Shown here: positions 1 through 64,000 of the stretch, one piece after another
Numbering within the stretch: position 1 is the first letter of the stretch
How the letters are laid out: each line of letters starts with the position of its first letter
Origin: Armatimonadia bacterium
GTDB lineage: Bacteria; Armatimonadota; Zipacnadia; Zipacnadales; JABUFB01
DNA: 64,000 nucleotides
Direction: 5' to 3'
Assembly (NCBI GenBank): GCA_039679385.1
Contig: JBDKVB010000075.1
Location: 1-64,000, forward strand
Notes under the pieces: generated by a model
Seen by the model: the letters and a program-made list of their open reading frames with translations, nothing else
The model's database searches: none
What the model was told of the DNA's origin: nothing
Translations under genes and position numbers: made by a program

Positions 1-27
1 AGCAGCTGGCCAAGACACTGTGTCATA

Positions 28-89
28 CCGGAGAGACCTCCCGAAAGGGCCTTCTGTTGGCGCAGAACCCCATTTCGACGTCTCTCCGG
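28..89. repeat. Perfect 10-bp inverted repeat with long loop
   Basis: The arms ccggagagac (28-37) and gtctctccgg (80-89) are exact reverse complements separated by 42 bases. The structure lies just past the stop codon of the minus-strand phosphoesterase gene and could form part of its transcription end, but there is no T-run on either side. Positions 1-123 otherwise show no convincing gene. All three plus-strand frames are open from the window edge up to stops at about 109-127, so the tail of a plus-strand gene entering from the left cannot be excluded. Confidence 0.35.
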
Positions 90-123
90 TTTCACTTCCT
101 CAGCAACTCATGAATAATGCGGG

Positions 124-2220
124 CTAGAGACCGTCGGTAGACAGCGCGAGAACGTTCCCGCCCATGTCCGCCACGTACACCTGCTGTCCGTCACAGGCCG
201 GGGCTGCGAAGACGTACAGTCCCGGGGAGACCTTGTACTGGCTCCGCACCGCGCCGGTCGTTGCATCGAGGATCGTAAGGGTCCCGGCGCCGGAGACGAC
301 GCAGACCTTCCCGTCTGCCTCGACCGGAGGTGTCGGGACATAGCCGGTCGGCGCCTCGGCGACCCACAGCACGTTGCCCTCCGGACCACGCTTGCTGACG
401 CGCCCGTCACTGTGGCGGACGTACACGCTCTGACCATCCGCAGCCGCGCCGACCGCGGCGCACTTGTCCTCGCCAAGCAGCAACTGACCGGTCGTTGCGT
501 CCAGGACGGAGAGCTTGTAAGCGCGGTCGGTGACGAACACCTTGCCCTGGCAGTAGACCGGGCCGCAGTCGGCCGGACTGTAGTAGCGCACTGCACCGGC
601 CTCCTTCTCCGTCCCCTTGCTGACGCCACTCCACAGCACCTTGCCGTCTGCCAGGCTCAAAGCGTGGACATAGCGATCCCAGGCCCCGAAGTAGAAGGCT
701 TCCGGACCGGCGGCTGCCGGCGTCTCAATGGTGTAGTCAGCGGCCCTGGTCCGCCAGAGCAACTGCCCGGTCTCGCGGTCCAGCGCCACGACCTCTCCCC
801 CATTGGTGCCGCAAACAACCGTGTTGCCCTGGACGGTCGGCGTGGAGTACATGGGCGAACCGGCGTCGTAGGTCCAGACGAACTTGCCCTCCGCCGTGAC
901 AGCGCGGAGTTGCCCGTCTGCCGAAGCGAAGCACACCCGGCCATCGCCCAGCGAGACGATGCCTGAACGCACCTCGCCGCCGGTCGTCATGCGCCACAGG
1001 CTCCCGCCTGAGGATGCCTCCAGGCAGGAGACCGACCCATCATTGCTGCCCACGAAAAGCCGACCATCTACCGCCAGCGGCGTTGACTGGCAGGAGCCGA
1101 GAAGCTGCTGACGCCAGGCGATTCGCACCGGTCCGCCCTGGAGCCAGAAGGAAAGGCTGTGAGTGGTCACAAGCCCGGCGGCGTCCGTGAACTCCATGCG
1201 CAGGACATGAGCCCCGGGACTGAGTCCCTCGCGGTCGAGCTGCACCGTCCAGCGCTCCGGTCCACCTCCGATGCTGCCCTTGAGCTCGCCGTCGAGGAGA
1301 CAGCGTGCGCCCGTTGCGCCAGGGGCACCGACCGTTGCTTCCCAGGTGAGCGGATCCTCAGCGCCGAAGACCTTGCCGTCGTCAGGCACTGCGGCTACTG
1401 AGAGGAAGGGCGACCGCTGGGGCAGCGGCTTCTCAAGGAGCTCTGTGAGCTTCTGCTCACCGTTCAGGAACTGGTGGCAGACGCGGATCACGTTGTCCTT
1501 GACCGAGATGATTCCGTAGCCACGGGTGTCGCTGTAGGTGTTGCCGCCCATGACCGCATCGAAGCCGGCGATCTTCATCGCCCGGGCACCGTGGCCGTGA
1601 CCGACCAGCAACAGTACGACGTTGCGGGTCTGCAACACTTCCAGCAGACGCGCGGAGTCGTAGGCGCTCGCGAACTCGCTGCCCCCCAGGGGATGGTGGC
1701 AGAAGAAGAAGACCGGCTGCTCGGCAGGCGTGCGCTCGAACTCGCTGCGGAGCCAGTTGAGGCCCTCGGCGCTCACAGACGGGCGCGGGTCCTGCGCTGA
1801 GGCGGTGTCGAAACCGACGAACTTCGCGCCGCTGTACTCGAAGGCGTAATAGACCGATCCCTGGATCTGGCGCAGGCGCGGACGCGAGCAATCCCAGGTG
1901 TTATCGTGGTTGCCGAGCTCCAAGTAGACGGGCAGACCACGATCTCGCCACAAGCTCTGGAACTGATCCCAGGCGCCGGCTCCGCCACCGAACTCGTTGA
2001 GGTCGCCGGTCACGATCGCAAGCCCAGGCGCCGGAACCGTGATGCCGAAGGGCGTCAGGGCGATCTCCTTCCCCACCGGGAGGGCCTTGACAGTCTCCTT
2101 GGTCTGCGCCAGGGCAAAGGGAACATGGCAGTCAGACAGGTGCAGGATCGTGAAGTCCTGTACGCCCCAGGTGGTACCTGCGAGCAGCAGCGCGGAGGCT
2201 ACGATAGTGGTTCGGAGCAT
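124..2220 (-). CDS. Secreted metallophosphoesterase fused to PQQ-type beta-propeller
   Basis: The predicted 698-residue protein starts with a signal peptide (residues 1-19) and then a calcineurin-type metallophosphoesterase domain. All metal-binding motifs are visible: DCH (30-32), GD (72-73), GNHD (103-106), HH (175-176) and GHGH (207-210). After a linker (about 270-370), the C-terminal half carries repeats of the form G-x-L/V-L-W with aspartate/glycine turns, typical of PQQ-like (WD-type) beta-propeller blades. It probably hydrolyses a phosphoester outside the cytoplasm; the substrate cannot be named. The ATG at 2220 is chosen because GAGGTGA precedes it at good spacing and it directly starts the signal peptide; an upstream in-frame start would put 20 basic residues in front. 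It is transcribed divergently from htpX. Confidence 0.85.
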   Translation of the reverse strand: MLRTTIVASALLLAGTTWGVQDFTILHLSDCHVPFALAQTKETVKALPVGKEIALTPFGITVPAPGLAIVTGDLNEFGGGAGAWDQFQSLWRDRGLPVYLELGNHDNTWDCSRPRLRQIQGSVYYAFEYSGAKFVGFDTASAQDPRPSVSAEGLNWLRSEFERTPAEQPVFFFCHHPLGGSEFASAYDSARLLEVLQTRNVVLLLVGHGHGARAMKIAGFDAVMGGNTYSDTRGYGIISVKDNVIRVCHQFLNGEQKLTELLEKPLPQRSPFLSVAAVPDDGKVFGAEDPLTWEATVGAPGATGARCLLDGELKGSIGGGPERWTVQLDREGLSPGAHVLRMEFTDAAGLVTTHSLSFWLQGGPVRIAWRQQLLGSCQSTPLAVDGRLFVGSNDGSVSCLEASSGGSLWRMTTGGEVRSGIVSLGDGRVCFASADGQLRAVTAEGKFVWTYDAGSPMYSTPTVQGNTVVCGTNGGEVVALDRETGQLLWRTRAADYTIETPAAAGPEAFYFGAWDRYVHALSLADGKVLWSGVSKGTEKEAGAVRYYSPADCGPVYCQGKVFVTDRAYKLSVLDATTGQLLLGEDKCAAVGAAADGQSVYVRHSDGRVSKRGPEGNVLWVAEAPTGYVPTPPVEADGKVCVVSGAGTLTILDATTGAVRSQYKVSPGLYVFAAPACDGQQVYVADMGGNVLALSTDGL

Positions 2221-2407
2221 GCCGTCACCTCGTCGGCGCAAGGGTCGCCGTGGTTGGTGGTCGAACTGGCCATTTCGCACGGATCCTCTGCTCTACCTCC
2301 CGCCCTTGCGGGAAACTCGTCAGGCAGACTGGACGTTAGGTCATACATGGAGCATACTCTTGGGTGGTAGTCGCCGTGGATACGAGGAGTGAGACGGAGA
2401 TAGTCGC

Positions 2408-3256
2408 ATGAACACAGTGAAGACGGTTCTTCTCATGGCTCTACTGACCGGCCTGCTGGTTGGGGTCGGCGATCTGGTTGCAGGGCAGACCGGCATGCTG
2501 GTTGCACTGGGCCTGGCGGTACTGATGAACTTCGCCGGCTACTGGTTCTCGGACAAGATCGTTCTGACCATGTACCGGGCCCAGCCCGTCGATGAAGTCT
2601 CCGCACCAGGACTGTACCGGATCGTGCGGCGACTGACTTCTGCTGCGAACCTACCGATGCCGCAGGTGTACATCATCCCGGACCCTTCCCCCAATGCTTT
2701 CGCGACGGGCCGGGATCCGCAGCACGCCGCGGTCGCAGCAACGGAAGGCATTCTGCGCCTCCTCAACGAGGAAGAGCTGGAAGGCGTGATTGCGCACGAG
2801 CTGACTCACGTCCAGAACCGGGACATCCTCATCGGTAGCATGGCCGCGACGCTGGCCGGTGCTCTCATGATCCTGGTGCGCATGTTCGCCTGGTCGACGA
2901 TGTTTTTTGGAGGCGGCCGCAGCGATGATGAAGGCGGCAACCCTCTCGCCGCACTGGCCATGATCATCTTCGCGCCACTTGCCGCGAGCCTGATCCAGAT
3001 GGCGATCTCGCGATCCAGGGAGTACCAGGCAGACGCCGGTGCGGCGCAGCTCACCGGACGCCCTCTGGGACTTGCAAGAGCGCTTGCGAAGCTGCAGCAG
3101 GGCGTCGAGTATGCGCCGATGGACGCCGAGCCGACCACCGCACATATGTTCATCGTGAGCCCTCTCACCGGCCGGTCGGTGCTGAATCTGTTCAGCACTC
3201 ATCCGCCGATCGAGGAGCGTATCGCCCGTCTTGAGCGGATGGCGCACCACAGCTAG
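2408..3256 (+). CDS. htpX: HtpX family membrane zinc metalloprotease (M48)
   Basis: HtpX degrades misfolded membrane proteins at the cytoplasmic membrane. The 282-residue product has the expected family length. Two N-terminal membrane helices lie at about residues 5-45, and the zinc site HELTH is at 130-134 with the third ligand in EYQAD (Glu205). Two further hydrophobic segments lie at about 145-165 and 180-200. The start ATG is preceded by a GGAG-containing sequence (gacggagatag). The gene stands alone and is followed by a strong intrinsic terminator. Recognition of the family is secure; the physiological substrate in this organism is unknown. Confidence 0.93.
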
Positions 3257-3288
3257 CTCCGCCGCAAGCACACTTTCTTCCTCTTTGT

Positions 3289-3317
3289 GAGCCACCCCAG
3301 CAGGGGTGGCTCTTTTT
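3289..3317 (+). terminator. Intrinsic terminator after htpX
   Basis: A nine-base-pair stem (gagccaccc / gggtggctc) with a short loop is followed by five T residues. It lies 33 bases after the htpX stop codon, so it is very likely the end of that transcript. Confidence 0.9.
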
Positions 3318-3375
3318 GTGTCTGGGGCGGTGCACAGCAGGCCATCCCGTCCAGTCAACAACCCAAAAGTACCGC

Positions 3376-3405
3376 TTGACACAACCAAGGGGCAATTGCC
3401 ATGAT
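3376..3405 (+). promoter_or_regulatory. Promoter of first pseudopilin gene
   Basis: TTGACA (3376-3381), an 18-base spacer and CATGAT (3400-3405) form a vegetative-type promoter 72 bases before the ATG. The same TTGACA/18/CATGAT arrangement stands at the same distance before the second, duplicated pseudopilin gene. Conservation of both boxes between diverging copies supports a functional promoter. Confidence 0.7.
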
Positions 3406-3471
3406 GATGGCGGCAGGCATCGAGCCTGGCCGCGTAGACGACCTTGATTCGGAAAGGACAAGGTGGTTCCC

Positions 3472-4176
3472 ATGCGACGCAGATTTGGTTTCACCCTGAT
3501 CGAGTTGTTGGTGGTCATCGCGATCATCGCGATCCTGGCGGCGATCCTGTTCCCGGTCTTCGCCAGGGCACGTGAAAAGGCGCGCCAGTCGAGTTGCCAG
3601 AGCAACGAGAAACAGCTCATGCTGGCCTACCTGGCCTACATCCAGGACTACGACGAGCGGACCCCGAACCAGTGGTTCTTCTCCTCAACTGCCGGCACGG
3701 GGTACATGTGGGTCGACGCGATCATGCCGTACGTCAAGAACCTGCAGATCTTCGACTGTCCCTCGGCCGGGCGACGCACCACATTGTACACGACGGTCAA
3801 TGGTCTTGGCTTCTACGCCATGAACGCAGGAAGCGTCAGCTACGGGATCAACACCTGCTACTGGGGCGGCTATGCGGGCTCGGCGAGCGGACCTCCGGCC
3901 AACCCGATAAACGGTCGCAACCTGGCACAGATCAAGGTGCCGGCTGAGACCGTGTGTCTGCTCGACGCCACCTACACCGAGTACGGTGCCCAGTATGACA
4001 TCTGGAGCAGCATCTACTCGACGCCCCTCAAAGACCCTCCCTACCGGCACAACGACATGGCCAACGTGTCCTTCATCGACGGTCACGTGAAGGCAATGCC
4101 GCGGGGCGGCCTGGCCGCGCTCCATACCGTCTCGGGTGTGGGTGTGTACTACCTGTTCACCATCCAGGAAGACTAG
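3472..4176 (+). CDS. Type II/IV pseudopilin with H-X9-DG C-terminus (copy 1)
   Basis: The 234-residue protein begins with the prepilin cleavage/methylation motif [17 protein letters not shown], where a PilD-type peptidase would cut after Gly. It continues with the [12 protein letters not shown] element typical of Armatimonadota and Planctomycetota pseudopilins. The C-terminal part contains an exact H-X9-DG motif (the His of YRHND to the DG of FIDGH). Such proteins are thought to be minor pilin or secretion pseudopilin subunits; the machinery is not encoded here. An upstream GTG (3463) is also open, but ATG 3472 has the ribosome-binding site AAGGTGG at proper distance and gives the canonical short positively charged leader MRRRFG. 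It is nearly identical to the next gene. Confidence 0.9.
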
Positions 4177-4203
4177 GCTCCGAACTACCTGTGACAAGTA
4201 CAG

Positions 4204-4233
4204 CAGAAGCCACCCCTCTGGGGGTGGCTTCTG
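4204..4233 (+). terminator. Hairpin after first pseudopilin gene
   Basis: A 13-bp stem (cagaagccacccc / ggggtggcttctg) with a four-base loop lies 27 bases after the stop codon. There is only a weak pyrimidine tract after it, so termination may be incomplete. Confidence 0.65.
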
Positions 4234-4291
4234 CCCTTCTGGGTCGCAAGAATAGAGGCCTGTTGCCACGGTAGCGGCTGCAAAATGCCAC

Positions 4292-4321
4292 TTGACATGA
4301 AGGTGCCTCAGTCTCCATGAT
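4292..4321 (+). promoter_or_regulatory. Promoter of second pseudopilin gene
   Basis: TTGACA (4292-4297), an 18-base spacer and CATGAT (4316-4321) duplicate the arrangement seen before copy 1. A TATAGT follows directly and could be an alternative -10 box. The ATG lies 73 bases downstream of the CATGAT box. Confidence 0.7.
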
Positions 4322-4388
4322 TATAGTTAACAGGCGAATAGCCTGATCACATCATCAGCACGGATTCTGAAAGGGCAAGGTGATCTGG

Positions 4389-5093
4389 ATGCGACGGAAA
4401 TCTGGCTTTACCCTGATTGAGTTGCTGGTGGTCATCGCTATCATTGCTATCCTGGCGGCGATTCTCTTTCCCGTATTCGCCAGGGCACGTGAGAAGGCGC
4501 GCCAGTCGAGCTGCCAGAGCAACGAGAAGCAGCTTATGCTGGCCTACCTGGCCTACATCCAGGACTACGACGAGCGGACCCCGAACCAGTGGTTCTTCTC
4601 CTCCACCGGCGGCACGGGGTACACGTGGGTAGATGCCCTTATGCCCTACGTCAAGAACCTGCAGATCTTCGACTGCCCCTCGGCGGGGCGACGCACCACT
4701 CTGTACACGACTCCCAATGGCCTCGGCTTCATTGGCGTCAACTCCGGTTCGGTGAGCTACGGAATCAACACCTGCTACTGGGGCGGCTACGCGGGCTCGG
4801 CCAGTGGCCCGCCCGCCAACAACGTGAATGGTCGCAACCTCGGTCTCATCAAGGTCCCGGCTGAGACAGTGACATTTCTCGACTGGACCTACACCGAGTA
4901 CGGCAACCAGTACGACGTCTCCGCCAACATCTACAACGTGCCCCTTGCGGACCCGCCCTACCGACACAACGAGATGGCCAACGCGTCCTTCATGGATGGC
5001 CATGTCAAGTCCTACCCTCGGGGCGGCCTGGCCTCGCAGCACACCGTGAGTGGTGTGGGCGTATACTACCTGTTCACCATCCAGGAAGACTAG
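4389..5093 (+). CDS. Type II/IV pseudopilin with H-X9-DG C-terminus (copy 2)
   Basis: The 234-residue paralogue of the preceding gene keeps the GFTLIELL methylation motif, the ARAREKAR segment, the repeated tyrosine/glycine-rich middle and the H-X9-DG ending ([12 protein letters not shown]). Differences cluster in the middle and C-terminal third, for example around the segment after GLGF and the segment [12 protein letters not shown]. This suggests divergence of the exposed face while the assembly helix is kept. ATG 4389 is preceded by AAGGTGA. Own promoter and own 3' hairpin mean the two copies can be expressed independently. Whether they form one pilus or serve different ones cannot be told. 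Confidence 0.9.
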
Positions 5094-5117
5094 GCTCCGA
5101 ACTACCTCTAGCATGTG

Positions 5118-5153
5118 CGATACGGCCAGACCCTTGCGGGTCTGGCCGTATCG
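5118..5153 (+). terminator. Long hairpin after second pseudopilin gene
   Basis: A perfect 16-bp stem (cgatacggccagaccc / gggtctggccgtatcg) with loop ttgc lies 24 bases after the stop codon. There is no T-run. It sits between convergent genes and may stop transcription from both sides. Confidence 0.65.
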
Positions 5154-5224
5154 ATTCCGTCGGAGGCTTTGCCGGAGACTCCCTGCCACCAAACGCTCCT
5201 GGGACGTCCCCGTTATAAGCGCAG

Positions 5225-6607
5225 TTACACCTGCGGGCTGTCGAGGCATACGCAGCCATCGCGCTGGGCCTTCGCAACGCGCTCCACGTCGGGCCCGTCA
5301 ATGCTCTCCAGCGAGCGCAGACCCGGGACGCAGTGCGGCCCGCAGTTGCACACGTAGTTCCAGGGCTTGCCGTCGACCACGCCGTCGAGCTTCTCCCACA
5401 TCTTCAGCGTCTCGGCGCACAGGGTGATCGGCGTCTGCGGACTCAGGCGCCTGGACTCGGCGATGAAGTGGCGGTAGATCTCCTCCTTCACCTCGAAGGG
5501 GAAGGGACGCATGCCCTGCTCGCTCTGCGGCCACTTGTCGCCGACTTCCTTCTCCAGCTTCCAGGCGGCGTCGACGAAGCCCGGATCCAGGGCGTCGAGC
5601 CCCAGCGTTTCATCCATCTCGGCAACGCTGTCGAAGAAGACCGTCTCCATGCTCAGGTTCTCTGGCTGTACAGTGGAGTACAGGCACTCGAGCATGTGGG
5701 TGATCTCCTCGCGCCAGTTGCGCACGGGGATGATCGGCTTGCACTTGAACCGCACGTGGTAGCCGGCTTCCTGACACTTGCGAGCCGCCTCCAGGCGCTC
5801 CTCCAAAGTCCCGGTGCGCGCTTCATAGCGGCGACTGACGGTGTGGGTGGAGAGTGTCCACAGCATTATCGTATGGCCCTTGTGATCGAGGTTCAGCAGG
5901 TGGTCGACGTTAGCGCTCTTGCTGAACAGGATCAGGAACTCCTTTTCACGCTGCGCGAAGTCGTTCACCAGCATCTCGCAGGCGCCGTACTCGGGCTCAA
6001 TCGCCAGCACGTCCTGCTCGACGTCATAGCGGAAGGTCTCCTGCCAGGGGTTCGCCGCCATCAGCTCATGGACGTGCTCGACGAACTCCTCGAGGTTGAG
6101 GTTGATGACGTACACCGAGCCGCGCTGGCAGTAGGAACAGCGGTGAACGCAGCCCCAGGCGCTGTGCAGGTCGTGTAGGCTCCAGCAGATCCAGCCCGGG
6201 TCCCACTTACGACGACCCTCGAGGTGATAGAAGGGAGAGGCCCCCAGCATGGCCTGGATGCGACTGCCGGTGAACCATTGCTTGCAGTCACCGTACTGAG
6301 CGTGTGCCTCCACGCAGCGCTTGAACAGGTCGCTTTGCGAGATCGCTTGACGCTCCTCCGGAGTCACCCAGCGCGACGCGTTGAAGATGAGGTCGGGGTC
6401 GCCGACGGTGCGGTACGCTCCCTGCCTGACCTCACCGATCCACCCCTGCGCCCGGATGACTTCCGGAAGCTCTTCCGCCTTGAGGACCTGCACCTCGGAG
6501 GGCTCGCGCCCCATTCCGCGCACCATTCGGGTCATGCGCTCGACGCAACGCGGGTCATCGGCCGCCCAGTCCATCAGATACAGGTTCTTGGGCTTCATCT
6601 CGTACAT
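5225..6607 (-). CDS. Radical SAM protein, spore-photoproduct-lyase-like
   Basis: This 460-residue protein has a radical SAM cluster motif C-x3-C-x2-C (Cys153, Cys157, Cys160 in WGCVHRCSYC). Sequence elements resemble the SplB/SPL branch of radical SAM enzymes, such as RYEARTGTLEERL and HVRFKCKPIIPV. The C-terminal tail is unusual, with CNC-x3-C (420-426) and CVC (452-454), five cysteines that could ligate an auxiliary iron-sulfur cluster. The start ATG 6607 has AAGGAGA upstream; an earlier in-frame start would add an arginine-rich stretch of 23 residues and lacks such a site. The gene follows a GH4 glycosidase gene by 22 bases on the same strand, so the two are probably cotranscribed. True DNA photoproduct repair is possible but not shown; a sugar- or protein-modifying role is equally open. 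Confidence 0.8.
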   Translation of the reverse strand: MYEMKPKNLYLMDWAADDPRCVERMTRMVRGMGREPSEVQVLKAEELPEVIRAQGWIGEVRQGAYRTVGDPDLIFNASRWVTPEERQAISQSDLFKRCVEAHAQYGDCKQWFTGSRIQAMLGASPFYHLEGRRKWDPGWICWSLHDLHSAWGCVHRCSYCQRGSVYVINLNLEEFVEHVHELMAANPWQETFRYDVEQDVLAIEPEYGACEMLVNDFAQREKEFLILFSKSANVDHLLNLDHKGHTIMLWTLSTHTVSRRYEARTGTLEERLEAARKCQEAGYHVRFKCKPIIPVRNWREEITHMLECLYSTVQPENLSMETVFFDSVAEMDETLGLDALDPGFVDAAWKLEKEVGDKWPQSEQGMRPFPFEVKEEIYRHFIAESRRLSPQTPITLCAETLKMWEKLDGVVDGKPWNYVCNCGPHCVPGLRSLESIDGPDVERVAKAQRDGCVCLDSPQV

Positions 6608-6629
6608 GACGGGTCTTCTCCTTGTGCGA

Positions 6630-7937
6630 TCACGAGAACTGGGGCAGGTGTGCCTTGTGCGCGGCCAGCAGGTCATCCGCCAGTCGTGTGGCTGCCCTCA
6701 AGTCAGTTACGCAACGATCATAGAGCAGGGCCTGCACGAGCAGCTCATGGCTCCCCTGCAAGGCCGCCTCCACGGTGAGCTCAACCCCGTACAGCGCTTC
6801 CGTCACCCAGGCAGCTACCCCCACCGGAACCGGCGGCAGGGACAGCGGCAAGCACCCGGCCTGATAGGCCGCCACAGGCATCTCCAGCACGAACCCGGCC
6901 GGTATCTGCGGCACGACTTGGTTCGGGACGTTCATCGGGAACACCTCCCCGCAGTCGCCGGACAGGGAGTCCAGGATCGGCACCAGCGCCTCGTGTTCGC
7001 CGAGGACGCGATTGAACAGCCCGTCCTCCAGGGGCTCCTCGCCACGGGCCTGTCGCGCCATCTGCTCGAACCGCAGCTCGCCGTTGTGGATCGTCTCGAG
7101 GATGTTGTAGGCATCCCGGCCGATGGTCATCCCATAGTAGTTGCCGGCACCGAAGCGCTCCGGGAAGAACTCCATTGCATGCCGGTCGAGGACTGCCGGG
7201 AAGGCATTATAGGTGCGGAAGAGCTCCCACGAAAAGGGGTTCTCGTCCTCCGGTAGACTCGTCATCCGCTCCCTGATCCGCGGCCACAGGTCCTCGCCCT
7301 CCAGCGTCACGTGGGTGATGAAGGTCAGGTGGTTGATGCCCACATAGAGCGCGGACACCTCACGGTAGGGCACCTGGATCAGCCCGCACAGGTAGCGCAA
7401 GGTCCCCTGCACACCATGACACAGTCCGACCACTCCGCGCGAGCCCGCTGCGCCCGTCTTGGTCAGGGCACGACAGATGGCCGCCATCGGGTTGCTGTAG
7501 TTGAAGAAGTACGCCTGCGGACAGAGCCGGGCAAGGTCGCGGGCGATGTCGATCATGGGCGGGATCTGCCGCAGCGCCCGGGAGATTCCGCCGGCCATCA
7601 CCGTGTCGCCCACTGGCTGACGTATGCCATGCTCCAGCGGGACGGTGATGTCGTCCTCCCAAGCCTTGCGCCCGCCGACCGCGATGGTGGTGACGACAGC
7701 ATCGGCTCCAGGCAGCAGGTCGCACCGGTCGGTGGAGGCCTCAACCTTGACCGGCACACCCTTCTTCTGTACCATCCTTTGCACCAAGCCCTGCGCAACA
7801 CCGAGGGCCTGCTCGTTGATATCCACCAGCCCGATCGTCCAATCGGCTTCCCTGGTGGAGCTCAGAACGTCGGCCACCAGCCCCACGGTGAAGGACGCAC
7901 TTCCGGCACCAACCAACACCAGCTTGCGGGGGGTCAC
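6630..7937 (-). CDS. Glycoside hydrolase family 4 (NAD- and metal-dependent alpha-glycosidase type)
   Basis: GH4 enzymes cleave alpha- or beta-glycosides by an NAD-dependent oxidation/elimination mechanism needing a divalent metal. The 435-residue product has the Rossmann motif VLVGAGS near the N-terminus, an acidic strand end (VDIN), the NYSNPM segment at 146-151 and the metal-site residues Cys173-His174 (GLCHG) and His203 (GINH). Length fits the family (about 430-460). The GTG at 7937 is chosen because GAGGAGG lies upstream at proper spacing and the Rossmann motif follows immediately. The substrate (alpha-galactoside, galacturonide or other) cannot be decided. It is followed by the radical SAM gene and faces a divergently transcribed GH172-like gene across a 106-bp intergenic region. 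Confidence 0.9.
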   Translation of the reverse strand: MTPRKLVLVGAGSASFTVGLVADVLSSTREADWTIGLVDINEQALGVAQGLVQRMVQKKGVPVKVEASTDRCDLLPGADAVVTTIAVGGRKAWEDDITVPLEHGIRQPVGDTVMAGGISRALRQIPPMIDIARDLARLCPQAYFFNYSNPMAAICRALTKTGAAGSRGVVGLCHGVQGTLRYLCGLIQVPYREVSALYVGINHLTFITHVTLEGEDLWPRIRERMTSLPEDENPFSWELFRTYNAFPAVLDRHAMEFFPERFGAGNYYGMTIGRDAYNILETIHNGELRFEQMARQARGEEPLEDGLFNRVLGEHEALVPILDSLSGDCGEVFPMNVPNQVVPQIPAGFVLEMPVAAYQAGCLPLSLPPVPVGVAAWVTEALYGVELTVEAALQGSHELLVQALLYDRCVTDLRAATRLADDLLAAHKAHLPQFS

Positions 7938-8043
7938 AGGCTGCCTCCTCGCGGCGAAGTGTGCCCCAGTTCGCCGGAACACGACCGGTGTCCTGCGCTG
8001 TCCTTTTCCAGGGGCGGAGGCCGTCCCGCACGGAGACGTCATC

Positions 8044-9705
8044 ATGCAAGACCTTGTACGTTGCCGCACCCTTCTCGCAGGCACCCTTTGTATGCTCCTC
8101 GGGCTGCTATCCCACCCCGGTTGGAGTGAGCCGCCTGGGCTGAGTGCAGCCGTCTCGCCTAGCCTGGCCTCACCCGCCGAGGGCGCGATCAAGCTCGTCG
8201 GAACGACGGCCATGGCCGGTGAGGGCAAGGACTACAAACTCCTGGCACCCGGCGAGAAGGTCACCGTCGTCTCGATCACTGGGCCGGCCGTCATCCATCG
8301 CCTCTGGTCGACCTCCAGCCTGACCGACGAGACGAAGCTGACGATGAAGCTCGACGGCAAAGACCAGGTCCTGTGGTCGGCGGCGAAGCTTCCCGAGGGC
8401 CAGGCGGCCGGTGATCCCCTGCGGGCTATGGACGGCCAGGCCTACTGGTCGTATCTGCCGGTGAAGGTTGGGCAGAAGGCCGAGTTCATCGCCCAGGACC
8501 TGCGCGAGAAGTCCGGGAGCGAACCGGCGACAGAGGACAACGGCAACAAGTTCTATGTTCAGGTTGGCTACACCCAGGGCGAGACCGGGATGGCGCCTGC
8601 GTCGCTGGTGGCGAAGCTGCGCGCTACCCTCACGCAGGTTCTCACAGACCCGCTCAAGATGCCGGCGTTGGCCGCCGAGCAGAGCGGCGGGCAGCCGCCG
8701 AAGCTGGATACTTTTCCGCTGGAACTCGGCAAGCCCCTCAAGCTGACGGACGGCCCGAACTGGGTCGTGCGAGAACTATGCCTCGACACTACCGGCGCGA
8801 CCTTCGAGCAGCTCGCGGCGACGCGGCTGATCCTGCGGTCCGACGGCTCTCGGGACGCCTGCGTAGATGTGCCTTTGCCCTGTCTGTTTGGGGCGTTCTG
8901 GGCTGCCACCGAGTACAAGGGGTTCTACACGGCGATCCAGCAGGGCAAGCTCTTCTTGCGGCTGCCAATCCCCGAGGGTCAGGGACTGGAGTTCGAGCTT
9001 CAGCCCTACCAGAAGGGGTCGCCGCTGAAGTCTGCCAGGCTCACCCTCTCCCGCGAGTACGTCAGCCAGGCTCCGGCGTACCGGTTCTGCACCGAGTACC
9101 GGGCGCTCATGGCTCAGTCGGGCCAGCCCCTGCGCCTTGCCGAGATCCAGGGCGAAGGCGTGTTCATCGGCTCGCTCTTCGCGGCCGACGGATGCTCACA
9201 CCGCACCCTCACCTTCCTTGAGGGCAACGAGCAGATCTACGTCGACGGAGCTGAGAAGCCGTCGTGGGAGGGCACCGGGTCGGAGGACTACTTCAATGCC
9301 GCCTGGTTCTTCAGCGCCGGCGTCAACGCCCGCGTCTTCCACGGCCTTACCGAGATGCTGCAGGGACCGCCGCCGCGCATCAGCGCATACCGGTTCCTGA
9401 TCCCGGATCGCATCAGCTTCACCAAGAGCCTGCGCTTCGACATGCAGCACGGCAGCCGCAACACCTCACCGGACACGCTCTACAAGTGCGTGAGCCTGTG
9501 GTACCAGAAGGCGCCCTGCAAGGTGATAGAGCCCAGGGAGGCCGCCGCAGCGGCCCCGGGAGCATCGACGCCGGAGGGTACGGCTGCAGGTCAGCAGGGA
9601 GGTCAGGAGGCACCGGGTACCGACCCGCTCACCCCGATCCTGCTGGGTGTGGTCGTGCTGTTGGCAGTCCTGGCCGGGATTCGCTACCTGCGACGGTCCA
9701 GGTAG
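8044..9705 (+). CDS. DUF2961/GH172-like protein with C-terminal membrane anchor
   Basis: The 553-residue protein starts with a signal-like hydrophobic segment (about 8-25) and contains the DUF2961 fold, now glycoside hydrolase family GH172 (fructofuranosidase/difructose dianhydride and arabinanase activities are known in the family). The conserved GTGSEDYF motif is at 411-418. Glu393 and Glu414 lie 21 residues apart, the spacing I recall for the catalytic pair of characterised GH172 enzymes. A low-complexity Ala/Gly/Gln linker (500-527) is followed by one membrane helix (530-545) and a basic end (RYLRRSR), so the enzyme is probably tethered at the cell surface. ATG 8044 gives the signal peptide; the ribosome-binding site is weak (GGAG). 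Substrate unknown. Confidence 0.85.
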   Translation: MQDLVRCRTLLAGTLCMLLGLLSHPGWSEPPGLSAAVSPSLASPAEGAIKLVGTTAMAGEGKDYKLLAPGEKVTVVSITGPAVIHRLWSTSSLTDETKLTMKLDGKDQVLWSAAKLPEGQAAGDPLRAMDGQAYWSYLPVKVGQKAEFIAQDLREKSGSEPATEDNGNKFYVQVGYTQGETGMAPASLVAKLRATLTQVLTDPLKMPALAAEQSGGQPPKLDTFPLELGKPLKLTDGPNWVVRELCLDTTGATFEQLAATRLILRSDGSRDACVDVPLPCLFGAFWAATEYKGFYTAIQQGKLFLRLPIPEGQGLEFELQPYQKGSPLKSARLTLSREYVSQAPAYRFCTEYRALMAQSGQPLRLAEIQGEGVFIGSLFAADGCSHRTLTFLEGNEQIYVDGAEKPSWEGTGSEDYFNAAWFFSAGVNARVFHGLTEMLQGPPPRISAYRFLIPDRISFTKSLRFDMQHGSRNTSPDTLYKCVSLWYQKAPCKVIEPREAAAAAPGASTPEGTAAGQQGGQEAPGTDPLTPILLGVVVLLAVLAGIRYLRRSR

Positions 9706-9736
9706 TCCCAGGCTGAGCAAACAGGAGGATACAAGG

Positions 9737-9766
9737 AAAGAGACGCCCTCTGCAGGGCGTCTCTTT
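9737..9766. terminator. Bidirectional hairpin terminator between GH172-like gene and ferredoxin gene
   Basis: The stem aaagagacgccct / agggcgtctcttt (13 bp, four-base loop) has A residues on one side and T residues on the other, so it can terminate both the plus-strand GH172-like transcript and the convergent ferredoxin transcript. Confidence 0.8.
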
Positions 9767-9801
9767 GCACTTCGGTAGCAGTTGGCGCGGCGGCTACGAG
9801 A

Positions 9802-9975
9802 CTACTCCTCGGAGATAGCCTCAACCGGGCACTCGCCACTGCACAGGTCACAGTCGGTGCACTTCTCGGGGTCGATAACGTAGCACTTGTCGCCCTCGGC
9901 GATGGCCTCACAAGGGCAGACCTCGGCGCAAGAGCCGCAAGAGGTGCACTTATCGCAATCAATGACGTGTGGCAT
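9802..9975 (-). CDS. 2[4Fe-4S] bacterial-type ferredoxin
   Basis: This 57-residue protein is too short for most ORF lists but unmistakable. It has two classical cluster motifs: C10-x2-C13-x2-C16-x3-C20-Pro and C39-x2-C42-x2-C45-x3-C49-Pro, arranged as in clostridial-type ferredoxins. It carries electrons between cytoplasmic oxidoreductases at low potential. An additional Cys7, Cys22 and Cys31 lie around the first motif. The start ATG is preceded by AGAGGAG. The gene has its own promoter-like boxes upstream and a terminator downstream, so it is monocistronic. Its partner enzyme is not evident in this window; the radical SAM protein nearby would need such a donor, but that link is only inference. 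Confidence 0.93.
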   Translation of the reverse strand: MPHVIDCDKCTSCGSCAEVCPCEAIAEGDKCYVIDPEKCTDCDLCSGECPVEAISEE

Positions 9976-10035
9976 TCAGACAGACTCCTCTCTCTCTGAG
10001 CAAATGCGGCCGGAGACCAAGTCCGGCCCTACGAA

Positions 10036-10064
10036 AAGTTACCATGCTCCCTGCTGCGCGTCAA
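10036..10064 (-). promoter_or_regulatory. Putative ferredoxin promoter
   Basis: Read on the minus strand, TTGACG, a 17-base spacer and TAACTT lie about 60 bases before the ferredoxin ATG. The -35 box is good and the -10 box is weak. Confidence 0.45.
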
Positions 10065-10109
10065 GGTCTCTTGCATCCCCGGGAGCGCAGCCGACAGCCC
10101 GTGCCCGGT

Positions 10110-13100
10110 CTACTTGAGCACCCACACACGCGCTGGGCCAATCAGCCCCGAGGTGCGCGAATCCTTGTCATACAGGTTCACCAGGGAGTTGGCCACCTCC
10201 ACGGTTATCTCATTGCGCCCGGGCTTGACCGCACTGGTGATGTCCACCTGGAAGGGCGGCCACAGGCGCACCGCCACCTCTTCCCCATTCACGACGATAC
10301 GACAGCAGTCATGCACCTCGCCCGGATCGAGGATGACCCGGTGCCCGGTGCAGTACTCAGCCGAGATCTCGACGCGCTGAGTGTGAGCAGCGATCCCCAC
10401 GAAGTGCGCGTAGCCCTGCTCGTTGAAGGGCCCGTGGACCTGTCGCTGCGGCGCGCAGAGGCGATCCTCAAGCACCGCGAAATCGCCAATCAGGTACGCG
10501 GGCTCGTTAAGGTGCTCGAAGGGCTCCAGCAGACTGAGCACGTGGATCTCCAGCGTGTTGATGCCAGTCTCGACGAGGTCCGTGAGGTCGGTCTCCAGGA
10601 AGTACCGATCCTGCCAGGTCGAAGGCACCAGTGGGCCGGCCTGCTCGCCGTTGATGTAGATCTCCACATTGCGCCTGCGACTCAGGAAGCCCACGTGGGA
10701 CGGGATAGACTGCTGCACGTCATCCAACACCAGCCGCAGCTGGCGGGGCTTCTCAGCAACCTCAAAGGTCGTGCGATAGCTGTTCACCTGGCCGGGGATC
10801 CCGACATGGTGCCGCACACCGGCCTGTCGATCGCGGGCGACGTAGGTCCAGCGGTCCAGGATGAGCACGTTCTCAGCTTGCGGCGAGAAGTCCCAATGGG
10901 CATCCAGGGGGATCTTCTCGACGACCTCACGATCGGGCGCCGCCACAGACTGCTCGGGTAGCTCCTCGCCTTCGGTCACCACGACGAGCCGTGCCTCTGA
11001 GGGCTCCAGCTCCACCGGGTAGCACAGGCGCCCCTCTTCCTGCTTTCCGCCGAAAAGGTTCGTGGTCTTGCCGGTCTCGAGGTGCCACTCCTGCAGCAGT
11101 CCCTGAGCCATGATACGGAGCGTGCCCTTCTGGCTCTCCGCCGAGCGGTTGACCAGAAGATAGTAGTTGCGCTCGGGCGCACCTTCCTCTCCAGAGAGCT
11201 TCTCCGCGCGATGGCAGCAGAGGAGGTCCTCGACGGGTCGGCGCTCGTCGTCGTCCAGCATGACGTCCGGGCTGACCAGGTGCGGGATGTTCTGTAGGAG
11301 CCACAGCTGCAAGTCCTCGCCGACATGCGCATGAGCCAGGGCCACGCCTCCGGCCTCGTTCTCGTTACGGTGGTCCTCACCGTTGGAGTCAGGACCAAAC
11401 ACGTGCGCAAGGACCTCGGCTAGCTCGTCAGCACTCTCTCGCTCCGCACACTCTGAGGGCAACTCTCCAAGCGCGAGGATGCGGCCACCGCCGTCAAAGA
11501 ACCGCTTGAGGAATCGCGCGGTCTCCAGGCTGATCACGCGGCAGCCCGGGAGCACCAGCAGCGGGTACGTCTCCTCGGACTCGGCGAAGGCAAGGCGTCC
11601 GTCCTGTACCTGTGCCCGCAGCAGCTGGCTCTCGTCGGCGAAGTCGTAGTCATGATGAAGACGCAGGAACAGATCGGAGACGCGGTTGAACAGCTTCTGC
11701 GCCTCCGGCTCGCGCACCGTCTCACCGTTCTCGAACATGTCGACCTGCACCGTACGGATCGGTTGCAGCACCAGCGCATCACTGACGTGGCGTCCCGCCG
11801 ATTCGAGCACGGACAGTCGTGCCAGGTAGTCGGCCCAGTGTCGGTACCAGGGCCAGAAGGGTGAGTGGTAGAACTCCGTGGGCGGCCAGTCGGTCTTCCG
11901 GAAGCCCTGGAAGCTGTAGTAGAAGGCGTGCGGGATGAACATGTTCACGCCCAGGCAGGCCATGAAGTTGGCATCGAGACGCCGGGCAGATAGGGTGTGG
12001 CCGTGCCCGCTGCCACCGAAGCTCTCGCACATGACCCGAGGCTTGCCCTGGAGGTGTGCCACCGAAGACCCGCATTTGGAGGCCAGGATACGGAAGGGGT
12101 TCTCCTTCGTGCCGACACCGTGCCCCAGGTAGTCGAGGCCGGGCCGATGGAAGTTCTCCAGGACGCGAATCTGGTTGCCCTGCGAGCGGACCGCGCCCCA
12201 CAAGGGGTCCTCGAGAGTGTGGCCGATGTAGTCCAGACCATGCTCGGCCGCCCAGCCCGACAGGTTCCCGTGATAGGCCTCGATGTACCAAGTCGTCAGG
12301 GCGTCGTAGTAGTCGCAGCGGATCTGGTGCGTCTCAGGTCCCACGTCGCGCAGGAGGGCCAGCAGCCAGGGTCGCAGGTCATAGCCCTTCAGGGCCTCGA
12401 ATCTGTCGCAGAAGTCGCGCGTCCAGGCGAGGATCACCCCGGGCAGCGTCCTCTGCGGATCGTCGACGCATGTGCGCATGGCGGCTGTCCCGAAGAACCC
12501 ATCATGGATCATCAATCCGGGCTCGTCGGTGAAGATGCCCTTCACCGTCTTGCCGAAGTCCTCACGGAAGCGCAGGTAGGGCTGATAGGCCATCTGCTTG
12601 AAGGTGTTGACGGCCTCGGGGTTCATCGTGTCGAGGTAGTAGGCGCGGTCCCAGGTCACCCGCTCGGCCACCGGGCACTCCCACAGGGGTACCACGAGCC
12701 ACTTGCCCGGAGGCGCCTGCCACTGGAGCTTGCCGTCGGCGTAGGCCTCGGTGATGTCTCGACACGGCGGCGTGGAGCCGTCTGTCGAGGCCGGGAGCAC
12801 GACCTGGCCGTCGTCATCCATCTTCCACGCCTGAATGCCCAGTAGCGTGTTGTCGTCGGCCTCCAGGGTCGTCTGGTACGTCACACCGCCGCTGACCACG
12901 ATCTGCTGCACCCGCAGGTAGCGCATGCGGAACTCGGGATGCGGCCGGGTGAGCTTGCCGCCGACGGTGCCACTGGGCCAGTCGTCCTCGTCGTAGAGCC
13001 AGGCCTCCATGCCCCGCTTCTTGAGCTCGTCGATGCACACGCCGATCATGTCCAGCCACTCGTCGGACATGTACTCGACGAGGAGTCCATGCCGGCAGTG

Positions 13101-13247
13101 CAGGACCACACCGCCAACACCTTTCTCGTCCATCTCAGCGATCTGGCGTCGCAGCTCGGGTTCGTCGAAGCCGCGGTTGAGGAACCAGAAGGGCATGATG
13201 CGATGAGACTTGGGAGGGTTGGCGAAGAGGTCGCGGGTATCAGGCAT
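10110..13247 (-). CDS. Large GH106-like glycoside hydrolase (putative alpha-L-rhamnosidase type)
   Basis: The 1045-residue protein resembles GH106-type enzymes in its N-terminal TIM-barrel region: PFWFLNRG (about 19-26), the GVGGVVLHCRHGL strand (44-55), the YMSDEW segment and WLYDEDDWPSG (83-93). Internal acidic motifs FTDEPG and MCESFGGSG are candidates for catalytic glutamates. The C-terminal third contains beta-sandwich modules of the galactose-binding/GH2-like type, with a final segment rich in alternating hydrophobics (VDITSAVKPGRNEITVEV). No clear signal peptide is present with the chosen start, so it may act in the cytoplasm. ATG 13247 is preferred because the homologous region starts right there; the ribosome-binding site AAGG is weak, and a longer reading frame of 63 more codons has no support. 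Substrate assignment to rhamnosides is tentative. Confidence 0.75.
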   Translation of the reverse strand: MPDTRDLFANPPKSHRIMPFWFLNRGFDEPELRRQIAEMDEKGVGGVVLHCRHGLLVEYMSDEWLDMIGVCIDELKKRGMEAWLYDEDDWPSGTVGGKLTRPHPEFRMRYLRVQQIVVSGGVTYQTTLEADDNTLLGIQAWKMDDDGQVVLPASTDGSTPPCRDITEAYADGKLQWQAPPGKWLVVPLWECPVAERVTWDRAYYLDTMNPEAVNTFKQMAYQPYLRFREDFGKTVKGIFTDEPGLMIHDGFFGTAAMRTCVDDPQRTLPGVILAWTRDFCDRFEALKGYDLRPWLLALLRDVGPETHQIRCDYYDALTTWYIEAYHGNLSGWAAEHGLDYIGHTLEDPLWGAVRSQGNQIRVLENFHRPGLDYLGHGVGTKENPFRILASKCGSSVAHLQGKPRVMCESFGGSGHGHTLSARRLDANFMACLGVNMFIPHAFYYSFQGFRKTDWPPTEFYHSPFWPWYRHWADYLARLSVLESAGRHVSDALVLQPIRTVQVDMFENGETVREPEAQKLFNRVSDLFLRLHHDYDFADESQLLRAQVQDGRLAFAESEETYPLLVLPGCRVISLETARFLKRFFDGGGRILALGELPSECAERESADELAEVLAHVFGPDSNGEDHRNENEAGGVALAHAHVGEDLQLWLLQNIPHLVSPDVMLDDDERRPVEDLLCCHRAEKLSGEEGAPERNYYLLVNRSAESQKGTLRIMAQGLLQEWHLETGKTTNLFGGKQEEGRLCYPVELEPSEARLVVVTEGEELPEQSVAAPDREVVEKIPLDAHWDFSPQAENVLILDRWTYVARDRQAGVRHHVGIPGQVNSYRTTFEVAEKPRQLRLVLDDVQQSIPSHVGFLSRRRNVEIYINGEQAGPLVPSTWQDRYFLETDLTDLVETGINTLEIHVLSLLEPFEHLNEPAYLIGDFAVLEDRLCAPQRQVHGPFNEQGYAHFVGIAAHTQRVEISAEYCTGHRVILDPGEVHDCCRIVVNGEEVAVRLWPPFQVDITSAVKPGRNEITVEVANSLVNLYDKDSRTSGLIGPARVWVLK

Positions 13248-13460
13248 GATGCTGCCTTTCGCTGACGATGTCCGTGCTTGCCGTCTGAGCAAAGTCCGAC
13301 CCCAGGGCCACAGCAGGGCACTTCTGAGCGCCCCTGGACCGGCCCACAACAGCGCAACCATAGCACGACCCGGCTTGTGGGTGCAAGTCGGCCGGGCAGC
13401 GTCGGACTTGACGCCGACGCTGCCTCCACCGTGCAAAGCCCTGGCCTCTCACTGAGGCGG

Positions 13461-15377
13461 TTACTGTCGCAACTGCCGGGACTCCATGATCGCCTGCAGG
13501 TCGGACCGCATCTTGTCGGCGGTACTCGCGGGCAGGTCACCGATCTCGAAGTTGCGGTCAAACTCAAGCGTGAACTGGTAGGTGAAGGTGTACGCCTTGG
13601 CGCCGGAGGCCTGGGCCGGGACCTCGATATCCCAGCGCAGGATTCCGCGCGGGCGCTCGCTGCTCAGGTAAAGCGCATCGGTGCTCAGGGCCGGCTGCGG
13701 CTCGGCCAGCGTTACCGTCACCTGGTTGTCGGGCGGCTGCGGCAGTCGATCGTAGACCCGTACCTTCACGGGCTGGTCCGTGAAGTTCTGCAGCCGCAGG
13801 CGGTAGGTGTACTTGACCACCTTGTTTCCACCGCGGTACTCCGTGGTCTTGTCCTCCAGCTCGCGCGCTGCACGCAGGCGGGTTTCGGTGCCGAAGCCCA
13901 CGGTCAGGCTCTGGCCACGAGCGACGAGTCCCAGCGACCCGACGCCGGCGAAGGCCCGCTCCAGATAGGCATTGTAGGAGCCTGCGAGGAGCGCGTACTC
14001 GCTGCTATTGACGGCTTCGGCTGCCTGGTAGACGTAGTCGGTGAGCAGGGGCACCGCGGTGTAGTAGAAGCTCGACGCCAGCTCCGGCGCGGCGATGCGG
14101 AACATCTGCTGGTCACGGCGACTCTGCAGGCTGATCCGTCCGGGGATGGCGTAGTCGACCGCCAGTCCCTCCATGGTGGGCGTTACTGACGTCCGCGCCA
14201 TCTTCACCACTTCGTCCGGTGCACTGAGCTCAACGTTCTGCAGCCGTCCCGCCAGGTAGTTCGAGGCCACAAGGCCCTCCTGCTCGGCAAGTCCTGCTTC
14301 CACCTGGGCGGGAATCCCGGCTGCCTGAGCCTTCTGGCGAGGTGCTTCCCCGCCCTGAGGACCCATCTGGGCCTGCTGGGCCACTGTCGCGCCCCGAATC
14401 TGCTCCGACAGCTCACGCTTGCGCGCCGTGTAGGTCTGCAGCGTGTCAGCCTCCACTCCCGCATGTGCTGTCTTCTCGCCTGCTGCGGCAGCGCTCACAA
14501 GGTTGACCTTCAGTGGGGTGAGAACGGGTGCCGAGGCCTGCATCTTGGGATAGGTCGTTGAGAGCGTGAGGCTGACGTCCGGCCAGTCCTCGCCACTCAT
14601 CTGCGTCACGACGGCATGGTACTCCACCTGCAGCGTGTCTCGCTTATCGTTGAGCCGGACACTGTAGGCCGGAGCCCAGCCGACGTTGTTGACCAGATAG
14701 CTGAGGGCGACCCGAGCAGCCCCGGCCTGGTCGGCCTCCAGGAACACCACGGCCTCGCGCTGTGTCTTGGTGTCGCTCGCCGTCAACTCGGCGCGCTTCT
14801 TAGTCAGAAGGCCGAGGGCCTCCTGAGCGTCTGTCTGCTGGTTCTGCAGGAGTAGCGACTGCTTGGCCGCGTCATCGCGCTCCTGGAAGAGGAACTTCGC
14901 TGTGCCCTCCAGTACCGTCGGGTTGAGTGTCCCCTTCTGAAGCTCCTCGCTGACCTTGGTCGCGGAGAAGTTCTCCAGGGCTGAGAGGAACTCGTTGCGC
15001 CTGTTGAGCACTTCGAGCTGCGACTCGATCGAGAGTATGTCCTGATTGGACTTCTTGATCTGCTCGTCGAGGGCCCGCACTTCGGGCCTTGGCTCGGCTT
15101 CGACCGCGGAACTGCGGAAGCGGACCGAGCGGATGGAGATGCCACCCTCGCCCGTGGCATAGAGCGACTCAGGAAGGATCGACTCGGGCAAGCTGCCGAC
15201 CACCAGCTCCTGGGGCCCCTGCGCCGCCTGGAAGTCGACCTCCCGCGTCACCAGGGCCTGCCCACGGTACACCTTCACCTCGCTGATCTTGCCGGTCGTC
15301 TGACAGAACACGAGGACCGGAAGCAGCCAGAGACACACGACCAGTGCAACCGACACGACGCGTCGCGTCTGCATCAT
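13461..15377 (-). CDS. DUF4139/MuiA-family secreted protein
   Basis: The 638-residue product carries a signal peptide (about 1-26). It then has the DUF4140 N-terminal domain (starting ISEVKVYRGQALVTREV), a helical, probably coiled-coil stretch with many Glu/Gln/Leu (about 80-190), and the DUF4139 beta-rich domain to the C-terminus, which includes YLVNNVGWAPAYSVRL. This is the mucoidy-inhibitor MuiA family, whose biochemical role is not established. Two consecutive ATG codons (15377 and 15374) follow GGGAGGT, so the first is used. The gene stands on the same strand as its neighbours but with about 200-base gaps on both sides, so it is probably transcribed alone. Confidence 0.83.
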   Translation of the reverse strand: MMQTRRVVSVALVVCLWLLPVLVFCQTTGKISEVKVYRGQALVTREVDFQAAQGPQELVVGSLPESILPESLYATGEGGISIRSVRFRSSAVEAEPRPEVRALDEQIKKSNQDILSIESQLEVLNRRNEFLSALENFSATKVSEELQKGTLNPTVLEGTAKFLFQERDDAAKQSLLLQNQQTDAQEALGLLTKKRAELTASDTKTQREAVVFLEADQAGAARVALSYLVNNVGWAPAYSVRLNDKRDTLQVEYHAVVTQMSGEDWPDVSLTLSTTYPKMQASAPVLTPLKVNLVSAAAAGEKTAHAGVEADTLQTYTARKRELSEQIRGATVAQQAQMGPQGGEAPRQKAQAAGIPAQVEAGLAEQEGLVASNYLAGRLQNVELSAPDEVVKMARTSVTPTMEGLAVDYAIPGRISLQSRRDQQMFRIAAPELASSFYYTAVPLLTDYVYQAAEAVNSSEYALLAGSYNAYLERAFAGVGSLGLVARGQSLTVGFGTETRLRAARELEDKTTEYRGGNKVVKYTYRLRLQNFTDQPVKVRVYDRLPQPPDNQVTVTLAEPQPALSTDALYLSSERPRGILRWDIEVPAQASGAKAYTFTYQFTLEFDRNFEIGDLPASTADKMRSDLQAIMESRQLRQ

Positions 15378-15559
15378 CGAGTACCTCCCGTCTGGATTGT
15401 GCAGGTGATCGTCACCGAAGAGGAGGTCCACGGTCAAGAAGGCAGACCCCTGCGAGCGCAGGAGAGCACGCAGGCCGGCGGACCTCAGTTGTGAGTTCCG
15501 GAGGGGCCGTCAGATGAGCGGGACGAGAGCAGGGAGAGAGTGCGGAGGCTGTGAGGTTA

Positions 15560-15589
15560 GGGGACGGGGCTAGGGTTCGCCCCGTCCCC
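15560..15589. terminator. GC-rich hairpin after the DUF4432 gene
   Basis: The arms ggggacggggc and gccccgtcccc (11 bp, eight-base loop) form a stable hairpin 31 bases downstream of the minus-strand DUF4432 stop codon. There is no clear U-tract, so this is a probable but not certain transcript end. Confidence 0.55.
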
Positions 15590-15620
15590 CGAGACGGGTC
15601 AGGATTGGTGCCCCGTCAGG

Positions 15621-16763
15621 CTACTTGTTGCTCTCGATCCTGGCCTGCACCGCGTCAATCTCGGCCCCGCTGGTCAGTACGCCGAACTCCAGCGAGTACT
15701 CCACGACCTCACCCGGCTGCAGGATAACCAGAGTACCGTCCTCGCGGTACTTCTTGCGGCCCTCAACGCGGCAGTTGGCGGGCTCCAGACCTGTGACGTA
15801 GGTGCCCTGATCGGGCATCTTCCACTGGGTGAAGTAGGGCAGCGTCGTCTTGTCGTAGGTGAGGTAGGCACCCAGACCGCGACCACCGGCTGCCTCACGG
15901 TTCGCCAGGGCAACGGTCGCCTTGTTGTCGCCGTCGACGGCCATGTCGTGGTAGAAGCACTGCTCCTCGTAGTTCGGCGTGGGAGCCTGGAACTTGCGCC
16001 ACTCGTCGATCCCGGCGGCCGCGATATCATCCCGCGGGAGCGTCTCGCGCGAGTTGACCAAGTACTTCGTGCTGTCTTGGCACAGCGGGAAGCCGAAGTT
16101 GCAGTGGTAGACCTGCATGTGCTCCTGCGGCTTGTGACCCAGGTTCTCCACGCGGTCGTGGACCCAGATCTTGTTCTCGCCGAGCTTCGCGCAGACCTTG
16201 CGGGTCATCTGCAGGTTGGCCTTGAAAACCTGAGCTTCCGTGACCTTGCCCTGGCACCAGAAGGTGTACTCGTTGCCCTGCCACTCGCCATCCACGTACA
16301 GGTTCTTGGCCGGGGTGTGCGAGACGCGACCGTGCAACCCCAGGCCACCTACCAGGTCATAGGAGCCGTCCGCCTGCACCGCCGGATAGCCCTCGGGACC
16401 ATAGGGGGACGGATCAGCGCAGGGCGCACCGGCCCAGCTCAAGCCACAGGTCAGCAGCAAGCCACCGTGGAAACTGCGCAGCCAGTTGAAGCCCTCCGGG
16501 TCGAAATAAGGCGCTGCGACGTCACCGGTATGCGAACGCCAGGCCAGGGACTCTCCGGACCACTCGCAGTCGCCGATGTCCATCCCGCGACCCGCGAGGA
16601 CCACGAACCGAAGTCCCGCCCCTGTACGGAATTCGACCGCCTCACAACCGGCGGTGTTCCCCTCCACCAGCATCATGCGCTTCGCGCCACCGACCTGATC
16701 GACGCTGCCCACGTGGCGCAGCAGTTCCGCCTTGCTCCAGTCTTTGCCGAACAGCTTTGGCAT
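15621..16763 (-). CDS. DUF4432 / aldose 1-epimerase-like protein
   Basis: The 380-residue protein belongs to the galactose-mutarotase-like fold group (DUF4432). Recognisable segments are AGRGMDIGDCEWSG near residue 60, GGLGLHGRVSHTPA, a long beta-sandwich middle and the ending TGLEPANC followed by a YSLEFGVL strand. Family members are annotated as aldose epimerase-like or sugar-processing enzymes. A charged residue network could act on uronic acids or related sugars, but no reaction can be named. There is no signal peptide, so it should be cytoplasmic. ATG 16763 has the strong ribosome-binding site AAGGAGG. The gene lies among glycosidase genes, which fits a role in sugar catabolism. Confidence 0.82.
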   Translation of the reverse strand: MPKLFGKDWSKAELLRHVGSVDQVGGAKRMMLVEGNTAGCEAVEFRTGAGLRFVVLAGRGMDIGDCEWSGESLAWRSHTGDVAAPYFDPEGFNWLRSFHGGLLLTCGLSWAGAPCADPSPYGPEGYPAVQADGSYDLVGGLGLHGRVSHTPAKNLYVDGEWQGNEYTFWCQGKVTEAQVFKANLQMTRKVCAKLGENKIWVHDRVENLGHKPQEHMQVYHCNFGFPLCQDSTKYLVNSRETLPRDDIAAAGIDEWRKFQAPTPNYEEQCFYHDMAVDGDNKATVALANREAAGGRGLGAYLTYDKTTLPYFTQWKMPDQGTYVTGLEPANCRVEGRKKYREDGTLVILQPGEVVEYSLEFGVLTSGAEIDAVQARIESNK

Positions 16764-16816
16764 AGGAAAGCCTCCTTGTAAGTTACGCACAGCAAGGGAT
16801 CGCTTGCACAGTCGAA

Positions 16817-16857
16817 GGCCGCGACGCCCCGGAAGCAGAGCACGGACCGTCGCGGCC
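16817..16857. terminator. Hairpin between zinc-ribbon and DUF4432 genes
   Basis: A 10-bp stem (ggccgcgacg / cgtcgcggcc) with a 21-base loop lies downstream of the zinc-ribbon gene. The T-run (ctttt) is on the plus-strand side, so the direction of termination is unclear. Confidence 0.45.
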
Positions 16858-16928
16858 CTTTTGTCCTTCGTCAGCACCTGTCAACCCGACCGGCACGTGC
16901 CGGGATGAGGGCCTTGCAGGGCTGGTAG

Positions 16929-17591
16929 CTACTTCTCGTCCTCGGACACCGTCTTCGTTCCACACTCGGCGCAGAACTTCGCACCGGGCTGAAGTTTGGC
17001 ACCGCACTCGCTGCAGAAGGCGCCGCCTTTGAGCTTCTCCCCGCAACTGGGGCAGAACTTGGCGTTGACCTCCAGGGAGTGCCCGCATTTCGGGCACGAC
17101 GCCACGATGGTCTCGCGCCAGTTCTCGGTGGCGAGCTTCTTGTCTTCACTGGCCATCGCGGCGTGTGCCCAGACTTCCTCCACAGAGCGACTGGCCTGAG
17201 CCGCCGACATCTCCACACCCAAGTCGGGGGCACACTCCTTGCACAGCCCTCGTTTCTCGTTCCAGCAGCTATCGCGGCAGACCCACCTGGAACACCGCGG
17301 GCACTGGGCGAAGTCAGGCTTGAGCTCGGTCATGGCCTCCTGGAAGGCAGCGTCGTGCGCACGCTCCCAGGCCGCCGACTTCACACGCTCGCCGACGTCG
17401 GCAGCCCCTCCGAGGATGCCACCGAGGAAACCGCCGGCGACGTTTAGGACCTCCGACACGGTGCCGGTAGCCCAGGTCTTGAACTGACTCCGGAAGCCGG
17501 AGCCGCACCGGTCGCAGTAGAACTCGAACTGGAACCCGCGATCGGTGCACTGATCATTGTAGTTGCGGGTGAACTGGATCTTCTCGCTCAT
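16929..17591 (-). CDS. Multi-zinc-ribbon protein
   Basis: The 220-residue protein contains several CxxC knuckles: C26-x2-C29, C97-x2-C100 with C105/C109 and C117-x2-C120, then C166-x2-C169 with C180-x2-C183, and C193-x2-C196 with C207-x2-C210. The last two pairs are typical double-zinc-ribbon modules. A glycine-rich hydrophobic stretch (about 50-63) may be a membrane-associating segment. No enzymatic domain is visible. Such proteins are common in Armatimonadota and related phyla, where their role is unknown; protein-protein or nucleic acid contacts are possible. The start ATG has AAAGGAG upstream. It sits 82 bases after the large GH-A gene on the same strand. Confidence 0.85.
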   Translation of the reverse strand: MSEKIQFTRNYNDQCTDRGFQFEFYCDRCGSGFRSQFKTWATGTVSEVLNVAGGFLGGILGGAADVGERVKSAAWERAHDAAFQEAMTELKPDFAQCPRCSRWVCRDSCWNEKRGLCKECAPDLGVEMSAAQASRSVEEVWAHAAMASEDKKLATENWRETIVASCPKCGHSLEVNAKFCPSCGEKLKGGAFCSECGAKLQPGAKFCAECGTKTVSEDEK

Positions 17592-17673
17592 TGACTACTC
17601 CTTTACGAAGCCGAACTGGGCCAGTGCTGCCCTGGTCTTGGCATACGCATCTCGACGGACCTCGGAGACGCGA

Positions 17674-20600
17674 CTACAGGGCCTTCACTTCGACACTGAG
17701 GCCGCTCAACCTCTTGGCGGTAGCCTTCGCAGACGACCACGGGTGGTCGGCGATCTTGCCGCCATAGACGAGCAGCCAGGGACTGTCGGCATCCACGTAT
17801 TTCTGCCCGGGCTGGAGGGTCACCGGGTCGGCAAGCACTCTCCGGGCGTCGGGGTGCTGCCCGCCGCCGGCGTCAAGCCAGAAGTTGGTGGTGATTGCGT
17901 TGGTCAGGGGCCAGCACCCGTAGGCATATCCCAGTTTGGCATCCTGCCAGACACCACCGGCGGCCGAGTAGTAGTTGGGAACATCGGTCACTCCGGCGGT
18001 ATGATCGTCCTCGGCGCTACCACCGACGAGCCCGTTGAGGTAGAAGAAGTAGCTCTTCAGGATCAGGGGCCGGTCTGAGATGTTCTCGACGTAGTTCAGG
18101 CGGGCCAGGAACCAGTTGGTTCCCACCGGGACCAGCAACTGATGGCTGATGCGGAAGCCCACAGGTTGTGCCTGCTGAGCCTGCTGCTTGCCTGCCTCGT
18201 CAACGGTGGTGATGGGTGCCGCCGAGCCGCCGGTGGTCGTCACGTTCACCACGCAGGCTGCCGGGCCGAGGCTGATCTGCGGCATGCCTCCGGTGGTCAG
18301 GTCTCCGGCATCGGCCTTGACCCACTGGTTCTGCCCATCGACCTCCTGCCAGATCAGCGGATTGTAGCTGCCCAGGAGTGTATTGCCCAGGGAGACGCGG
18401 TCCACGACGTTGCCCTCGGAGGGCTTGTTCCACTCGAACTTCAGCGCACCGTTGCTGAGGGTGACGGCGGCCTCGCTGGTCTGCACCTCGATGCCGGGCT
18501 TCGGCGCTGCGGATACCCGACCGGTCGAGCGGTAGACCAGAAGCGTGCGGCAGGCCCAGGCCGGCAGATCGGCCATCGACACGGCAATCTGATCGCCAAC
18601 GACCTGCGACGCAAGCGGGGTGCCGTCGACCGTGGCCACACAAAGCTGTGCGGCACCGGTGGTGGTCTTGTAGCGAGCTGCGAGCGGCAGGTCGGCAAGG
18701 CGCACGAACACCACAGCGTCTTTCTGGGGCTCCGCGCTGGCGTTCGTAACAACCAGGGCGGCTGCAGACCTGCTCTGGTCTGCTACCGGTGCCTTGATGC
18801 CCGGCACCCACAGCGGCTTCGCGACGAGGTTGTCGGATAGATTCTGATCGCCGCTGGTGTGGTCCGGATCGACCTCCACAACCACGAGGTGCCCGCCGGG
18901 AGCGGCGCCCCGAATCACCGGCGCCGGCATCTCTGCACCCGGGGCAAGAGTCATCTCAGTGTCCTTGACCTCGCCATCGAAGCGCACGCGGACCTTCGTG
19001 GTCACCGCGGAGTCTCCGTGATTGCAGACCTTCAGGTCCTCGGTGACTCCCAGTTGCGGGTAGTCGCCGCCGTGCAGCTTCGCCGCGGTCGGGTTCACCT
19101 TGGTTGCCATCGCCGTCAGCTCGGGATAGGGGACGTCGTCCTCGCTGACCAGACCGTAGTTGGAGTCCTCGGGGAAGGTGTCCGAGATGCCCAGAGCCGG
19201 CTCGTCAACCCACATGAAGAAGTCGCTGCCGACCATGAAGGGCAGTCGGAAGAGCATTCCCTGGTAGATCCGGAAGCACTGGCTGCGCTGCGTCTGGGTG
19301 TCCACGCGCATCCCTGCGCCGTGCTTGCAGGGCAGACCGGAGTCCAGAGCCGGGAAGGACCACTCGGTCAGCATCATGGGCTTCTGCGCCATCTTGTAGT
19401 AATCGGAGTACAGCGCGATCAGGTCGGAGACGTCCTCGGTCTCCAGGTCAATCCGCGGGTACGAGTTGAAGGTGACGATGTCGCAGTACTTCCCGTTGAT
19501 GTCCCAGATGCCGGCCGGTGCGTTGCCCGCGAACCGGCAACCAATGATCATGTGGTTCGGGTCGTGGCGGCGAATGGCTTCCGTGGTGTACTTGAAGTAC
19601 ATCTCGGCCACGAGACGGGTGTAGCCGAGCTTGTCGGCCTTTACCGCCTCGAGGTTCGGCCCCGTGAGAGTGGACAGGCCCTGGAGTTCGTCAAAGAACT
19701 TGAGGCTGATGCCCCAGGCCTTGTTCAGGTCGGCCACCGTCGGGTACTTGTCCTGCAGGTACTTGATCAGGGCCGTCTTCGCCGTATGGCCGGCCGGCTT
19801 GAGCATGGCCTCGTCGAACAGGCCGGTCTCGACGTGCGCCTTGCCGTACCACTCCAGCTCGTTGTCCAGGAAGTAGCCGAAGAGCCACGGGTCGCTCTTC
19901 TTCTCGGCGCAGGCCTCGCGAGCGCGTCGATCACAGTAAGCCGGCCACTTGGGGCTGAAGACGTTCGGGAAACCCGTCCAGGTGGTCTTCTCGACGATGT
20001 TGTCGCTGCTCGAGAAGCTGGAACCAAAGGAGATGAACTCGGTGTGGGTGAGGCCCTTGTAGCGAGCCTCCTGGCCATTGCCCGCCCCGATGAGGTTGAA
20101 GCCCCAGGACTTCAGCCGGTCGGTCGCCTGGATGGCCCAGGCGTTCCGGTCGCCCTGCCACTTCGCCTCGTTCTTCCGCTGATAGGGCGAGTAGCCCAGG
20201 GTCTGGCACCCATGGCCGTTATAGCGGCAATGGTCGGTCCCGATCGCGTAGAAGGCGTTCCCCTTGGGATCAACCAGCCACCAGCGTCCGTCCTTCTGGA
20301 TCGTGCGGAAGAAGCCCGTCGCCGGTGCGGTGAAGGTGCCATTGCCGGCCACTCCATAGGGCGGGGCTGTCTTCTCTGCAGCCGGAGTCTCGGGGACAGG
20401 ATCGGCGGCCACGATCTTGACGTCGTCGAAGCTGCCCTGGAGATTGCCGACCTGCAGGTGCGGCCGGCCTTGCGTCACAGCGTCACCAGTGAACTCCACA
20501 ACCTTCCTCGCCAGCCTCTTGCCGGCCATGTCCGACACCTCGCCCTCCACGCCCTTCGCGGTCAGGCTGATGCGCAGACGATAGGGTGTGTCAAACTGCC

Positions 20601-21048
20601 AGTTGAGGTTCATTCCGTCGTCCATGACAGTCTTGGTGCCTGCGCTTGTCGGCCACGCGCTGTCTTTGCCTTGCGCGAGCTCTACCAGATGCCGGGAGTT
20701 CTGGTTGTCCGGTGACTCCACCAAGGCCAGGTGCCAGCGGTTGCCCGGGGAGTCGATGAAGCCCAGACCGACGACCTTCCATTCGGGGTTGGTGGCCTTG
20801 CGCACCAGAACCGTCGCTTCCATGGTAAGGGTGCGGTAGCGTGGCTGGTCGGCCAGCATGGCCGGGCTGCCCCCGCCCGAGAACTGGTACTTGCCGTCGC
20901 GAACCTCCCAACTTACCACGTCGGTCGACCACGTCGGACTGCCATCACTCCCGGCGACATAGCCGGAGAAGTCATCCGTAACAGTTACGGGTTGCGCGAG
21001 GGTTGCTGCGCAGACCATCAACGCGGCTACAGCTAGGACATAACGCAT
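17674..21048 (-). CDS. Secreted clan GH-A glycosidase (agarase/GH50-GH42-like) with N-terminal beta-sandwich
   Basis: The 1124-residue protein has a signal peptide (1-19) and a concanavalin-like beta-sandwich domain (about 25-215) that probably binds carbohydrate. A TIM barrel (about 240-680) follows, beginning with the agarase-like segment GRWWLVDPKGNAFYAIG. The clan GH-A catalytic pair is visible: Glu397 in GYFLDNE as acid/base and Glu562 in MLTEWSF as nucleophile. The C-terminal 450 residues are beta-rich accessory domains. It should hydrolyse an extracellular polysaccharide; agarose, galactan or a uronate-containing glycan cannot be distinguished here. ATG 21048 is supported by GAGGTGA at the right distance and the signal peptide right after it. 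Confidence 0.8.
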   Translation of the reverse strand: MRYVLAVAALMVCAATLAQPVTVTDDFSGYVAGSDGSPTWSTDVVSWEVRDGKYQFSGGGSPAMLADQPRYRTLTMEATVLVRKATNPEWKVVGLGFIDSPGNRWHLALVESPDNQNSRHLVELAQGKDSAWPTSAGTKTVMDDGMNLNWQFDTPYRLRISLTAKGVEGEVSDMAGKRLARKVVEFTGDAVTQGRPHLQVGNLQGSFDDVKIVAADPVPETPAAEKTAPPYGVAGNGTFTAPATGFFRTIQKDGRWWLVDPKGNAFYAIGTDHCRYNGHGCQTLGYSPYQRKNEAKWQGDRNAWAIQATDRLKSWGFNLIGAGNGQEARYKGLTHTEFISFGSSFSSSDNIVEKTTWTGFPNVFSPKWPAYCDRRAREACAEKKSDPWLFGYFLDNELEWYGKAHVETGLFDEAMLKPAGHTAKTALIKYLQDKYPTVADLNKAWGISLKFFDELQGLSTLTGPNLEAVKADKLGYTRLVAEMYFKYTTEAIRRHDPNHMIIGCRFAGNAPAGIWDINGKYCDIVTFNSYPRIDLETEDVSDLIALYSDYYKMAQKPMMLTEWSFPALDSGLPCKHGAGMRVDTQTQRSQCFRIYQGMLFRLPFMVGSDFFMWVDEPALGISDTFPEDSNYGLVSEDDVPYPELTAMATKVNPTAAKLHGGDYPQLGVTEDLKVCNHGDSAVTTKVRVRFDGEVKDTEMTLAPGAEMPAPVIRGAAPGGHLVVVEVDPDHTSGDQNLSDNLVAKPLWVPGIKAPVADQSRSAAALVVTNASAEPQKDAVVFVRLADLPLAARYKTTTGAAQLCVATVDGTPLASQVVGDQIAVSMADLPAWACRTLLVYRSTGRVSAAPKPGIEVQTSEAAVTLSNGALKFEWNKPSEGNVVDRVSLGNTLLGSYNPLIWQEVDGQNQWVKADAGDLTTGGMPQISLGPAACVVNVTTTGGSAAPITTVDEAGKQQAQQAQPVGFRISHQLLVPVGTNWFLARLNYVENISDRPLILKSYFFYLNGLVGGSAEDDHTAGVTDVPNYYSAAGGVWQDAKLGYAYGCWPLTNAITTNFWLDAGGGQHPDARRVLADPVTLQPGQKYVDADSPWLLVYGGKIADHPWSSAKATAKRLSGLSVEVKAL

Positions 21049-21498
21049 GTAGGTCACCTCTTGTCGCTTACTGGCGAGCGAGTGCCGACATGGGTAGGCT
21101 CGCCTCGCCACTGAGTTTTCATCAGAGTTGGTAGGTTCGGCACGAAGCCCTCAGACCCCTTCCTCGCTGCGAGGGCTTTGGCCTTGTGCGGAGCTTGCAG
21201 TCGGTGTACAATGCGTACCGTACTGAGTTCGGCCTCTCGTGCTCTGGGTGCGAGGGCGAACTCGGGGCACAGTCAGTCATACTACCTTCGGCGTTCAGTT
21301 CCGTTGCCCGTCTGCGCGACCCCGTTGAGAGCGCAGGCCTGGCACACCCTCTCTCTCCGGAGAGCTAACGGTACCAGGCTTCACGACCCAGGGGCCACCG
21401 CAGGCTGGAATCGGTTGACACAGGACCCGTCACGTGCTATCGTATGGGTCCGCCTCCCCGTGCATCGGGAGGTGAACCCGTTTTGGAGGGCGTGCGAA
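21049..21498. other. 450-bp intergenic region between GH-A gene and rpsE
   Basis: No open frame here looks coding. It holds a hairpin (aagccctc 21145-21152 / gagggctt 21171-21178), a possible promoter (TTGTGC 21184-21189, 17 bases, TACAAT 21207-21212) and a second hairpin (gagttcg about 21224-21230 / cgaactc about 21258-21264). The clear rpsE promoter follows near the right end. The stretch between the two promoters could be a long rpsE leader or a small RNA, possibly for S5 autoregulation; no known class was recognised. Confidence 0.5.
21415..21443 (+). promoter_or_regulatory. rpsE promoter
   Basis: A perfect TTGACA (21415-21420), a 17-base spacer and TATCGT (21438-21443) lie about 55 bases before the rpsE start codon. 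It is one of the best vegetative-type promoters in the window and shows that rpsE has its own transcription unit. Confidence 0.75.
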
Positions 21499-22113
21499 GT
21501 GGCACAGTATCGTAGGGACAGGGAGCAGCAGGACGAATTCCAGGATCGCGTCATTCGCATTGACCGCACCCGCAAGACCGTGAAGGGCGGGCGTATCTCC
21601 AGTTCGCGTGTCTGCGCAGTGGTCGGCGACGGGAAGGGTAGCGTGGGCTTTGGCATGGGCCGCGCCCTGAGCGCAACCGACGGCATCGCTAAGGCGCTCG
21701 CGCAGGCCAAGAAGCGCATGATCCGCGTTCCGATGGATGGGTACACCATTCCCCATGCAGTACAGGCCAAGGTTGGTGGAGCAGTCATTCTCCTCAAGCC
21801 GGCTTCGCGTGGTACCGGGATCATTGCCGGTGGCGCAGTGCGTCAGATCATGGAAGTCAGCGGCATCCGCGACGTCTTAACCAAGTCCCTGGGAAGCGGC
21901 AACGTCATGAACCGCGCCAAGGCCTGCTTCAAGGCACTGCAGTTGCTCCGCAACCCGGCAGACGTGGCGGCCCTGCGTGGCAAGACCTCCCACGACATCC
22001 TCGGCCGTGACATTGAGGACCCGTACGCCGATGCAGCCGCTCTGGCCGCCGCAGAAGAGCGCCGCAAGAGCGCCTTGGGCTCCAGCAAGGATGACGAGAG
22101 CGACAACGGGTAG
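21499..22113 (+). CDS. rpsE: 30S ribosomal protein S5
   Basis: S5 sits in the small ribosomal subunit and contributes to decoding fidelity and translocation. The 204-residue product has the N-terminal double-stranded-RNA-binding S5 domain, with the segments TVKGGRISS and VVGDGKGSVGFGMG. The C-terminal S5 domain contains PASRGTGIIAGGAVR and the ending AALRGKT. An acidic and alanine-rich C-terminal tail of about 40 residues extends beyond the E. coli protein. The GTG at 21499 follows TTGGAGGG and gives the usual S5 N-terminus; a longer frame to 21178 is not needed. Unusually, none of the spc-operon neighbours (rplR, rpmD, rplO, secY) flank it; it lies alone between a glycosidase gene and a terminator repeat. 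Confidence 0.95.
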   Translation: MAQYRRDREQQDEFQDRVIRIDRTRKTVKGGRISSSRVCAVVGDGKGSVGFGMGRALSATDGIAKALAQAKKRMIRVPMDGYTIPHAVQAKVGGAVILLKPASRGTGIIAGGAVRQIMEVSGIRDVLTKSLGSGNVMNRAKACFKALQLLRNPADVAALRGKTSHDILGRDIEDPYADAAALAAAEERRKSALGSSKDDESDNG

Positions 22114-22150
22114 CCTTCCGTTGCCCTGAAGGTCGTGACCATAGCTGTTG

Positions 22151-22184
22151 AAAGGGAGAGAGCCGAGGCTCTCTCCCTTTTTTT
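22151..22184 (+). terminator. rpsE: Intrinsic terminator 1 after rpsE
   Basis: An 11-bp stem (gggagagagcc / ggctctctccc), preceded by AAA and followed by seven T residues, lies 37 bases after the rpsE stop codon. It is a textbook rho-independent terminator. Confidence 0.93.
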
Positions 22185-22296
22185 GTTGTGCCTGGAGACT
22201 CGTCGGCCTTCTGGCGAAAGCCATCGTCGGTGCTCAACGCCGCAGCCGGGGCCCGTGCCCAGAAGCCTGCTTGGACGGTCGTGACCAGAACTGATA

Positions 22297-22328
22297 GAAG
22301 GGAGAGAGCCGTGGCTCTCTCCCTTTTT
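22297..22328 (+). terminator. Intrinsic terminator 2 after rpsE
   Basis: The second repeat copy carries the same gggagagagcc / ggctctctccc stem, here followed by five T residues. It acts as a back-up terminator for read-through from the first. Confidence 0.88.
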
Positions 22329-22530
22329 GTTGTGCCTGGAGACTCGTCAGCCTTCTGGCGAAAGCCATCGTCGGTGCTCAACGCCGCAGCCACGGCTCGT
22401 GCCCAGAAGCCTGCCTGGACGGTGGAGCCCTTCTACCGGTGGCGCCGAGAGGCACCGCGTTGGTCGGTTGTTCAATGAAGATGGGGGGTCGGTAGGGGAA
22501 GACGGCCGGAAGCCCAATCAGGAATCGTCA

Positions 22531-22566
22531 AATCGGGCCTGCCCCGGGGCAGAAGCAGGCCCGATT
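22531..22566 (-). terminator. 12-bp hairpin, possible 3' end of a minus-strand small RNA
   Basis: The arms aatcgggcctgc and gcaggcccgatt are perfect reverse complements with a 12-base loop. On the minus strand the stem ends in ATTTGACG, so the U-tract is short. It is the only strong stem in the region. Confidence 0.45.
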
Positions 22567-22743
22567 CGAGTGCGCGTCCCATGAGCTTCGAGAAAGCGGT
22601 GGGTGTGGGCCGCGCAGACCCTCAAACTCAGCCTGGGCGCAAGTCTAGGGGGTGACTTGAGCTGTGTTGAGGGCCGTGGTACAGGCCTGAGTGCGATCGT
22701 AGCTTCGTAGCGTGGTGCGACCTGTGCAGCCTTGTACAAGTTC

Positions 22744-22772
22744 ACCCTAACATATCTGCACAGCCTTGTCAA
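22744..22772 (-). promoter_or_regulatory. Minus-strand promoter-like boxes in non-coding region
   Basis: On the minus strand TTGACA, a 17-base spacer and TAGGGT can be read. The -35 box is perfect and the -10 box is poor (three of six). No start codon with a ribosome-binding site follows. Confidence 0.4.
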
Positions 22773-22910
22773 CCCCCAATCGCGAATCGCGCGTACTTCC
22801 CCGGGGTCCCCGGCCGGGAACACCAGACCACGCGGGGGCACACACGCGCACTTGCGCCGCCGCCTGGACCGGCGACGGCGCGGGCTACGAGCGTGGAAGA
22901 CAGGCCTTAC

Positions 22911-23231
22911 CTAACGATGGGGACGCCGCTTGTTGAGGAAACGTTGCATGCGCTCCGAGGCCATCTCGGTCTCTTTGCGCTCGGAGACAACGTCAAACCA
23001 CGCCAGCAGAGGACAGACGACGACGGCCACCAGGAGTATCTTGAGGGCGGCTGAGAGGTTCCAGCAGGCCCCCACCCCGACGATGCCCAGGGTCAGAAGG
23101 CAGTAGCCGGTGATGCGCACTACCCACGGATCCTGGTCAAGGTAGTGAGCGACCATACGCGCTCCCAGCACGGCGAGCGCGCCTCCGGCGACGGCAGCGA
23201 AGGCGAACCTGAGCCAGTACTCCTCCATCAT
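22911..23231 (-). CDS. Small membrane protein of unknown function
   Basis: The 106-residue protein has three predicted membrane helices (about 7-29, 36-58 and 62-83) and a basic C-terminal tail ending MQRFLNKRRPHR. No family is recognised. Two adjacent ATG codons (23231 and 23228) follow GGAGGG, supporting real translation. It is isolated between the rpsE region and the D-lyxose isomerase gene, so context gives no function. The cytoplasmic tail rich in Lys/Arg/Glu suggests an anchor or regulatory role, but this is only a guess. Confidence 0.7.
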   Translation of the reverse strand: MMEEYWLRFAFAAVAGGALAVLGARMVAHYLDQDPWVVRITGYCLLTLGIVGVGACWNLSAALKILLVAVVVCPLLAWFDVVSERKETEMASERMQRFLNKRRPHR

Positions 23232-23427
23232 CCGACATCCCTCCAGTCTGGTAGGACGGCTCCGACCAGGCAACGCTGCTGTACTTCCCAACTGCTCGGG
23301 GGTCGTACCGGCGTGGCGAAGGACTGCTTCGGTCGCCTCGAGTCGCAGGGCACCTGCAACCTTCCCTCGGATGCCCTGGACCCGTGTGGCTCGCTCAACC
23401 TACGACTTCAGGGATGCAACTGCAGAC

Positions 23428-24147
23428 CTACCACCCCAGCCGCTTGCGCATCCATCCAGGGAGAACGGGCGGGTACTCGTTGCACAACAGGTGCAGCGGC
23501 GCTTCGTCCTCGTCGATCGCCGGGAAGCGCGCCACATTGTCGAGGAAGCGGTTGTCGTGCTCGTCGTCATTGACCTTCGAGACCTCGCCAACCAAGGCCG
23601 TGCCATGGCCCTCCTCAGCCCAGAAGGTGTGGTAGTTGAAGGAGGGCAGAGTGATGCTCATTCCGGGCGTCAGACAGAGGGTGGCACCGGGCTCCACCTC
23701 GTAGCGGTGCCCATCCACGTTGACCGGCACGGGGTTCTCCTTGTCGAGCTCTTCCGTGCCCGGGGTCGAGTTGTAGACCCTCACCATCAGGTTGCCGCCA
23801 GCGCGGCAGATGATGTCCTCCATCTTGTCGAAGTGGAAATGATAGGGGGTGTACTGGTTCTCCTTGACAACCAGCAGCTTCTCGCAGTAGGGCTTGTCGT
23901 ACTGGCTCGAGCCGCCCGGGAAGCCGTTGCGAATCGTGAACAGAGCCAGGCCGACCTTGTTGAAGTCGCCGCTGCCATAGTCAGTGAGGTCCCAGCCAAG
24001 CTTGCAGTCGCGGATCTCGTCGTACTCGTGTCCGGCCTTCAGCCACTCCTCCGGTGACCAGAACCCCCACGAAGGCAGGTTGAACTGATACTGCCGACAC
24101 AGGCCGATGATCTCGCCTAGGACCTCGTTGATCTCAGAGCGTTTCAT
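23428..24147 (-). CDS. D-lyxose ketol-isomerase
   Basis: This cupin-fold enzyme interconverts D-lyxose and D-xylulose (often D-mannose/D-fructose as well) with a divalent metal in the cytoplasm. The 239-residue protein keeps the metal ligands His103, His105 and Glu110 (in PYHFHFDKMED), and His173 in the motif SFNYHTFW. Length agrees with the family (about 225-240). AGAAGGAGA precedes the ATG. It stands among other sugar enzymes on the same strand, with a Gfo/Idh/MocA oxidoreductase gene 142 bases upstream. The lyxose/xylulose route would feed pentose sugars released by the glycosidases into the pentose phosphate pathway; this is inference. Confidence 0.92.
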   Translation of the reverse strand: MKRSEINEVLGEIIGLCRQYQFNLPSWGFWSPEEWLKAGHEYDEIRDCKLGWDLTDYGSGDFNKVGLALFTIRNGFPGGSSQYDKPYCEKLLVVKENQYTPYHFHFDKMEDIICRAGGNLMVRVYNSTPGTEELDKENPVPVNVDGHRYEVEPGATLCLTPGMSITLPSFNYHTFWAEEGHGTALVGEVSKVNDDEHDNRFLDNVARFPAIDEDEAPLHLLCNEYPPVLPGWMRKRLGW

Positions 24148-24289
24148 GAATACTCTCCTTCTGGAACATGCCCAAACCAGGCCGAGAACCGCCCACTGAG
24201 CCTTGCCATACCCTTCGCACGTGCGCAGTTCGCTTCGGATTCATGATACCTGCTTGCCCCAGGAGCCGCAAGACCTGCGCTGCCGAACC

Positions 24290-25279
24290 TCACCCCAGCG
24301 AGACCAGGGTGCCCGTGTCTGCCGCCTTCTTGGCAGCCAGAGCCAGAAGCAGCGCCCGCTTGCCGTCCTCGCCGGTCACTGCCGGAGCCTGGTCCCCGGC
24401 GATTGCCGCCAGGAAGTTCCGCATCTGCAGAAGGTAGAAGTCGTCACGTTCGAACTCGCACCTATGGCTGCGCCAGGACCGATCATGCTCGGTGTATAGT
24501 CGAACCTCGTTGTCCTCGTAGCTCCACTCGATGGTGCCCTTGTCCCCCACCAACTCAAGCCCGCGCTTGTAGTTGAGCTGGAAGTCGTTCAGATGAGCGG
24601 TAGCCATCACGCCATCCCCGAAGCGCAGGAGCAGCATCGCCGCGTCCTCCACGTCCTCATCAACCGCGAGCGCATAGTGGCCTGTCTGCGCCTGAACCTG
24701 CAGCGCAGGCCCCAGCAGCCACTGGATGTAGTCGAGTTCATGGGTCGCGTTGTACAGCACGCCGCCACCTGTCGCTGCATGAGCCCAGTACAGTTGCGCA
24801 TACTCCGGCCGGTACTTCCCGATGAAGGAGCCACACTTGATCGCAGCGAGACGAACCGTGCCGATGGCCCCTGTGTCCAGCAGCGCTTTGACCTCGTGCA
24901 GATTCGGATGGTGCCGCAGCACGTAGCCAACCTGCAGCACGCGTGACTTGCTCCGACACAGGTCGATCAGCTCGTCCACGCCGTCCGGCACGGTCGAGAT
25001 CGGCTTCTCCACGAACAGATGGCAGCCTGCTTCGGCGGCTCTCATGGCCTGCGGAAGGTGCTGATCGGTCGGCGTACACACCAGCACGGCATCCTGCTGC
25101 GCGAGATCGGCCTCGTCGTAGGAGCCCAGAGTGTGGGCGACGCCGTACAGCTCGCGCATGGCTTCCTGGCGTTCAGGGCGCGGGTCACAGGCTGTGAGCT
25201 CCACACCACCGATCTTGGTCAGACACCGCAGGTGACGCTCACCAATGGAACCGCAGCCGAGAACCAGGGCACGCAGCAT
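24290..25279 (-). CDS. Gfo/Idh/MocA family NAD(P)-dependent oxidoreductase (1)
   Basis: The 329-residue protein has the N-terminal Rossmann fold with GCGSIGERH (8-16) and the family hallmark EKPIST, whose lysine is catalytic. An alpha/beta C-terminal domain includes the segment GGGVLYNATHELDY, which supplies the active-site histidine. Such enzymes oxidise or reduce sugars, inositols or amino-sugar derivatives in the cytoplasm. ATG 25279 follows CGGAGGT. It is divergent from the URO-D-like gene across about 200 bases and upstream of the D-lyxose isomerase gene on the same strand, suggesting a sugar substrate. The exact substrate cannot be predicted from the sequence. Confidence 0.88.
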   Translation of the reverse strand: MLRALVLGCGSIGERHLRCLTKIGGVELTACDPRPERQEAMRELYGVAHTLGSYDEADLAQQDAVLVCTPTDQHLPQAMRAAEAGCHLFVEKPISTVPDGVDELIDLCRSKSRVLQVGYVLRHHPNLHEVKALLDTGAIGTVRLAAIKCGSFIGKYRPEYAQLYWAHAATGGGVLYNATHELDYIQWLLGPALQVQAQTGHYALAVDEDVEDAAMLLLRFGDGVMATAHLNDFQLNYKRGLELVGDKGTIEWSYEDNEVRLYTEHDRSWRSHRCEFERDDFYLLQMRNFLAAIAGDQAPAVTGEDGKRALLLALAAKKAADTGTLVSLG

Positions 25280-25480
25280 AAAGACCTCCGAGTCGATAGC
25301 AGTGGGGACGACACCATATTCGACCGCCAGAGCGCCATACCTTCGTGATCTCCCCGACGGCAGAGGTGTGCAGGCAGCCACGGGGAACCTGTGCCCAAGG
25401 ACCTATCGGTACCGCTGGAAGGGCGCCAGACAGGGCCTTGCGGTGCCCGTTGCCATCCTTGTCAGGGAGGCTCCTGTGCC

Positions 25481-26740
25481 ATGACCGCACGCGAACGCTG
25501 GCACGCTATCCTGCACCATGAGCCGGTCGACCGCCTGCCCTATAGCTTCGGCGGACCACGTGCCTCGACTTTCGCTGCCTGGCGGCGGCAAGGGCTGTCT
25601 GAGGAACTCCAGCGCAATTGGGGCAGTTTCACCGGTAGCGACGGCGGGATGGGCATCGGCAAGCTCTACTGCGGACCTCTGCCGCCCTTTGAGGAACGGG
25701 TCCTTTCCGAGGAGGGCAACCTGCGCATCTGGATCGACCACTGGGGCGTCAAGCGCATGGACGCCATTCACCAACCAACCGAGGGCTTTGCGACCCGCAA
25801 GTACCTTGAGTTCCCGGTGCGCGACAAGGCAACCTGGGAGGAGATGAAGACCCACTTCGACCCCCACACACCGGAGCGGACCGAGCCGTCGCAGGCGACG
25901 ACGACCCTCAACCCGGACGGCTACCGCCACAACCTCGGCGGTCAGTCGTGGCGCGACCTTATCGACCGGTGCAACTCGTCGCAGGTCCCCGTCGGGTTCA
26001 CGGTGCCCTGTCTGTACTGGACCGCCCGAGATTGGTGCGGCTTCGAGGGCCTGTCGATGCTGTTCTATGACCAGCCCTCACTTGTGCATGACATGTTCGA
26101 GTTCTGGACCTGGTTCCTCATCGAGCTTCTCGACGAGCCCCTCACGCATCTCAAGGCCGACTACGTCATCCTCAACGAAGACATGGCCTTCAAGGGCCAG
26201 TCGATGATCTCCCCCGCTGCGATGCGGGAGTTCATGCTGCCCCGGTACAAGCGTCTCTACGAGTTCTTCCACAGCAAGGGCCTCGACGCGGTCTTCATGG
26301 ACTCCGACGGCTACAACGGGCAGATACTCGAGGCGATGTACCCCGCGGCCATCGACGGCATCACTCCCATGGAGATTGCCGCCGGCAACGACCCGGCGCA
26401 GTACCTGGCACGCTACCCAGGTCTGTACCTGGAGGGCGGAATCGACAAGCGGGAGATGCGCTTCTCGCGCGAACAACTCCGGGCCGAGGTGAAGCGGCGT
26501 TACGAGACAGCGTGGGAGTACGGGCGATACGTTCCGCACGTGGACCACGGGGTGCCACCCGACATCCCGCTTCGCAACTACCTGTACTACGTGGAACTCG
26601 CGCAGGGCTTCGCACGAGGTGAGGACCTGGAGACCTACGAGCCGGCCTGTGAACTCGAGAAGCAGTTGGGGCCCATCGAGGAGATGTTTGACCCACGCTC
26701 GGCCCTTGCGGCGGCCTACGGTGACGAGGAGGATTCCTGA
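25481..26740 (+). CDS. Uroporphyrinogen decarboxylase (URO-D)-like protein, not heme pathway
   Basis: The 419-residue protein starts with the URO-D/MtaA-type signature [20 protein letters not shown] and keeps the barrel motifs [28 protein letters not shown] and FMDSDGYN. It is longer than true HemE (about 350). It belongs to the branch common in Planctomycetota and Armatimonadota, whose members are suspected corrinoid- or methyl-transfer proteins with unproven function. No cobalamin-binding domain is fused or adjacent. ATG 25481 is chosen because GGGAGG stands upstream and the signature starts at residue 2. It faces the DNA methyltransferase gene tail to tail with a 25-base gap. Confidence 0.82.
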
Positions 26741-26765
26741 GCTGCTGAGAACCTGCCGGTAGGGC

Positions 26766-28874
26766 TCAATCTGCATCGGCTGGCGGCTGGTACAGGCCCT
26801 GATCCTGTGGGAAGCGCTTCCTGAGGCCGTCGTAGAAGGCCTCTGCACTCAAGGGCGGGCGCCATCCATGGGCGACCCATTGCTGCAGGACGCGCACGAA
26901 GAGCATCCTTGCGCTCCGTTCCTCGTCAGTGAGCGGCGTTGCCTTCTGGGGCGTCGCCGCACCACCCTTGCCCGGATCGCCTCGCAGCTCCCGCAGCCGC
27001 GCCTCCACGAATCGCCATACGGCCTCCTCGTCATCGCAGCCCGAGGTGCTCTCGCCTTCGGCACCGGACGCAGCCCCCTTCCCCTCCTCCAGGTCGAAGG
27101 GCTTGAGAGCGGAGATGACCAGGTCCTTCTGCACCGCGTTCAGCGTTGAGGCCTGCTTGAAGCTGGGTTGGCGCTTGTCGAGAATCCGCACATCGACGAC
27201 CAGGAACCCGGCGTCCTTGAGGGCCTGCTGGATCGCCGCCCAGACCTCGTTCTGCGAGTTATGGAACTCGACCGTGATCCAGCGTCCGGGCTTAAGGATG
27301 CGCCGGAACTCCGAGAAGCACGCCTGCAGAAGCGCCTTGTAGTCCGCGACACTCTTGCGCTGGCGCCGGCTCACGACCGCCTCCGCCCGCTGAGCCGTGC
27401 AGATCCCCAGCCAGCTTTCCCACAGGAAGTTGACCTCCGAGTACAGGATGTTCTGGCCGAAGGGCGGGTCCGTGAAGATGTAGTCCACGCAGTCGTCGGG
27501 GATGTTGGGCAGCGAGGTCCCTGACTGGGTCGAGATACGGATGTCGTAGAGGTGTGCGGACGCAGACCGCGCGCAGTCGGCCTCCAGGCGCTGCAACATC
27601 CGCCCGGCGCTCCGGAACCTGCGCTCCAGCGTTCGGATCACGTTCACTTCGCGGCGCATACGCGGGAAGTACAACACGAGGGGCACCGGTCCCTGGTAGG
27701 CCCGGCGCATTCGGGTGAACCCGATCGAGACGTTGAGGATGGTCTGATAGGCAAAATGGCGAACCCGCGCGGGGGCCTCAAGCTCCTGCGCAAACTGTAG
27801 AGCCGCGGCGAGAGCCCACAGCGACCGCCGAAAGTAGAAGTCCTCGACCTTCCGCACCCCTGTGTGGTAGCCGCGCCGCCACATGTCGCCCCAGCCTTCA
27901 GTCGTGGTCTCGCGGTTCATCATCCAGTTGTCGGGGAACCAGTAGGGGATCTGCTGCGAGGCGACTGCCTCGAGGATTGCCAGGTCCTCAGGGCCCGCCT
28001 CGAACTCGGTTGCTTCTTCTGCGGTGGGTCCAGCGTCTTCGTCCTGAGACACGTCGGACCTGCGACGCTTGTGCCGCTCCCAGACGCCGGCTGCCCGCAG
28101 CGAAGCCGGTGTGTAACGCACCCTCAGAGGGATCTCGCGGGTGACCCCACTCTCCTCCAGCACCCGCTGCAGCCTGCGTCTGCCGATGGGGCGACCGCAC
28201 TCGGGGCACACAATCCCTGACGTCGGTCGCCGGGCGGCCAGGTCAAAGCCGAAATCCGCGAAGGGGGCCACGTGGTCGCAGTACGGGCACCGGTACACTT
28301 CGCTCCACACCACGTAGTCGGTCTCGCGCCCATCCGGCAGTCGGTATAACCAGTCGCACTCCTCACGCAGCCGACTGAGCACCTGGGCGAAGGCCTCCTG
28401 GACAGCCCCCGCGTCGACCGGCAGACAGTACGCAGCAGCAAGAGCTGTCGCCGCAGGAGACAAGTCCGCGAGGAGAGCTCGACGGCCTGTCAGGCGTGCA
28501 GCGACCCCGGTCATTCCCGAACCGCAGAAGCCGTCGAAAACGATATCGCCTGCACTCGTGAAATGCTCGATGTAGCGACTGATCGCGCGGGGAGGAACCT
28601 TGGTGTGGTAGATCTGGCCCTTGTAGATGGGATCGCCGCGCCCTTCACTGATGTCGGCGGCGAAGGGCGCGGCGATGGAAGCGGTATCAGGGGAGTTATC
28701 CTTCACGAACTCGCCGATGAAGGGGTTGGGACACGGCGTGTACTCGGGTGCGAGAGCGACCTGCAGGAGCGTCTCGTCGTCGCCAATCGGACAGCCCTCG
28801 ACCGACCTCAATTCCGCGAGACCGGCAACAAGACGCTGGTGGCAACCCGAGTTGTCTCCGCGCAGGTAGATCAC
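26766..28874 (-). CDS. DNA methyltransferase with zinc-ribbon insert
   Basis: The about 702-residue protein carries the SAM-binding motif I DGFCGSGMTG (114-123) and the catalytic motif IV TDPPFGQN (468-475), as in N6-adenine or N4-cytosine methylases. Between them lie about 340 residues that include a zinc ribbon (CPYC 196-199 and CPEC 223-226) and probably the target-recognition part. Before motif I stands the family segment YTPCPNPFIGEF and DPIYKGQIYHTKVP. No restriction endonuclease gene flanks it, so it looks like an orphan methylase or a component acting with distant genes. The start is uncertain: GTG 28874 is the first start after the upstream gene's stop (38 bases), but its ribosome-binding site is poor. 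The reading frame stays open further upstream, across the neighbouring gene. Confidence 0.82.
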   Translation of the reverse strand: MIYLRGDNSGCHQRLVAGLAELRSVEGCPIGDDETLLQVALAPEYTPCPNPFIGEFVKDNSPDTASIAAPFAADISEGRGDPIYKGQIYHTKVPPRAISRYIEHFTSAGDIVFDGFCGSGMTGVAARLTGRRALLADLSPAATALAAAYCLPVDAGAVQEAFAQVLSRLREECDWLYRLPDGRETDYVVWSEVYRCPYCDHVAPFADFGFDLAARRPTSGIVCPECGRPIGRRRLQRVLEESGVTREIPLRVRYTPASLRAAGVWERHKRRRSDVSQDEDAGPTAEEATEFEAGPEDLAILEAVASQQIPYWFPDNWMMNRETTTEGWGDMWRRGYHTGVRKVEDFYFRRSLWALAAALQFAQELEAPARVRHFAYQTILNVSIGFTRMRRAYQGPVPLVLYFPRMRREVNVIRTLERRFRSAGRMLQRLEADCARSASAHLYDIRISTQSGTSLPNIPDDCVDYIFTDPPFGQNILYSEVNFLWESWLGICTAQRAEAVVSRRQRKSVADYKALLQACFSEFRRILKPGRWITVEFHNSQNEVWAAIQQALKDAGFLVVDVRILDKRQPSFKQASTLNAVQKDLVISALKPFDLEEGKGAASGAEGESTSGCDDEEAVWRFVEARLRELRGDPGKGGAATPQKATPLTDEERSARMLFVRVLQQWVAHGWRPPLSAEAFYDGLRKRFPQDQGLYQPPADAD

Positions 28875-28912
28875 CTCAGAGTGCGCCGCGTGCGGCAGGA
28901 TTGGCCCCGCTG

Positions 28913-29734
28913 CTACTTGAGTTCGGCGACAACCGACTTCATATAGCGCACATCGATTCGGCACTGGTCGACAACCGAGTCCGGCGGCAGGTTCGCATAC
29001 TCGCAGTGGAAGCTGATCGGTCCCCCGAAGTTCGTGTCCTTGAGTATCTGCATGACCTGCGGGAAGTTGCCAAAGCCCATACCCAGCGGGAACATGTCGA
29101 TCCGCCACTCGGACTTGCCATCGCGGACATACCGCTGCCGGACGAGGTCCTTGAAGGCCAAGGCCGACATGTAGTCCTTGACGATGTCCAGGGCCATCGG
29201 GTAGGGCTCGCCGACGATGGACAGGTGACCCACGTCGGTGAACACACCGACGAGCCTGGGGTCGAAGCCCTTCATGATGTTCATGACCGAGCAGGAGTTC
29301 AGGCCCATGGTGCTGCCCGAGTGGTTGTGGACGATGGGCTTCACACCGGTCTTCTCTGCCAGCTTGGCGAAGCCCTCCAGGCGCTGGCGGCACCGGTCGA
29401 TGGTGGCCCAGTACCCGCCCTCCTCCATGTACCAGTAGCCGAGTTTCACGAGCTTCACGCCAGCCTCCGCGCAGGCCTCGAGCAGCGGCTCGGCGTAGTC
29501 GATTCCGGCCTCGGTGAAGTCGCCCGGGGTGGTGATGAGCGGGATGCAGAGCCCGTTGTCCGCGAACATCTTGGCGGCCCTGGGCAACTCGGTCTTGGCG
29601 TTCTCGGGGTTCACCGGGTAGCCAGGACGGACACACAGATCGGCGCCCTCGACCCCCGCGTGCTTGAGGCCATCGATGATCTGCTCCAGTCCCCAGCCTG
29701 TGAGATGCTTGGTGAACATGATCCACGGTCGCAT
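28913..29734 (-). CDS. Sugar phosphate isomerase/epimerase (xylose-isomerase-like TIM barrel)
   Basis: The 273-residue protein has the fold of AP-endonuclease-2/xylose-isomerase-like TIM barrels. Recognisable elements are DGLKHAGVEGADL near the N-terminus, HNHSGS in the middle, a VGVFTDVGHLSIVGE metal-site strand and SFHCEYAN near the end, supplying the usual His/Asp/Glu metal ligands. It probably isomerises or epimerises a sugar or sugar acid. ATG 29734 has AAGGAGA upstream. The DNA methyltransferase gene follows 38 bases downstream on the same strand, so cotranscription is possible although functionally odd. No signal peptide is visible. Confidence 0.87.
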   Translation of the reverse strand: MRPWIMFTKHLTGWGLEQIIDGLKHAGVEGADLCVRPGYPVNPENAKTELPRAAKMFADNGLCIPLITTPGDFTEAGIDYAEPLLEACAEAGVKLVKLGYWYMEEGGYWATIDRCRQRLEGFAKLAEKTGVKPIVHNHSGSTMGLNSCSVMNIMKGFDPRLVGVFTDVGHLSIVGEPYPMALDIVKDYMSALAFKDLVRQRYVRDGKSEWRIDMFPLGMGFGNFPQVMQILKDTNFGGPISFHCEYANLPPDSVVDQCRIDVRYMKSVVAELK

Positions 29735-29878
29735 GGGAACGTCTCCTTTGGCGCTTGGCGTCGCCCGCACGGTGACGGGCGCTTGCTTGTCGTGGAAGGC
29801 GCACTGACGGACATGACTTCGCCGCGGGAGGCCCACAGACCTCCTCTGATCGGAGCGTCTCACTAGCTCGTCGTGGGA

Positions 29879-30703
29879 TCAGGGATTCGAACTGGAGGCC
29901 TCGTCCGTGTGGGGCTTGAGGGGACGCCAGCGAGCATCTTCGGGGATACGCACATCGATGTATTCGGGCTGGCTGCGCAGGGAGTGGGCGTAGCGCTCAA
30001 TGGCTGCCGCGCAGATCATCTTGCGGACGAGGTTATCAGGGCCGCCAAGCCGCACCTGCGTGCCGGTCGGAGTCGTCAAGGTGAAGGCGTAGCGTTGGCT
30101 CAGGTCGAGGGTGAAACCCAGCCCCATTCCGCCACGTCTGGCGCCCTGGATGCACTCCAGTGTCGCCTGCACACTGTCGGCGTCCAGGCGTCCACCGGTG
30201 ATTCCCTGGGCATCCAATCGCACGACGACGCGGGGCTGACTGGGCAGAGGGCGCGTCGTGTGGAACAGAAGAACGCCCTCCTGATCGACCAGGGCATAGT
30301 CCTTCACGTCCCGCAGCGCGAAGACGGGCTGCCGCTCAGTCACCTGCATCGTGATGCGCCCTGGCAGCTCGCGAAGGATCTCGACACGCAATACCCGGGG
30401 ACACGCACCAGCCTGTTGGGCCAGGCGACTGATGGGCAGAAAGACGGTGTTGGCTCTTGGCGGGAGTCGGATAAGGTCCCGCACCTCGCGCGCCACCGAA
30501 AGATCATCAGCGCGGACGACGACTTCACGCACCAGGAAAAGGTCGGAACGGAGCAACCCCAACAGCGCCGAACCAACGACAACCACGAAGGCAGGGGCGA
30601 GGGCACGGAGAACGAACCGCCAGGTCATGTGCCCGGAGGGCCCTCTGGCTTCGTAACGAGCGCCCGCCGGCGCGAGGGTTGGTGCGGACTGGCTACGTTG
30701 CAT
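29879..30703 (-). CDS. ftsQ: Cell division protein FtsQ/DivIB
   Basis: FtsQ is a bitopic membrane protein that links early and late division proteins. The predicted 274-residue product has a cytoplasmic N-terminus, one membrane helix (about 32-50, FVLRALAPAFVVVVGSALLG), a POTRA-like beta domain beginning LFLVREVVVRADD, and an FtsQ-type beta domain with VTERQPVFALRD. Length is typical. Start choice is uncertain: ATG 30703 is used, ATG 30628 just before the helix and TTG 30817 are alternatives, and none has a clear ribosome-binding site. It is the last dcw gene, 150 bases after murC. ftsA and ftsZ, its usual followers, are absent here. Confidence 0.88.
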   Translation of the reverse strand: MQRSQSAPTLAPAGARYEARGPSGHMTWRFVLRALAPAFVVVVGSALLGLLRSDLFLVREVVVRADDLSVAREVRDLIRLPPRANTVFLPISRLAQQAGACPRVLRVEILRELPGRITMQVTERQPVFALRDVKDYALVDQEGVLLFHTTRPLPSQPRVVVRLDAQGITGGRLDADSVQATLECIQGARRGGMGLGFTLDLSQRYAFTLTTPTGTQVRLGGPDNLVRKMICAAAIERYAHSLRSQPEYIDVRIPEDARWRPLKPHTDEASSSNP

Positions 30704-30853
30704 GGCTGCAGAGACTACCGATTCAGATTGCTGGTCCAGACGGCGGTAAGGCTTGCCCCGGCCCGTCTCTGGACACTCCCGAACCGGGATATCGCCAGCT
30801 CGCAGCAGTGCTCGCAAAGCAGGGAAGTGCCCCGTGGATCTGCGCTGGCTGCC

Positions 30854-32230
30854 TCAGACAAGGAGCTCGGCCAACTGCTGACCGACCTTGTAGATATCGC
30901 CGGCCCCAAGCGTGAGCACGAGGTCGCCCGGACGCACCAGTTCCTTCAGCGCCTGCGCGAGCTGGGTCTTGTCACGAACCAGCTCGAGGGGCTTGTCGGG
31001 CTCGTTGCGCCGGATTTCGTCCACCAGATGGCTGACATCGAAGAACTCCAGGCCATCGTCGCGAGGCTGGTAGATGTCGGTCAAGACCACCAGATCGGCG
31101 TCGCGGAAGGACTGCCCGAACTCGGTGAGCAGGTCCCGTGTGCGGCTGCGTAGATGGGGCTGGAACACAGCTACCAGTCGCCCTTCATGGGTCTTCCGAG
31201 CCGCCGCAAGCGTCGCCTGGATCTCCGTCGGATGATGGGCGTAGTCGTCGACGATCCGGACACCCTTGCACTCGGCCACGAACTCGAAGCGCCGTCCAAT
31301 CGTGTGGTAGGTGGCCACTCCCCGGGCCGCCTCGCACAGGTCAAGACCGGAGGCGACGGCGCACCCAAGGGCCGCGAGCGCATTGCTGACCATGTGCTCG
31401 CCCATCACCTGGAGGTGAACGTCGCAGACTTTCTCGTCATGGTACAGCAACTCGAAGTCGGAGCCTTGCGCCGTGATCTGCACCTTCCGGGCCTGCAGGT
31501 CGGCAGGGACGTGCAGCCCGTAGGATAGATGATGCGCTGTCGGTGAGGTCTCGGCTACCCGAGTGACTACCGGCGAGTCGGCGTTGTAGACGATGAAGCC
31601 TTCTCGGTCGGCAACAGCGGCAAAGCGCTCGAAGGCATGGATGACCCCCTCGATGCTCCCATGCTGGTCGAGGTGATCGGCCTCGATACTCGTGATGACC
31701 TGCGAAGTGCCCACATAGTGCACGAAGCTGCCATCGCTCTCGCAGGCCTCGAAGATCACGGCATCACCGTCGCCAAGCCGGAAGTTGCCGCCCAGAAGCG
31801 GCGATTCGGCCCCGACGAAGACCGTCGGATCGGTCCCGGCGGCCAGGAAGACAGTGGCAGCCATGGCCGTTGTGCTCGACTTGCCATGAGTTCCCGAGAT
31901 TGCGATCCCGTGCTTGCCCCGGCACATCCAGGCAAGGAGCTCCGACCGGTGATGGATCGGGATGCCGGCGACCTTGGCAGCAACGATCTCCGGGTTGCCG
32001 TCGGGCACCGCGGTCGTGCGGATCACGACCTTCGAGCCGGTAACGTTGCTGGCCGCATGGCCGATGTGGACGGTCGCACCGTCTGCGCGCAAAGCCTGCA
32101 CGGTCGGGCTATCGGCGATGTCCGAGCCCGAAACGGTGAACCCGAGCTTGAGCAAGGCGTGGGCGAGGCCGCTCATGCTGACCCCGCCAATGCCGGCGAA
32201 GAACACGTGTTGGTTTTTGTCCAGTTCCAT
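30854..32230 (-). CDS. murC: UDP-N-acetylmuramate--L-alanine ligase MurC
   Basis: MurC adds L-alanine to UDP-MurNAc, the first stem-peptide step in the cytoplasm, using ATP. The 458-residue protein has the N-terminal UDP-binding motif GIGGVSMSGLA, the ATP-binding loop SGTHGKSSTTA (canonical Thr replaced by Ser after Lys), the central ligand segment EADHLDQH, and the C-terminal domain with DDYAHHPTEI that is typical of MurC. ATG 32230 is inferred from the standard N-terminus; the ribosome-binding site is weak. murG lies 161 bases upstream and ftsQ follows, the usual dcw order. No murB or ddl follows. Confidence 0.95.
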   Translation of the reverse strand: MELDKNQHVFFAGIGGVSMSGLAHALLKLGFTVSGSDIADSPTVQALRADGATVHIGHAASNVTGSKVVIRTTAVPDGNPEIVAAKVAGIPIHHRSELLAWMCRGKHGIAISGTHGKSSTTAMAATVFLAAGTDPTVFVGAESPLLGGNFRLGDGDAVIFEACESDGSFVHYVGTSQVITSIEADHLDQHGSIEGVIHAFERFAAVADREGFIVYNADSPVVTRVAETSPTAHHLSYGLHVPADLQARKVQITAQGSDFELLYHDEKVCDVHLQVMGEHMVSNALAALGCAVASGLDLCEAARGVATYHTIGRRFEFVAECKGVRIVDDYAHHPTEIQATLAAARKTHEGRLVAVFQPHLRSRTRDLLTEFGQSFRDADLVVLTDIYQPRDDGLEFFDVSHLVDEIRRNEPDKPLELVRDKTQLAQALKELVRPGDLVLTLGAGDIYKVGQQLAELLV

Positions 32231-32391
32231 AGCAGTAACGGCGGAGACCAGGCTTCCGCCAGGGCCACGGCAGCATAGGTGTATCACACAAGAGGGCACG
32301 TCGCCGCACACGGCAGACGGCTGCCCGGAGATCCATTGTAGACCAGCCCTCCGGGAGTGGCAAGCGGCATTGCGGTCCGGCGGCAGGGCCG

Positions 32392-33498
32392 TTAGGTCTC
32401 GGCCCTGGCTTTGGCCACTTCCTCGAGGATCGCAGCGATTCGCTCGGCAGCATCAGGCTGCGAAGCCAGTCTAGCTGCTTCCCGCATCGCCAGCAGCTTC
32501 ACCCGGTCCGCCTGGAGTTCACTGACCCGATCCAGCAGCCACTGCGCGGTGAGGTCGGCATTGTCCACCACAAGGGCCGCTCCTCTGTCGACCAGAGGGG
32601 CCGCATTGAGCTTCTGATGCGCCGCCGCGTAAGGATACGGCACGATCAGCATCGGCAGGCCCAGGACGCTCATCTCGGCCAGACTGCTGGCGCCGCCGCG
32701 AGTGAGGGCAAGATCGGCGGCGGCGATCGGCACCCAGGGCTCCTCATGGAAGGCGAGACACTGGTAGCGAGGGGTGTCGCCCACGGCCTCTGAGGCCTTG
32801 CGAGCGATGTCCTCGTAGTCCAGCGAGCCGGTCAAGTGCAGCACATGTACGTCCGGCAGCTCCAGAAGGCGCGGCAAGGCCTCGACCGTGGCGTAGTTCA
32901 GTGTACGAGCGCCCTGGCTGCCGCCGGAGACAAGCAAGACGAAGGCCTCCGGGGCGATCCCGAGCTGTGCCCGGGACGCCTCCGTGGTGGTCTGGAGGAA
33001 CTCGCGACGCACCGGCTGCCCGGTGACCGTGGTCTTCTCGGGTGGGAACTGTGCCGCCGCTACCTCGTAGTGCGTGGTGATCCGCGTAGCCCAGCGAGCA
33101 AGAAGCCTGTTCGCACGGTCGGGATGGGCGTCGGAGGCGTGGCAGACCGTCGGGATGTGAAGTTGCGAGGCCGCCAGAATCCCGGCTACGCTCACATAGC
33201 CTCCGGCACCAAACACCACATCCGGCTTGAACTCGCGCAGGATCGGGAGACACCGCCGAGCGCTCTGCCACAGAGCCCAGAGCGCGGCCAGCGACTTCAG
33301 CGACAGACCGTAGGGGAAGGGCCGGGCAGGGATCAGCCGGTGCGGCAGATGGTGCTCGGTGAGGATCTTGCTGTCCAGGCGGCCTTCAGCGCCGATGAAG
33401 AGCACCTCAGCGCCCGTATCGGCCACCAGTCTCTGGGCAACAGCAACGGAGGGGAACAGATGCCCGGCTGTACCCCCTCCCATCAGAATCGCACGCAC
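32392..33498 (-). CDS. murG: UDP-GlcNAc transferase MurG (lipid II synthesis)
   Basis: MurG transfers GlcNAc to lipid I on the inner face of the membrane to give lipid II. The 368-residue protein shows the glycine-rich N-terminal loop MGGGTAGHLFPS, the GAGGYVS loop, the GT28 motif SGGSQGARTLN, and ALTRGGASSLAEM, which binds the UDP-sugar. Length is normal. It starts with GTG 33498, with AGGGAAGAG upstream, only 3 bases after the ftsW stop codon, implying translational coupling. The reaction and context leave little doubt. Confidence 0.96.
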   Translation of the reverse strand: MRAILMGGGTAGHLFPSVAVAQRLVADTGAEVLFIGAEGRLDSKILTEHHLPHRLIPARPFPYGLSLKSLAALWALWQSARRCLPILREFKPDVVFGAGGYVSVAGILAASQLHIPTVCHASDAHPDRANRLLARWATRITTHYEVAAAQFPPEKTTVTGQPVRREFLQTTTEASRAQLGIAPEAFVLLVSGGSQGARTLNYATVEALPRLLELPDVHVLHLTGSLDYEDIARKASEAVGDTPRYQCLAFHEEPWVPIAAADLALTRGGASSLAEMSVLGLPMLIVPYPYAAAHQKLNAAPLVDRGAALVVDNADLTAQWLLDRVSELQADRVKLLAMREAARLASQPDAAERIAAILEEVAKARAET

Positions 33499-33501
33499 GC
33501 G

Positions 33502-34677
33502 TTACTCTTCCCTTTCGAGGGGCTTGTATCGGGAGATTGACAGGACGATCCCCGCCGCCATCATCGAGGAGAGCAGGCTACTGCCGCCATAGCTGATGAA
33601 GGGCAGCGTCAGCCCGGTGCAGGGGACGGAGACGGTGGCGACGGCGATGTTGATCAGCGCCTGCAAGCCGAGCATGACCCCGATTCCGCAACCCATGTAC
33701 CACGCCGTGGGTACCGCAGCCCGCTCAGCGATCTTGAAGGTCCGCCCGGCCAGCCACAAGAACATCAGCAGCAACCCGACCCCGCCGGCAAGGCCCAATT
33801 CGCCACCGATCACGCAGAAGATGCTATCCGTGTGCGGAGCGGGCAGTGGCCCCCACTTGTCAGGGCTCATCCCCAGTCCGAGACCGCAGATGCCGCCCCG
33901 AGCCAGGGTCGCCAGCATCTGGCATAGCTGGTAGCCGCCATCAAGCCGATTGCTGTCACTGTTGAGGAAGGTCTCGATTCGCTGCCAGCGCGCCGGTGAC
34001 GACATGGCATACACCACGCCCACGAGCCCGCCGCAGCCCGCGAGAGCCGACACCAGCAGCAGGCTGAAGCCACGGATGAACAGCATGCTCAGGGTCACGC
34101 CCACCACCAGCAGCGACATCCCGAGGTCTTTCTGCAGGAACAGCAGAGCGATCAGGAACACGCCCAGGGCACCCGAGACACGGCCCAGCATGTGCAGCAG
34201 GGTGTAGCGCTTGTCGACAGGTCGGGCGAGGATCCGCGCCAACAGCAGGATGTAGACCAGTTTGACGAACTCACTCGGCTGGATGCGAACGCCCTCGCTG
34301 AGCCTCAGCCAGCAAGCCGAACCGGCTGTCTCGTCGGCGAAGGGTCCGAACCGACACAGGATCATCGCCAGGAGCCCCAGCGCGGACGCAACGCCAAGGA
34401 CACCGTCTGACACCAGGCATCGCGGGCCGACGTAGGCCAGCGCGATCATTGCGACGAGGCCAAGACCCGCGAAGGCTAGCTGCCGGTACAGGAAATACAG
34501 GGGATGCGTACCGTACAGCAGGGTCTGCGCGGTCGGGAAGCTCGCCGAGAACACAAAGACGATGCCGATGACTACCAGGCACATCACGATCCGCGCATAG
34601 ACGGGGTCGACGGAGTTCCGAGTCACCGGAACACCGTCCAGCAGTGTCGCACTCGGGCTCGCAAGTTGTACGGCCAC
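33502..34677 (-). CDS. ftsW: SEDS family peptidoglycan glycosyltransferase FtsW
   Basis: FtsW polymerises lipid II at the septum together with its cognate class B PBP (here FtsI). The 391-residue protein has about ten membrane helices and the SEDS signatures FSASFPTAQ in helix 1, WLRLSEGVRIQPSEFVKL in the middle and TGLTLPFISYGGSSLLSSM near the C-terminus, the region carrying the conserved site motif. GTG 34677 with AGGAGTG upstream is the start. murD ends 6 bases before it and murG begins 3 bases after it. The dcw position identifies it as FtsW rather than RodA. Confidence 0.95.
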   Translation of the reverse strand: MAVQLASPSATLLDGVPVTRNSVDPVYARIVMCLVVIGIVFVFSASFPTAQTLLYGTHPLYFLYRQLAFAGLGLVAMIALAYVGPRCLVSDGVLGVASALGLLAMILCRFGPFADETAGSACWLRLSEGVRIQPSEFVKLVYILLLARILARPVDKRYTLLHMLGRVSGALGVFLIALLFLQKDLGMSLLVVGVTLSMLFIRGFSLLLVSALAGCGGLVGVVYAMSSPARWQRIETFLNSDSNRLDGGYQLCQMLATLARGGICGLGLGMSPDKWGPLPAPHTDSIFCVIGGELGLAGGVGLLLMFLWLAGRTFKIAERAAVPTAWYMGCGIGVMLGLQALINIAVATVSVPCTGLTLPFISYGGSSLLSSMMAAGIVLSISRYKPLEREE

Positions 34678-34683
34678 GATCGC

Positions 34684-36105
34684 TCACTCCTGGGTGCGAG
34701 GCCTGGAGGCCAGACGCTGTGCTGCCTCCGCGAACAGGTCACCACGCCGGGCGTAGCTCTCGAACATGTCCAGCGACGAACATCCAGGGCAGAGCGCCAC
34801 GGTGTCTCCGGGTACGGCCAGGGAGGCTGCCAGGCTAACCGCTTCCTCCATCGAGGACACCCGATGACACAGCTCGGGACGCCCCACGGCCTCTGCGATT
34901 CGGGGCGCACACTCCCCCATTAGGATAACCGCTTTCGCACGCTCGGCCAAGCACCGGCCGAAGTCCGCGAAATCGGTGTCCTTCTCCTTGCCGCCGCCGA
35001 CCACGATCACCGGTCCCCGAATCCCCGCGAGGTCCGCGATGGCTGATGCCGGATTGGTGGCCTTCGAGTCGTCGATGTAGGTCACGCCGCCGAAGTCGCC
35101 CACGGGGGTCATCAGGTGGTCGGCGGGTCGGTAGGCACGCAAAGCTCCCGGCATCGTCTCGGCGGGCACCCCACAGATCCTGGCCGCCAGAGCCGCCGTA
35201 AGCGCATTGATCACATGATGGTCGGCCTGCAGAACAAGGTCGCTGCGTGAGGCTACCTTGCAGCTCTCCTCGCCGGGAAGCTGAAGGACCAGATCCTCGT
35301 CTTCGAGGCGAGCGTTCGCCTTCGGGTCGATCAGGGATACCGTCAGCTTCTGGGCCTCGATCTCCACTTCGGACCTTCGCCGCGCCTGCGGGTCGTCGAT
35401 GCAGAAGATCGCCCAGTCTTCCGGCGTCTGATTGCGGAACAGGAGCTGCTTGGCAGCCACGTAGGCTTCGAAGTCCGGGTACCGCTCGAGGTGGTCCTCA
35501 GTGATGTTAAGCAGGGCCGCGATGTGCGGATGGAAGTGAACGGTCGTTTCGAGCTGGAAGCTGCTGATCTCGACCACAACGACCTCGAGCTCCGCCGATC
35601 GCTCCATCTGTCCGATGAGAGGCACGCCGATGTTGCCGGCGACTACGTGGCCCTTGCCGGCGCCCTGAAGCAGTGCCCCCAGCGAGGTGACCGTCGTGCC
35701 TTTCCCGCAGGTGCCGGTTACAGCAACCATCGGTGCGTCGCAGAACCGGTAGGCCAGCTCCACCTCACCAAGGATCTCAGCTCCCGCATCGCGAGCAGCC
35801 GTCACCAGGGGCGAGGCAACCGGCACGCCAGGGCTGAGGACCAGCATGTCCAAAGAGCCAGGGATCGTCTCGGCGGTGTACGGCGCCTCAACCCGTGCGG
35901 CGAGCTGCAGCGTCTGCCGAGTCTCGACCGGCAGGCTGTCCAGGGCGCGGGTATCAAAGGCCGTCACCTGCGCCCCATGCTCGGCCAGGAAGCGGACACA
36001 GGCAGCGCCCGTGCGCGCTAGACCGACCACACCCACGCGCTTGCCGGAGAGGTCCCGGTCACCAGTGTAGAGGCAGCTTCGGGCTGCGTCCGTCATGCTT
36101 GCCAT
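34684..36105 (-). CDS. murD: UDP-MurNAc-L-alanine--D-glutamate ligase MurD
   Basis: MurD adds D-glutamate to UDP-MurNAc-L-Ala. The 473-residue protein contains the N-terminal UDP-binding region (GVVGLARTGAACV), the ATP loop TGTCGKGTTVTSL, the central NITEDHLERYPDFEAY motif and the C-terminal domain with DDSKATNP. The P-loop departs from the canonical GTNGKTT by Asn-to-Cys and Thr-to-Gly changes, which is unusual. The start ATG 36105 is inferred from homologous length and has only a weak ribosome-binding site; a second ATG lies three codons later. mraY ends 40 bases upstream and ftsW begins 6 bases downstream. Confidence 0.95.
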   Translation of the reverse strand: MASMTDAARSCLYTGDRDLSGKRVGVVGLARTGAACVRFLAEHGAQVTAFDTRALDSLPVETRQTLQLAARVEAPYTAETIPGSLDMLVLSPGVPVASPLVTAARDAGAEILGEVELAYRFCDAPMVAVTGTCGKGTTVTSLGALLQGAGKGHVVAGNIGVPLIGQMERSAELEVVVVEISSFQLETTVHFHPHIAALLNITEDHLERYPDFEAYVAAKQLLFRNQTPEDWAIFCIDDPQARRRSEVEIEAQKLTVSLIDPKANARLEDEDLVLQLPGEESCKVASRSDLVLQADHHVINALTAALAARICGVPAETMPGALRAYRPADHLMTPVGDFGGVTYIDDSKATNPASAIADLAGIRGPVIVVGGGKEKDTDFADFGRCLAERAKAVILMGECAPRIAEAVGRPELCHRVSSMEEAVSLAASLAVPGDTVALCPGCSSLDMFESYARRGDLFAEAAQRLASRPRTQE

Positions 36106-36145
36106 CCCAGAAGGCCCCGGAGGGCCGCCAAAAGTAAGAGTGGGG

Positions 36146-37135
36146 TCAGAGGACCGCGGCGACCGCGAAGAGCGCGAGCCCTACAGCAGCGGCCACGATT
36201 CCGACGATCCAGAACATCCAGACGACGGCCGTCTCATTCATGCCGAGGAGCTCGAAATGGTGATGGATGGGTGCCATCCGGAAGATGCGCTTGCCGGTGG
36301 ACTTGAAGCTGATCACCTGCAAGATGACGGACAGGGCCTCCATCACAAACACCACGCCGACGACAGCGAAGAGCAGCTCGACGCGGGCCATGACGGCCAC
36401 CGTGGCCAGGGCCGCTCCGAGCCCCAGACTGCCGACATCACCCATCCAGACCTGCGCCGGCTTGTAGTTGAACACCAGGAACCCAAGGGTCACCCCTGCC
36501 AGAACGAGGCAGAGGGCCCCGAGGCCTGCATCACCCTCATGCGCGACCGGGAGCAGCAGCCCGAGCGCGGCCGTCGCGGTCAGACCCGCGGCGAGCCCGT
36601 CCAGCCCGTCGCTGAGGTTCACCGCATTGGCGCCGCCGACGATCACGAACACCCCAAGGGCGATCGCAGCCCACAGCGGCCACTGCCCGCTACCGATCCA
36701 TGTAGCGGCTGCATGGGTCGAACTGTCCGTCAGAGCAGCGACGACTGTAACGAAGATCGCGACAGCAAACTCGGCACCCAGCCGGTAACGCGCCAGGATG
36801 CCCTTTGACTTCACATTGGTGAGCTTATGCAGGTCATCCAGCAGACCGACGAGAGCAAAGGCTGCGATGGAAAGCAGGCACAGCCACACCTTGAGGGTGA
36901 GTGCCTTGAAGAAAAGGGCGGCCAGAGGGGTTAGCACCAGCAGCGCCAACACCATGGGCAAGCCACCCATGGACGGCGTACCGGCCTTCTCCAGGTGGCT
37001 TTCCGGAACATCCTCGCGCACGTGCTGCTTGGCGGTCAGACGTCGAAGTCGCGGCAGGGCTAGCTGGATGGCAAACGTGCTTACTACACCCGCGCCGTAC
37101 AGAAGGGCCACGGGAAGCAACTGCTCAGGCAACAT
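36146..37135 (-). CDS. mraY: Phospho-N-acetylmuramoyl-pentapeptide transferase MraY
   Basis: MraY transfers phospho-MurNAc-pentapeptide to undecaprenyl phosphate to make lipid I. The 329-residue protein has about ten membrane helices. Signatures seen are EKAGTPSMGGLP, FALVGLLDDLHKL (aspartate-rich loop), VGGANAVNLSDGLDGLAAG and the C-terminal APIHHHFELLGMNE. The ATG at 37135 overlaps the end of murF by 11 bases and follows AGGGGG, indicating translational coupling; an in-frame TTG two codons earlier is less likely. Recognition is secure. Confidence 0.96.
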   Translation of the reverse strand: MLPEQLLPVALLYGAGVVSTFAIQLALPRLRRLTAKQHVREDVPESHLEKAGTPSMGGLPMVLALLVLTPLAALFFKALTLKVWLCLLSIAAFALVGLLDDLHKLTNVKSKGILARYRLGAEFAVAIFVTVVAALTDSSTHAAATWIGSGQWPLWAAIALGVFVIVGGANAVNLSDGLDGLAAGLTATAALGLLLPVAHEGDAGLGALCLVLAGVTLGFLVFNYKPAQVWMGDVGSLGLGAALATVAVMARVELLFAVVGVVFVMEALSVILQVISFKSTGKRIFRMAPIHHHFELLGMNETAVVWMFWIVGIVAAAVGLALFAVAAVL

Positions 37136-38501
37136 CCACAAGCCCCCTGACGACAGCTTCCAGCTTCATCCCTCGCGAAGCTTTCACGAGAACGGTATCC
37201 CCCGGTTCCAGCACGGGCAGCAGCAGCGCCAGCGCTTCCTCCGTCCCTGACAGGGCATTGACCTGGATGCCCAGGGCTTCCGCCTCAAGGGCTGCGAAGG
37301 CTGCTTCACTGCCGATGGTGATCAGCCATTCAACACCGGCCTCCACTGCGAGTCGCCCCATCCTGCGATGGGCCTCCTCCGAGACCGGCCCCAGCTCCAA
37401 CATGTCCCCGAAGACGAAGATATGCCGACCGGCGGACTGCGCCAGAACCTTGAGCGCCTCCGGCGTCGAGGTCGGGCTTGCATTGTAGGCGTCGTTGATG
37501 ACAGTGAAGCCACCAGGCGACTGCAACACTTCAGACCGCATCCCGGCGCCTTCGTAGCTCTCAAGCCCCACTCGCACGGTCTCCAGCGACAACCCGGCAC
37601 AGATCCCGGCGGCGGCAGCGGCCAGAGCATTCGCAATGTTGTGCCGTCCCGGTAGCTGCAGCGTGACCGGCACCCGCGCAGCCCCCAGACGAAGAGCGAA
37701 ACGGGCCGGTTCGACCCCGGCGAGGTGAACATCCTCGGCCCACAGGTGGAACTCCACATCCTCCGGCGCGGGGCCAAATCCGAAGGAAGCCACGCGACAG
37801 GGCGCCATCTCACTCAGCAACCCGAAGAAGAAGTCGTCGGCGTTGAGCACCGCATGGCCCTCTGGTGGTAGCGCTGTTAGCAGTTCGGCCTTTGCCTTGG
37901 CGATGGCCTCGCGGCTTCCCAGGCGCCCAACGTGGGCCTCACCGATGTTCGTGATGACCCCAAGGTGTGGCCTGCATAGCTTGGCCAGGTACCCGATCTC
38001 GCCCGGCCCGCGCATGGCCAGCTCAAGCACGCAGTACCGGTGCTCGGGCTCAAGCTGAAGCAGCAGGCGCGGGATACCTACCTCGTTGTTCTCCGTGCCG
38101 CGAGTCACCAACGACGGAGCCTCAAGCTGCACAATGCTGCCCAGGAAGTCCTTTGTCGTCGTCTTGCCTGCGCTGCCGGTGACAGCAAGGAAGGTCGCCT
38201 TCGATTCGGAGCGACAGACCGCCCCGAGCTTCCCGTAGGCGATGAGAGTGTCGGGGACGATCAACTGCGGGCAGGCAACCTCAACCGGCCTCGACACCAG
38301 GACGGCAAGGGCACCCTTCGCGCATGCGTCGGCAACGAAGTTGTGCCCGTCATGGCTCTCACCCTTGAGGGCGACGAACAAAGAGCCGGGTGGGAGGTTA
38401 CGCGTGTCGGTGGAGACGCTCTGAATCGGGGCCTCCAACTCGGGGCCACGGAGCTCAGCGTCACAGACCTGGACAAGCTGGGCGAGTGTTAGTGGTTTCA
38501 T
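37125..38501 (-). CDS. murF: UDP-MurNAc-tripeptide--D-alanyl-D-alanine ligase MurF
   Basis: MurF adds the D-Ala-D-Ala dipeptide in the last cytoplasmic muropeptide step. The 458-residue product has the N-terminal domain with VSTDTRNLPPGSLFVALKGE, the ATP loop VTGSAGKTTTKDFL, the central GTENNEVGIP segment and NIGEAHVGRLGSREAIAKAKAEL, and the C-terminal INDAYNASPTS and FGDMLELG motifs. ATG 38501 is inferred from family length; there is no clear ribosome-binding site. It overlaps mraY by 11 bases and follows murE by 106 bases, the standard dcw order. Confidence 0.95.
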   Translation of the reverse strand: MKPLTLAQLVQVCDAELRGPELEAPIQSVSTDTRNLPPGSLFVALKGESHDGHNFVADACAKGALAVLVSRPVEVACPQLIVPDTLIAYGKLGAVCRSESKATFLAVTGSAGKTTTKDFLGSIVQLEAPSLVTRGTENNEVGIPRLLLQLEPEHRYCVLELAMRGPGEIGYLAKLCRPHLGVITNIGEAHVGRLGSREAIAKAKAELLTALPPEGHAVLNADDFFFGLLSEMAPCRVASFGFGPAPEDVEFHLWAEDVHLAGVEPARFALRLGAARVPVTLQLPGRHNIANALAAAAAGICAGLSLETVRVGLESYEGAGMRSEVLQSPGGFTVINDAYNASPTSTPEALKVLAQSAGRHIFVFGDMLELGPVSEEAHRRMGRLAVEAGVEWLITIGSEAAFAALEAEALGIQVNALSGTEEALALLLPVLEPGDTVLVKASRGMKLEAVVRGLVDVA

Positions 38502-38607
38502 CGTGGGCTGCAGTCGCTTGCGTGATGGGTTGGGTTTGCGCCATGACGCCCGGCCGAACACCTTGCTGGGTCGTCAGTCGGTGTGCTATCCCGTGCACGT
38601 CGCCCTT

Positions 38608-40107
38608 TCAGCCGCGGGCTGCCATGGCCTCACGGGCCACCTCGCGGTCGTCGAAGTCGATGCGTCGATCGGCAAACTCCTGGTACGTCTCATGCCCCTT
38701 GCCCGCGATGACGACCATGTCACCGGGCTCACACATTCCGACTGCCTTGAGGATGGCCGCACGGCGGTCCACTTCCACCGTGTAGTTGTCCTTCTGGATG
38801 CCGCCCCGAATGTCCTCGATGATTGCCAGCGGATTCTCTGAGCGAGGGTTGTCGCTGGTGACCACGGTCAGGTCCGAGTTCTCGGAAGCGATCTTGCCCA
38901 TGATCGGCCGCTTGCCCCGGTCGCGGTCTCCCCCACAGCCCATCACACAGATCAGACGCCGGGGTGATAGAGCCCGGGCTGCCGACAGTGTGTTCTCCAG
39001 GGCATCGGGAGTGTGTGCGTAGTCCACGATCACTGCGTAGGGCTGGCTTCCGGAGACGCGCTGGAACCGTCCCGGCACTGCCTCGAGGCTCTCCAGACCA
39101 TGCACAAGGTCGTCGACCTCGACGCCGAGACCATAGCAGCAGGCCGCGGCAGCAAGGGCGTTGTGAACGTTGAAATGCCCGGTGAGGTGCAGCTTGATTG
39201 GTCGCACGACCGACCCGATGACCAACTCGAAGCTCACGCCCTGGGCCGTAGTGTTGATGCTTCGCGCCCGGACCTGGCTGCCACCGTTCGTCCCGTAACC
39301 AATCACCTTGCAGTGCGCTTCCTCAGCCACACGAACGCCCGACGGGTCATCCATGTTCACCGCGCCCACCATCGGGCGCGACGGGTCAGAGGTGTCGGCG
39401 TAGTTGGTGAAGAGCTGCAGCTTGGCCTGGAAGTACTCATCAAAGCCGGCGTGGTAATCCAGGTGGTCCTGTGTAAGGTTGGTGAACACCGACCCGGCGA
39501 AGCAGCAGCCGTAGACGCGGTCCAGATCCAGCGCGTGGCTGGACACTTCCATCGCGACGTGGGTGATGTCGGCGGCCCGCATGTCGGCCAGCAGAGCCTG
39601 CAACTCGATGGCATCCGGGGTGGTTCGCTCACCAGAGCGCCAGGCGCCAGCGATTTGGCGTCCCAACGTACCGATGACTCCGGTGCGATGCCCGGCGGCG
39701 CGGAGGATCGACTCCAGCATCAGCGACACGGTGGTCTTGCCGTTCGTACCGGTGACGCCAATCAGACTCAGCGCACGCGAGGGGTGGTCGTAGAATTCGT
39801 CGGCCAGGACGGCAGCGGCGCGACGCGAGTTCGGCACACGCAAGGACACCACACCGCAGGACGGGTCCGGCGCATAGGTCTCGTCCTCAAGGACGATCGC
39901 CCGGGCGCCGTTCTCGACGGCCTGCGGCACATAGCGATGGCCGTCCGTTGCGAAACCGCGGATCGCGACGAACAGGTCGCCCGGTCGGACGCGACGAGAG
40001 TCCGCGCAGATGCCGCTGATGGTCGGGTTATCGGCTGGTATCTGACTGAGGCCCAGAGGACGCAACAGCGACTGTAGTTCAGCAGATCGGGATTGGTTCG
40101 AGGTCAT
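38608..40107 (-). CDS. murE: UDP-MurNAc-tripeptide synthetase MurE (meso-DAP type)
   Basis: MurE adds the third stem residue. The 499-residue protein has the N-terminal CADSRRVRPGDLFVAIRG segment, the ATP loop TGTNGKTTVSLML, the central TNLTQDHLDYHAGFDEYF motif and the C-terminal signature DNPRSENP. DNPR is the known marker for meso-diaminopimelate specificity, so the peptidoglycan is probably of the DAP type. The start is not certain: ATG 40107 fits family length but lacks a ribosome-binding site, while ATG 40200 has AGGGGG upstream and would add 31 residues. It is separated from ftsI by 230 bases. Confidence 0.95.
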   Translation of the reverse strand: MTSNQSRSAELQSLLRPLGLSQIPADNPTISGICADSRRVRPGDLFVAIRGFATDGHRYVPQAVENGARAIVLEDETYAPDPSCGVVSLRVPNSRRAAAVLADEFYDHPSRALSLIGVTGTNGKTTVSLMLESILRAAGHRTGVIGTLGRQIAGAWRSGERTTPDAIELQALLADMRAADITHVAMEVSSHALDLDRVYGCCFAGSVFTNLTQDHLDYHAGFDEYFQAKLQLFTNYADTSDPSRPMVGAVNMDDPSGVRVAEEAHCKVIGYGTNGGSQVRARSINTTAQGVSFELVIGSVVRPIKLHLTGHFNVHNALAAAACCYGLGVEVDDLVHGLESLEAVPGRFQRVSGSQPYAVIVDYAHTPDALENTLSAARALSPRRLICVMGCGGDRDRGKRPIMGKIASENSDLTVVTSDNPRSENPLAIIEDIRGGIQKDNYTVEVDRRAAILKAVGMCEPGDMVVIAGKGHETYQEFADRRIDFDDREVAREAMAARG

Positions 40108-40337
40108 CGTGTAGACACTACGCCGTTTGGCACTCGAGTGCAAGAGAGCCCGGGAGAAGAGCCAGCCCGTTTGTGTCATGGCAGAGTACACTGTTTCCAT
40201 GGCGTATCCCCCTGGTGTGTGCAGCCCTCTCTATGGCGGTTTTCAACCATTCCTGCGATGAAGTCAGGAGATACCGTACGAGCACGCCTGCGTTGCCGAA
40301 GGCTCTGTCCCGGTGCCCTGAGGCACCCTGAGTCGGC

Positions 40338-42191
40338 TCAGGCCGGTTGCCCCTTGTCGTCCGTTGTGTTCTTCGAAGGCGGAGCTGCATCCCACTTGGG
40401 AAATAGACCGGGCTGCGTCAGCAGGTACTCGGCGATGCGCCGCGCGATGGGTGCGGCGACATCAGAGCCATGGTCGCCCGTCTGCGGCCTCTCGACCGAG
40501 ACGCTGATCACAAAGTCCGGCTGTCGGTCCACTGGCGCCGTCAGGACAAACCCCATCACATAGTCACGAGGCCCATCCATCCAGCGGTGGTTCTCATTGT
40601 CGAAGATCTGCGCGGTGGCGGTCTTCCCCCCAACGGCAAACCCGGGAATGGCGGCCGCCTTTCCGGTCCCGCCGTCGACGACGTAGCGCGCGAGGCGTCG
40701 CATGATCGCAGAGGTCTGTGGAGAGCAGACCCGCCGCAAGGCGCGAGGCTGCATGACGTAGGACTCGCCGGTCACCGGGTTCACGTAGCCGGCCGCGATG
40801 TGGGGCTGGTACATGATGCCCCCGTTCATGATGGCGCAGAGAGCCGCTGTGAGCTGCAGATCGGAGACCTGCACGCTCTGTCCGAAGCCGAGGCAAGCGA
40901 GGTCTCGCTCGCGCATCTTCGCAGGATCCCGAAGCACTCCGGCAACCTCGCCTGACAGCCCGGCCTCGGGAAGCTCACCGATACCACAACGCTTCAGGAA
41001 GGCGCAGAACCGCTCCGCTCCCAGACGCTTGGCGACCTGGGCGGCGCACAGGTTACAGGACTGGGCCAGGATGCCACCTGGTGTCAGGGCGCCGTGACCC
41101 CTGCCCGCCCACTGCCCCCAGCACTTGAGTGGACGCCCGCCAACCATCGCCGTGCCCGCACAGTAGAAGGTCGAGTTCTCGTCGATCACGCCGGCATCCA
41201 GAGCAGCAGCGATCGTGAGCAGCTTGAAGGAGCTGCCGGGGTCCATGGCACGAGCGACCGGTCGGTTCACCAGCGCAGCCTCGGAAATGGGAGCGCGGTG
41301 GCCACGGGCCTTGCTGATCTCATTGGGGTCGAAGTTCGGTCGGCACGACATGGCAAGAACCGACCCGTCGTGGGCAGACATGACCACGACGTTCGCGCCG
41401 ACGGGATGCCGCAGAGCGACACACTCATCGAGCTCCTTCTCAACCAACTGCTGGACCCCGAGGTGAACCGTCAGGATCAGGTCGTTTCCCGGGGTCGGTG
41501 TCGGTCGTGTTCCCATACCCGGCCCGAGGATGCGACGTCCGGTCACGTCATAGCGATCCGCGGCCGTGACACACTTGCCGTCCATGATCTGCCGGTACCA
41601 TCGCTCGACCCCGTCCGTCGGCTGCTGCTCAGCATTGCAGAAGCCCAGCACGCCCGAGGCAAGGGGACCAAAGGGGTACTCACGGCGTTCAGTGGTCTCG
41701 AAGAACACTCCCGGGATCTTGAGGTGCTTGAGGTCCTCAGCTCGCGTCGTATCGATTCGTGCGACGAGCGGCGCATACTTGCCGCCCTGACAGATCCGAC
41801 CCATAACCTCATCGTAGGGGAGGCCGAGAGTCGCGGAGATCGCGGTGGCTGCACGCCTGATTGCGGGGTTCTGTGGCAGCTGCTCCGGGGGCAACTCGTC
41901 AACCCGGCACTTGCTGACCTTCGCAGCCCATTTGCGCAAGTCGTCGGGAGACAGGGACACGGTGCTGGCGGTAACGCTCTCCGCCAGAACCCGGTACATG
42001 CAGTCGAGGATGCGACCTCGTGGGCCGCGGATTTCCTTCGTGGACCCGGCCGGTGCTGCAGCTCTCGCCAGGTAGTGGTCCGGCCGGACTACCTGGATAT
42101 ACGACAAGCGCCCGACCAACAGCAAGCTGCACGCCGCTAGCGCGGCGACGAAGGCATTGGCTCGCTTCCTGGACAGGCGCAGGGACTCCAT
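40338..42191 (-). CDS. ftsI: Division-specific class B penicillin-binding protein FtsI (PBP3/SpoVD type)
   Basis: FtsI cross-links septal peptidoglycan in the periplasm. The 617-residue protein has an N-terminal membrane helix (about 13-32), a PBP dimerisation domain beginning with IRGPRGRILD, and the transpeptidase domain with the SxxK serine motif MDPGSSFKLL, SCN and the KTG-like motif GGKTATAQ. There are no C-terminal PASTA repeats; the protein ends in a basic/polar tail. The start ATG 42191 precedes the membrane helix; the ribosome-binding site is weak. It lies 138 bases after ftsL, with a hairpin in that gap. Confidence 0.94.
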   Translation of the reverse strand: MESLRLSRKRANAFVAALAACSLLLVGRLSYIQVVRPDHYLARAAAPAGSTKEIRGPRGRILDCMYRVLAESVTASTVSLSPDDLRKWAAKVSKCRVDELPPEQLPQNPAIRRAATAISATLGLPYDEVMGRICQGGKYAPLVARIDTTRAEDLKHLKIPGVFFETTERREYPFGPLASGVLGFCNAEQQPTDGVERWYRQIMDGKCVTAADRYDVTGRRILGPGMGTRPTPTPGNDLILTVHLGVQQLVEKELDECVALRHPVGANVVVMSAHDGSVLAMSCRPNFDPNEISKARGHRAPISEAALVNRPVARAMDPGSSFKLLTIAAALDAGVIDENSTFYCAGTAMVGGRPLKCWGQWAGRGHGALTPGGILAQSCNLCAAQVAKRLGAERFCAFLKRCGIGELPEAGLSGEVAGVLRDPAKMRERDLACLGFGQSVQVSDLQLTAALCAIMNGGIMYQPHIAAGYVNPVTGESYVMQPRALRRVCSPQTSAIMRRLARYVVDGGTGKAAAIPGFAVGGKTATAQIFDNENHRWMDGPRDYVMGFVLTAPVDRQPDFVISVSVERPQTGDHGSDVAAPIARRIAEYLLTQPGLFPKWDAAPPSKNTTDDKGQPA

Positions 42192-42306
42192 AGATTCACA
42201 ACTCAGTAGCCGGCCCGCCCCAGCGAGGGTTGCCGGTGGACTGGGGGCTTTGCCGTTCACTGTTGCAGGTGCCAAGGGGCTGCAGGAACTGGCTGGAAGA
42301 CAAAGA

Positions 42307-42328
42307 CGGCGCGCTCGGTAGCGCGCCG
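42307..42328 (-). terminator. Terminator/attenuator-like hairpin between ftsL and ftsI
   Basis: Directly after the ftsL stop codon, the minus-strand transcript can form a perfect 9-bp stem (cggcgcgct / agcgcgccg) with a tetraloop, followed by TCTTTGTCTT. It resembles an intrinsic terminator inside the dcw operon and could reduce expression of ftsI and the following genes. Confidence 0.55.
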
Positions 42329-42329
42329 G

Positions 42330-42737
42330 TCAGCGTTCACCTTTGCCGCCTGTGAGACGCAGGGCGGCCAGCTTCGTAGACCCCGGTTGCGGCCGTGGGC
42401 GTTGAGCGAGCGCAGGGGCGGAGGTTCCCGTCACCTCGGCCAGAACAGAACTCTCGACCGGCGGCAACTGGGGACACGGCACAACGTCCTGCTGGACTAC
42501 GAGCGTTCTCTGGAGGGTGTCCGCAGTCTGGTAGGGAACGGCGCAAGGGTTCAGGACCAGAGAGAGCTCACGACGTGCCTGCATCTGCTCAAACTTGGCC
42601 TTTGCGAGCTTGTGGTCCATCACACCGACCTGCGCGTCCAGATCCGCAGCACGCCATGCCAGCACGAGGTACCCAAGCGCCATGACGCCCAGCACACCAA
42701 TCGTCACGAAGCCCCTTGCATGGGTGCGGCTAACCAT
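42330..42737 (-). CDS. ftsL: FtsL-like small division protein
   Basis: The 135-residue protein has a short basic cytoplasmic start, one membrane helix (about 10-28) and then a heptad-like stretch (about 30-55, DLDAQVGVMDHKLAKAKFEQ in part) as expected for the FtsL/DivIC coiled coil. The C-terminal 70 residues are proline-rich and low in structure. Sequence similarity to FtsL cannot be judged by eye because the family is very divergent; the call rests on topology and position between rsmH and ftsI. ATG 42737 follows AGGGGG. A promoter lies about 140 bases upstream. Confidence 0.7.
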   Translation of the reverse strand: MVSRTHARGFVTIGVLGVMALGYLVLAWRAADLDAQVGVMDHKLAKAKFEQMQARRELSLVLNPCAVPYQTADTLQRTLVVQQDVVPCPQLPPVESSVLAEVTGTSAPALAQRPRPQPGSTKLAALRLTGGKGER

Positions 42738-42879
42738 CCCAGTACCCCCTGTAGGTCTGGCGGTAGTTCGCCACGGGTCCCCCCATGCCCGGCCGGCTTT
42801 GGCCTGACATGGCACCGTGACCAGAACCACAGCATCTGCGTGTGGGAGGTCGCCGGTCCTTCAGCGTCAGGTACCTAGA

Positions 42880-42909
42880 CACATACCCGGTCGGACCGGC
42901 GGCTGTCAA
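42880..42909 (-). promoter_or_regulatory. Promoter upstream of ftsL (dcw internal promoter)
   Basis: On the minus strand TTGACA, an 18-base spacer and TATGTG stand about 140 bases before the ftsL ATG. A promoter here explains how ftsL to ftsQ can be transcribed although they are separated from mraZ-rsmH. Confidence 0.6.
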
Positions 42910-43089
42910 GACCCCCGTCGAAGCGCGCCCAGCGAATCGACGGAGGAAAGGCCTGCAGAGACGATGCACCGACTGCGACGAGGGCCATTGGGCATGGGTG
43001 AGCGCGCAGGACCCCGCACAGACTGTCGGTACGGCTGGGACGGGCAGGCATCAACTGGCGTGTGTAGAAAGCTTCAACCGTTGGGAACC

Positions 43090-43118
43090 TTGACCGTGAC
43101 TGCGGTGTGTGCTACATT
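43090..43118 (+). promoter_or_regulatory. Plus-strand promoter of the ORF-less unit in dcw
   Basis: TTGACC (43090-43095), a 17-base spacer and TACATT (43113-43118) match vegetative promoter consensus well. It points against the dcw genes, and transcription would start near 43125. Confidence 0.6.
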
Positions 43119-43124
43119 AGCTGC

Positions 43125-43369
43125 GAAGTGTGGTGTGACGCATGAGTGCGGTGGTCTGTTCTTGATCGTTGCTGCGGTGTAGGCTGCGAGGTTGCTGCGG
43201 TAACGGTTGACGCCCGCCTGTCCCTTCTCTCCGATGACGCGGCCTGGAGCGTCGTCGGAAAACTCGGTCTCAGCACCCGCGCGACGAGCACCGAGACGGG
43301 ATTACGTTGGGCACCACTGGCCATTCTCCGTACAGGGGCTCCCTGCCTGAGCAGGGGGCCTTTCTTTTT
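43125..43369 (+). ncRNA. Candidate non-coding RNA between rsmH and ftsL
   Basis: A promoter directly upstream and a strong intrinsic terminator at the end define a transcript of about 245 nt. The longest open frame with an ATG in the first half is only seven codons (from 43142), and the one long plus-strand frame (GTG 43146) runs through the terminator and lacks a ribosome-binding site. Short complementary arms such as ctcggt / accgag around 43262-43302 suggest secondary structure. I do not recognise it as 6S, SRP, tmRNA or RNase P RNA. It converges on rsmH. Transcription start, extent and function are unproven. Confidence 0.45.
43337..43369 (+). terminator. Intrinsic terminator on the plus strand inside dcw
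   Basis: The stem ggctccctgc / gcagggggcc (10 bp including one G-T pair, loop ctga) is followed by tttcttttt. It is oriented to the right, opposite to rsmH and ftsL, so it does not belong to a dcw gene. Confidence 0.88.
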
Positions 43370-43402
43370 GCCTGGCACCTTCCGGACTTGGCGACGCGAC
43401 CC

Positions 43403-44329
43403 TCAGAGCTTCTCGGCGGCATGAAGCCTCACCGAGCGGGCCGCCGGATTGGCACTGACCTCCTCCGCCGTCGGATACAGAGGCTTGGGCGTCAGCACCT
43501 TGATCACGGGTTTCTTATCGCAGGTACAGGGGAGGGCAGGTGGACACTGGCAAGGGTTGGCAAGCCGGCGCAGAAGCTGTCGAGACACACGGTGTTCGGC
43601 GCCGTTCCAACTGAGGACTACCAGCCGGGAGCGAGAGGAGAGGAGACGAAAGGCAGCCTCAATTCCGGCCTCCAACTCTGGGAGTTCTTCATTTACTGCG
43701 GATCGAATCGCCATCAGATAGGGCGCCGCATCGATACGTCGTACGGGCCTAACTCCGGCGACCGCTGCTGCGATGATGTCTGCGAGTTGTGCTGTCGATT
43801 GGATCGCCGAGCGCTCACGCGCCCTTGCGATCCTGGCTGCGACCTTGTGGGCCTCCCGCCCTCTCCCAATACCTGCGAAGATTCGGGCCAAGTCCTTTTC
43901 AAGGTACTCGTTGACAACGCGTGACGCCGTCAAGCTCGTAGCGTCCGAGCGATCCATGCGCATGTCCAGGGACTGCTCGCTATCGACGGAAAAGCCCCGC
44001 ACGGGATCTCGAAGGACGTCCATGGAGATGCCCGCGTCGATCAGGCACCCATCGACCGACCCTATCCCCCGCTCCTCCAGTAACTCCTCAGCCTGCGACA
44101 TCCGCCCATGTATGAGAAGGACCCTCTGCTTCAAATCACCCAAGGCTGCGGCCGCTCGAGACAGGGACTCCGCATCACGATCCAGACCAACGACAAAGGC
44201 ACCATGCTGAACCAGTTGGATCGTGTGCCCGGCCATCCCCAGCGTCATGTCAAGGAAGGTCATGCCCTCGGCAGGCCGGAGGTATTCGACAACCTCATTC
44301 ACCATTGCCGGCAGGTGCACCGGCGACAT
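43403..44329 (-). CDS. rsmH: 16S rRNA (cytosine1402-N4)-methyltransferase RsmH (MraW)
   Basis: RsmH methylates C1402 of 16S rRNA with SAM. The 308-residue protein opens with HLPAMVNEVVEYL, has the SAM-binding strand FLDMTLGMAGHT, the DRDAES strand end and the conserved RGFSVDSEQSLDMRMD segment. It closes with KPLYPTAEEVSANPAARSVRLH. The middle is more divergent than usual (DAGIS instead of DLGVSS), but the overall pattern is unmistakable. Its ATG lies within the end of mraZ (overlap of 35 bases), implying translational coupling. A 665-base spacer separates it from ftsL. Confidence 0.94.
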   Translation of the reverse strand: MSPVHLPAMVNEVVEYLRPAEGMTFLDMTLGMAGHTIQLVQHGAFVVGLDRDAESLSRAAAALGDLKQRVLLIHGRMSQAEELLEERGIGSVDGCLIDAGISMDVLRDPVRGFSVDSEQSLDMRMDRSDATSLTASRVVNEYLEKDLARIFAGIGRGREAHKVAARIARARERSAIQSTAQLADIIAAAVAGVRPVRRIDAAPYLMAIRSAVNEELPELEAGIEAAFRLLSSRSRLVVLSWNGAEHRVSRQLLRRLANPCQCPPALPCTCDKKPVIKVLTPKPLYPTAEEVSANPAARSVRLHAAEKL

Positions 44330-44789
44330 TGGCGGTCCCCTCAGAGGCCTGCTTCCCGAACAGCTTTCGCGCCAGTTCCTTGAAGGTCACACTCTTGGCG
44401 CTCATGAACTGACGGAAGCTCTCGGCCTCCCAGAATTCGATGTAGTCCCCCGCGTCAAAGAACTGGACCTCGCGCTTCTCATCATCGAAGCCCGCCCACT
44501 TGAGCAAAGCATCCGGGAAACGCAACCGACCGTTGCCGTCGAGATCGACTTCACAGGTCATCGACGCAAAGAAGCGGACGAAGTCGGCAACGTCGGGGTC
44601 GTCCATATCTTGCTGTGCGAGACGGCGCATGAACCCGTCCCAGGTCTTGGGGGCGTAGGCGCGGATGCAGTTATCGAAGCCCGGGGCCAGGACAAGCTTG
44701 CGGGGATACACCTGCAGCAGGACGTCCGGGATTACCGTCCGCCCATTGCTGTCCAGTTTGCGGATGACGGCCCCTCCCAGTTGAAACAC
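44295..44789 (-). CDS. mraZ: MraZ transcriptional regulator / division protein
   Basis: MraZ is a DNA-binding regulator at the head of dcw clusters. The 164-residue protein contains two AbrB-like repeats: KLDSNGRTVIP near the N-terminus and EVDLDGNGRLRFPDALL in the second half, with the family segment ASMTCEVDL between them. The GTG at 44789 is chosen because GGGAGG stands seven bases upstream and it falls just downstream of a strong promoter; an upstream frame to 44933 would begin before the transcription start. The C-terminus is extended by an Ala/Gly-rich tail that overlaps rsmH. Confidence 0.92.
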   Translation of the reverse strand: MFQLGGAVIRKLDSNGRTVIPDVLLQVYPRKLVLAPGFDNCIRAYAPKTWDGFMRRLAQQDMDDPDVADFVRFFASMTCEVDLDGNGRLRFPDALLKWAGFDDEKREVQFFDAGDYIEFWEAESFRQFMSAKSVTFKELARKLFGKQASEGTANVAGAPAGNGE

Positions 44790-44840
44790 TGGGCACCCTC
44801 CCAAGGCGCTGACCGCGGACACATCTCGCAGTGCCTGCAA

Positions 44841-44869
44841 ACCATAACAGAAAGCACCCCCCATGTCAA
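44841..44869 (-). promoter_or_regulatory. mraZ (dcw) promoter
   Basis: On the minus strand a perfect TTGACA, a 17-base spacer and TATGGT stand about 50 bases before the mraZ GTG. MraZ is known to bind repeats near its own promoter in other bacteria; GGG-rich stretches (tggggggtgc, gggagg) occur here but no clear triplicate box was identified. Confidence 0.75.
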
Positions 44870-45084
44870 GTGAATCAGGGGGATATTGAGGTAGATACTG
44901 GCGAGCAGTGGTTGAGAGCGGGATGTGGTCCACCAGAACCGACCCTTCACCCGGCGCCGCTCTTTGCGCGGAATGTGAACAACCTCGGGGCTTTCTGACG
45001 TCCTACAGGAAGGTAGACACCCCCGGAAAGACGAATACGTCGACGTGCGGGGAAACGGAAAGAGACCGCAAGGGAGGACCTGAG

Positions 45085-45666
45085 ATGTGCAGACTGCTCG
45101 GACGGGTTGCGGTGGCGACGCTCGTACTGGCGTTCCTCGGATCGGCCCAGGCTCAGGAGCGAGGCGTCCAGACCGGCGTCAAGAAGGTGCCGGCCATGAC
45201 TGTCGCCTACAAGGTGCAGACGTCGACCTTTGAGGATGCCGGCAAGGTGATTCCCGTTACCTTGCGCGAACTGCTCACGGCAGCCCGCGACAATGGGCTC
45301 CATCCCCTGGGCTATGTTGTCCTGCGCGTCCAGATGGACGCACCCCCGGTGCCCGGCGAGGCCATCCGCTGGGAGCTCTGGCTGCCGATTGCCGATGCTC
45401 CACAGCCTGATGACTTGAAGCCCCAGGCCGTCGTGCTGGTCAAGCAGGTGGAGCAGACACCCGTTGCCTTCACCTACCACCTTGGCCCCATCGAGCAGCT
45501 CCAGGAGACCTTCATGGATCTGGTCACCTGGGCCATGGGCCGCGGCGTCGACCTCACCGGTGAGGCAAGGCTCATCACCTATGGCCAGTTGGAGGAGACG
45601 AAGCTGCAGGAGATGGTCTGGGAGTGCCAGCTCGGCACCCAGGGCCAGCTACCGGCCGGCCTCTGA
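45085..45666 (+). CDS. Secreted GyrI-like/effector-binding-domain protein
   Basis: The 193-residue protein has a signal peptide (1-23, cleavage after a QAQ-like end). It then has a single GyrI-like/AraC effector-binding fold with the repeated pattern VAYKVQTSTFEDAGKVI (about 38-54) and TPVAFTYHLGPIEQLQETF (about 125-143), which are the two halves of that domain. This fold usually binds small molecules as part of cytoplasmic regulators. Here an exported stand-alone version is predicted, probably as a periplasmic ligand-binding or hydrolase-like protein. ATG 45085 is preceded by AGGGAGG. It is divergent from mraZ. Ligand unknown. Confidence 0.75.
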   Translation: MCRLLGRVAVATLVLAFLGSAQAQERGVQTGVKKVPAMTVAYKVQTSTFEDAGKVIPVTLRELLTAARDNGLHPLGYVVLRVQMDAPPVPGEAIRWELWLPIADAPQPDDLKPQAVVLVKQVEQTPVAFTYHLGPIEQLQETFMDLVTWAMGRGVDLTGEARLITYGQLEETKLQEMVWECQLGTQGQLPAGL

Positions 45667-45780
45667 CGCCCACACCGAGTCGGATACATATTTCAGGCAA
45701 CCTCGCGGGGACCGAAGCGTCCATAGGCGAGAGCACTGACTCTGCGGTTGCCGTATCACCAGACGGGAGTCTCTTGCGGT

Positions 45781-46803
45781 ATGCCGATTCGCGGACGAGC
45801 ACCGACCAGGATTGACTTCGCCGGCGGAACCACTGATCTGCCGGCCTTCCGGGAGCGTGAAGGCGGTGCCGTGGTCAACGCGGCTATTGACCGCCATGCT
45901 TTCTGCTCCTTGACGCGCAGCAACAACGGGGTGCGGATCACCTCGCAGGACCTCGAGCAGTTTGTCGAGGCCCAGGCCGTGCAGGAGCTGGAGTACGACG
46001 GCAACCTCGACCTGCTCAAGGCGGCCTTGCGTGCGCTTGACCTTCCCGATGGCCTGTGCATCACCGCTCGCTGTGCAGCGCCGCCGGGGTCGGGCACCGG
46101 GTCCTCAGCCTCCATCGGAGTGGCCCTGCTGGGCTTGCTGGATCGTCTCAAGGCCCAGCACAGCCAGGACGCCCGCCACTGCATGTCGCGGTTCGAGGTG
46201 GCCGAGATGGCCTGCAACCTCGAGCAGGACCTCGGCATCATCGGCGGAAAGCAGGACCAGTACGCCGCCGCGGTCGGCGGCATCAACTACATGGAGTTCT
46301 ACGACCGCGGGCGTGTACTCGTGGAGCGTCTCGAGCTTCAGCCCTGGGTGGTGCTGGAGCTACACAAGCACCTGCTCCTGTGCTACTCTGGTCAGTCACG
46401 CCTCTCGGGCGACACGAACCAGCGTATGATCTCAGCCTACGAGGCGGGAGACCCGACGGTCTGCGGAGCCCTGCGGACCGTGAAGCGAGTGGCCCAGGAC
46501 ATGCGCCGGGCACTCCTCGGCGGCGACCTGGACTGGTTCGGCGAGCTGATGGAGGAGGAGTGGCAGGCGCGGCGCAGACTTGCCCCGGGAGTGGTAACGG
46601 AGCGTCTGCAGGCCTTGCGTGATGCCGGCAAGCAGGCAGGAGCCGTGGCAGCCAAGGTCTGTGGCGCGGGTGGTGGCGGGTGCATCTTGTTCCTGTGCCA
46701 ACCGGATGCGGAGGCTGACGTTACCCGTGCCCTGGAGGCCGCCGGAGGGCGTCTTCTGGATTTCGGATTCGACTTCAACGGACTAGAGGTGTGGGAGGCG
46801 TAA
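45781..46803 (+). CDS. GHMP family sugar kinase (heptose/fucose kinase-like)
   Basis: The 340-residue protein begins with APTRIDFAGGTTDLPAF, has the GHMP ATP-binding motif PPGSGTGSSASIG (about 101-113), GKQDQYAAAVGG (about 158-169), and a C-terminal KVCGAGGGGCILFL motif. These resemble D-glycero-D-manno-heptose 7-phosphate kinase and L-fucokinase-type proteins; a precise substrate cannot be assigned. ATG 45781 is used, with GGGAG upstream at a rather long distance. The stop codon overlaps the ATG of the next gene (TAATG), so the two are translationally coupled. Confidence 0.85.
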   Translation: MPIRGRAPTRIDFAGGTTDLPAFREREGGAVVNAAIDRHAFCSLTRSNNGVRITSQDLEQFVEAQAVQELEYDGNLDLLKAALRALDLPDGLCITARCAAPPGSGTGSSASIGVALLGLLDRLKAQHSQDARHCMSRFEVAEMACNLEQDLGIIGGKQDQYAAAVGGINYMEFYDRGRVLVERLELQPWVVLELHKHLLLCYSGQSRLSGDTNQRMISAYEAGDPTVCGALRTVKRVAQDMRRALLGGDLDWFGELMEEEWQARRRLAPGVVTERLQALRDAGKQAGAVAAKVCGAGGGGCILFLCQPDAEADVTRALEAAGGRLLDFGFDFNGLEVWEA

Positions 46804-47513
46804 TGACGCCGGAAGCCCCAGCTTGCAGCAGCGCACCGGAGAGTCCGGTGCAGAGACTGAAGCCTCCAGCCACCCAGCGAGAGGCTTTCGTACTCATCTA
46901 CAGCATCCTCGCACTCACCTTTGTCTACTTCCACGGGGCGCCGCGCAGTCTCCCGCAGACACCTGCGCTCTTTGCCTGGTTTGGCATCAACTTCGTCGTG
47001 CTCTTCGCCCTTCCAGCCTTGCTTCTACGATTCTGGCTGGGCGTTCCGCTGTCGCAGTTGGGTCTGCGCTGGGGCGAGGCGAAGGTCTGGTCGCGCTACT
47101 TCCTTGTGTTCCTGGCAGTGATGCTACCTGTCGTCCTGTTCATCTCGCGGACTCCCGAGTTCCAGGCCTTCTACCCTCGCTGCGATCTGGCCCGCAGCAG
47201 CACCCTGTGGGTCTTCCTCTCGGCCGGCGGTTGGCTGGTCTACTTCTTTGCCTGGGAGTGGATGTTCCGCGGGATGCTCCTGTTCAGCCTCGAGAAGCGC
47301 GTCGGCGGCGGGCTCGCGATTCTGTTGCAGATGATCCCCTTCACGATGATGCACTACCCCAAGCCCGAGGCCGAGGCCTGGTCGGCGATCATCGCCGGTC
47401 TTGCCCTCGGACTCATGGCGCTGCGAGGCCGTTCCTTCCTGGGTACCTGGTTACTGCATTGGCTGGTCGCGACCCTCATGGACCTGTCCGTCATCCTGTG
47501 GCCTCTCGCCTGA
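46803..47513 (+). CDS. CPBP family intramembrane metalloprotease
   Basis: The 236-residue protein has about six to seven membrane helices and the motifs of CAAX/Abi-type proteases: WEWMFRG (151-157) with Glu152 and Arg156, MMHYP with His184, and a third histidine segment LLHWLVA with His219. These residues form the metal site inside the membrane. Its substrate is unknown. ATG 46803 overlaps the preceding kinase stop codon and GGAGG stands eight bases upstream. It may act in maturation of a surface protein or in a stress response; nothing in the sequence decides this. Confidence 0.85.
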   Translation: MTPEAPACSSAPESPVQRLKPPATQREAFVLIYSILALTFVYFHGAPRSLPQTPALFAWFGINFVVLFALPALLLRFWLGVPLSQLGLRWGEAKVWSRYFLVFLAVMLPVVLFISRTPEFQAFYPRCDLARSSTLWVFLSAGGWLVYFFAWEWMFRGMLLFSLEKRVGGGLAILLQMIPFTMMHYPKPEAEAWSAIIAGLALGLMALRGRSFLGTWLLHWLVATLMDLSVILWPLA

Positions 47514-47596
47514 GCAGAGGCGGCGAGGTCCTCTTCTGGTCGTCCGCGGCAAGGGCATGACGTACCCCCTATCCTGAAGGGAGGCGTCAGGACAGA

Positions 47597-49159
47597 ATGC
47601 GTACCGAGCAGAGTCGGCGCGAGTTCCTTCGTACGGTGGGTGTTGGCGCACTCGGGCTCAGCGGTCTCTCCCATGTGGCCGCTCAGATGGTCCAGCCACG
47701 CGGCGAGCGGCCCCCGAACCTTCTGGTCATCATGTCTGACGAGCACGCCCAGCGGGTGACGGGCTGCTATGGCAACGCGCTTGTGCAGACGCCGAACCTC
47801 GATCGGCTGGCAGCCGAGGGGATCACCTTTGACGCCTGCTACGACGCTTCTCCCCTCTGTGTCCCCTCTCGCCTGGCCTTCACCGCCTGCAAGTACATCA
47901 GTCGCTGCGGCGCGTGGAGCAACAGCACCCGGCTGCCTAGCGACGACTATCCCTCGATCGCCCACGCCATGAATGCCGCCGGGTACGAGTCCTTCCTCTG
48001 CGGCAAGCAGCACTACGATGCTCAGCACCGCTATGGCTTCGTCGATGTCGGTGGCAACATGAACAAGAGTACGATGACCGGTCGCGGCGGCCGTCGCGCT
48101 CCCGACGACCTGCACATCAACGTCGGCGCTCGCGACTCACGGTTCAAGGACTTCCACACGGGCAATCAAAGCGGAACGATGAACCACGACCGCAAGGTGA
48201 CGGCTGGGACTGTGGAGTTTCTCGCGAACCGCAAGCGGACCGACAAGCCCTTCTTCCTCTTCGCCGGCTTCCTGGCGCCGCATTTCCCTCTGACCGTCCC
48301 GGAGGAGTACTGGCAGCGCTACCGCGACAAGGTGACGATGCCGAACCTGCCGCCGGGTCACGTGGAAAGCCAGCCGCTGAACTACCATCATCTGCGTCGC
48401 GGCTTTGGGGTCGTGGAGACCGATCCGCAGATGGTCAAGCTCGGTCGGGAGCTCTACTATGGCCTGACCAACTGGTTCGACGATGAGCTAGGCAAGGTCC
48501 TCGCTGCGCTGCGCGCCAGTGACGTCGCGGACAACACGGTCATCATCTACACCACCGACCATGGCGAGAACCTGGGCGACCACCATCTGTGGTGGAAGAA
48601 CTGCCTGTACGACACGGCAGCCAAGGTCCCGCTCATCCTCCGCTGGCCCGAACGCTGGAAGGGCGGGCAGCGGCGCAGTGGCGTATGCTCCCACCTGGAC
48701 CTGGTGCAGACCATCGCGCAGATCGGCGGCGCGGAGTTGCCCGAGGACTGCGACGGAGACTCCCTGTGCGGCTGGATGGACGACCCCGCTGCGGCCTGGA
48801 AGGATAGGGCGGTGAGCGAGTACTATGCCCACAACATCGCCTCGGGCTATGCCATGATCCGCCAGGGCCGCTACAAGTACGTGTACCACACACGCATGAA
48901 CGACCAGTACGGTCCGCAGCGCCAGCTCTTCGACATGGTGGAAGACCCCGACGAGTTCAGCAACCTCGCGGACGACCCGGCGCAAGCTTTGCGCGTCGAC
49001 CAGCTGCACCGGGCCCTGGTGGCCGAACTGGGCCGAGAGCCCGACGAGACTGAGCAGATCTGCCGCCGCGAGATGGCGGTCGGCTACCCGGATGCACCTC
49101 GGAAGGGTGCCACTCAGGGCGGAGGCAAAGCGCGGCAAGCTCAGGGTGAAGAGGAGTAG
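47597..49159 (+). CDS. Tat-exported type I sulfatase
   Basis: The 520-residue protein starts with a twin-arginine signal (SRREFLRTVGVGAL), so it is exported folded. The sulfatase domain follows with the metal residues in MSDEH (46-50) and the C-x-P-S-R motif CVPSR (88-92). Its cysteine is converted to formylglycine by a maturase not encoded in this window. The DHGENLGDHHLW segment also belongs to the catalytic site. It should remove sulfate esters from sugars or phenols. Location next to sugar enzymes suggests a sulfated glycan. The start is inferred from the Tat signal; GGGAGG lies 12 bases upstream. Confidence 0.92.
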   Translation: MRTEQSRREFLRTVGVGALGLSGLSHVAAQMVQPRGERPPNLLVIMSDEHAQRVTGCYGNALVQTPNLDRLAAEGITFDACYDASPLCVPSRLAFTACKYISRCGAWSNSTRLPSDDYPSIAHAMNAAGYESFLCGKQHYDAQHRYGFVDVGGNMNKSTMTGRGGRRAPDDLHINVGARDSRFKDFHTGNQSGTMNHDRKVTAGTVEFLANRKRTDKPFFLFAGFLAPHFPLTVPEEYWQRYRDKVTMPNLPPGHVESQPLNYHHLRRGFGVVETDPQMVKLGRELYYGLTNWFDDELGKVLAALRASDVADNTVIIYTTDHGENLGDHHLWWKNCLYDTAAKVPLILRWPERWKGGQRRSGVCSHLDLVQTIAQIGGAELPEDCDGDSLCGWMDDPAAAWKDRAVSEYYAHNIASGYAMIRQGRYKYVYHTRMNDQYGPQRQLFDMVEDPDEFSNLADDPAQALRVDQLHRALVAELGREPDETEQICRREMAVGYPDAPRKGATQGGGKARQAQGEEE

Positions 49160-49173
49160 AGACCAGGGACGGG

Positions 49174-49203
49174 TTGCCAGAACCGGTCGGTACGTAGGAT
49201 AAT
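49174..49203 (+). promoter_or_regulatory. Promoter of the epimerase gene
   Basis: TTGCCA (49174-49179), an 18-base spacer and GATAAT (49198-49203) each match the consensus in five of six bases. The start codon of the epimerase gene is 98 bases downstream. Confidence 0.65.
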
Positions 49204-49300
49204 GGCGCGTGCAGGGGGAAATGCCCTGTGCGCGCCTGCGCGTGTCTGGTCTTGCGGTCCCTCGTCCAGGGGCCTGCAGTAACTCGGTAGGAGGCAATCT

Positions 49301-50236
49301 ATGCAGCAGTCACGCATCATGGTTCTTGGCGCTGCCGGCAAGATGGGCAAGCATCTTGTCCCCCGCCTAATCGAACTGGGGCACAAGGTGGACGCCCTCG
49401 CCCGGTTCAGCGATGAAACAGTCCTGCACCGCTTCGAGGACCTGGGAGTCGGCATCTATCGGTGCGACCTGAGCGACGAACACGGGCTGGAGAGCATCCC
49501 GGCAAACTACGACTACGTCTTCAACATGGCGGGGATCAAGTTCGGTTCAGGGGCACAGTGGAAGTACACCGTCGAGTTGCAGGTTATGGCGGTCGCCCGC
49601 ATCATGGAGCACTTCGCGAAAGCGAAGGGCGTCGCCTACGCCTCCAGTGGCAACGTCTACCCTGACACCGAAGATGGGTGCACCGAGGAGGACGCACCGG
49701 GCGCCCCGAGTTTCTATGCCATGAGTCGGTTGGGCGCGGAGTGGATGACGGAGTACTTCTGCCGCCGCAACAACACACCGTCGCTCATCCAGCGCATCTT
49801 CTACGCCTATCACGAAGAGTTCGGCGTGCCGACCGATATCGCCCGACAGATCCGCGACGGCGAGGAGATCGACCTCGGCACCGCCTACGTGAACGTCATC
49901 TGGCTGGCGGACATCCTTGACCTGATGATCGAGTCGCTGAAGCTGTGTTCGGTCCCCTGCGAGGTGCTGAACGTGACCGGCGTAGAGAAGGTCTCTGTGG
50001 TGGAGATTGCGCAGAAGCTGGGGAAGCTGATGGGCAAGGAGCCCAAGTTCAGGGGCGAACCAAAGGGCACCTACCTCCTCGGCAAGGCAGACAAGATGGC
50101 CGAGAAGCTATGGACACCGCCGACCAGCCTCGATGAGGGCCTGGCGATGGTCGCCCAGTCGGTCATGGACCACGAGCATCCGCTCGACCATCCCACGGAA
50201 TGGGAGAAGCGCGACAAGTTCGGCGAGCGTGCTTAG
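49301..50236 (+). CDS. NAD-dependent epimerase/dehydratase (extended SDR) with atypical catalytic site
   Basis: The 311-residue protein has the nucleotide-binding motif VLGAAGKMGKHL (8-19), the NMAG strand (75-78) and the SSG segment (115-117). The active-site tyrosine is Tyr139 in SFYAMSRLG, but the usual YxxxK lysine is Arg143. This could change or abolish the normal sugar epimerase chemistry. It probably binds a nucleotide sugar or a related substrate. The ATG has AGGAGG upstream at about 9 bases. It has its own promoter and terminator, so it is transcribed alone. Confidence 0.85.
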   Translation: MQQSRIMVLGAAGKMGKHLVPRLIELGHKVDALARFSDETVLHRFEDLGVGIYRCDLSDEHGLESIPANYDYVFNMAGIKFGSGAQWKYTVELQVMAVARIMEHFAKAKGVAYASSGNVYPDTEDGCTEEDAPGAPSFYAMSRLGAEWMTEYFCRRNNTPSLIQRIFYAYHEEFGVPTDIARQIRDGEEIDLGTAYVNVIWLADILDLMIESLKLCSVPCEVLNVTGVEKVSVVEIAQKLGKLMGKEPKFRGEPKGTYLLGKADKMAEKLWTPPTSLDEGLAMVAQSVMDHEHPLDHPTEWEKRDKFGERA

Positions 50237-50287
50237 GCGTCCTTGCCCCGCAAGCGTCACCGCCGCACGAACCAGAAGCGGACACCC

Positions 50288-50325
50288 GGGGACAGAGCCT
50301 TCGAGGCGCTGTCCCCTCTGTTTGC
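50288..50325 (+). terminator. Intrinsic terminator after the epimerase gene
   Basis: The stem ggggacag / ctgtcccc, with a partly paired inner segment, is followed by tctgtttg. It lies about 50 bases after the stop codon. Confidence 0.65.
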
Positions 50326-50331
50326 CCCGTC

Positions 50332-50475
50332 CTAGTCCTGCGCCAGCCCCCACAGAACGAACAGCCCGCCTGTCGCAGTCAGCACGATCCGCGGCCAGTC
50401 AGCAGGTCGATAGGGAATGAAGGCGGCGGCAATCATCAGAGCCAGTCCCACCACGGTAATGACTCGACGGCGCAC
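50332..50475 (-). CDS. Very small membrane protein
   Basis: The 47-residue frame starts at GTG 50475, following GGGGGG, with two predicted membrane helices (VITVVGLALMIAAAFIPY and IVLTATGGLFVLWG) and an aspartate at the end. No family is recognised. A longer version beginning at 50520 is also open. Expression is unproven, but amino-acid composition and a purine-rich site speak for a real small membrane protein rather than chance. Confidence 0.5.
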   Translation of the reverse strand: MRRRVITVVGLALMIAAAFIPYRPADWPRIVLTATGGLFVLWGLAQD

Positions 50476-50532
50476 GTGCTGCCCCCCTTTCACACGGCCC
50501 ACAACGAATCCCGAGCACACTTCATCCTGGCT

Positions 50533-51738
50533 TCACTGCGCTGCTTCTACCCTGTCCTGGTACGCGTGCGTCTGCCCGGACAACACCTCAGCCACCGTCA
50601 CCCGCCGGCTGGCCAGACTCGACTCCAGCATTGCATGGAGGATGGCAACGGCTCGCAGACCCGTCGCACCGTCCACCTCAGGAGCACGCCCCAGGCGCAC
50701 GGCCTCGGCGAAGTCATGTATCTCCGCGGCAAGAAGCTTGCGGTCGGTGACCGGCCCCTCCAGCGTGTAGCTCGTTGGTCGTTCGCCGAAGAGCTTCGTC
50801 TCGATCGCGTTGAGCTGGTAGTCCGGCAGGACGGCCAGCAGCGCCTCCGGGGTCAGCTCCTCACGACCCCGTTTCAACACCACGGGCCTTCCCGAGCGGT
50901 CGCCCGATTGGCCCAGGGTTCCTTCGCTGCCCAGGATCAGGCGCCGGTAGGCCGTCTCTCCAGCGCTGGCGTAGTGCGAGAGCCAATGCCCTTGCGTGCC
51001 CGAGGCGAACTGCAGGAGCGCACAGAGGCAGTCCGGCGCGTCCGCGACGACCTCGACTTCCTTGCCGTCGAACTCTTTGCCGCTACGCTGCGACTGAACA
51101 AGCTGCGCCTGTGCAACCACCGACTCAAGGGGCCCCAGCAGCATCTCCAGTGCATAGCCGCTGTGAATCGGCACATCCAGCAGGATGCCGCCCATAGCCA
51201 GACGGTGACGCCAGGCCGTCGCCAGGATTCCCCCACCGGCGCTGATCTGGGTCTGGATCGCCAGGTGCGGGGTGCCGATCAGACCGGCCTCGAGACATGC
51301 CTTCGCCAGCCGGTTCATGGGATCCCGTCGGTTGTTTTCAGCGACCGCCAGAACCCGCCCGGCCTCGGCGGCAGCCTCGATCATCCGCTGTCCCCGGGCC
51401 ACAGTCACCGCCAGCGGCTTCTCGCACAGGACATGAAGGCCCGCCTGCACCAGCCTCACAACAAGCTCATCATGCGAGCGCGGGTCGGTGACGAGGTCTA
51501 CGGCGTCCAGGGCCACCTTCCCACCGATCGCTTCCTCCAGGTCAGTGAACACCTGCGGCACGTAGCCCAGCAACTCCGAGGCTTCCGCCGCAACCTTCTC
51601 AGCGTACTCTCGGCGCACATCGCAGAGGGCTGCCAGCCTCACGGTGCCCGGTGCAACCCGCTCCAGCTCACCAAGCCCGCGCAGATGCCGGGCGCCCATC
51701 ATCCCGCAGCCAACCAGCAAGAGCTTCAGGGGCTCCAT
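50533..51738 (-). CDS. Gfo/Idh/MocA family NAD(P)-dependent oxidoreductase (2)
   Basis: The 401-residue protein has the Rossmann motif LLVGCGMMGARH near the N-terminus, the EKPLAVT signature with its catalytic lysine (about 108-114), and the C-terminal alpha/beta domain with GGILLDVPIHSGYALEML, which places the active-site histidine. ATG 51738 has GAGGTGA upstream and is 11 bases after the stop of the DJ-1/PfpI gene, so these two are probably cotranscribed. Substrate is unknown, presumably a sugar or polyol. It is longer than the first Gfo/Idh/MocA protein in this window and not a close duplicate of it. Confidence 0.88.
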   Translation of the reverse strand: MEPLKLLLVGCGMMGARHLRGLGELERVAPGTVRLAALCDVRREYAEKVAAEASELLGYVPQVFTDLEEAIGGKVALDAVDLVTDPRSHDELVVRLVQAGLHVLCEKPLAVTVARGQRMIEAAAEAGRVLAVAENNRRDPMNRLAKACLEAGLIGTPHLAIQTQISAGGGILATAWRHRLAMGGILLDVPIHSGYALEMLLGPLESVVAQAQLVQSQRSGKEFDGKEVEVVADAPDCLCALLQFASGTQGHWLSHYASAGETAYRRLILGSEGTLGQSGDRSGRPVVLKRGREELTPEALLAVLPDYQLNAIETKLFGERPTSYTLEGPVTDRKLLAAEIHDFAEAVRLGRAPEVDGATGLRAVAILHAMLESSLASRRVTVAEVLSGQTHAYQDRVEAAQ

Positions 51739-51749
51739 GTCAACTCACC

Positions 51750-52319
51750 TCAGGCCTTGTGCGCGTCGCGTGCTGCGTTGAGCATCTTCACGTACTCGCG
51801 CATCCAGGGCGCGTTGTCATGGAAAGTGCGGGCAGTAACGATGTTGCCGTCGACAACCACCGGCTGGTCCACATAGGTCGCGCCGCACACCTCGGCGTCG
51901 AAGCGGCACTTGGCCACCGTCGTAACCGTACGTCCTTTGATGACGCCTGCCTTCGCCACGATCTCGATGCCATGACAGACCGAGGCGATCGGCTTGCCCG
52001 TCTCTCCGAAGTGCCGCGTGATTCGCATCAGGTCCTCGTCGTAACGGATGTACTCGGGGGCCCTGCCGCCGGAGATCACCAGACCCAGGTACTCGTCCTC
52101 GCAGACGTCGCGGAAGGCGATGTCGGAGGCAAACACATAGCCCTTTGACTCGACCGTGATGTCCCAGTCCGGCGCCCCGTCATGTTGAACGAGATGGTAT
52201 GGGCGTTCTTCCGGAGCGGCAACAAGCACTTCGTAGCCTTCCTCCTGCAGACGGTAGTACGGGTAGAGCGTGTCTGTGACCTCCGCTGCATCGCCGATCA
52301 CCAGAAGAACCTTAGGCAT
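51750..52319 (-). CDS. DJ-1/PfpI family protein
   Basis: The 189-residue protein has the DJ-1/PfpI fold with the nucleophile elbow ASVCHGIEI (Cys115-His116), a preceding strand LVISGGRAPEYIR and an N-terminal strand VLLVIGDAAEV with the conserved glutamate (Glu13). Such proteins act as glyoxalases/deglycases or, less surely, peptidases in the cytoplasm. ATG 52319 has GAGGAGA upstream; it gives the standard N-terminus MPKVLLV. It is followed by the Gfo/Idh/MocA gene in a two-gene operon. An inverted repeat (ctgtttc / gaaacag) stands about 35 bases upstream. Confidence 0.9.
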   Translation of the reverse strand: MPKVLLVIGDAAEVTDTLYPYYRLQEEGYEVLVAAPEERPYHLVQHDGAPDWDITVESKGYVFASDIAFRDVCEDEYLGLVISGGRAPEYIRYDEDLMRITRHFGETGKPIASVCHGIEIVAKAGVIKGRTVTTVAKCRFDAEVCGATYVDQPVVVDGNIVTARTFHDNAPWMREYVKMLNAARDAHKA

Positions 52320-52353
52320 TGCTGTTCTCCTCATGTACGTTGTGGACGTATAC

Positions 52354-52374
52354 CTGTTTCCTCGCGCGAAACAG
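52354..52374. promoter_or_regulatory. Inverted repeat upstream of the DJ-1/Gfo-Idh pair
   Basis: A perfect 7-bp inverted repeat (ctgtttc, 7 bases, gaaacag) sits between the DJ-1/PfpI gene start and the end of the discoidin-glycosidase gene. It could be a repressor operator or a weak hairpin. No -10/-35 pair was recognised with it. Confidence 0.3.
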
Positions 52375-52427
52375 TTCTTCCTTCAGACTTTGTCAGGATG
52401 TGCTACCCACACCACCGGCAGCGGCAC

Positions 52428-55193
52428 CTAGGGCGCGGCGAACACCCGCAACTCCACCAGGTGCACGCTCGGGTTGGCGCTGTTGTGCAGCAGGTTGATG
52501 CGGACGAACCTGGCCTCGCAGGGCGCAAACCGATGCAGATTGCCCTCTGCACCTGCCGCCTTCGTGTTCTTGCTCATGTCTGCGACCTGGGCCCAGGTCT
52601 TGCCGTCCGGAGACACCTCCACCGTGTACTGATAGTACCGGCCATCTCCCCAGTACGTGAACACCTGCACGCGGTCGATACGGGTCGGGCGCTGCAGGTC
52701 GACCTCAAGCCATCTCGGCGTCGGTGGTCCGGCGAACCAGGCCGAGGCATCTCGGTCATAGGCGTTCCCATCAACCGCTCGCTCCGGCCGACGGTCACCT
52801 TCAGTTCCCCCGTTCGTCCGCACTGGCTTGCCCACGGCAATGCCAGTCGCCTCAGGTCCCCAGCGACGGGCGAACTCGCTCTTGCGCTCCTGGTCGGTGA
52901 GCATCGACGGCGCCACCACCGGCAACGGCTTGTTGCCGGCCTTCACGTACTCCGCATACCGGCGCCGGTACTCGCGCTTGTAGTCCTGCACCACCGTGTC
53001 ATAGCTCAGAGGCGGCAGGTCGCGTCGCGTCCATCGCAGATTCACCCGCGTGGCGTCCGAGCTGAGCACGATCGTGTCTCCCCGGCGTCCGGCGGTAGTG
53101 GCATCCGTCGTGAAACCTTGCAGGGCCACGAAGTAAGGCACATGCACCACGATCTCCGCCGGCGCCGTCCGGAATCGCGGATGGATCGTCAGGAACGCGC
53201 CGTCCTCAGTGAAGCGCAAGGTAGCGCTCACTTTGCCCATCTCGGTGGGCATATCCCGGAAGGAGACTTCCTGCCCCGGCACTGCCCAGGCCGGCGAGAT
53301 CACTGTGAACAGGTGCAGCTCCCGGGGCCCCAGGCCACCCTCTCCCCCGCGCTCCTGAATCAGCATGTTGCGCAGCAGATTGTTGATCTGTGCCGCGCAC
53401 CAACCGTGGGGTGTGTAGTTCCCGCCGACGTCTCGGTTGCCCCAGGGCTGAGCCCCGAGCTCAAAGCCCTCTTGGCAAGAGCCCGTGTGCGCAAGCATGG
53501 CGTAGAAGTCGCGCAGGGCCTGCTCCTGCTCGCCGCGGTAGATGTGGTTCTGCGTTACATTCGTGGTCAGGTACTGATGCAGCCCCGACCCGTAGGTCAT
53601 GATCCCCTCGCGGTACTTGACCGTGTGCATGCGCTCGAGGGTCGTCGTGATTCGCGGGTCAAAGGGGTCCATTACCTCCGCCGGGAACACGCCCAACAGG
53701 TTGCCCCAGTCGTTCCCGCCCTTCACATCGAGGCCGGGTGGGATGTAGCCGTCCTTGCCGCACACGTCGCTGATTCTCTTCTTCAGCGCGGCCAGGTAGT
53801 CGTCATACTCGGCACGGAACTCTCGGGCATCGGCCTCCTGTCCGGTCGCCTGCGCTAGACGCACGGCGGTCCGCAGTCCCAGCAGCGCCCAGAAGTTGTG
53901 CCCGGTGTAGCGGCCCTCGATCCCCTCATTGTCGTGGGCATTGGTCGGGGGCATCAGGTGGTACTGGTCGGCGGCACGCGTCTTCCTCAGCCACTCCACC
54001 GCCGGCGGGAAGTGCGGGTACACCTTCTTCGCCCAGTCGAGGTCACCCGTCAGCAGGTAGTGGTCGCCCAGCGAGTACAGCGCCTGTCCGTAGCCGTCGA
54101 GCTGGCCACCCTGAGAGGAGAAGAGGCCATTCTCGCCCTGGAACCGCCGGAAGTACTCCAGGCATCTCTCCGCAGATCGCGTATGGCCCCAGACGTCATA
54201 GCTGCGCACGATGTAGGCGCTGTCACGCAGCCAGAAGCTGTCGTACTGCAGCTCATTGACCTTCTGCACCCAGGCGCCGTCGGGCTGCTCGTCGATGGCG
54301 ATGAGGTCATACACCAGGCTTGCCCGGTGGGTGTCCAGGACCTTGGCCTCAGGAATCCTCACCTGCGCACCCTTGGCGAGTTCGTCGTGCCAGAAGGCCA
54401 CAGTCTGACGCCGGTACTCGTCGTAGTCGGCCCGCTGCAAGGCCTTGACCTGTGCCGCGTCATCGGCGGGCACGGGCACCAGCGGCATCCGGAAGTAGTA
54501 GGTCCGTACCCCACGTGGTCCGAGGTCTGAGGGGTAGCTGAACAGACACACCTCGGCACGTTCGCTCACGTCATACTCGCGCCCGACGAAGGGCTTCGTG
54601 TAGGGCACACCTGGCACCGCTTCGCGCTGCGCACCAGGCTTGAACCAGCAGACCACCTTCCCGTCGCGCACCGCGGTGTCCTCGGTCATCTCATAGCGCC
54701 AGTCCGGTGAGAAGCCGCCTGAGGCCATCCGGTCGCAGCGGTGGTCTCCCCCGGTGAAGCGCAGGGCGGCCGTCAGGTTACTCGCCGCAGGCTGGTCGCT
54801 GGTGTTGCGAACCTGCACACGCACGAAGTTGATGGTGTTCGAGGTCGGCCGACCGTCCAGCGTCGCAGCGAAGGCCTCCACCTCATAGGCAACCGGGCCG
54901 TCGAAGAAGCTCCACGAGACGATCGGGAGCCAGCCCTCCGCGAGCTGCTTGACGCGACCCATCATCGGCACTCGCTGCGGGCCGCAGAAGAAGCCTAGCT
55001 CCGCCGCGCCGGTGTACAGCGCGCCATCAAAGGTGATCTGGGTGCCCTCGGGACCGCCCAGGACACCAATCTCCGTGCTCGGCTTGGCCAGGTACGAGAA
55101 CGGCCCATCGCCGTCGATGCTCGGGTCGACCATCGCCGCGAGAACCGGGGACATCACAAGCAGAAGGCAGAGAAGAGTTGGCAGAGCTTTCAT
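52428..55193 (-). CDS. Secreted six-hairpin-type glycosidase with C-terminal discoidin domain
   Basis: The 921-residue protein has a signal peptide (about 1-20), an N-terminal beta-sandwich (about 25-290) and an (alpha/alpha)-barrel region (about 320-660). That region has the motifs NELQYDSFWLRDSAYIV and NAHDNEGIEGRYTGHNFWALLGLR, as in glucoamylase- and rhamnosidase-like glycosidases. The last 140 residues match an F5/8 type C (discoidin/CBM32-like) carbohydrate-binding module, with WLEVDLQRPTRIDRVQVFTYW and FVRINLLHNSANPSVHLVEL. It should act outside the cell on a polysaccharide; the family number and substrate are undecided. ATG 55193 follows AGAGGAGG. It is divergent from the next gene (98-base gap). 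Confidence 0.78.
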   Translation of the reverse strand: MKALPTLLCLLLVMSPVLAAMVDPSIDGDGPFSYLAKPSTEIGVLGGPEGTQITFDGALYTGAAELGFFCGPQRVPMMGRVKQLAEGWLPIVSWSFFDGPVAYEVEAFAATLDGRPTSNTINFVRVQVRNTSDQPAASNLTAALRFTGGDHRCDRMASGGFSPDWRYEMTEDTAVRDGKVVCWFKPGAQREAVPGVPYTKPFVGREYDVSERAEVCLFSYPSDLGPRGVRTYYFRMPLVPVPADDAAQVKALQRADYDEYRRQTVAFWHDELAKGAQVRIPEAKVLDTHRASLVYDLIAIDEQPDGAWVQKVNELQYDSFWLRDSAYIVRSYDVWGHTRSAERCLEYFRRFQGENGLFSSQGGQLDGYGQALYSLGDHYLLTGDLDWAKKVYPHFPPAVEWLRKTRAADQYHLMPPTNAHDNEGIEGRYTGHNFWALLGLRTAVRLAQATGQEADAREFRAEYDDYLAALKKRISDVCGKDGYIPPGLDVKGGNDWGNLLGVFPAEVMDPFDPRITTTLERMHTVKYREGIMTYGSGLHQYLTTNVTQNHIYRGEQEQALRDFYAMLAHTGSCQEGFELGAQPWGNRDVGGNYTPHGWCAAQINNLLRNMLIQERGGEGGLGPRELHLFTVISPAWAVPGQEVSFRDMPTEMGKVSATLRFTEDGAFLTIHPRFRTAPAEIVVHVPYFVALQGFTTDATTAGRRGDTIVLSSDATRVNLRWTRRDLPPLSYDTVVQDYKREYRRRYAEYVKAGNKPLPVVAPSMLTDQERKSEFARRWGPEATGIAVGKPVRTNGGTEGDRRPERAVDGNAYDRDASAWFAGPPTPRWLEVDLQRPTRIDRVQVFTYWGDGRYYQYTVEVSPDGKTWAQVADMSKNTKAAGAEGNLHRFAPCEARFVRINLLHNSANPSVHLVELRVFAAP

Positions 55194-55291
55194 CAGGTCC
55201 TCCTCTTCAAAGGTAAAGGGCGGGCGAAGCGGGAAGTCGGTTGTAGGTTCTGTTTCCGTTTCCCTACCCGACAAGGAGTCACCTGCGACCG

Positions 55292-56134
55292 ATGCACGCG
55301 ATCTGCCTCGGCCTCCTCCTCTTCGCACTCACCCCTCACGCCAGGGCGCAGAGCGATCTGCCGGGTCCCTTTCCGTTGCCGGCGCCGGTGCATGCCGTCG
55401 TGACTACTCGCAGCGCCGACGGCCAGCCGATCCTGGGCATTCTGCACGGTGGAGGCCTTGATGCGCAGGGACATCTGCGGGGTGCCGCCGTGGCTCTGGC
55501 CACTCCAACCGGCACGGTGCTGTGGGATGGCTTCAACCGAGGTCTCCACCCCTGGCATCTGTGCTCTGGCCGTTTCGCGGGCAAGGACGTGCTGCTAGTC
55601 GGCGTGCGCAAGACCGCGCCCTTCGACCCGCAGGAAGCGCCTCGTCCCTTCTTGTATACGGTCAAGCCCGGAGGCGCAGGCCTTAGCAAGGTCTGGCTTG
55701 GCACTTCCCTTGCCCGTCCCCTGTTCGCGCTCGACCTGGCCGACCTGGATGCCCGCGGCGAGGATGAACTGGTGGCGCTGGAGTACGGTCCCACCGGGCG
55801 TCTCTCTGTGGCTGCGTACCGCTGGCGTGGCTTCGGCGTCGAGGGGATTGCGCGTTCTGAGGAGATCGACGGCGCCTGCGAACTGGCGTGTGAGGACGTC
55901 TCGGCGAGCCCCGGCAAGGAGGCTGTCGTGCGGACCGCCAGGGGCGGCCGCTATACCTTCCTCGCATACCAGCTACAGGGCGAAGAGCTAACCGTGGTTG
56001 CGCGAGTGGCCGTAACGGTCGGGGAAGGGCCGGTCCAGTGGCGCCTCGTCGCTCGCAGCGAGACCGACCCCGGTGGTATCCTGATTCAGCGAGGCGCTGT
56101 GCAGCGCCTGCTCCGTTTTGTATCACCCTCGTAG
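55292..56134 (+). CDS. Secreted FG-GAP-like hypothetical protein
   Basis: The 280-residue protein has a signal peptide (1-19) and a beta-rich body with repeats containing LADLDARGEDELVALEY and similar aspartate/glycine turns, reminiscent of FG-GAP/VCBS beta-propeller repeats. No catalytic motif is recognised. ATG 55292 follows AAGGAGT at suitable spacing. Divergent placement next to the secreted glycosidase suggests shared regulation. It could be a carbohydrate- or surface-binding accessory protein, but this is not established. Confidence 0.68.
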   Translation: MHAICLGLLLFALTPHARAQSDLPGPFPLPAPVHAVVTTRSADGQPILGILHGGGLDAQGHLRGAAVALATPTGTVLWDGFNRGLHPWHLCSGRFAGKDVLLVGVRKTAPFDPQEAPRPFLYTVKPGGAGLSKVWLGTSLARPLFALDLADLDARGEDELVALEYGPTGRLSVAAYRWRGFGVEGIARSEEIDGACELACEDVSASPGKEAVVRTARGGRYTFLAYQLQGEELTVVARVAVTVGEGPVQWRLVARSETDPGGILIQRGAVQRLLRFVSPS

Positions 56135-56156
56135 AACCAAGGTCCGCACACGCGAA

Positions 56157-56185
56157 GGACCTGCCGTCCCTGGAGCGGCAGGTCC
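56157..56185. terminator. Hairpin after the FG-GAP-like gene
   Basis: A 10-bp stem (ggacctgccg / cggcaggtcc) lies 22 bases after the stop codon. A short T-rich sequence follows only after some distance (cactttcgt), so termination is likely but not strong. Confidence 0.55.
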
Positions 56186-56299
56186 CTGTCACACTTTCGT
56201 CTCTCCGGTATCCTACCCAGCGCCGTCGTACTAGCGCCGGGGTGCAGGCCGTGGTACAGTCCCTTGCCCGCCCTGACCGGGGGGCGGTGTCGGACTGCC

Positions 56300-56590
56300 T
56301 CACGTGCCGCCCGAAGTGGAGGTTGAGGCTCCGATCCCACTCGCAGCCTGTAGGGCCCTGGCGCGTTCCGTCTGTGCAGCGTCCTGCCAGGCAAGTGCAA
56401 CCGCCAGCAGGACGAAGGCCAGCACGAGGACCAGGACAATCAGGGCTCGGCGGTCCTCCACAGCACTCCGTCCACCACGCGTTGCGTGCGGAGGGTTTGT
56501 GGCGGAGGAGAAGGGCAGCGCGGACGCGCCACACTTGGCGCAGACCGCGTCACCCGGTCGGATTGTCTCACCACACTTGTCGCATCTCAT
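56300..56590 (-). CDS. Zinc-ribbon membrane protein
   Basis: The 96-residue protein begins with a zinc ribbon (Cys3, Cys6, Cys17, Cys20) and, after a polar linker, has one membrane helix (about 49-68, IVLVLVLAFVLLAVALAW). A low-complexity Ser/Thr/Gly tail ends it. Such zinc-ribbon/helix proteins are common and of unknown function. ATG 56590 has GGGGAGG upstream. It lies 93 bases after the flavoprotein gene on the same strand and may be transcribed with it. Confidence 0.8.
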   Translation of the reverse strand: MRCDKCGETIRPGDAVCAKCGASALPFSSATNPPHATRGGRSAVEDRRALIVLVLVLAFVLLAVALAWQDAAQTERARALQAASGIGASTSTSGGT

Positions 56591-56683
56591 CGCGTCACCT
56601 CCCCGCCCTCCACGCGCAGTGGATGTCCAGTGCCCGGCTGAACACCAGCACCTCTGCCTCGCCGCACATCGTGCCTTGCTGTC

Positions 56684-58210
56684 CTATTGGACGTCGCCCG
56701 ACGGACTCCTGCTTTCTGCGACCCGGCCGAGGCGCTCTGCAGCATGTTCACCGGCAAGGTAGCCCGTCGTGAAGGCCGCCTGCAGGTTGTAGCCGCCCGT
56801 GTCCGCGTCCAGGTCGAGCACTTCGCCGCACAGGAACAGGCCGGGGGCAATCCGCGACTCCATCCTACGCGGGTCCACTTCCTTCAGTGAGACTCCACCT
56901 GCGGTCACGATCGCCGCCGCAATCGGTAGCGGACGCTGGATGTTGAACCGCAGCGACTTGAGCTGCTGCAGGATCCGTTCTCGTTCGGCCGCCGTGATCT
57001 GGTGCCCGGGCTTGTCGCCAGGAAGGCCGAGCAGTCCCAGCAGTGGCTCGATCATACTGTGGGGGACGAGTTCGGCCAGCAGGCGCCGCAGAGTCCTCCG
57101 ACTGAACTGGTCGAAGTCACGCTGCAGCCGCTGCCGAAGCTGCACCGGGTCCAGGGCCGGCTTCAGATCGATCGAGACGCTCACCGGGCCCTCTGCCAGC
57201 GCATCGGCGACCGCCAAGCTCATGAGCAGCGTCACCGGGCCGCCAATCCCGAAGTGCGTCAGCATCATCTCCCCCATCCGGCTCTCGATCACCGCTCCCC
57301 TGGGGCGCCTTCCGGGGATGCCGCGTCCGCAGTCGGCAGTCGGCGTCTGGCTGACGTCGATCTGCTCGGCCCGACCCCGGAAGGCCGTCAGTCGCACATT
57401 GCGCAGACTGAGGCCTTGCATCGACTTGGCCAGCGCCACTTCCTCCACCGCCAACGGCACGAGCGCGGGTCGCAAGGGCGCCACCCTGTGTCCAAGGCTC
57501 TCGGCGAAGCGGTAGCCGTCGCCGGTCGAGCCAGTGCCTGGATAGGAGGCACCGCCGGTGGCAAGGATGACCGTCTGAGCCTGCAGGCTCCGGGCACCGG
57601 TCTGCAACTCGAAGGCCGCAGGTGCGGGACGGTCCTTCCCGCCTTCCTCCTCAGACCCGAGAGCGCGGATGCCCGTCACTGACACGTCCGTGCGTAGGGT
57701 GACGTGGCCGGCTTGCAGGTACCTTTGTAGTGCCGCAACCACGTCGGTGGCGTCGTCGGAGACGGGGAACACCCTTCCGCCACGCTCCGACTTGGTCTCG
57801 AGTCCATGCCGCTGGAGCAGCTCAAGGAGGCCGTCGCGGAAGAACCGCCGGAAGGGTCCCTGGAGGAACCGACCATTGGGACCGTAGGCCTGCAGGAAGG
57901 TCTCCAGGGCCGCAGTGTTGGTGAGGTTGCAGCGGGTCTTGCCGCTGATGAGGATCTTGCTGCCCAGTCGCGGCATCTTCTCCAGCAGCAGCACGTGTGC
58001 CCCTAACTCGGCAGCGCGCCCGGCGGCGATCATCCCGGCAGCGCCGCCGCCAACCACGACCACCTCCCACGGACGGCCAACCGGTGGCTCCTTCTCCCTG
58101 ACTGACGGCCTGCGTGAAGTACCGGGGGCAGGCCGGTGGGCCTGCCCCTTTGATTTCCGCGGACGCCGACGATCTGGCGGTCCGGAGGGTCTGCGTCTTG
58201 TCGTATCCAT
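56684..58210 (-). CDS. BaiN/HI0933-type FAD-dependent oxidoreductase
   Basis: The 508-residue protein has the FAD-binding motif VVVGGGAAGMIAAG (about 51-64), the KILISGKTRCNLTN segment typical of the HI0933/YhiN/BaiN family, an ATGGASYPGTGSTGDGY motif in the middle and LFLCGEVLDLDADTGGYNLQAAFTTG near the end. It probably reduces an unsaturated or quinone-like compound in the cytoplasm; the substrate is unknown. An Arg/Pro/Lys-rich N-terminal extension of about 45 residues precedes the FAD motif. ATG 58210 is kept as start because TGGAG lies upstream and no later in-frame start codon precedes the FAD motif. It follows the DUF3160 gene by 37 bases. Confidence 0.85.
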   Translation of the reverse strand: MDTTRRRPSGPPDRRRPRKSKGQAHRPAPGTSRRPSVREKEPPVGRPWEVVVVGGGAAGMIAAGRAAELGAHVLLLEKMPRLGSKILISGKTRCNLTNTAALETFLQAYGPNGRFLQGPFRRFFRDGLLELLQRHGLETKSERGGRVFPVSDDATDVVAALQRYLQAGHVTLRTDVSVTGIRALGSEEEGGKDRPAPAAFELQTGARSLQAQTVILATGGASYPGTGSTGDGYRFAESLGHRVAPLRPALVPLAVEEVALAKSMQGLSLRNVRLTAFRGRAEQIDVSQTPTADCGRGIPGRRPRGAVIESRMGEMMLTHFGIGGPVTLLMSLAVADALAEGPVSVSIDLKPALDPVQLRQRLQRDFDQFSRRTLRRLLAELVPHSMIEPLLGLLGLPGDKPGHQITAAERERILQQLKSLRFNIQRPLPIAAAIVTAGGVSLKEVDPRRMESRIAPGLFLCGEVLDLDADTGGYNLQAAFTTGYLAGEHAAERLGRVAESRSPSGDVQ

Positions 58211-58247
58211 AGAGACTCCAGAAGCAGCACCTAGGCTGCCAGAACCC

Positions 58248-60362
58248 TTACGGCACCACGAAGCTGCCGGTCCAGGCGGGCATCGCCGGGGCCTTCCCGG
58301 CGCCAAGCATCTCGATCCACTTCTCGTCGGTGAGACGATCGCTCACCGGCCACTTGAACTCATAGTACGACATCACGCCGCCTTTGGCCAACTGAAGCCC
58401 GCCCCTGGGTCGCGGCACAACCACATAGATCCGCTGAGCCCTGCCGACGCCGACTTCAAGACAGCTATCGAAGCTCGTGTGAACATCGGCGATTGTCGCC
58501 ATCTCACGGTCGGCCTCATTCTGGATCTGGAACCAGTTACTCATGCCCTGACCGCCCTCGATGACATCGAGAGTGAGCCGCTCCAGCTCTCCCCCAAAGA
58601 ACTGGATGCGCGCGTACTCCTCCTTGGTCAGAGCCTGGTTCTGCAACTCCTTCTCGGCACAGGTCTTCAGGAACATCAGTGTGTCCTCGAAGCGGCCGTA
58701 GGCCTCCGACAGGTTGTCGGGAAGCAGTTCCCGCTGTTTGAGCCCGTCGCGGGAGAGCGCCGCCAGATACGCCAGACGACCGAACACCTCCGGGTAGGGC
58801 TCCACGTACCCTTCCACCATGGTCGGTTCAGCGGCCCCAAGCTCCGCACCCGAAGGCTTGCCATACAGGATCGTGTCGTGTCGGAGCTGCGCCCAACTGC
58901 CCTGTGCCGTCACTAGCTCCTTATCGAGCCAGGCAGAGCTGCGCATGAAGGTTGGGTAGCCCTCGCCCTTCTCGGCAAACAGTGGCTGCAGCGAGTGCAG
59001 CCAGCCCCAGTACAGGGTCGACCACCACTTGGACTCCGGCGTCTCGGCGAACTCCTGCTTCAGCGCCTCAAGCTGCTGTGTGTACCGATCGTACCGGTTC
59101 TGCTTGAAGGTCTCCACCAACAACTGGCGCGCCCTTCCGGAGCCAAGGACGGCCATCACATCCAGCCCCATCGGCCAGTAGCGAGGGTCGTCATCGGAGG
59201 AGACGGCGGGCCACACCAGCTTCTGCATCGCGTAGGAGTCGGGGATGAACCGCTGGCCCATAACCCGGAACTCGCGACCCTGGGGCGGTGCCGCGATCTG
59301 CTCGAGGTTGCCCGCACTATCCGCCTCAAGGAAGGCCGGCGCAATTCGAGGAGCCGGGAGCTTCGTCCGAGCCTCGGCCAGGAAAGTGTCTAGCTTCGCC
59401 CGATTTGCCAGAGCCGTGAGCGGCACTGCCTTGCCGAAGACCTGTCCGGCGATCGGCAGGTAATCGCGCCAGGTAAGGTCGTCGGCTCCGCCGACACAGA
59501 AGTTGGTCGGCTCGTAGATCCGGTCCCAGAGACCGGCTCCCCACTCGTTCGCACCCATCATCCGAGTGATGAGCAAGGCCTGCAGCGTGTGTACCCTTGC
59601 CAGGTTCTCGTTGTCGCGCAGCGGGTCCAGAGTGAACCCGAGGGTGCCGTACCACATCATACCCTTGAAGTACTTCCCGAGGGCCTCGCCCCGAGTGTAG
59701 TGCCCTCGCGGAACGAACTGGTCGTAATGCACCGTCCGCTGCATCAACTCCGAAGGCGCACGACCCGCATGGGCGGCTATCTTCGGCAGCTCAGCCTTGG
59801 CCCAGGCAATCACTTCGGCCTTCCGTGGCACCTCGGCGCTGACCCCGGGTTCCTGACCCGTCAGCAGGTTCCGAGCCACCAGGAAGTAGGCCAGATTCCG
59901 AGCCGCGGCATCCTGGAGCATCCCCGGCGGCGCCTGCTGCAGATCGCGCACCGCCAGTCCAGCACAGAGCTGCGTCAGCTCCGTGGCATACTTGATCAGA
60001 TAGCCCTTCTCAATCGTACGCAGGCTGAAGTCAAAGAAGATGTGGTAGGCCTGCAGGACCGAATCGACGGTGATGAAGTTCGGCATCGGTCCCTTGTCAG
60101 AGTCGTCACCATACTCCTCGTACAGCAGGAACATCTGCTCAGCCTCGTCCGGGATCACGACGAAACCCCGGCGCGCGAGAGCCTCCCGCTGAGCCGTCGA
60201 AAGCTGCGAGGCCTTATCGAGGTCACGCACCCCGGTAAGGTCCGCCGGGATCGCGTAGCCCGCCACCTTCGGGGTCACTTTGGACTCGTAGCGACCAGGC
60301 AACGCAGCGTGACAGAGGCTGGTAAGGACACAACACAATGCGGCCAGGGACAGACCTCGCAT
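58248..60362 (-). CDS. DUF3160-domain secreted protein
   Basis: The 704-residue protein has a signal peptide (1-19) and matches the DUF3160 family, with the segments NFITVDSVLQAYHIFFDFSL and NEWGAGLWDRIYEPTNFCVGG. Alpha-helical composition is high. The function of the family is not known; members are found in diverse environmental phyla and are exported. ATG 60362 follows CAGGAGGGAG. Downstream the flavoprotein gene begins after 37 bases, so the two, and perhaps the zinc-ribbon gene, form an operon. Nothing in the sequence gives a substrate or partner. Confidence 0.82.
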   Translation of the reverse strand: MRGLSLAALCCVLTSLCHAALPGRYESKVTPKVAGYAIPADLTGVRDLDKASQLSTAQREALARRGFVVIPDEAEQMFLLYEEYGDDSDKGPMPNFITVDSVLQAYHIFFDFSLRTIEKGYLIKYATELTQLCAGLAVRDLQQAPPGMLQDAAARNLAYFLVARNLLTGQEPGVSAEVPRKAEVIAWAKAELPKIAAHAGRAPSELMQRTVHYDQFVPRGHYTRGEALGKYFKGMMWYGTLGFTLDPLRDNENLARVHTLQALLITRMMGANEWGAGLWDRIYEPTNFCVGGADDLTWRDYLPIAGQVFGKAVPLTALANRAKLDTFLAEARTKLPAPRIAPAFLEADSAGNLEQIAAPPQGREFRVMGQRFIPDSYAMQKLVWPAVSSDDDPRYWPMGLDVMAVLGSGRARQLLVETFKQNRYDRYTQQLEALKQEFAETPESKWWSTLYWGWLHSLQPLFAEKGEGYPTFMRSSAWLDKELVTAQGSWAQLRHDTILYGKPSGAELGAAEPTMVEGYVEPYPEVFGRLAYLAALSRDGLKQRELLPDNLSEAYGRFEDTLMFLKTCAEKELQNQALTKEEYARIQFFGGELERLTLDVIEGGQGMSNWFQIQNEADREMATIADVHTSFDSCLEVGVGRAQRIYVVVPRPRGGLQLAKGGVMSYYEFKWPVSDRLTDEKWIEMLGAGKAPAMPAWTGSFVVP

Positions 60363-60536
60363 GGCGTTCTCCCTCCTGAGACGGGTACGGGACCACCCTC
60401 GTGGAAAGCTGGAGACTACCGACACACTGGGTTACCTATTCGACGCAGACGCCGCTATGCCTGCCAGGAACCGGGCACAGTGTTGCCGCCGAGGTGCCCC
60501 GATGCGCGGGCACCCGGGACCCTTCGCAGGGCGCGG

Positions 60537-62657
60537 CTAGACGTCGTCCGAGGACATGGGCGGGGTGTTGATGCGCGGCGTCTCGCGACTGTAGTCGTAG
60601 TAGTAGTAATAGTAGTAGTAGTCGCTGGCGCTCAGACGCAGCTTGTTGAGGATGACGCCAAGGATGTTGCCGCGAGCATTCGTGATGAGCCGAATAGCCT
60701 CGCTAAAGGCCTCGCGGGTAACCTGCCCGGCCTCGGCGACCAGAATCGTCCGGTCGATCTTGGAGGACAGGATCACGGCGTCAGTGAGGACGATCGCAGG
60801 AGGCGAGTCGAAGATGACCACGTCGGCGTGGTTCGCCAGTTCGTCGATGAGGCGCTGCATCGCAGCCGAGTCCAGCATCTCGGCCGGATTCGGCGGCAGT
60901 GGACCGCTGGCAACGAGACGCAGCCCCTCAACGTGCGTATCCTGAACCACATCGTCGATGGTCGACTCCCCGACGAGGATGTTGGTCAGACCGCGCGTCG
61001 ACTCACAGTGGAATAGCCGGTGCAGCGATGGACGTCGCAGGTCGGTGTCCACCAGCAGCACGCTCTGGCCGGCTTGCGCGAAGACCACGGCGAGATTGGC
61101 CGCCGTCGCACTCTTGCCTTCACCCGCACCGGCGCTGGTCACAAGGAATCGGCGTGCAGGCTCATCCAGCAGCGAGAAGTTGATGTTGGACCGTAAGGTC
61201 CGGTACGCTTCAGCAGGTGGACTTTTCGGGGCAATGATGGTGATGAGGTCCTCGGCGCCCGTCTCCAGCAGCGGCACCATACCCAGGAAGGTAGTGTCGG
61301 TCTCACGCGTGATGTCCTCGGGTGCGTGAATGGTATCGTCCAGGGCCTCCAGCACCAGCGCAAGGGCAATCCCGGTCACGAGACCCAGGACGCCCGCGAA
61401 GAGCAGACCTCGGCTTACGGAGGGGCTCACGGAGGTCGCTCGGGCAGCGCTGTCCAAGATCATCGCCGTACCGCCCTTGGCCTCCTCCTGCAGCCGCTTG
61501 GACTCCAGTTCGCGCAAGACACGGGCTCGCGTCTCAGTCAGCAGCTCGGCGCGCGACTTGAGCTCCTCCATTCGGGCCAGGCGATTCGGGAGCCGGGAAG
61601 CCTCGACCTTCGCCTTGGCCAGGGACTGCTGCAGCGCCGACACACGACCCATCAGGTCCGCCTCGCGAGCCACGAGAGCGTCGCGCTGCTGAGCGAAGGT
61701 CGTTGAGCCGGCACCCATCGTCCCAAAGGGAACCTGTATGGTGGCGGGCCCCGCCGCAATCTGCGACTTCAGCGAAGCCACCCGTTCCTCAAGCGTACGA
61801 ACAGCCGGATGCGACTCCTGGTACCGAGTGCGCAACTCGGCAAGCGCAATCTCGGCGCCGATGAGCTGCTGACGCAGGGCGCCAATCGTGGGGTTCGGAA
61901 TCGTCTGCGTGCCCTTGCCCGCGCTCCTTGCCCTGTTCACCATGCCGTCGACCGCCTGGACCTGGGCACGCGTGGCAGCCAGTTCAGCCTCGGCGGAGGC
62001 GATGCTGCCCTCGACCATGCTGAGCGTCTGCGCGGTGCGCTCAGCCCCGGCATCCGCCGTGAAGACCCCCGTCATGTTCTGGAAGGCGGTGATGTCTTGC
62101 TGAGCCTGCCGGAGTTGGTCCTCGGTCTTGCGCAGCGTCTCTTCGAGGTACTCACGAGCCCGGCGATCCTGCTCCTGCCGGAAGTCGGTGTTCATCAGCA
62201 GGAACTGCTGGGCGGCCTCATTGGCAAAAGCGATGGCGTTTCTCTCACTGGAGGAACTGGCGCCAACGCGAATCCGGTCCGGCGGCATCGGGGTCGCGGT
62301 GAGCGCCGTCTGAACCTCGGCCATGTCAGTGACTATGCGCTCGCCGGACTTCTTGTCCTTGAGTGCCACAGCCACTTTCCCGGCCAGTTCGCCGCTGGTG
62401 ACCATGCTCGCCTGCGTCTCAAGCGCGAGCTGATCTCCGCCGGCGACTCCCGCATTGGGATCCGTCAGCCAGACGACCCCGGCGGGCTTCTGGCGAACGA
62501 GGATGAGGCTACTGGCCTCGAAGGTCTTGGGGTAGGAGACTGCGTAGAGGCCGCCGATCAACATGGCGGCAAGACCGACGAGCACAATGAACCACTTCCG
62601 CTTCTGGAGAATTCGGAAGTAGTCCCGTGCATCGAAACGGGGCGTCGTGCTTTGCAT
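60537..62657 (-). CDS. Wzc-type polysaccharide copolymerase with BY-kinase domain and poly-tyrosine tail
   Basis: The 706-residue protein couples a Wzz chain-length domain to a bacterial tyrosine kinase. Membrane helices lie at about 22-41 and 417-436, with a long coiled-coil periplasmic region (160-400) between them. The cytoplasmic kinase has Walker A SAGAGEGKSATAA (508-520), Walker A' LLVDTDLRRP (534-543) and Walker B VIFDSPP (614-620), plus EAYRTLRSNI. The tail holds Tyr680-687 in one uninterrupted block and Tyr689, the sites of autophosphorylation. It controls length and export of an exopolysaccharide; phosphatase and polymerase genes are not here. ATG 62657 is preceded by a poor ribosome-binding site (GGGGAC). 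A strong promoter lies about 180 bases upstream. Confidence 0.92.
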   Translation of the reverse strand: MQSTTPRFDARDYFRILQKRKWFIVLVGLAAMLIGGLYAVSYPKTFEASSLILVRQKPAGVVWLTDPNAGVAGGDQLALETQASMVTSGELAGKVAVALKDKKSGERIVTDMAEVQTALTATPMPPDRIRVGASSSSERNAIAFANEAAQQFLLMNTDFRQEQDRRAREYLEETLRKTEDQLRQAQQDITAFQNMTGVFTADAGAERTAQTLSMVEGSIASAEAELAATRAQVQAVDGMVNRARSAGKGTQTIPNPTIGALRQQLIGAEIALAELRTRYQESHPAVRTLEERVASLKSQIAAGPATIQVPFGTMGAGSTTFAQQRDALVAREADLMGRVSALQQSLAKAKVEASRLPNRLARMEELKSRAELLTETRARVLRELESKRLQEEAKGGTAMILDSAARATSVSPSVSRGLLFAGVLGLVTGIALALVLEALDDTIHAPEDITRETDTTFLGMVPLLETGAEDLITIIAPKSPPAEAYRTLRSNINFSLLDEPARRFLVTSAGAGEGKSATAANLAVVFAQAGQSVLLVDTDLRRPSLHRLFHCESTRGLTNILVGESTIDDVVQDTHVEGLRLVASGPLPPNPAEMLDSAAMQRLIDELANHADVVIFDSPPAIVLTDAVILSSKIDRTILVAEAGQVTREAFSEAIRLITNARGNILGVILNKLRLSASDYYYYYYYYDYSRETPRINTPPMSSDDV
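60597..60620 (-). repeat. Trinucleotide repeat encoding eight tyrosines
   Basis: Eight TAC/TAT codons in a row (TAC except one TAT) form a microsatellite near the end of the BY-kinase gene. Slippage in steps of three would change the number of phosphorylatable tyrosines without breaking the frame. Confidence 0.85.
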
Positions 62658-62836
62658 GCAGATGAGTCCCCGTTAGTTCCCGTCGGTCAGGGCGACCGCA
62701 GCGCTCTGAGGCGGCCTGCAAGCAGTCCAGAGCGCCAGAGGGTAATGCGTAGACCGGCACCAGGCCACAGGCATGCCGGCCGAAGACCTCTCCGTCGCTG
62801 CCAGGAGACGGCCCCGGCAGCGACAATCCAGCGGAA

Positions 62837-62865
62837 AGTATAGCAGCGCCCAGAGGGGGTGTCAA
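62837..62865 (-). promoter_or_regulatory. Promoter of the BY-kinase gene
   Basis: On the minus strand a perfect TTGACA, a 17-base spacer and TATACT (five of six) form one of the clearest promoters in the window. Transcription would begin near 62830 and give a leader of about 170 nt. Confidence 0.8.
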
Positions 62866-63005
62866 TTCTGCAGCAAACGCGCCCTGCGGGCTGCACACGG
62901 GCTCAGGCCCCCGGTTGCCACGACCGAACATATCCCTCACGAACGACGCCGACACAAGCGCTCCTGGCGGACGAGGGTCGCCGCCGCCCTTCGAGAGCAG
63001 GGAAA

Positions 63006-63034
63006 GGGCCGCGGACTATTCGACTCCGCGGCCC
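63006..63034 (-). terminator. Hairpin after the PEP-CTERM gene
   Basis: A 10-bp stem (gggccgcgga / tccgcggccc) with a nine-base loop lies 29 bases after the PEP-CTERM stop codon. On the minus strand only a short TTTCC follows. Confidence 0.6.
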
Positions 63035-63063
63035 CGTGCAGACCTTCAGTGCGCGACTGCGAT

Positions 63064-63843
63064 TCAGCCGGCCCGACGTCGACGTCCCAGGAGGATCGCT
63101 GCCAGGCCAACGCCGAAGAGCGCCCAGGTTCCGGGCTCCGGTACGCACTCCGTGGCCGTATGCCAGCTGTCAATCGCGAAGAAGTCGTTCGCGGCGATGT
63201 TCACCAGCAGCGTGGCTTCTTCCCATTCCGGGTTCCGCATGATCTGGCCGTATCCGTCGTCTGCGAGCCAGCCGTCACTTTGCTGGATCGGTCCCGGGAA
63301 GGCATAGTAGAGCTTCTTGACCTCGAAGCCTGGCTGGGGCGTAAGGAGTATGTCGACGGCGGTGTTCTGAGTGCCCTGAAGCCAAATCAGCTCAGACCAG
63401 ACGTCCTTCCTGAGGTTGTTTAGGGCGATGTTGTCCAAGTGCCAGGTCAGACTGATCTGCCGCGCAGTCCCGCTCCCCCTGTTGTCGAAGAAGAGGATGC
63501 CGGTACGGCTTGAGCCCAGCAGAAGATCGGTTGGCAGCCACGAGTACTCACCGTTGATCTGCAGCCAGTCCGAGGCGTACAGGGCGGCGTCGTGTGTCCC
63601 TTCGAGGCCGTAGTTCACGCCGGGTAGCAGATCGCGAGCGGAACCGTTCACTGGGTCGACCGGCCAGTTGCTTGGGTTGGTGGCGAAGTCGATCATCGCG
63701 TTGCGTTGATAGGGGAAGGCAGTGTACCAATCGTCGGCATGCGCGTAGGTCTCGGCTGCGTAGATGAAGGGCACGGCCCTTGCAGCGGGGCTGAGAAGCA
63801 CGAGGAGCAACATCATGACGACGCACGGCGCGCGCCTTACCAT
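63064..63843 (-). CDS. PEP-CTERM sorting-domain exported protein
   Basis: The 259-residue protein has a signal peptide (about 1-24). Its body is about 200 residues, beta-rich with many Trp/Asp/Asn and without cysteine except near the end. A canonical PEP-CTERM signal (about 234-259) closes it: VPEPGTW, a hydrophobic helix, then RRRRAG. Exosortase recognises this signal and transfers the protein to the cell surface or into the exopolysaccharide matrix. The exosortase is not in this window. ATG 63843 follows GAGAGGGAG; a frame to 63912 lacks support. It lies upstream of the BY-kinase gene on the same strand with separate promoters, matching the known association of PEP-CTERM proteins with exopolysaccharide genes. 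Confidence 0.92.
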   Translation of the reverse strand: MVRRAPCVVMMLLLVLLSPAARAVPFIYAAETYAHADDWYTAFPYQRNAMIDFATNPSNWPVDPVNGSARDLLPGVNYGLEGTHDAALYASDWLQINGEYSWLPTDLLLGSSRTGILFFDNRGSGTARQISLTWHLDNIALNNLRKDVWSELIWLQGTQNTAVDILLTPQPGFEVKKLYYAFPGPIQQSDGWLADDGYGQIMRNPEWEEATLLVNIAANDFFAIDSWHTATECVPEPGTWALFGVGLAAILLGRRRRAG

Positions 63844-63925
63844 CGGAGCTCTCCCTCTCACCCGGCAGACATGCGAGACCGATTGTCCTAATGCTACACG
63901 ATAGCGGAACAACTAGCCATCACAT

Positions 63926-63955
63926 ATAGTATCACGCCAGACCATCTTCTGTCAA
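63926..63955 (-). promoter_or_regulatory. Promoter of the PEP-CTERM gene
   Basis: On the minus strand a perfect TTGACA, an 18-base spacer and TACTAT lie about 85 bases before the ATG. Local A/T content is high compared with the surroundings. No further gene is visible to the right up to the window end. Confidence 0.7.
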
Positions 63956-64000
63956 TACCCACACGTCGAGGTACCACCTGCGGGGGTACGGTAACAAACC

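Follow-up and report, generated by a model that had tools for sequence, protein, structure and literature searches.

In Zipacnadia, a class of the phylum Armatimonadota that is known from metagenomes of marine sediments (PMC10290634) and to which the DNA analyzed here is assigned, the spacer between rsmH and ftsL of the dcw cluster was found to carry a conserved non-coding unit, which we interpret, with a probability of roughly 0.4, as a lineage-specific unit for a cis-antisense RNA directed at the message of rsmH and ftsL. The anatomy of the unit, its conservation, the strand bias of its promoters and terminators, and its restriction to one locus are apparent from a comparison set of 41 genomes of the order and 46 genomes of the class. 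An earlier note on the same DNA had described an opposite-strand unit at this place; as far as sequences can tell, the unit is confirmed, and it is stronger than was claimed.

Few bacterial gene clusters are as well conserved as the dcw cluster, which is compact as a rule. In the window, that is, the whole stretch of 64,000 nucleotides analyzed here, the rsmH-ftsL spacer is a non-coding segment of 665 bp at positions 42738-43402, and the gap of this length noted earlier is thus borne out by the gene calls. Its left border follows from placing the ftsL start at the ATG at 42737, which is more likely than an alternative call with a GTG start (42330-42830, minus strand). The claim that the spacer has no protein-coding frame also holds: it contains no credible ORF, a 92-aa GTG ORF (43146-43424) reads through the terminator, and no frame matching this ORF was seen in the relatives. 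No conserved frame with coding-type substitutions was found in the unit, where the repeat spacing is off triplets and the frames shift. Outside the dcw cluster, the window contains a sulfatase-like ORF (47597-49159) and a GHMP-kinase-like ORF (45748-46803), both recognized from translation only.

Table 1. Features of the rsmH-ftsL spacer and its neighbours (window positions)
Feature	Position	Strand	Sequence	Remarks
rsmH	43403..44329	-		convergent neighbour of the unit
ftsL	42330..42737	-		divergent neighbour; ATG start at 42737 inferred
Inverted repeat, 5' arm	43037..43055	+	GGGACGGGCAGGCATCAAC	core stem score 32, loop 150 nt
Sigma70-type promoter	43090..43118	+	TTGACC-17-TACATT, extended TG	inside the inverted repeat; on this strand and at this relative place in 22 loci
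Predicted antisense RNA	43125..43369	+		start ~7 nt after the -10 box, end at the terminator; inferred from promoter, terminator and fold
Three 11-12 nt repeats	43169..43203	+	TTGCTGCGGTG / GGCTGCGAGG / TTGCTGCGGTAA	class-wide 12-nt autocorrelation
Inverted repeat, 3' arm	43206..43224	+	GTTGACGCCCGCCTGTCCC	complementary to the 5' arm
Hairpin	43230..43259	+	TCCGATGACGC-GGCCTGGA-GCGTCGTCGGA	counterparts in families f1, f2, f4 and f6
Intrinsic terminator	43334..43369	+	AGGGGCTCCCTGCCTGAGCAGGGGGCCTTT-CTTTTT	34 nt before the rsmH stop

Both the TTGACC/17/TACATT promoter and the intrinsic terminator that the earlier note had placed on the opposite strand were recovered there (Table 1), and the distance of about 245 nt given between them corresponds to the 245 nt from the end of the -10 box to the end of the terminator stem. 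Judged from the window alone, these signals are marginal and near chance: one promoter was found versus 0.2 expected in shuffled sequences, and one terminator versus 0.7. The unit was taken as real because of comparative evidence, namely the strand and position of the promoter, the terminators, and the inverted repeat in diverged relatives. The segment 43125-43370, which covers the predicted RNA, has a folding energy of -113 kcal/mol (z = -3.0).

A DNA similarity search with the unit against 60 relatives matched only the unit itself, and the spacers were therefore taken by synteny from rsmH matches. By this approach, the unit was found at rsmH-ftsL in about 33 diverged Zipacnadia genomes, where it recurs in families f1-f4, f6 and f7, read on the strand opposite rsmH, and probably also in f8. 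Sigma70 promoters scoring at least 9/12 occur in 22 loci on the antisense strand, two of them with 12/12, versus one locus on the sense strand. Intrinsic terminators on the antisense strand near the rsmH stop are present in f1, f4 and part of f3, and no sense-strand terminators were found at that place. The strand opposite rsmH and ftsL is predicted to be transcribed because of these promoters and terminators. The earlier note had accepted in advance that lack of conservation in relatives would count against it; the ORF-less, opposite-strand unit bounded by promoter and terminator is kept. Many loci have a hairpin after the 3' arm, and the distance from the element to the ftsL start ranges from ~20 to 300 nt. 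The pooled pairwise identity is 0.87/0.92 for the arms, 0.80 for the promoter, 0.73 for the loop after the promoter and 0.68 for the loop before it, and 0.60-0.67 for the flanks, some of the flank values being lowered by alignment end effects.

The element is absent from the compact dcw clusters of f9 and f10. In f5, it was not recognized, nor did it appear in those other Armatimonadota, found by an rsmH-alignment search, that were examined. In one genome of another Armatimonadota class (L205, G046), the rsmH-ftsL spacer is filled by different tandem inverted repeats, GGAGTGCCGCAGCAATGCGGC / GAAGCCCGATTGCTCGGGCACTCCGGC.

Two components of the unit were absent from the earlier note: the 12-nt repeats and the inverted repeat formed by 43037-43055 and 43206-43224. 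Inverted-repeat arms of 11-28 bp are present in all loci of the unit, and their core stem scores average 36.4 versus 23.0 in shuffles (sd 3.1, 95th percentile 29), with 30 of the 33 loci above the 95th percentile. The loop length is nearly constant, with a median of 156 nt and an interquartile range of 151-159 versus 102-230 for the null. The arm sequences vary by family (GGTGGGTGCC, GAACGGGCGA, GGGACGAGCGCCC, GGGGCGGAGCCG) but remain complementary; by this comparison of sequences, the arms covary between families. The promoter is enclosed by the inverted repeat in nearly all loci; counted from where the 5' arm begins, it mostly starts after 65-80 nt, and after 53 nt in the window. In f7, the promoter is located just outside the repeat. 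The outer stem is not wholly within the antisense RNA because the 5' arm lies upstream of the predicted start (except in f7). Therefore, the outer inverted repeat, which is the strongest conserved fold, is more than a fold of the 245-nt RNA imagined in the earlier note.

On the plus strand, opposite rsmH and ftsL, the core stem cells comprise 519 Watson-Crick, 9 G-T and 16 A-C combinations. These mismatches do not favour the antisense RNA as a folded molecule, and with 9 G-T versus 16 A-C neither strand is as clearly enriched in G-U as an ordinary RNA helix formed by one strand would be. On either strand, the loop has no more structure than shuffles, and consensus folds do not distinguish the strands. 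A wobble-poor stem of this kind fits either the use of the stem by both complementary RNAs in sense-antisense pairing or an action as DNA. Small inverted repeats that differ in sequence flank the -10 box in L014, L016, L020, L026, L029 and their relatives (CCTGCA..TGCAGG, ACAGGGC..GCCCTGT, GCGGCAAG..CTTGCCGC); in these promoters, the -10 box would fall in a hairpin loop.

The loops across relatives carry a 12-nt periodic repeat close to TTGCTGCGATG. An EM motif search gave only a GCT triplet pattern, and the period was later revealed by autocorrelation, which was applied to 35 loops and gave peaks at lags 12 and 24 (z ~10 and ~5.5, respectively); these z values are upper limits because the sequences are related, and the flanks are flat. 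The spacing of the repeats is often 11 or 13, and in several loci they flank the promoter on both sides. No such arrays were found in the other intergenic DNA of ~449 kb of the window genome, and one weak extra cluster was detected in 400 kb of G002. Repeats of the TGCTGCGAT type also occur in the interval that separates a yggS-like from a sepF-like gene, where they lie on the opposite strand to sepF (L044 / L061, G001:C392 ~2019). At a galactokinase-like gene, CGCAGCATACATCGCAGCA, the complement of the repeat units, stands directly before the Shine-Dalgarno sequence and after a TTGACA..TATAAT promoter (L048, G034:C122 ~30150).

A covariance model built from f3 is not general because it fails on f1, f7 and f8; it matches in 24 of the 46 class genomes, with the best match nearly always at rsmH-ftsL. 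Extra matches in G011 and G018 were considered as further copies and rejected as GCT-rich coding sequence, and further weak matches lie in G023 (C709/C144) and G019 (C10). In G028, a second copy identical to the first in 188 of 216 aligned columns follows an mraZ-like gene and precedes a second ftsL, in the order rsmH - element - ftsL - mraZ-like - second element - second ftsL - ftsI (L192, G028:C350:3400-7400), with no rsmH beside the second copy. This copy is either a real duplication or an assembly mixture; if it is not an artefact of assembly, the element would go with ftsL. Among the off-locus matches read, the element is restricted to rsmH-ftsL apart from the G028 duplicate.

According to the cis-antisense reading, the sigma70 promoter in the spacer would fire away from ftsL and give rise to an untranslated RNA (~245 nt in the window) with one or more hairpins and with 12-nt repeats of the UUGCUGCGAUG type, which would end at the intrinsic terminator close to the rsmH stop. 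The RNA would be complementary to the spacer of a presumed rsmH-ftsL co-transcript and may pair with it; in the window, the predicted target is the spacer itself because the RNA would stop before the rsmH coding sequence. Both arms in the message could close a stem-loop of ~180 nt, of which the antisense RNA could cover one arm and a portion of the loop. As the most likely outcome, ftsL and the later genes (ftsI, murE etc.) would be damped or uncoupled from mraZ-rsmH by antisense pairing and/or head-on transcription. A conserved promoter of its own opposite the target genes, which marks a cis-antisense RNA, is seen in the sequences of the unit but is absent in f6. This family keeps the arms, the repeats and the hairpin without a recognizable sigma70 promoter or terminator, and is a main weak point of the cis-antisense reading. 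In f6, a conserved block, TGGACCGCGTGCCTTGGGG, occupies the place where the sigma70 promoter sits elsewhere (L028, L030, L034, L037, L038, L050, L053, L055, L059), and this block may represent a promoter of a different type, a binding site or a hairpin.

The f6 loci would be accounted for if the conserved stem-loop of ~180 nt served primarily as an element of the rsmH-ftsL message, involved in processing, attenuation or translation coupling, with the antisense promoter added in some families only. Both arms are always in the sense message, the G028 duplicate accompanies ftsL and not rsmH, and with 16 G-U versus 9 A-C the wobbles slightly favour the sense strand, although this ratio is within chance. 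Since the opposite-strand sigma70 promoter and terminators are conserved in most families and the distance to the ftsL start is variable, we regard such a sense-strand element as rather unlikely. The unit might further represent a new class of dcw regulator, in which the promoter lies near the centre of the ~180-bp element of inverted and 12-nt repeats, the antisense RNA and the sense message (or DNA) form a mutually exclusive structural switch on division-gene output, and the whole was invented once within Zipacnadia; we consider this reading unlikely. The repeated, conserved 12-nt units also allow for a small RNA acting in trans, whose UGCUGCGAU repeats would be seeds pairing with AUCGCAGCA near the start codons of other messages, and isolated complementary motifs are located upstream of sepF and next to the galactokinase Shine-Dalgarno sequence in relatives. 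These two cases lie in genomes other than the window's and came from a pattern with matches in only 6 of 46 genomes, and the unit never leaves the rsmH-ftsL locus, which would not be required of a trans-acting RNA; a role of this kind seems quite doubtful.

If the unit acted at the DNA level, the inverted repeat would be either the recombination site of an invertible promoter or a pair of protein-binding sites by which the promoter is looped. The arms are near-perfect, with no clear excess of G-U over A-C, they flank the promoter at a nearly fixed distance, and 12-nt repeats lie on both sides of it in several loci. On the other hand, the promoter and repeats have one orientation in every locus of the assembled sequences, which argues strongly against inversion and makes an invertible promoter unlikely, and the arm sequences change freely, unlike protein sites; overall, we consider a DNA-level element improbable. 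A conserved small membrane peptide encoded on the antisense strand is hardly credible: some relatives allow the loop to be read as codons rich in Val/Ala/Ile/Leu, but peptide coding was rejected because the repeat spacing is often not a multiple of 3, the stops and the frame differ between neighbours, and close copies differ mainly at codon positions 1 and 2 of that frame.

Comparison with known RNA families returned no match to the unit. No Rfam family reached the gathering score anywhere in the window, and a permissive search of the spacer gave sub-threshold matches only, mostly on or around the terminator, so that the covariance search suggested earlier, once run, provided no usable match. 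The anatomy of the unit is matched by no searched Rfam family, and nothing matching an rsmH-ftsL intergenic RNA or an Armatimonadota non-coding RNA was found in the open-access literature. A housekeeping RNA, which the earlier note had left as an option beside its conserved ORF-less unit, was not borne out: tmRNA, 6S, RNase P RNA and SRP RNA are each encoded elsewhere in the window's genome (G000). The analysis points to a lineage-specific non-coding unit with its own predicted promoter, terminator and covarying inverted repeat at one exact place of a usually compact cluster, shared by most families of an order and by relatives beyond that order. In a class known from metagenome-assembled genomes, it gives a concrete and testable locus.

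Several known systems share single features with the unit. The mraW RNA motif, an actinobacterial 5'-UTR motif located upstream of mraW on the sense strand, is a structured RNA that, like the unit, adjoins mraW/rsmH; no Rfam family matched the window. The fimS-type invertible promoters, or invertons, have a promoter within short near-perfect inverted repeats ~150-200 bp apart, as in the unit, which differs by its single orientation among relatives. ParR-like iterons around a promoter are a further likeness. The enterobacterial decRNAs are non-coding RNAs from the dcw operon that arise as sense fragments of coding sequence via RNase processing (PMC6156199); they share the operon with the unit, which differs in being antisense and in having its own predicted promoter. 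In E. coli, StfZ arises antisense at ftsA-ftsZ in three isoforms (366-552 nt), and its overexpression lowers FtsZ (PMC9628754). Both StfZ and the Zipacnadia unit are antisense units of intergenic origin within dcw without an ORF, and StfZ was proposed to tune a division gene. StfZ originates from the ftsA-ftsZ junction, overlaps ftsZ and belongs to a different phylum, whereas the Zipacnadia unit is located at rsmH-ftsL and is distinguished by an inverted repeat that surrounds its promoter and by 12-nt repeats; StfZ has been measured, whereas the Zipacnadia antisense RNA is predicted. StfZ is the nearest functional analogue of the unit and not a homologue, and if the cis-antisense reading is true, the unit would represent a second, independent antisense control within dcw, after StfZ.
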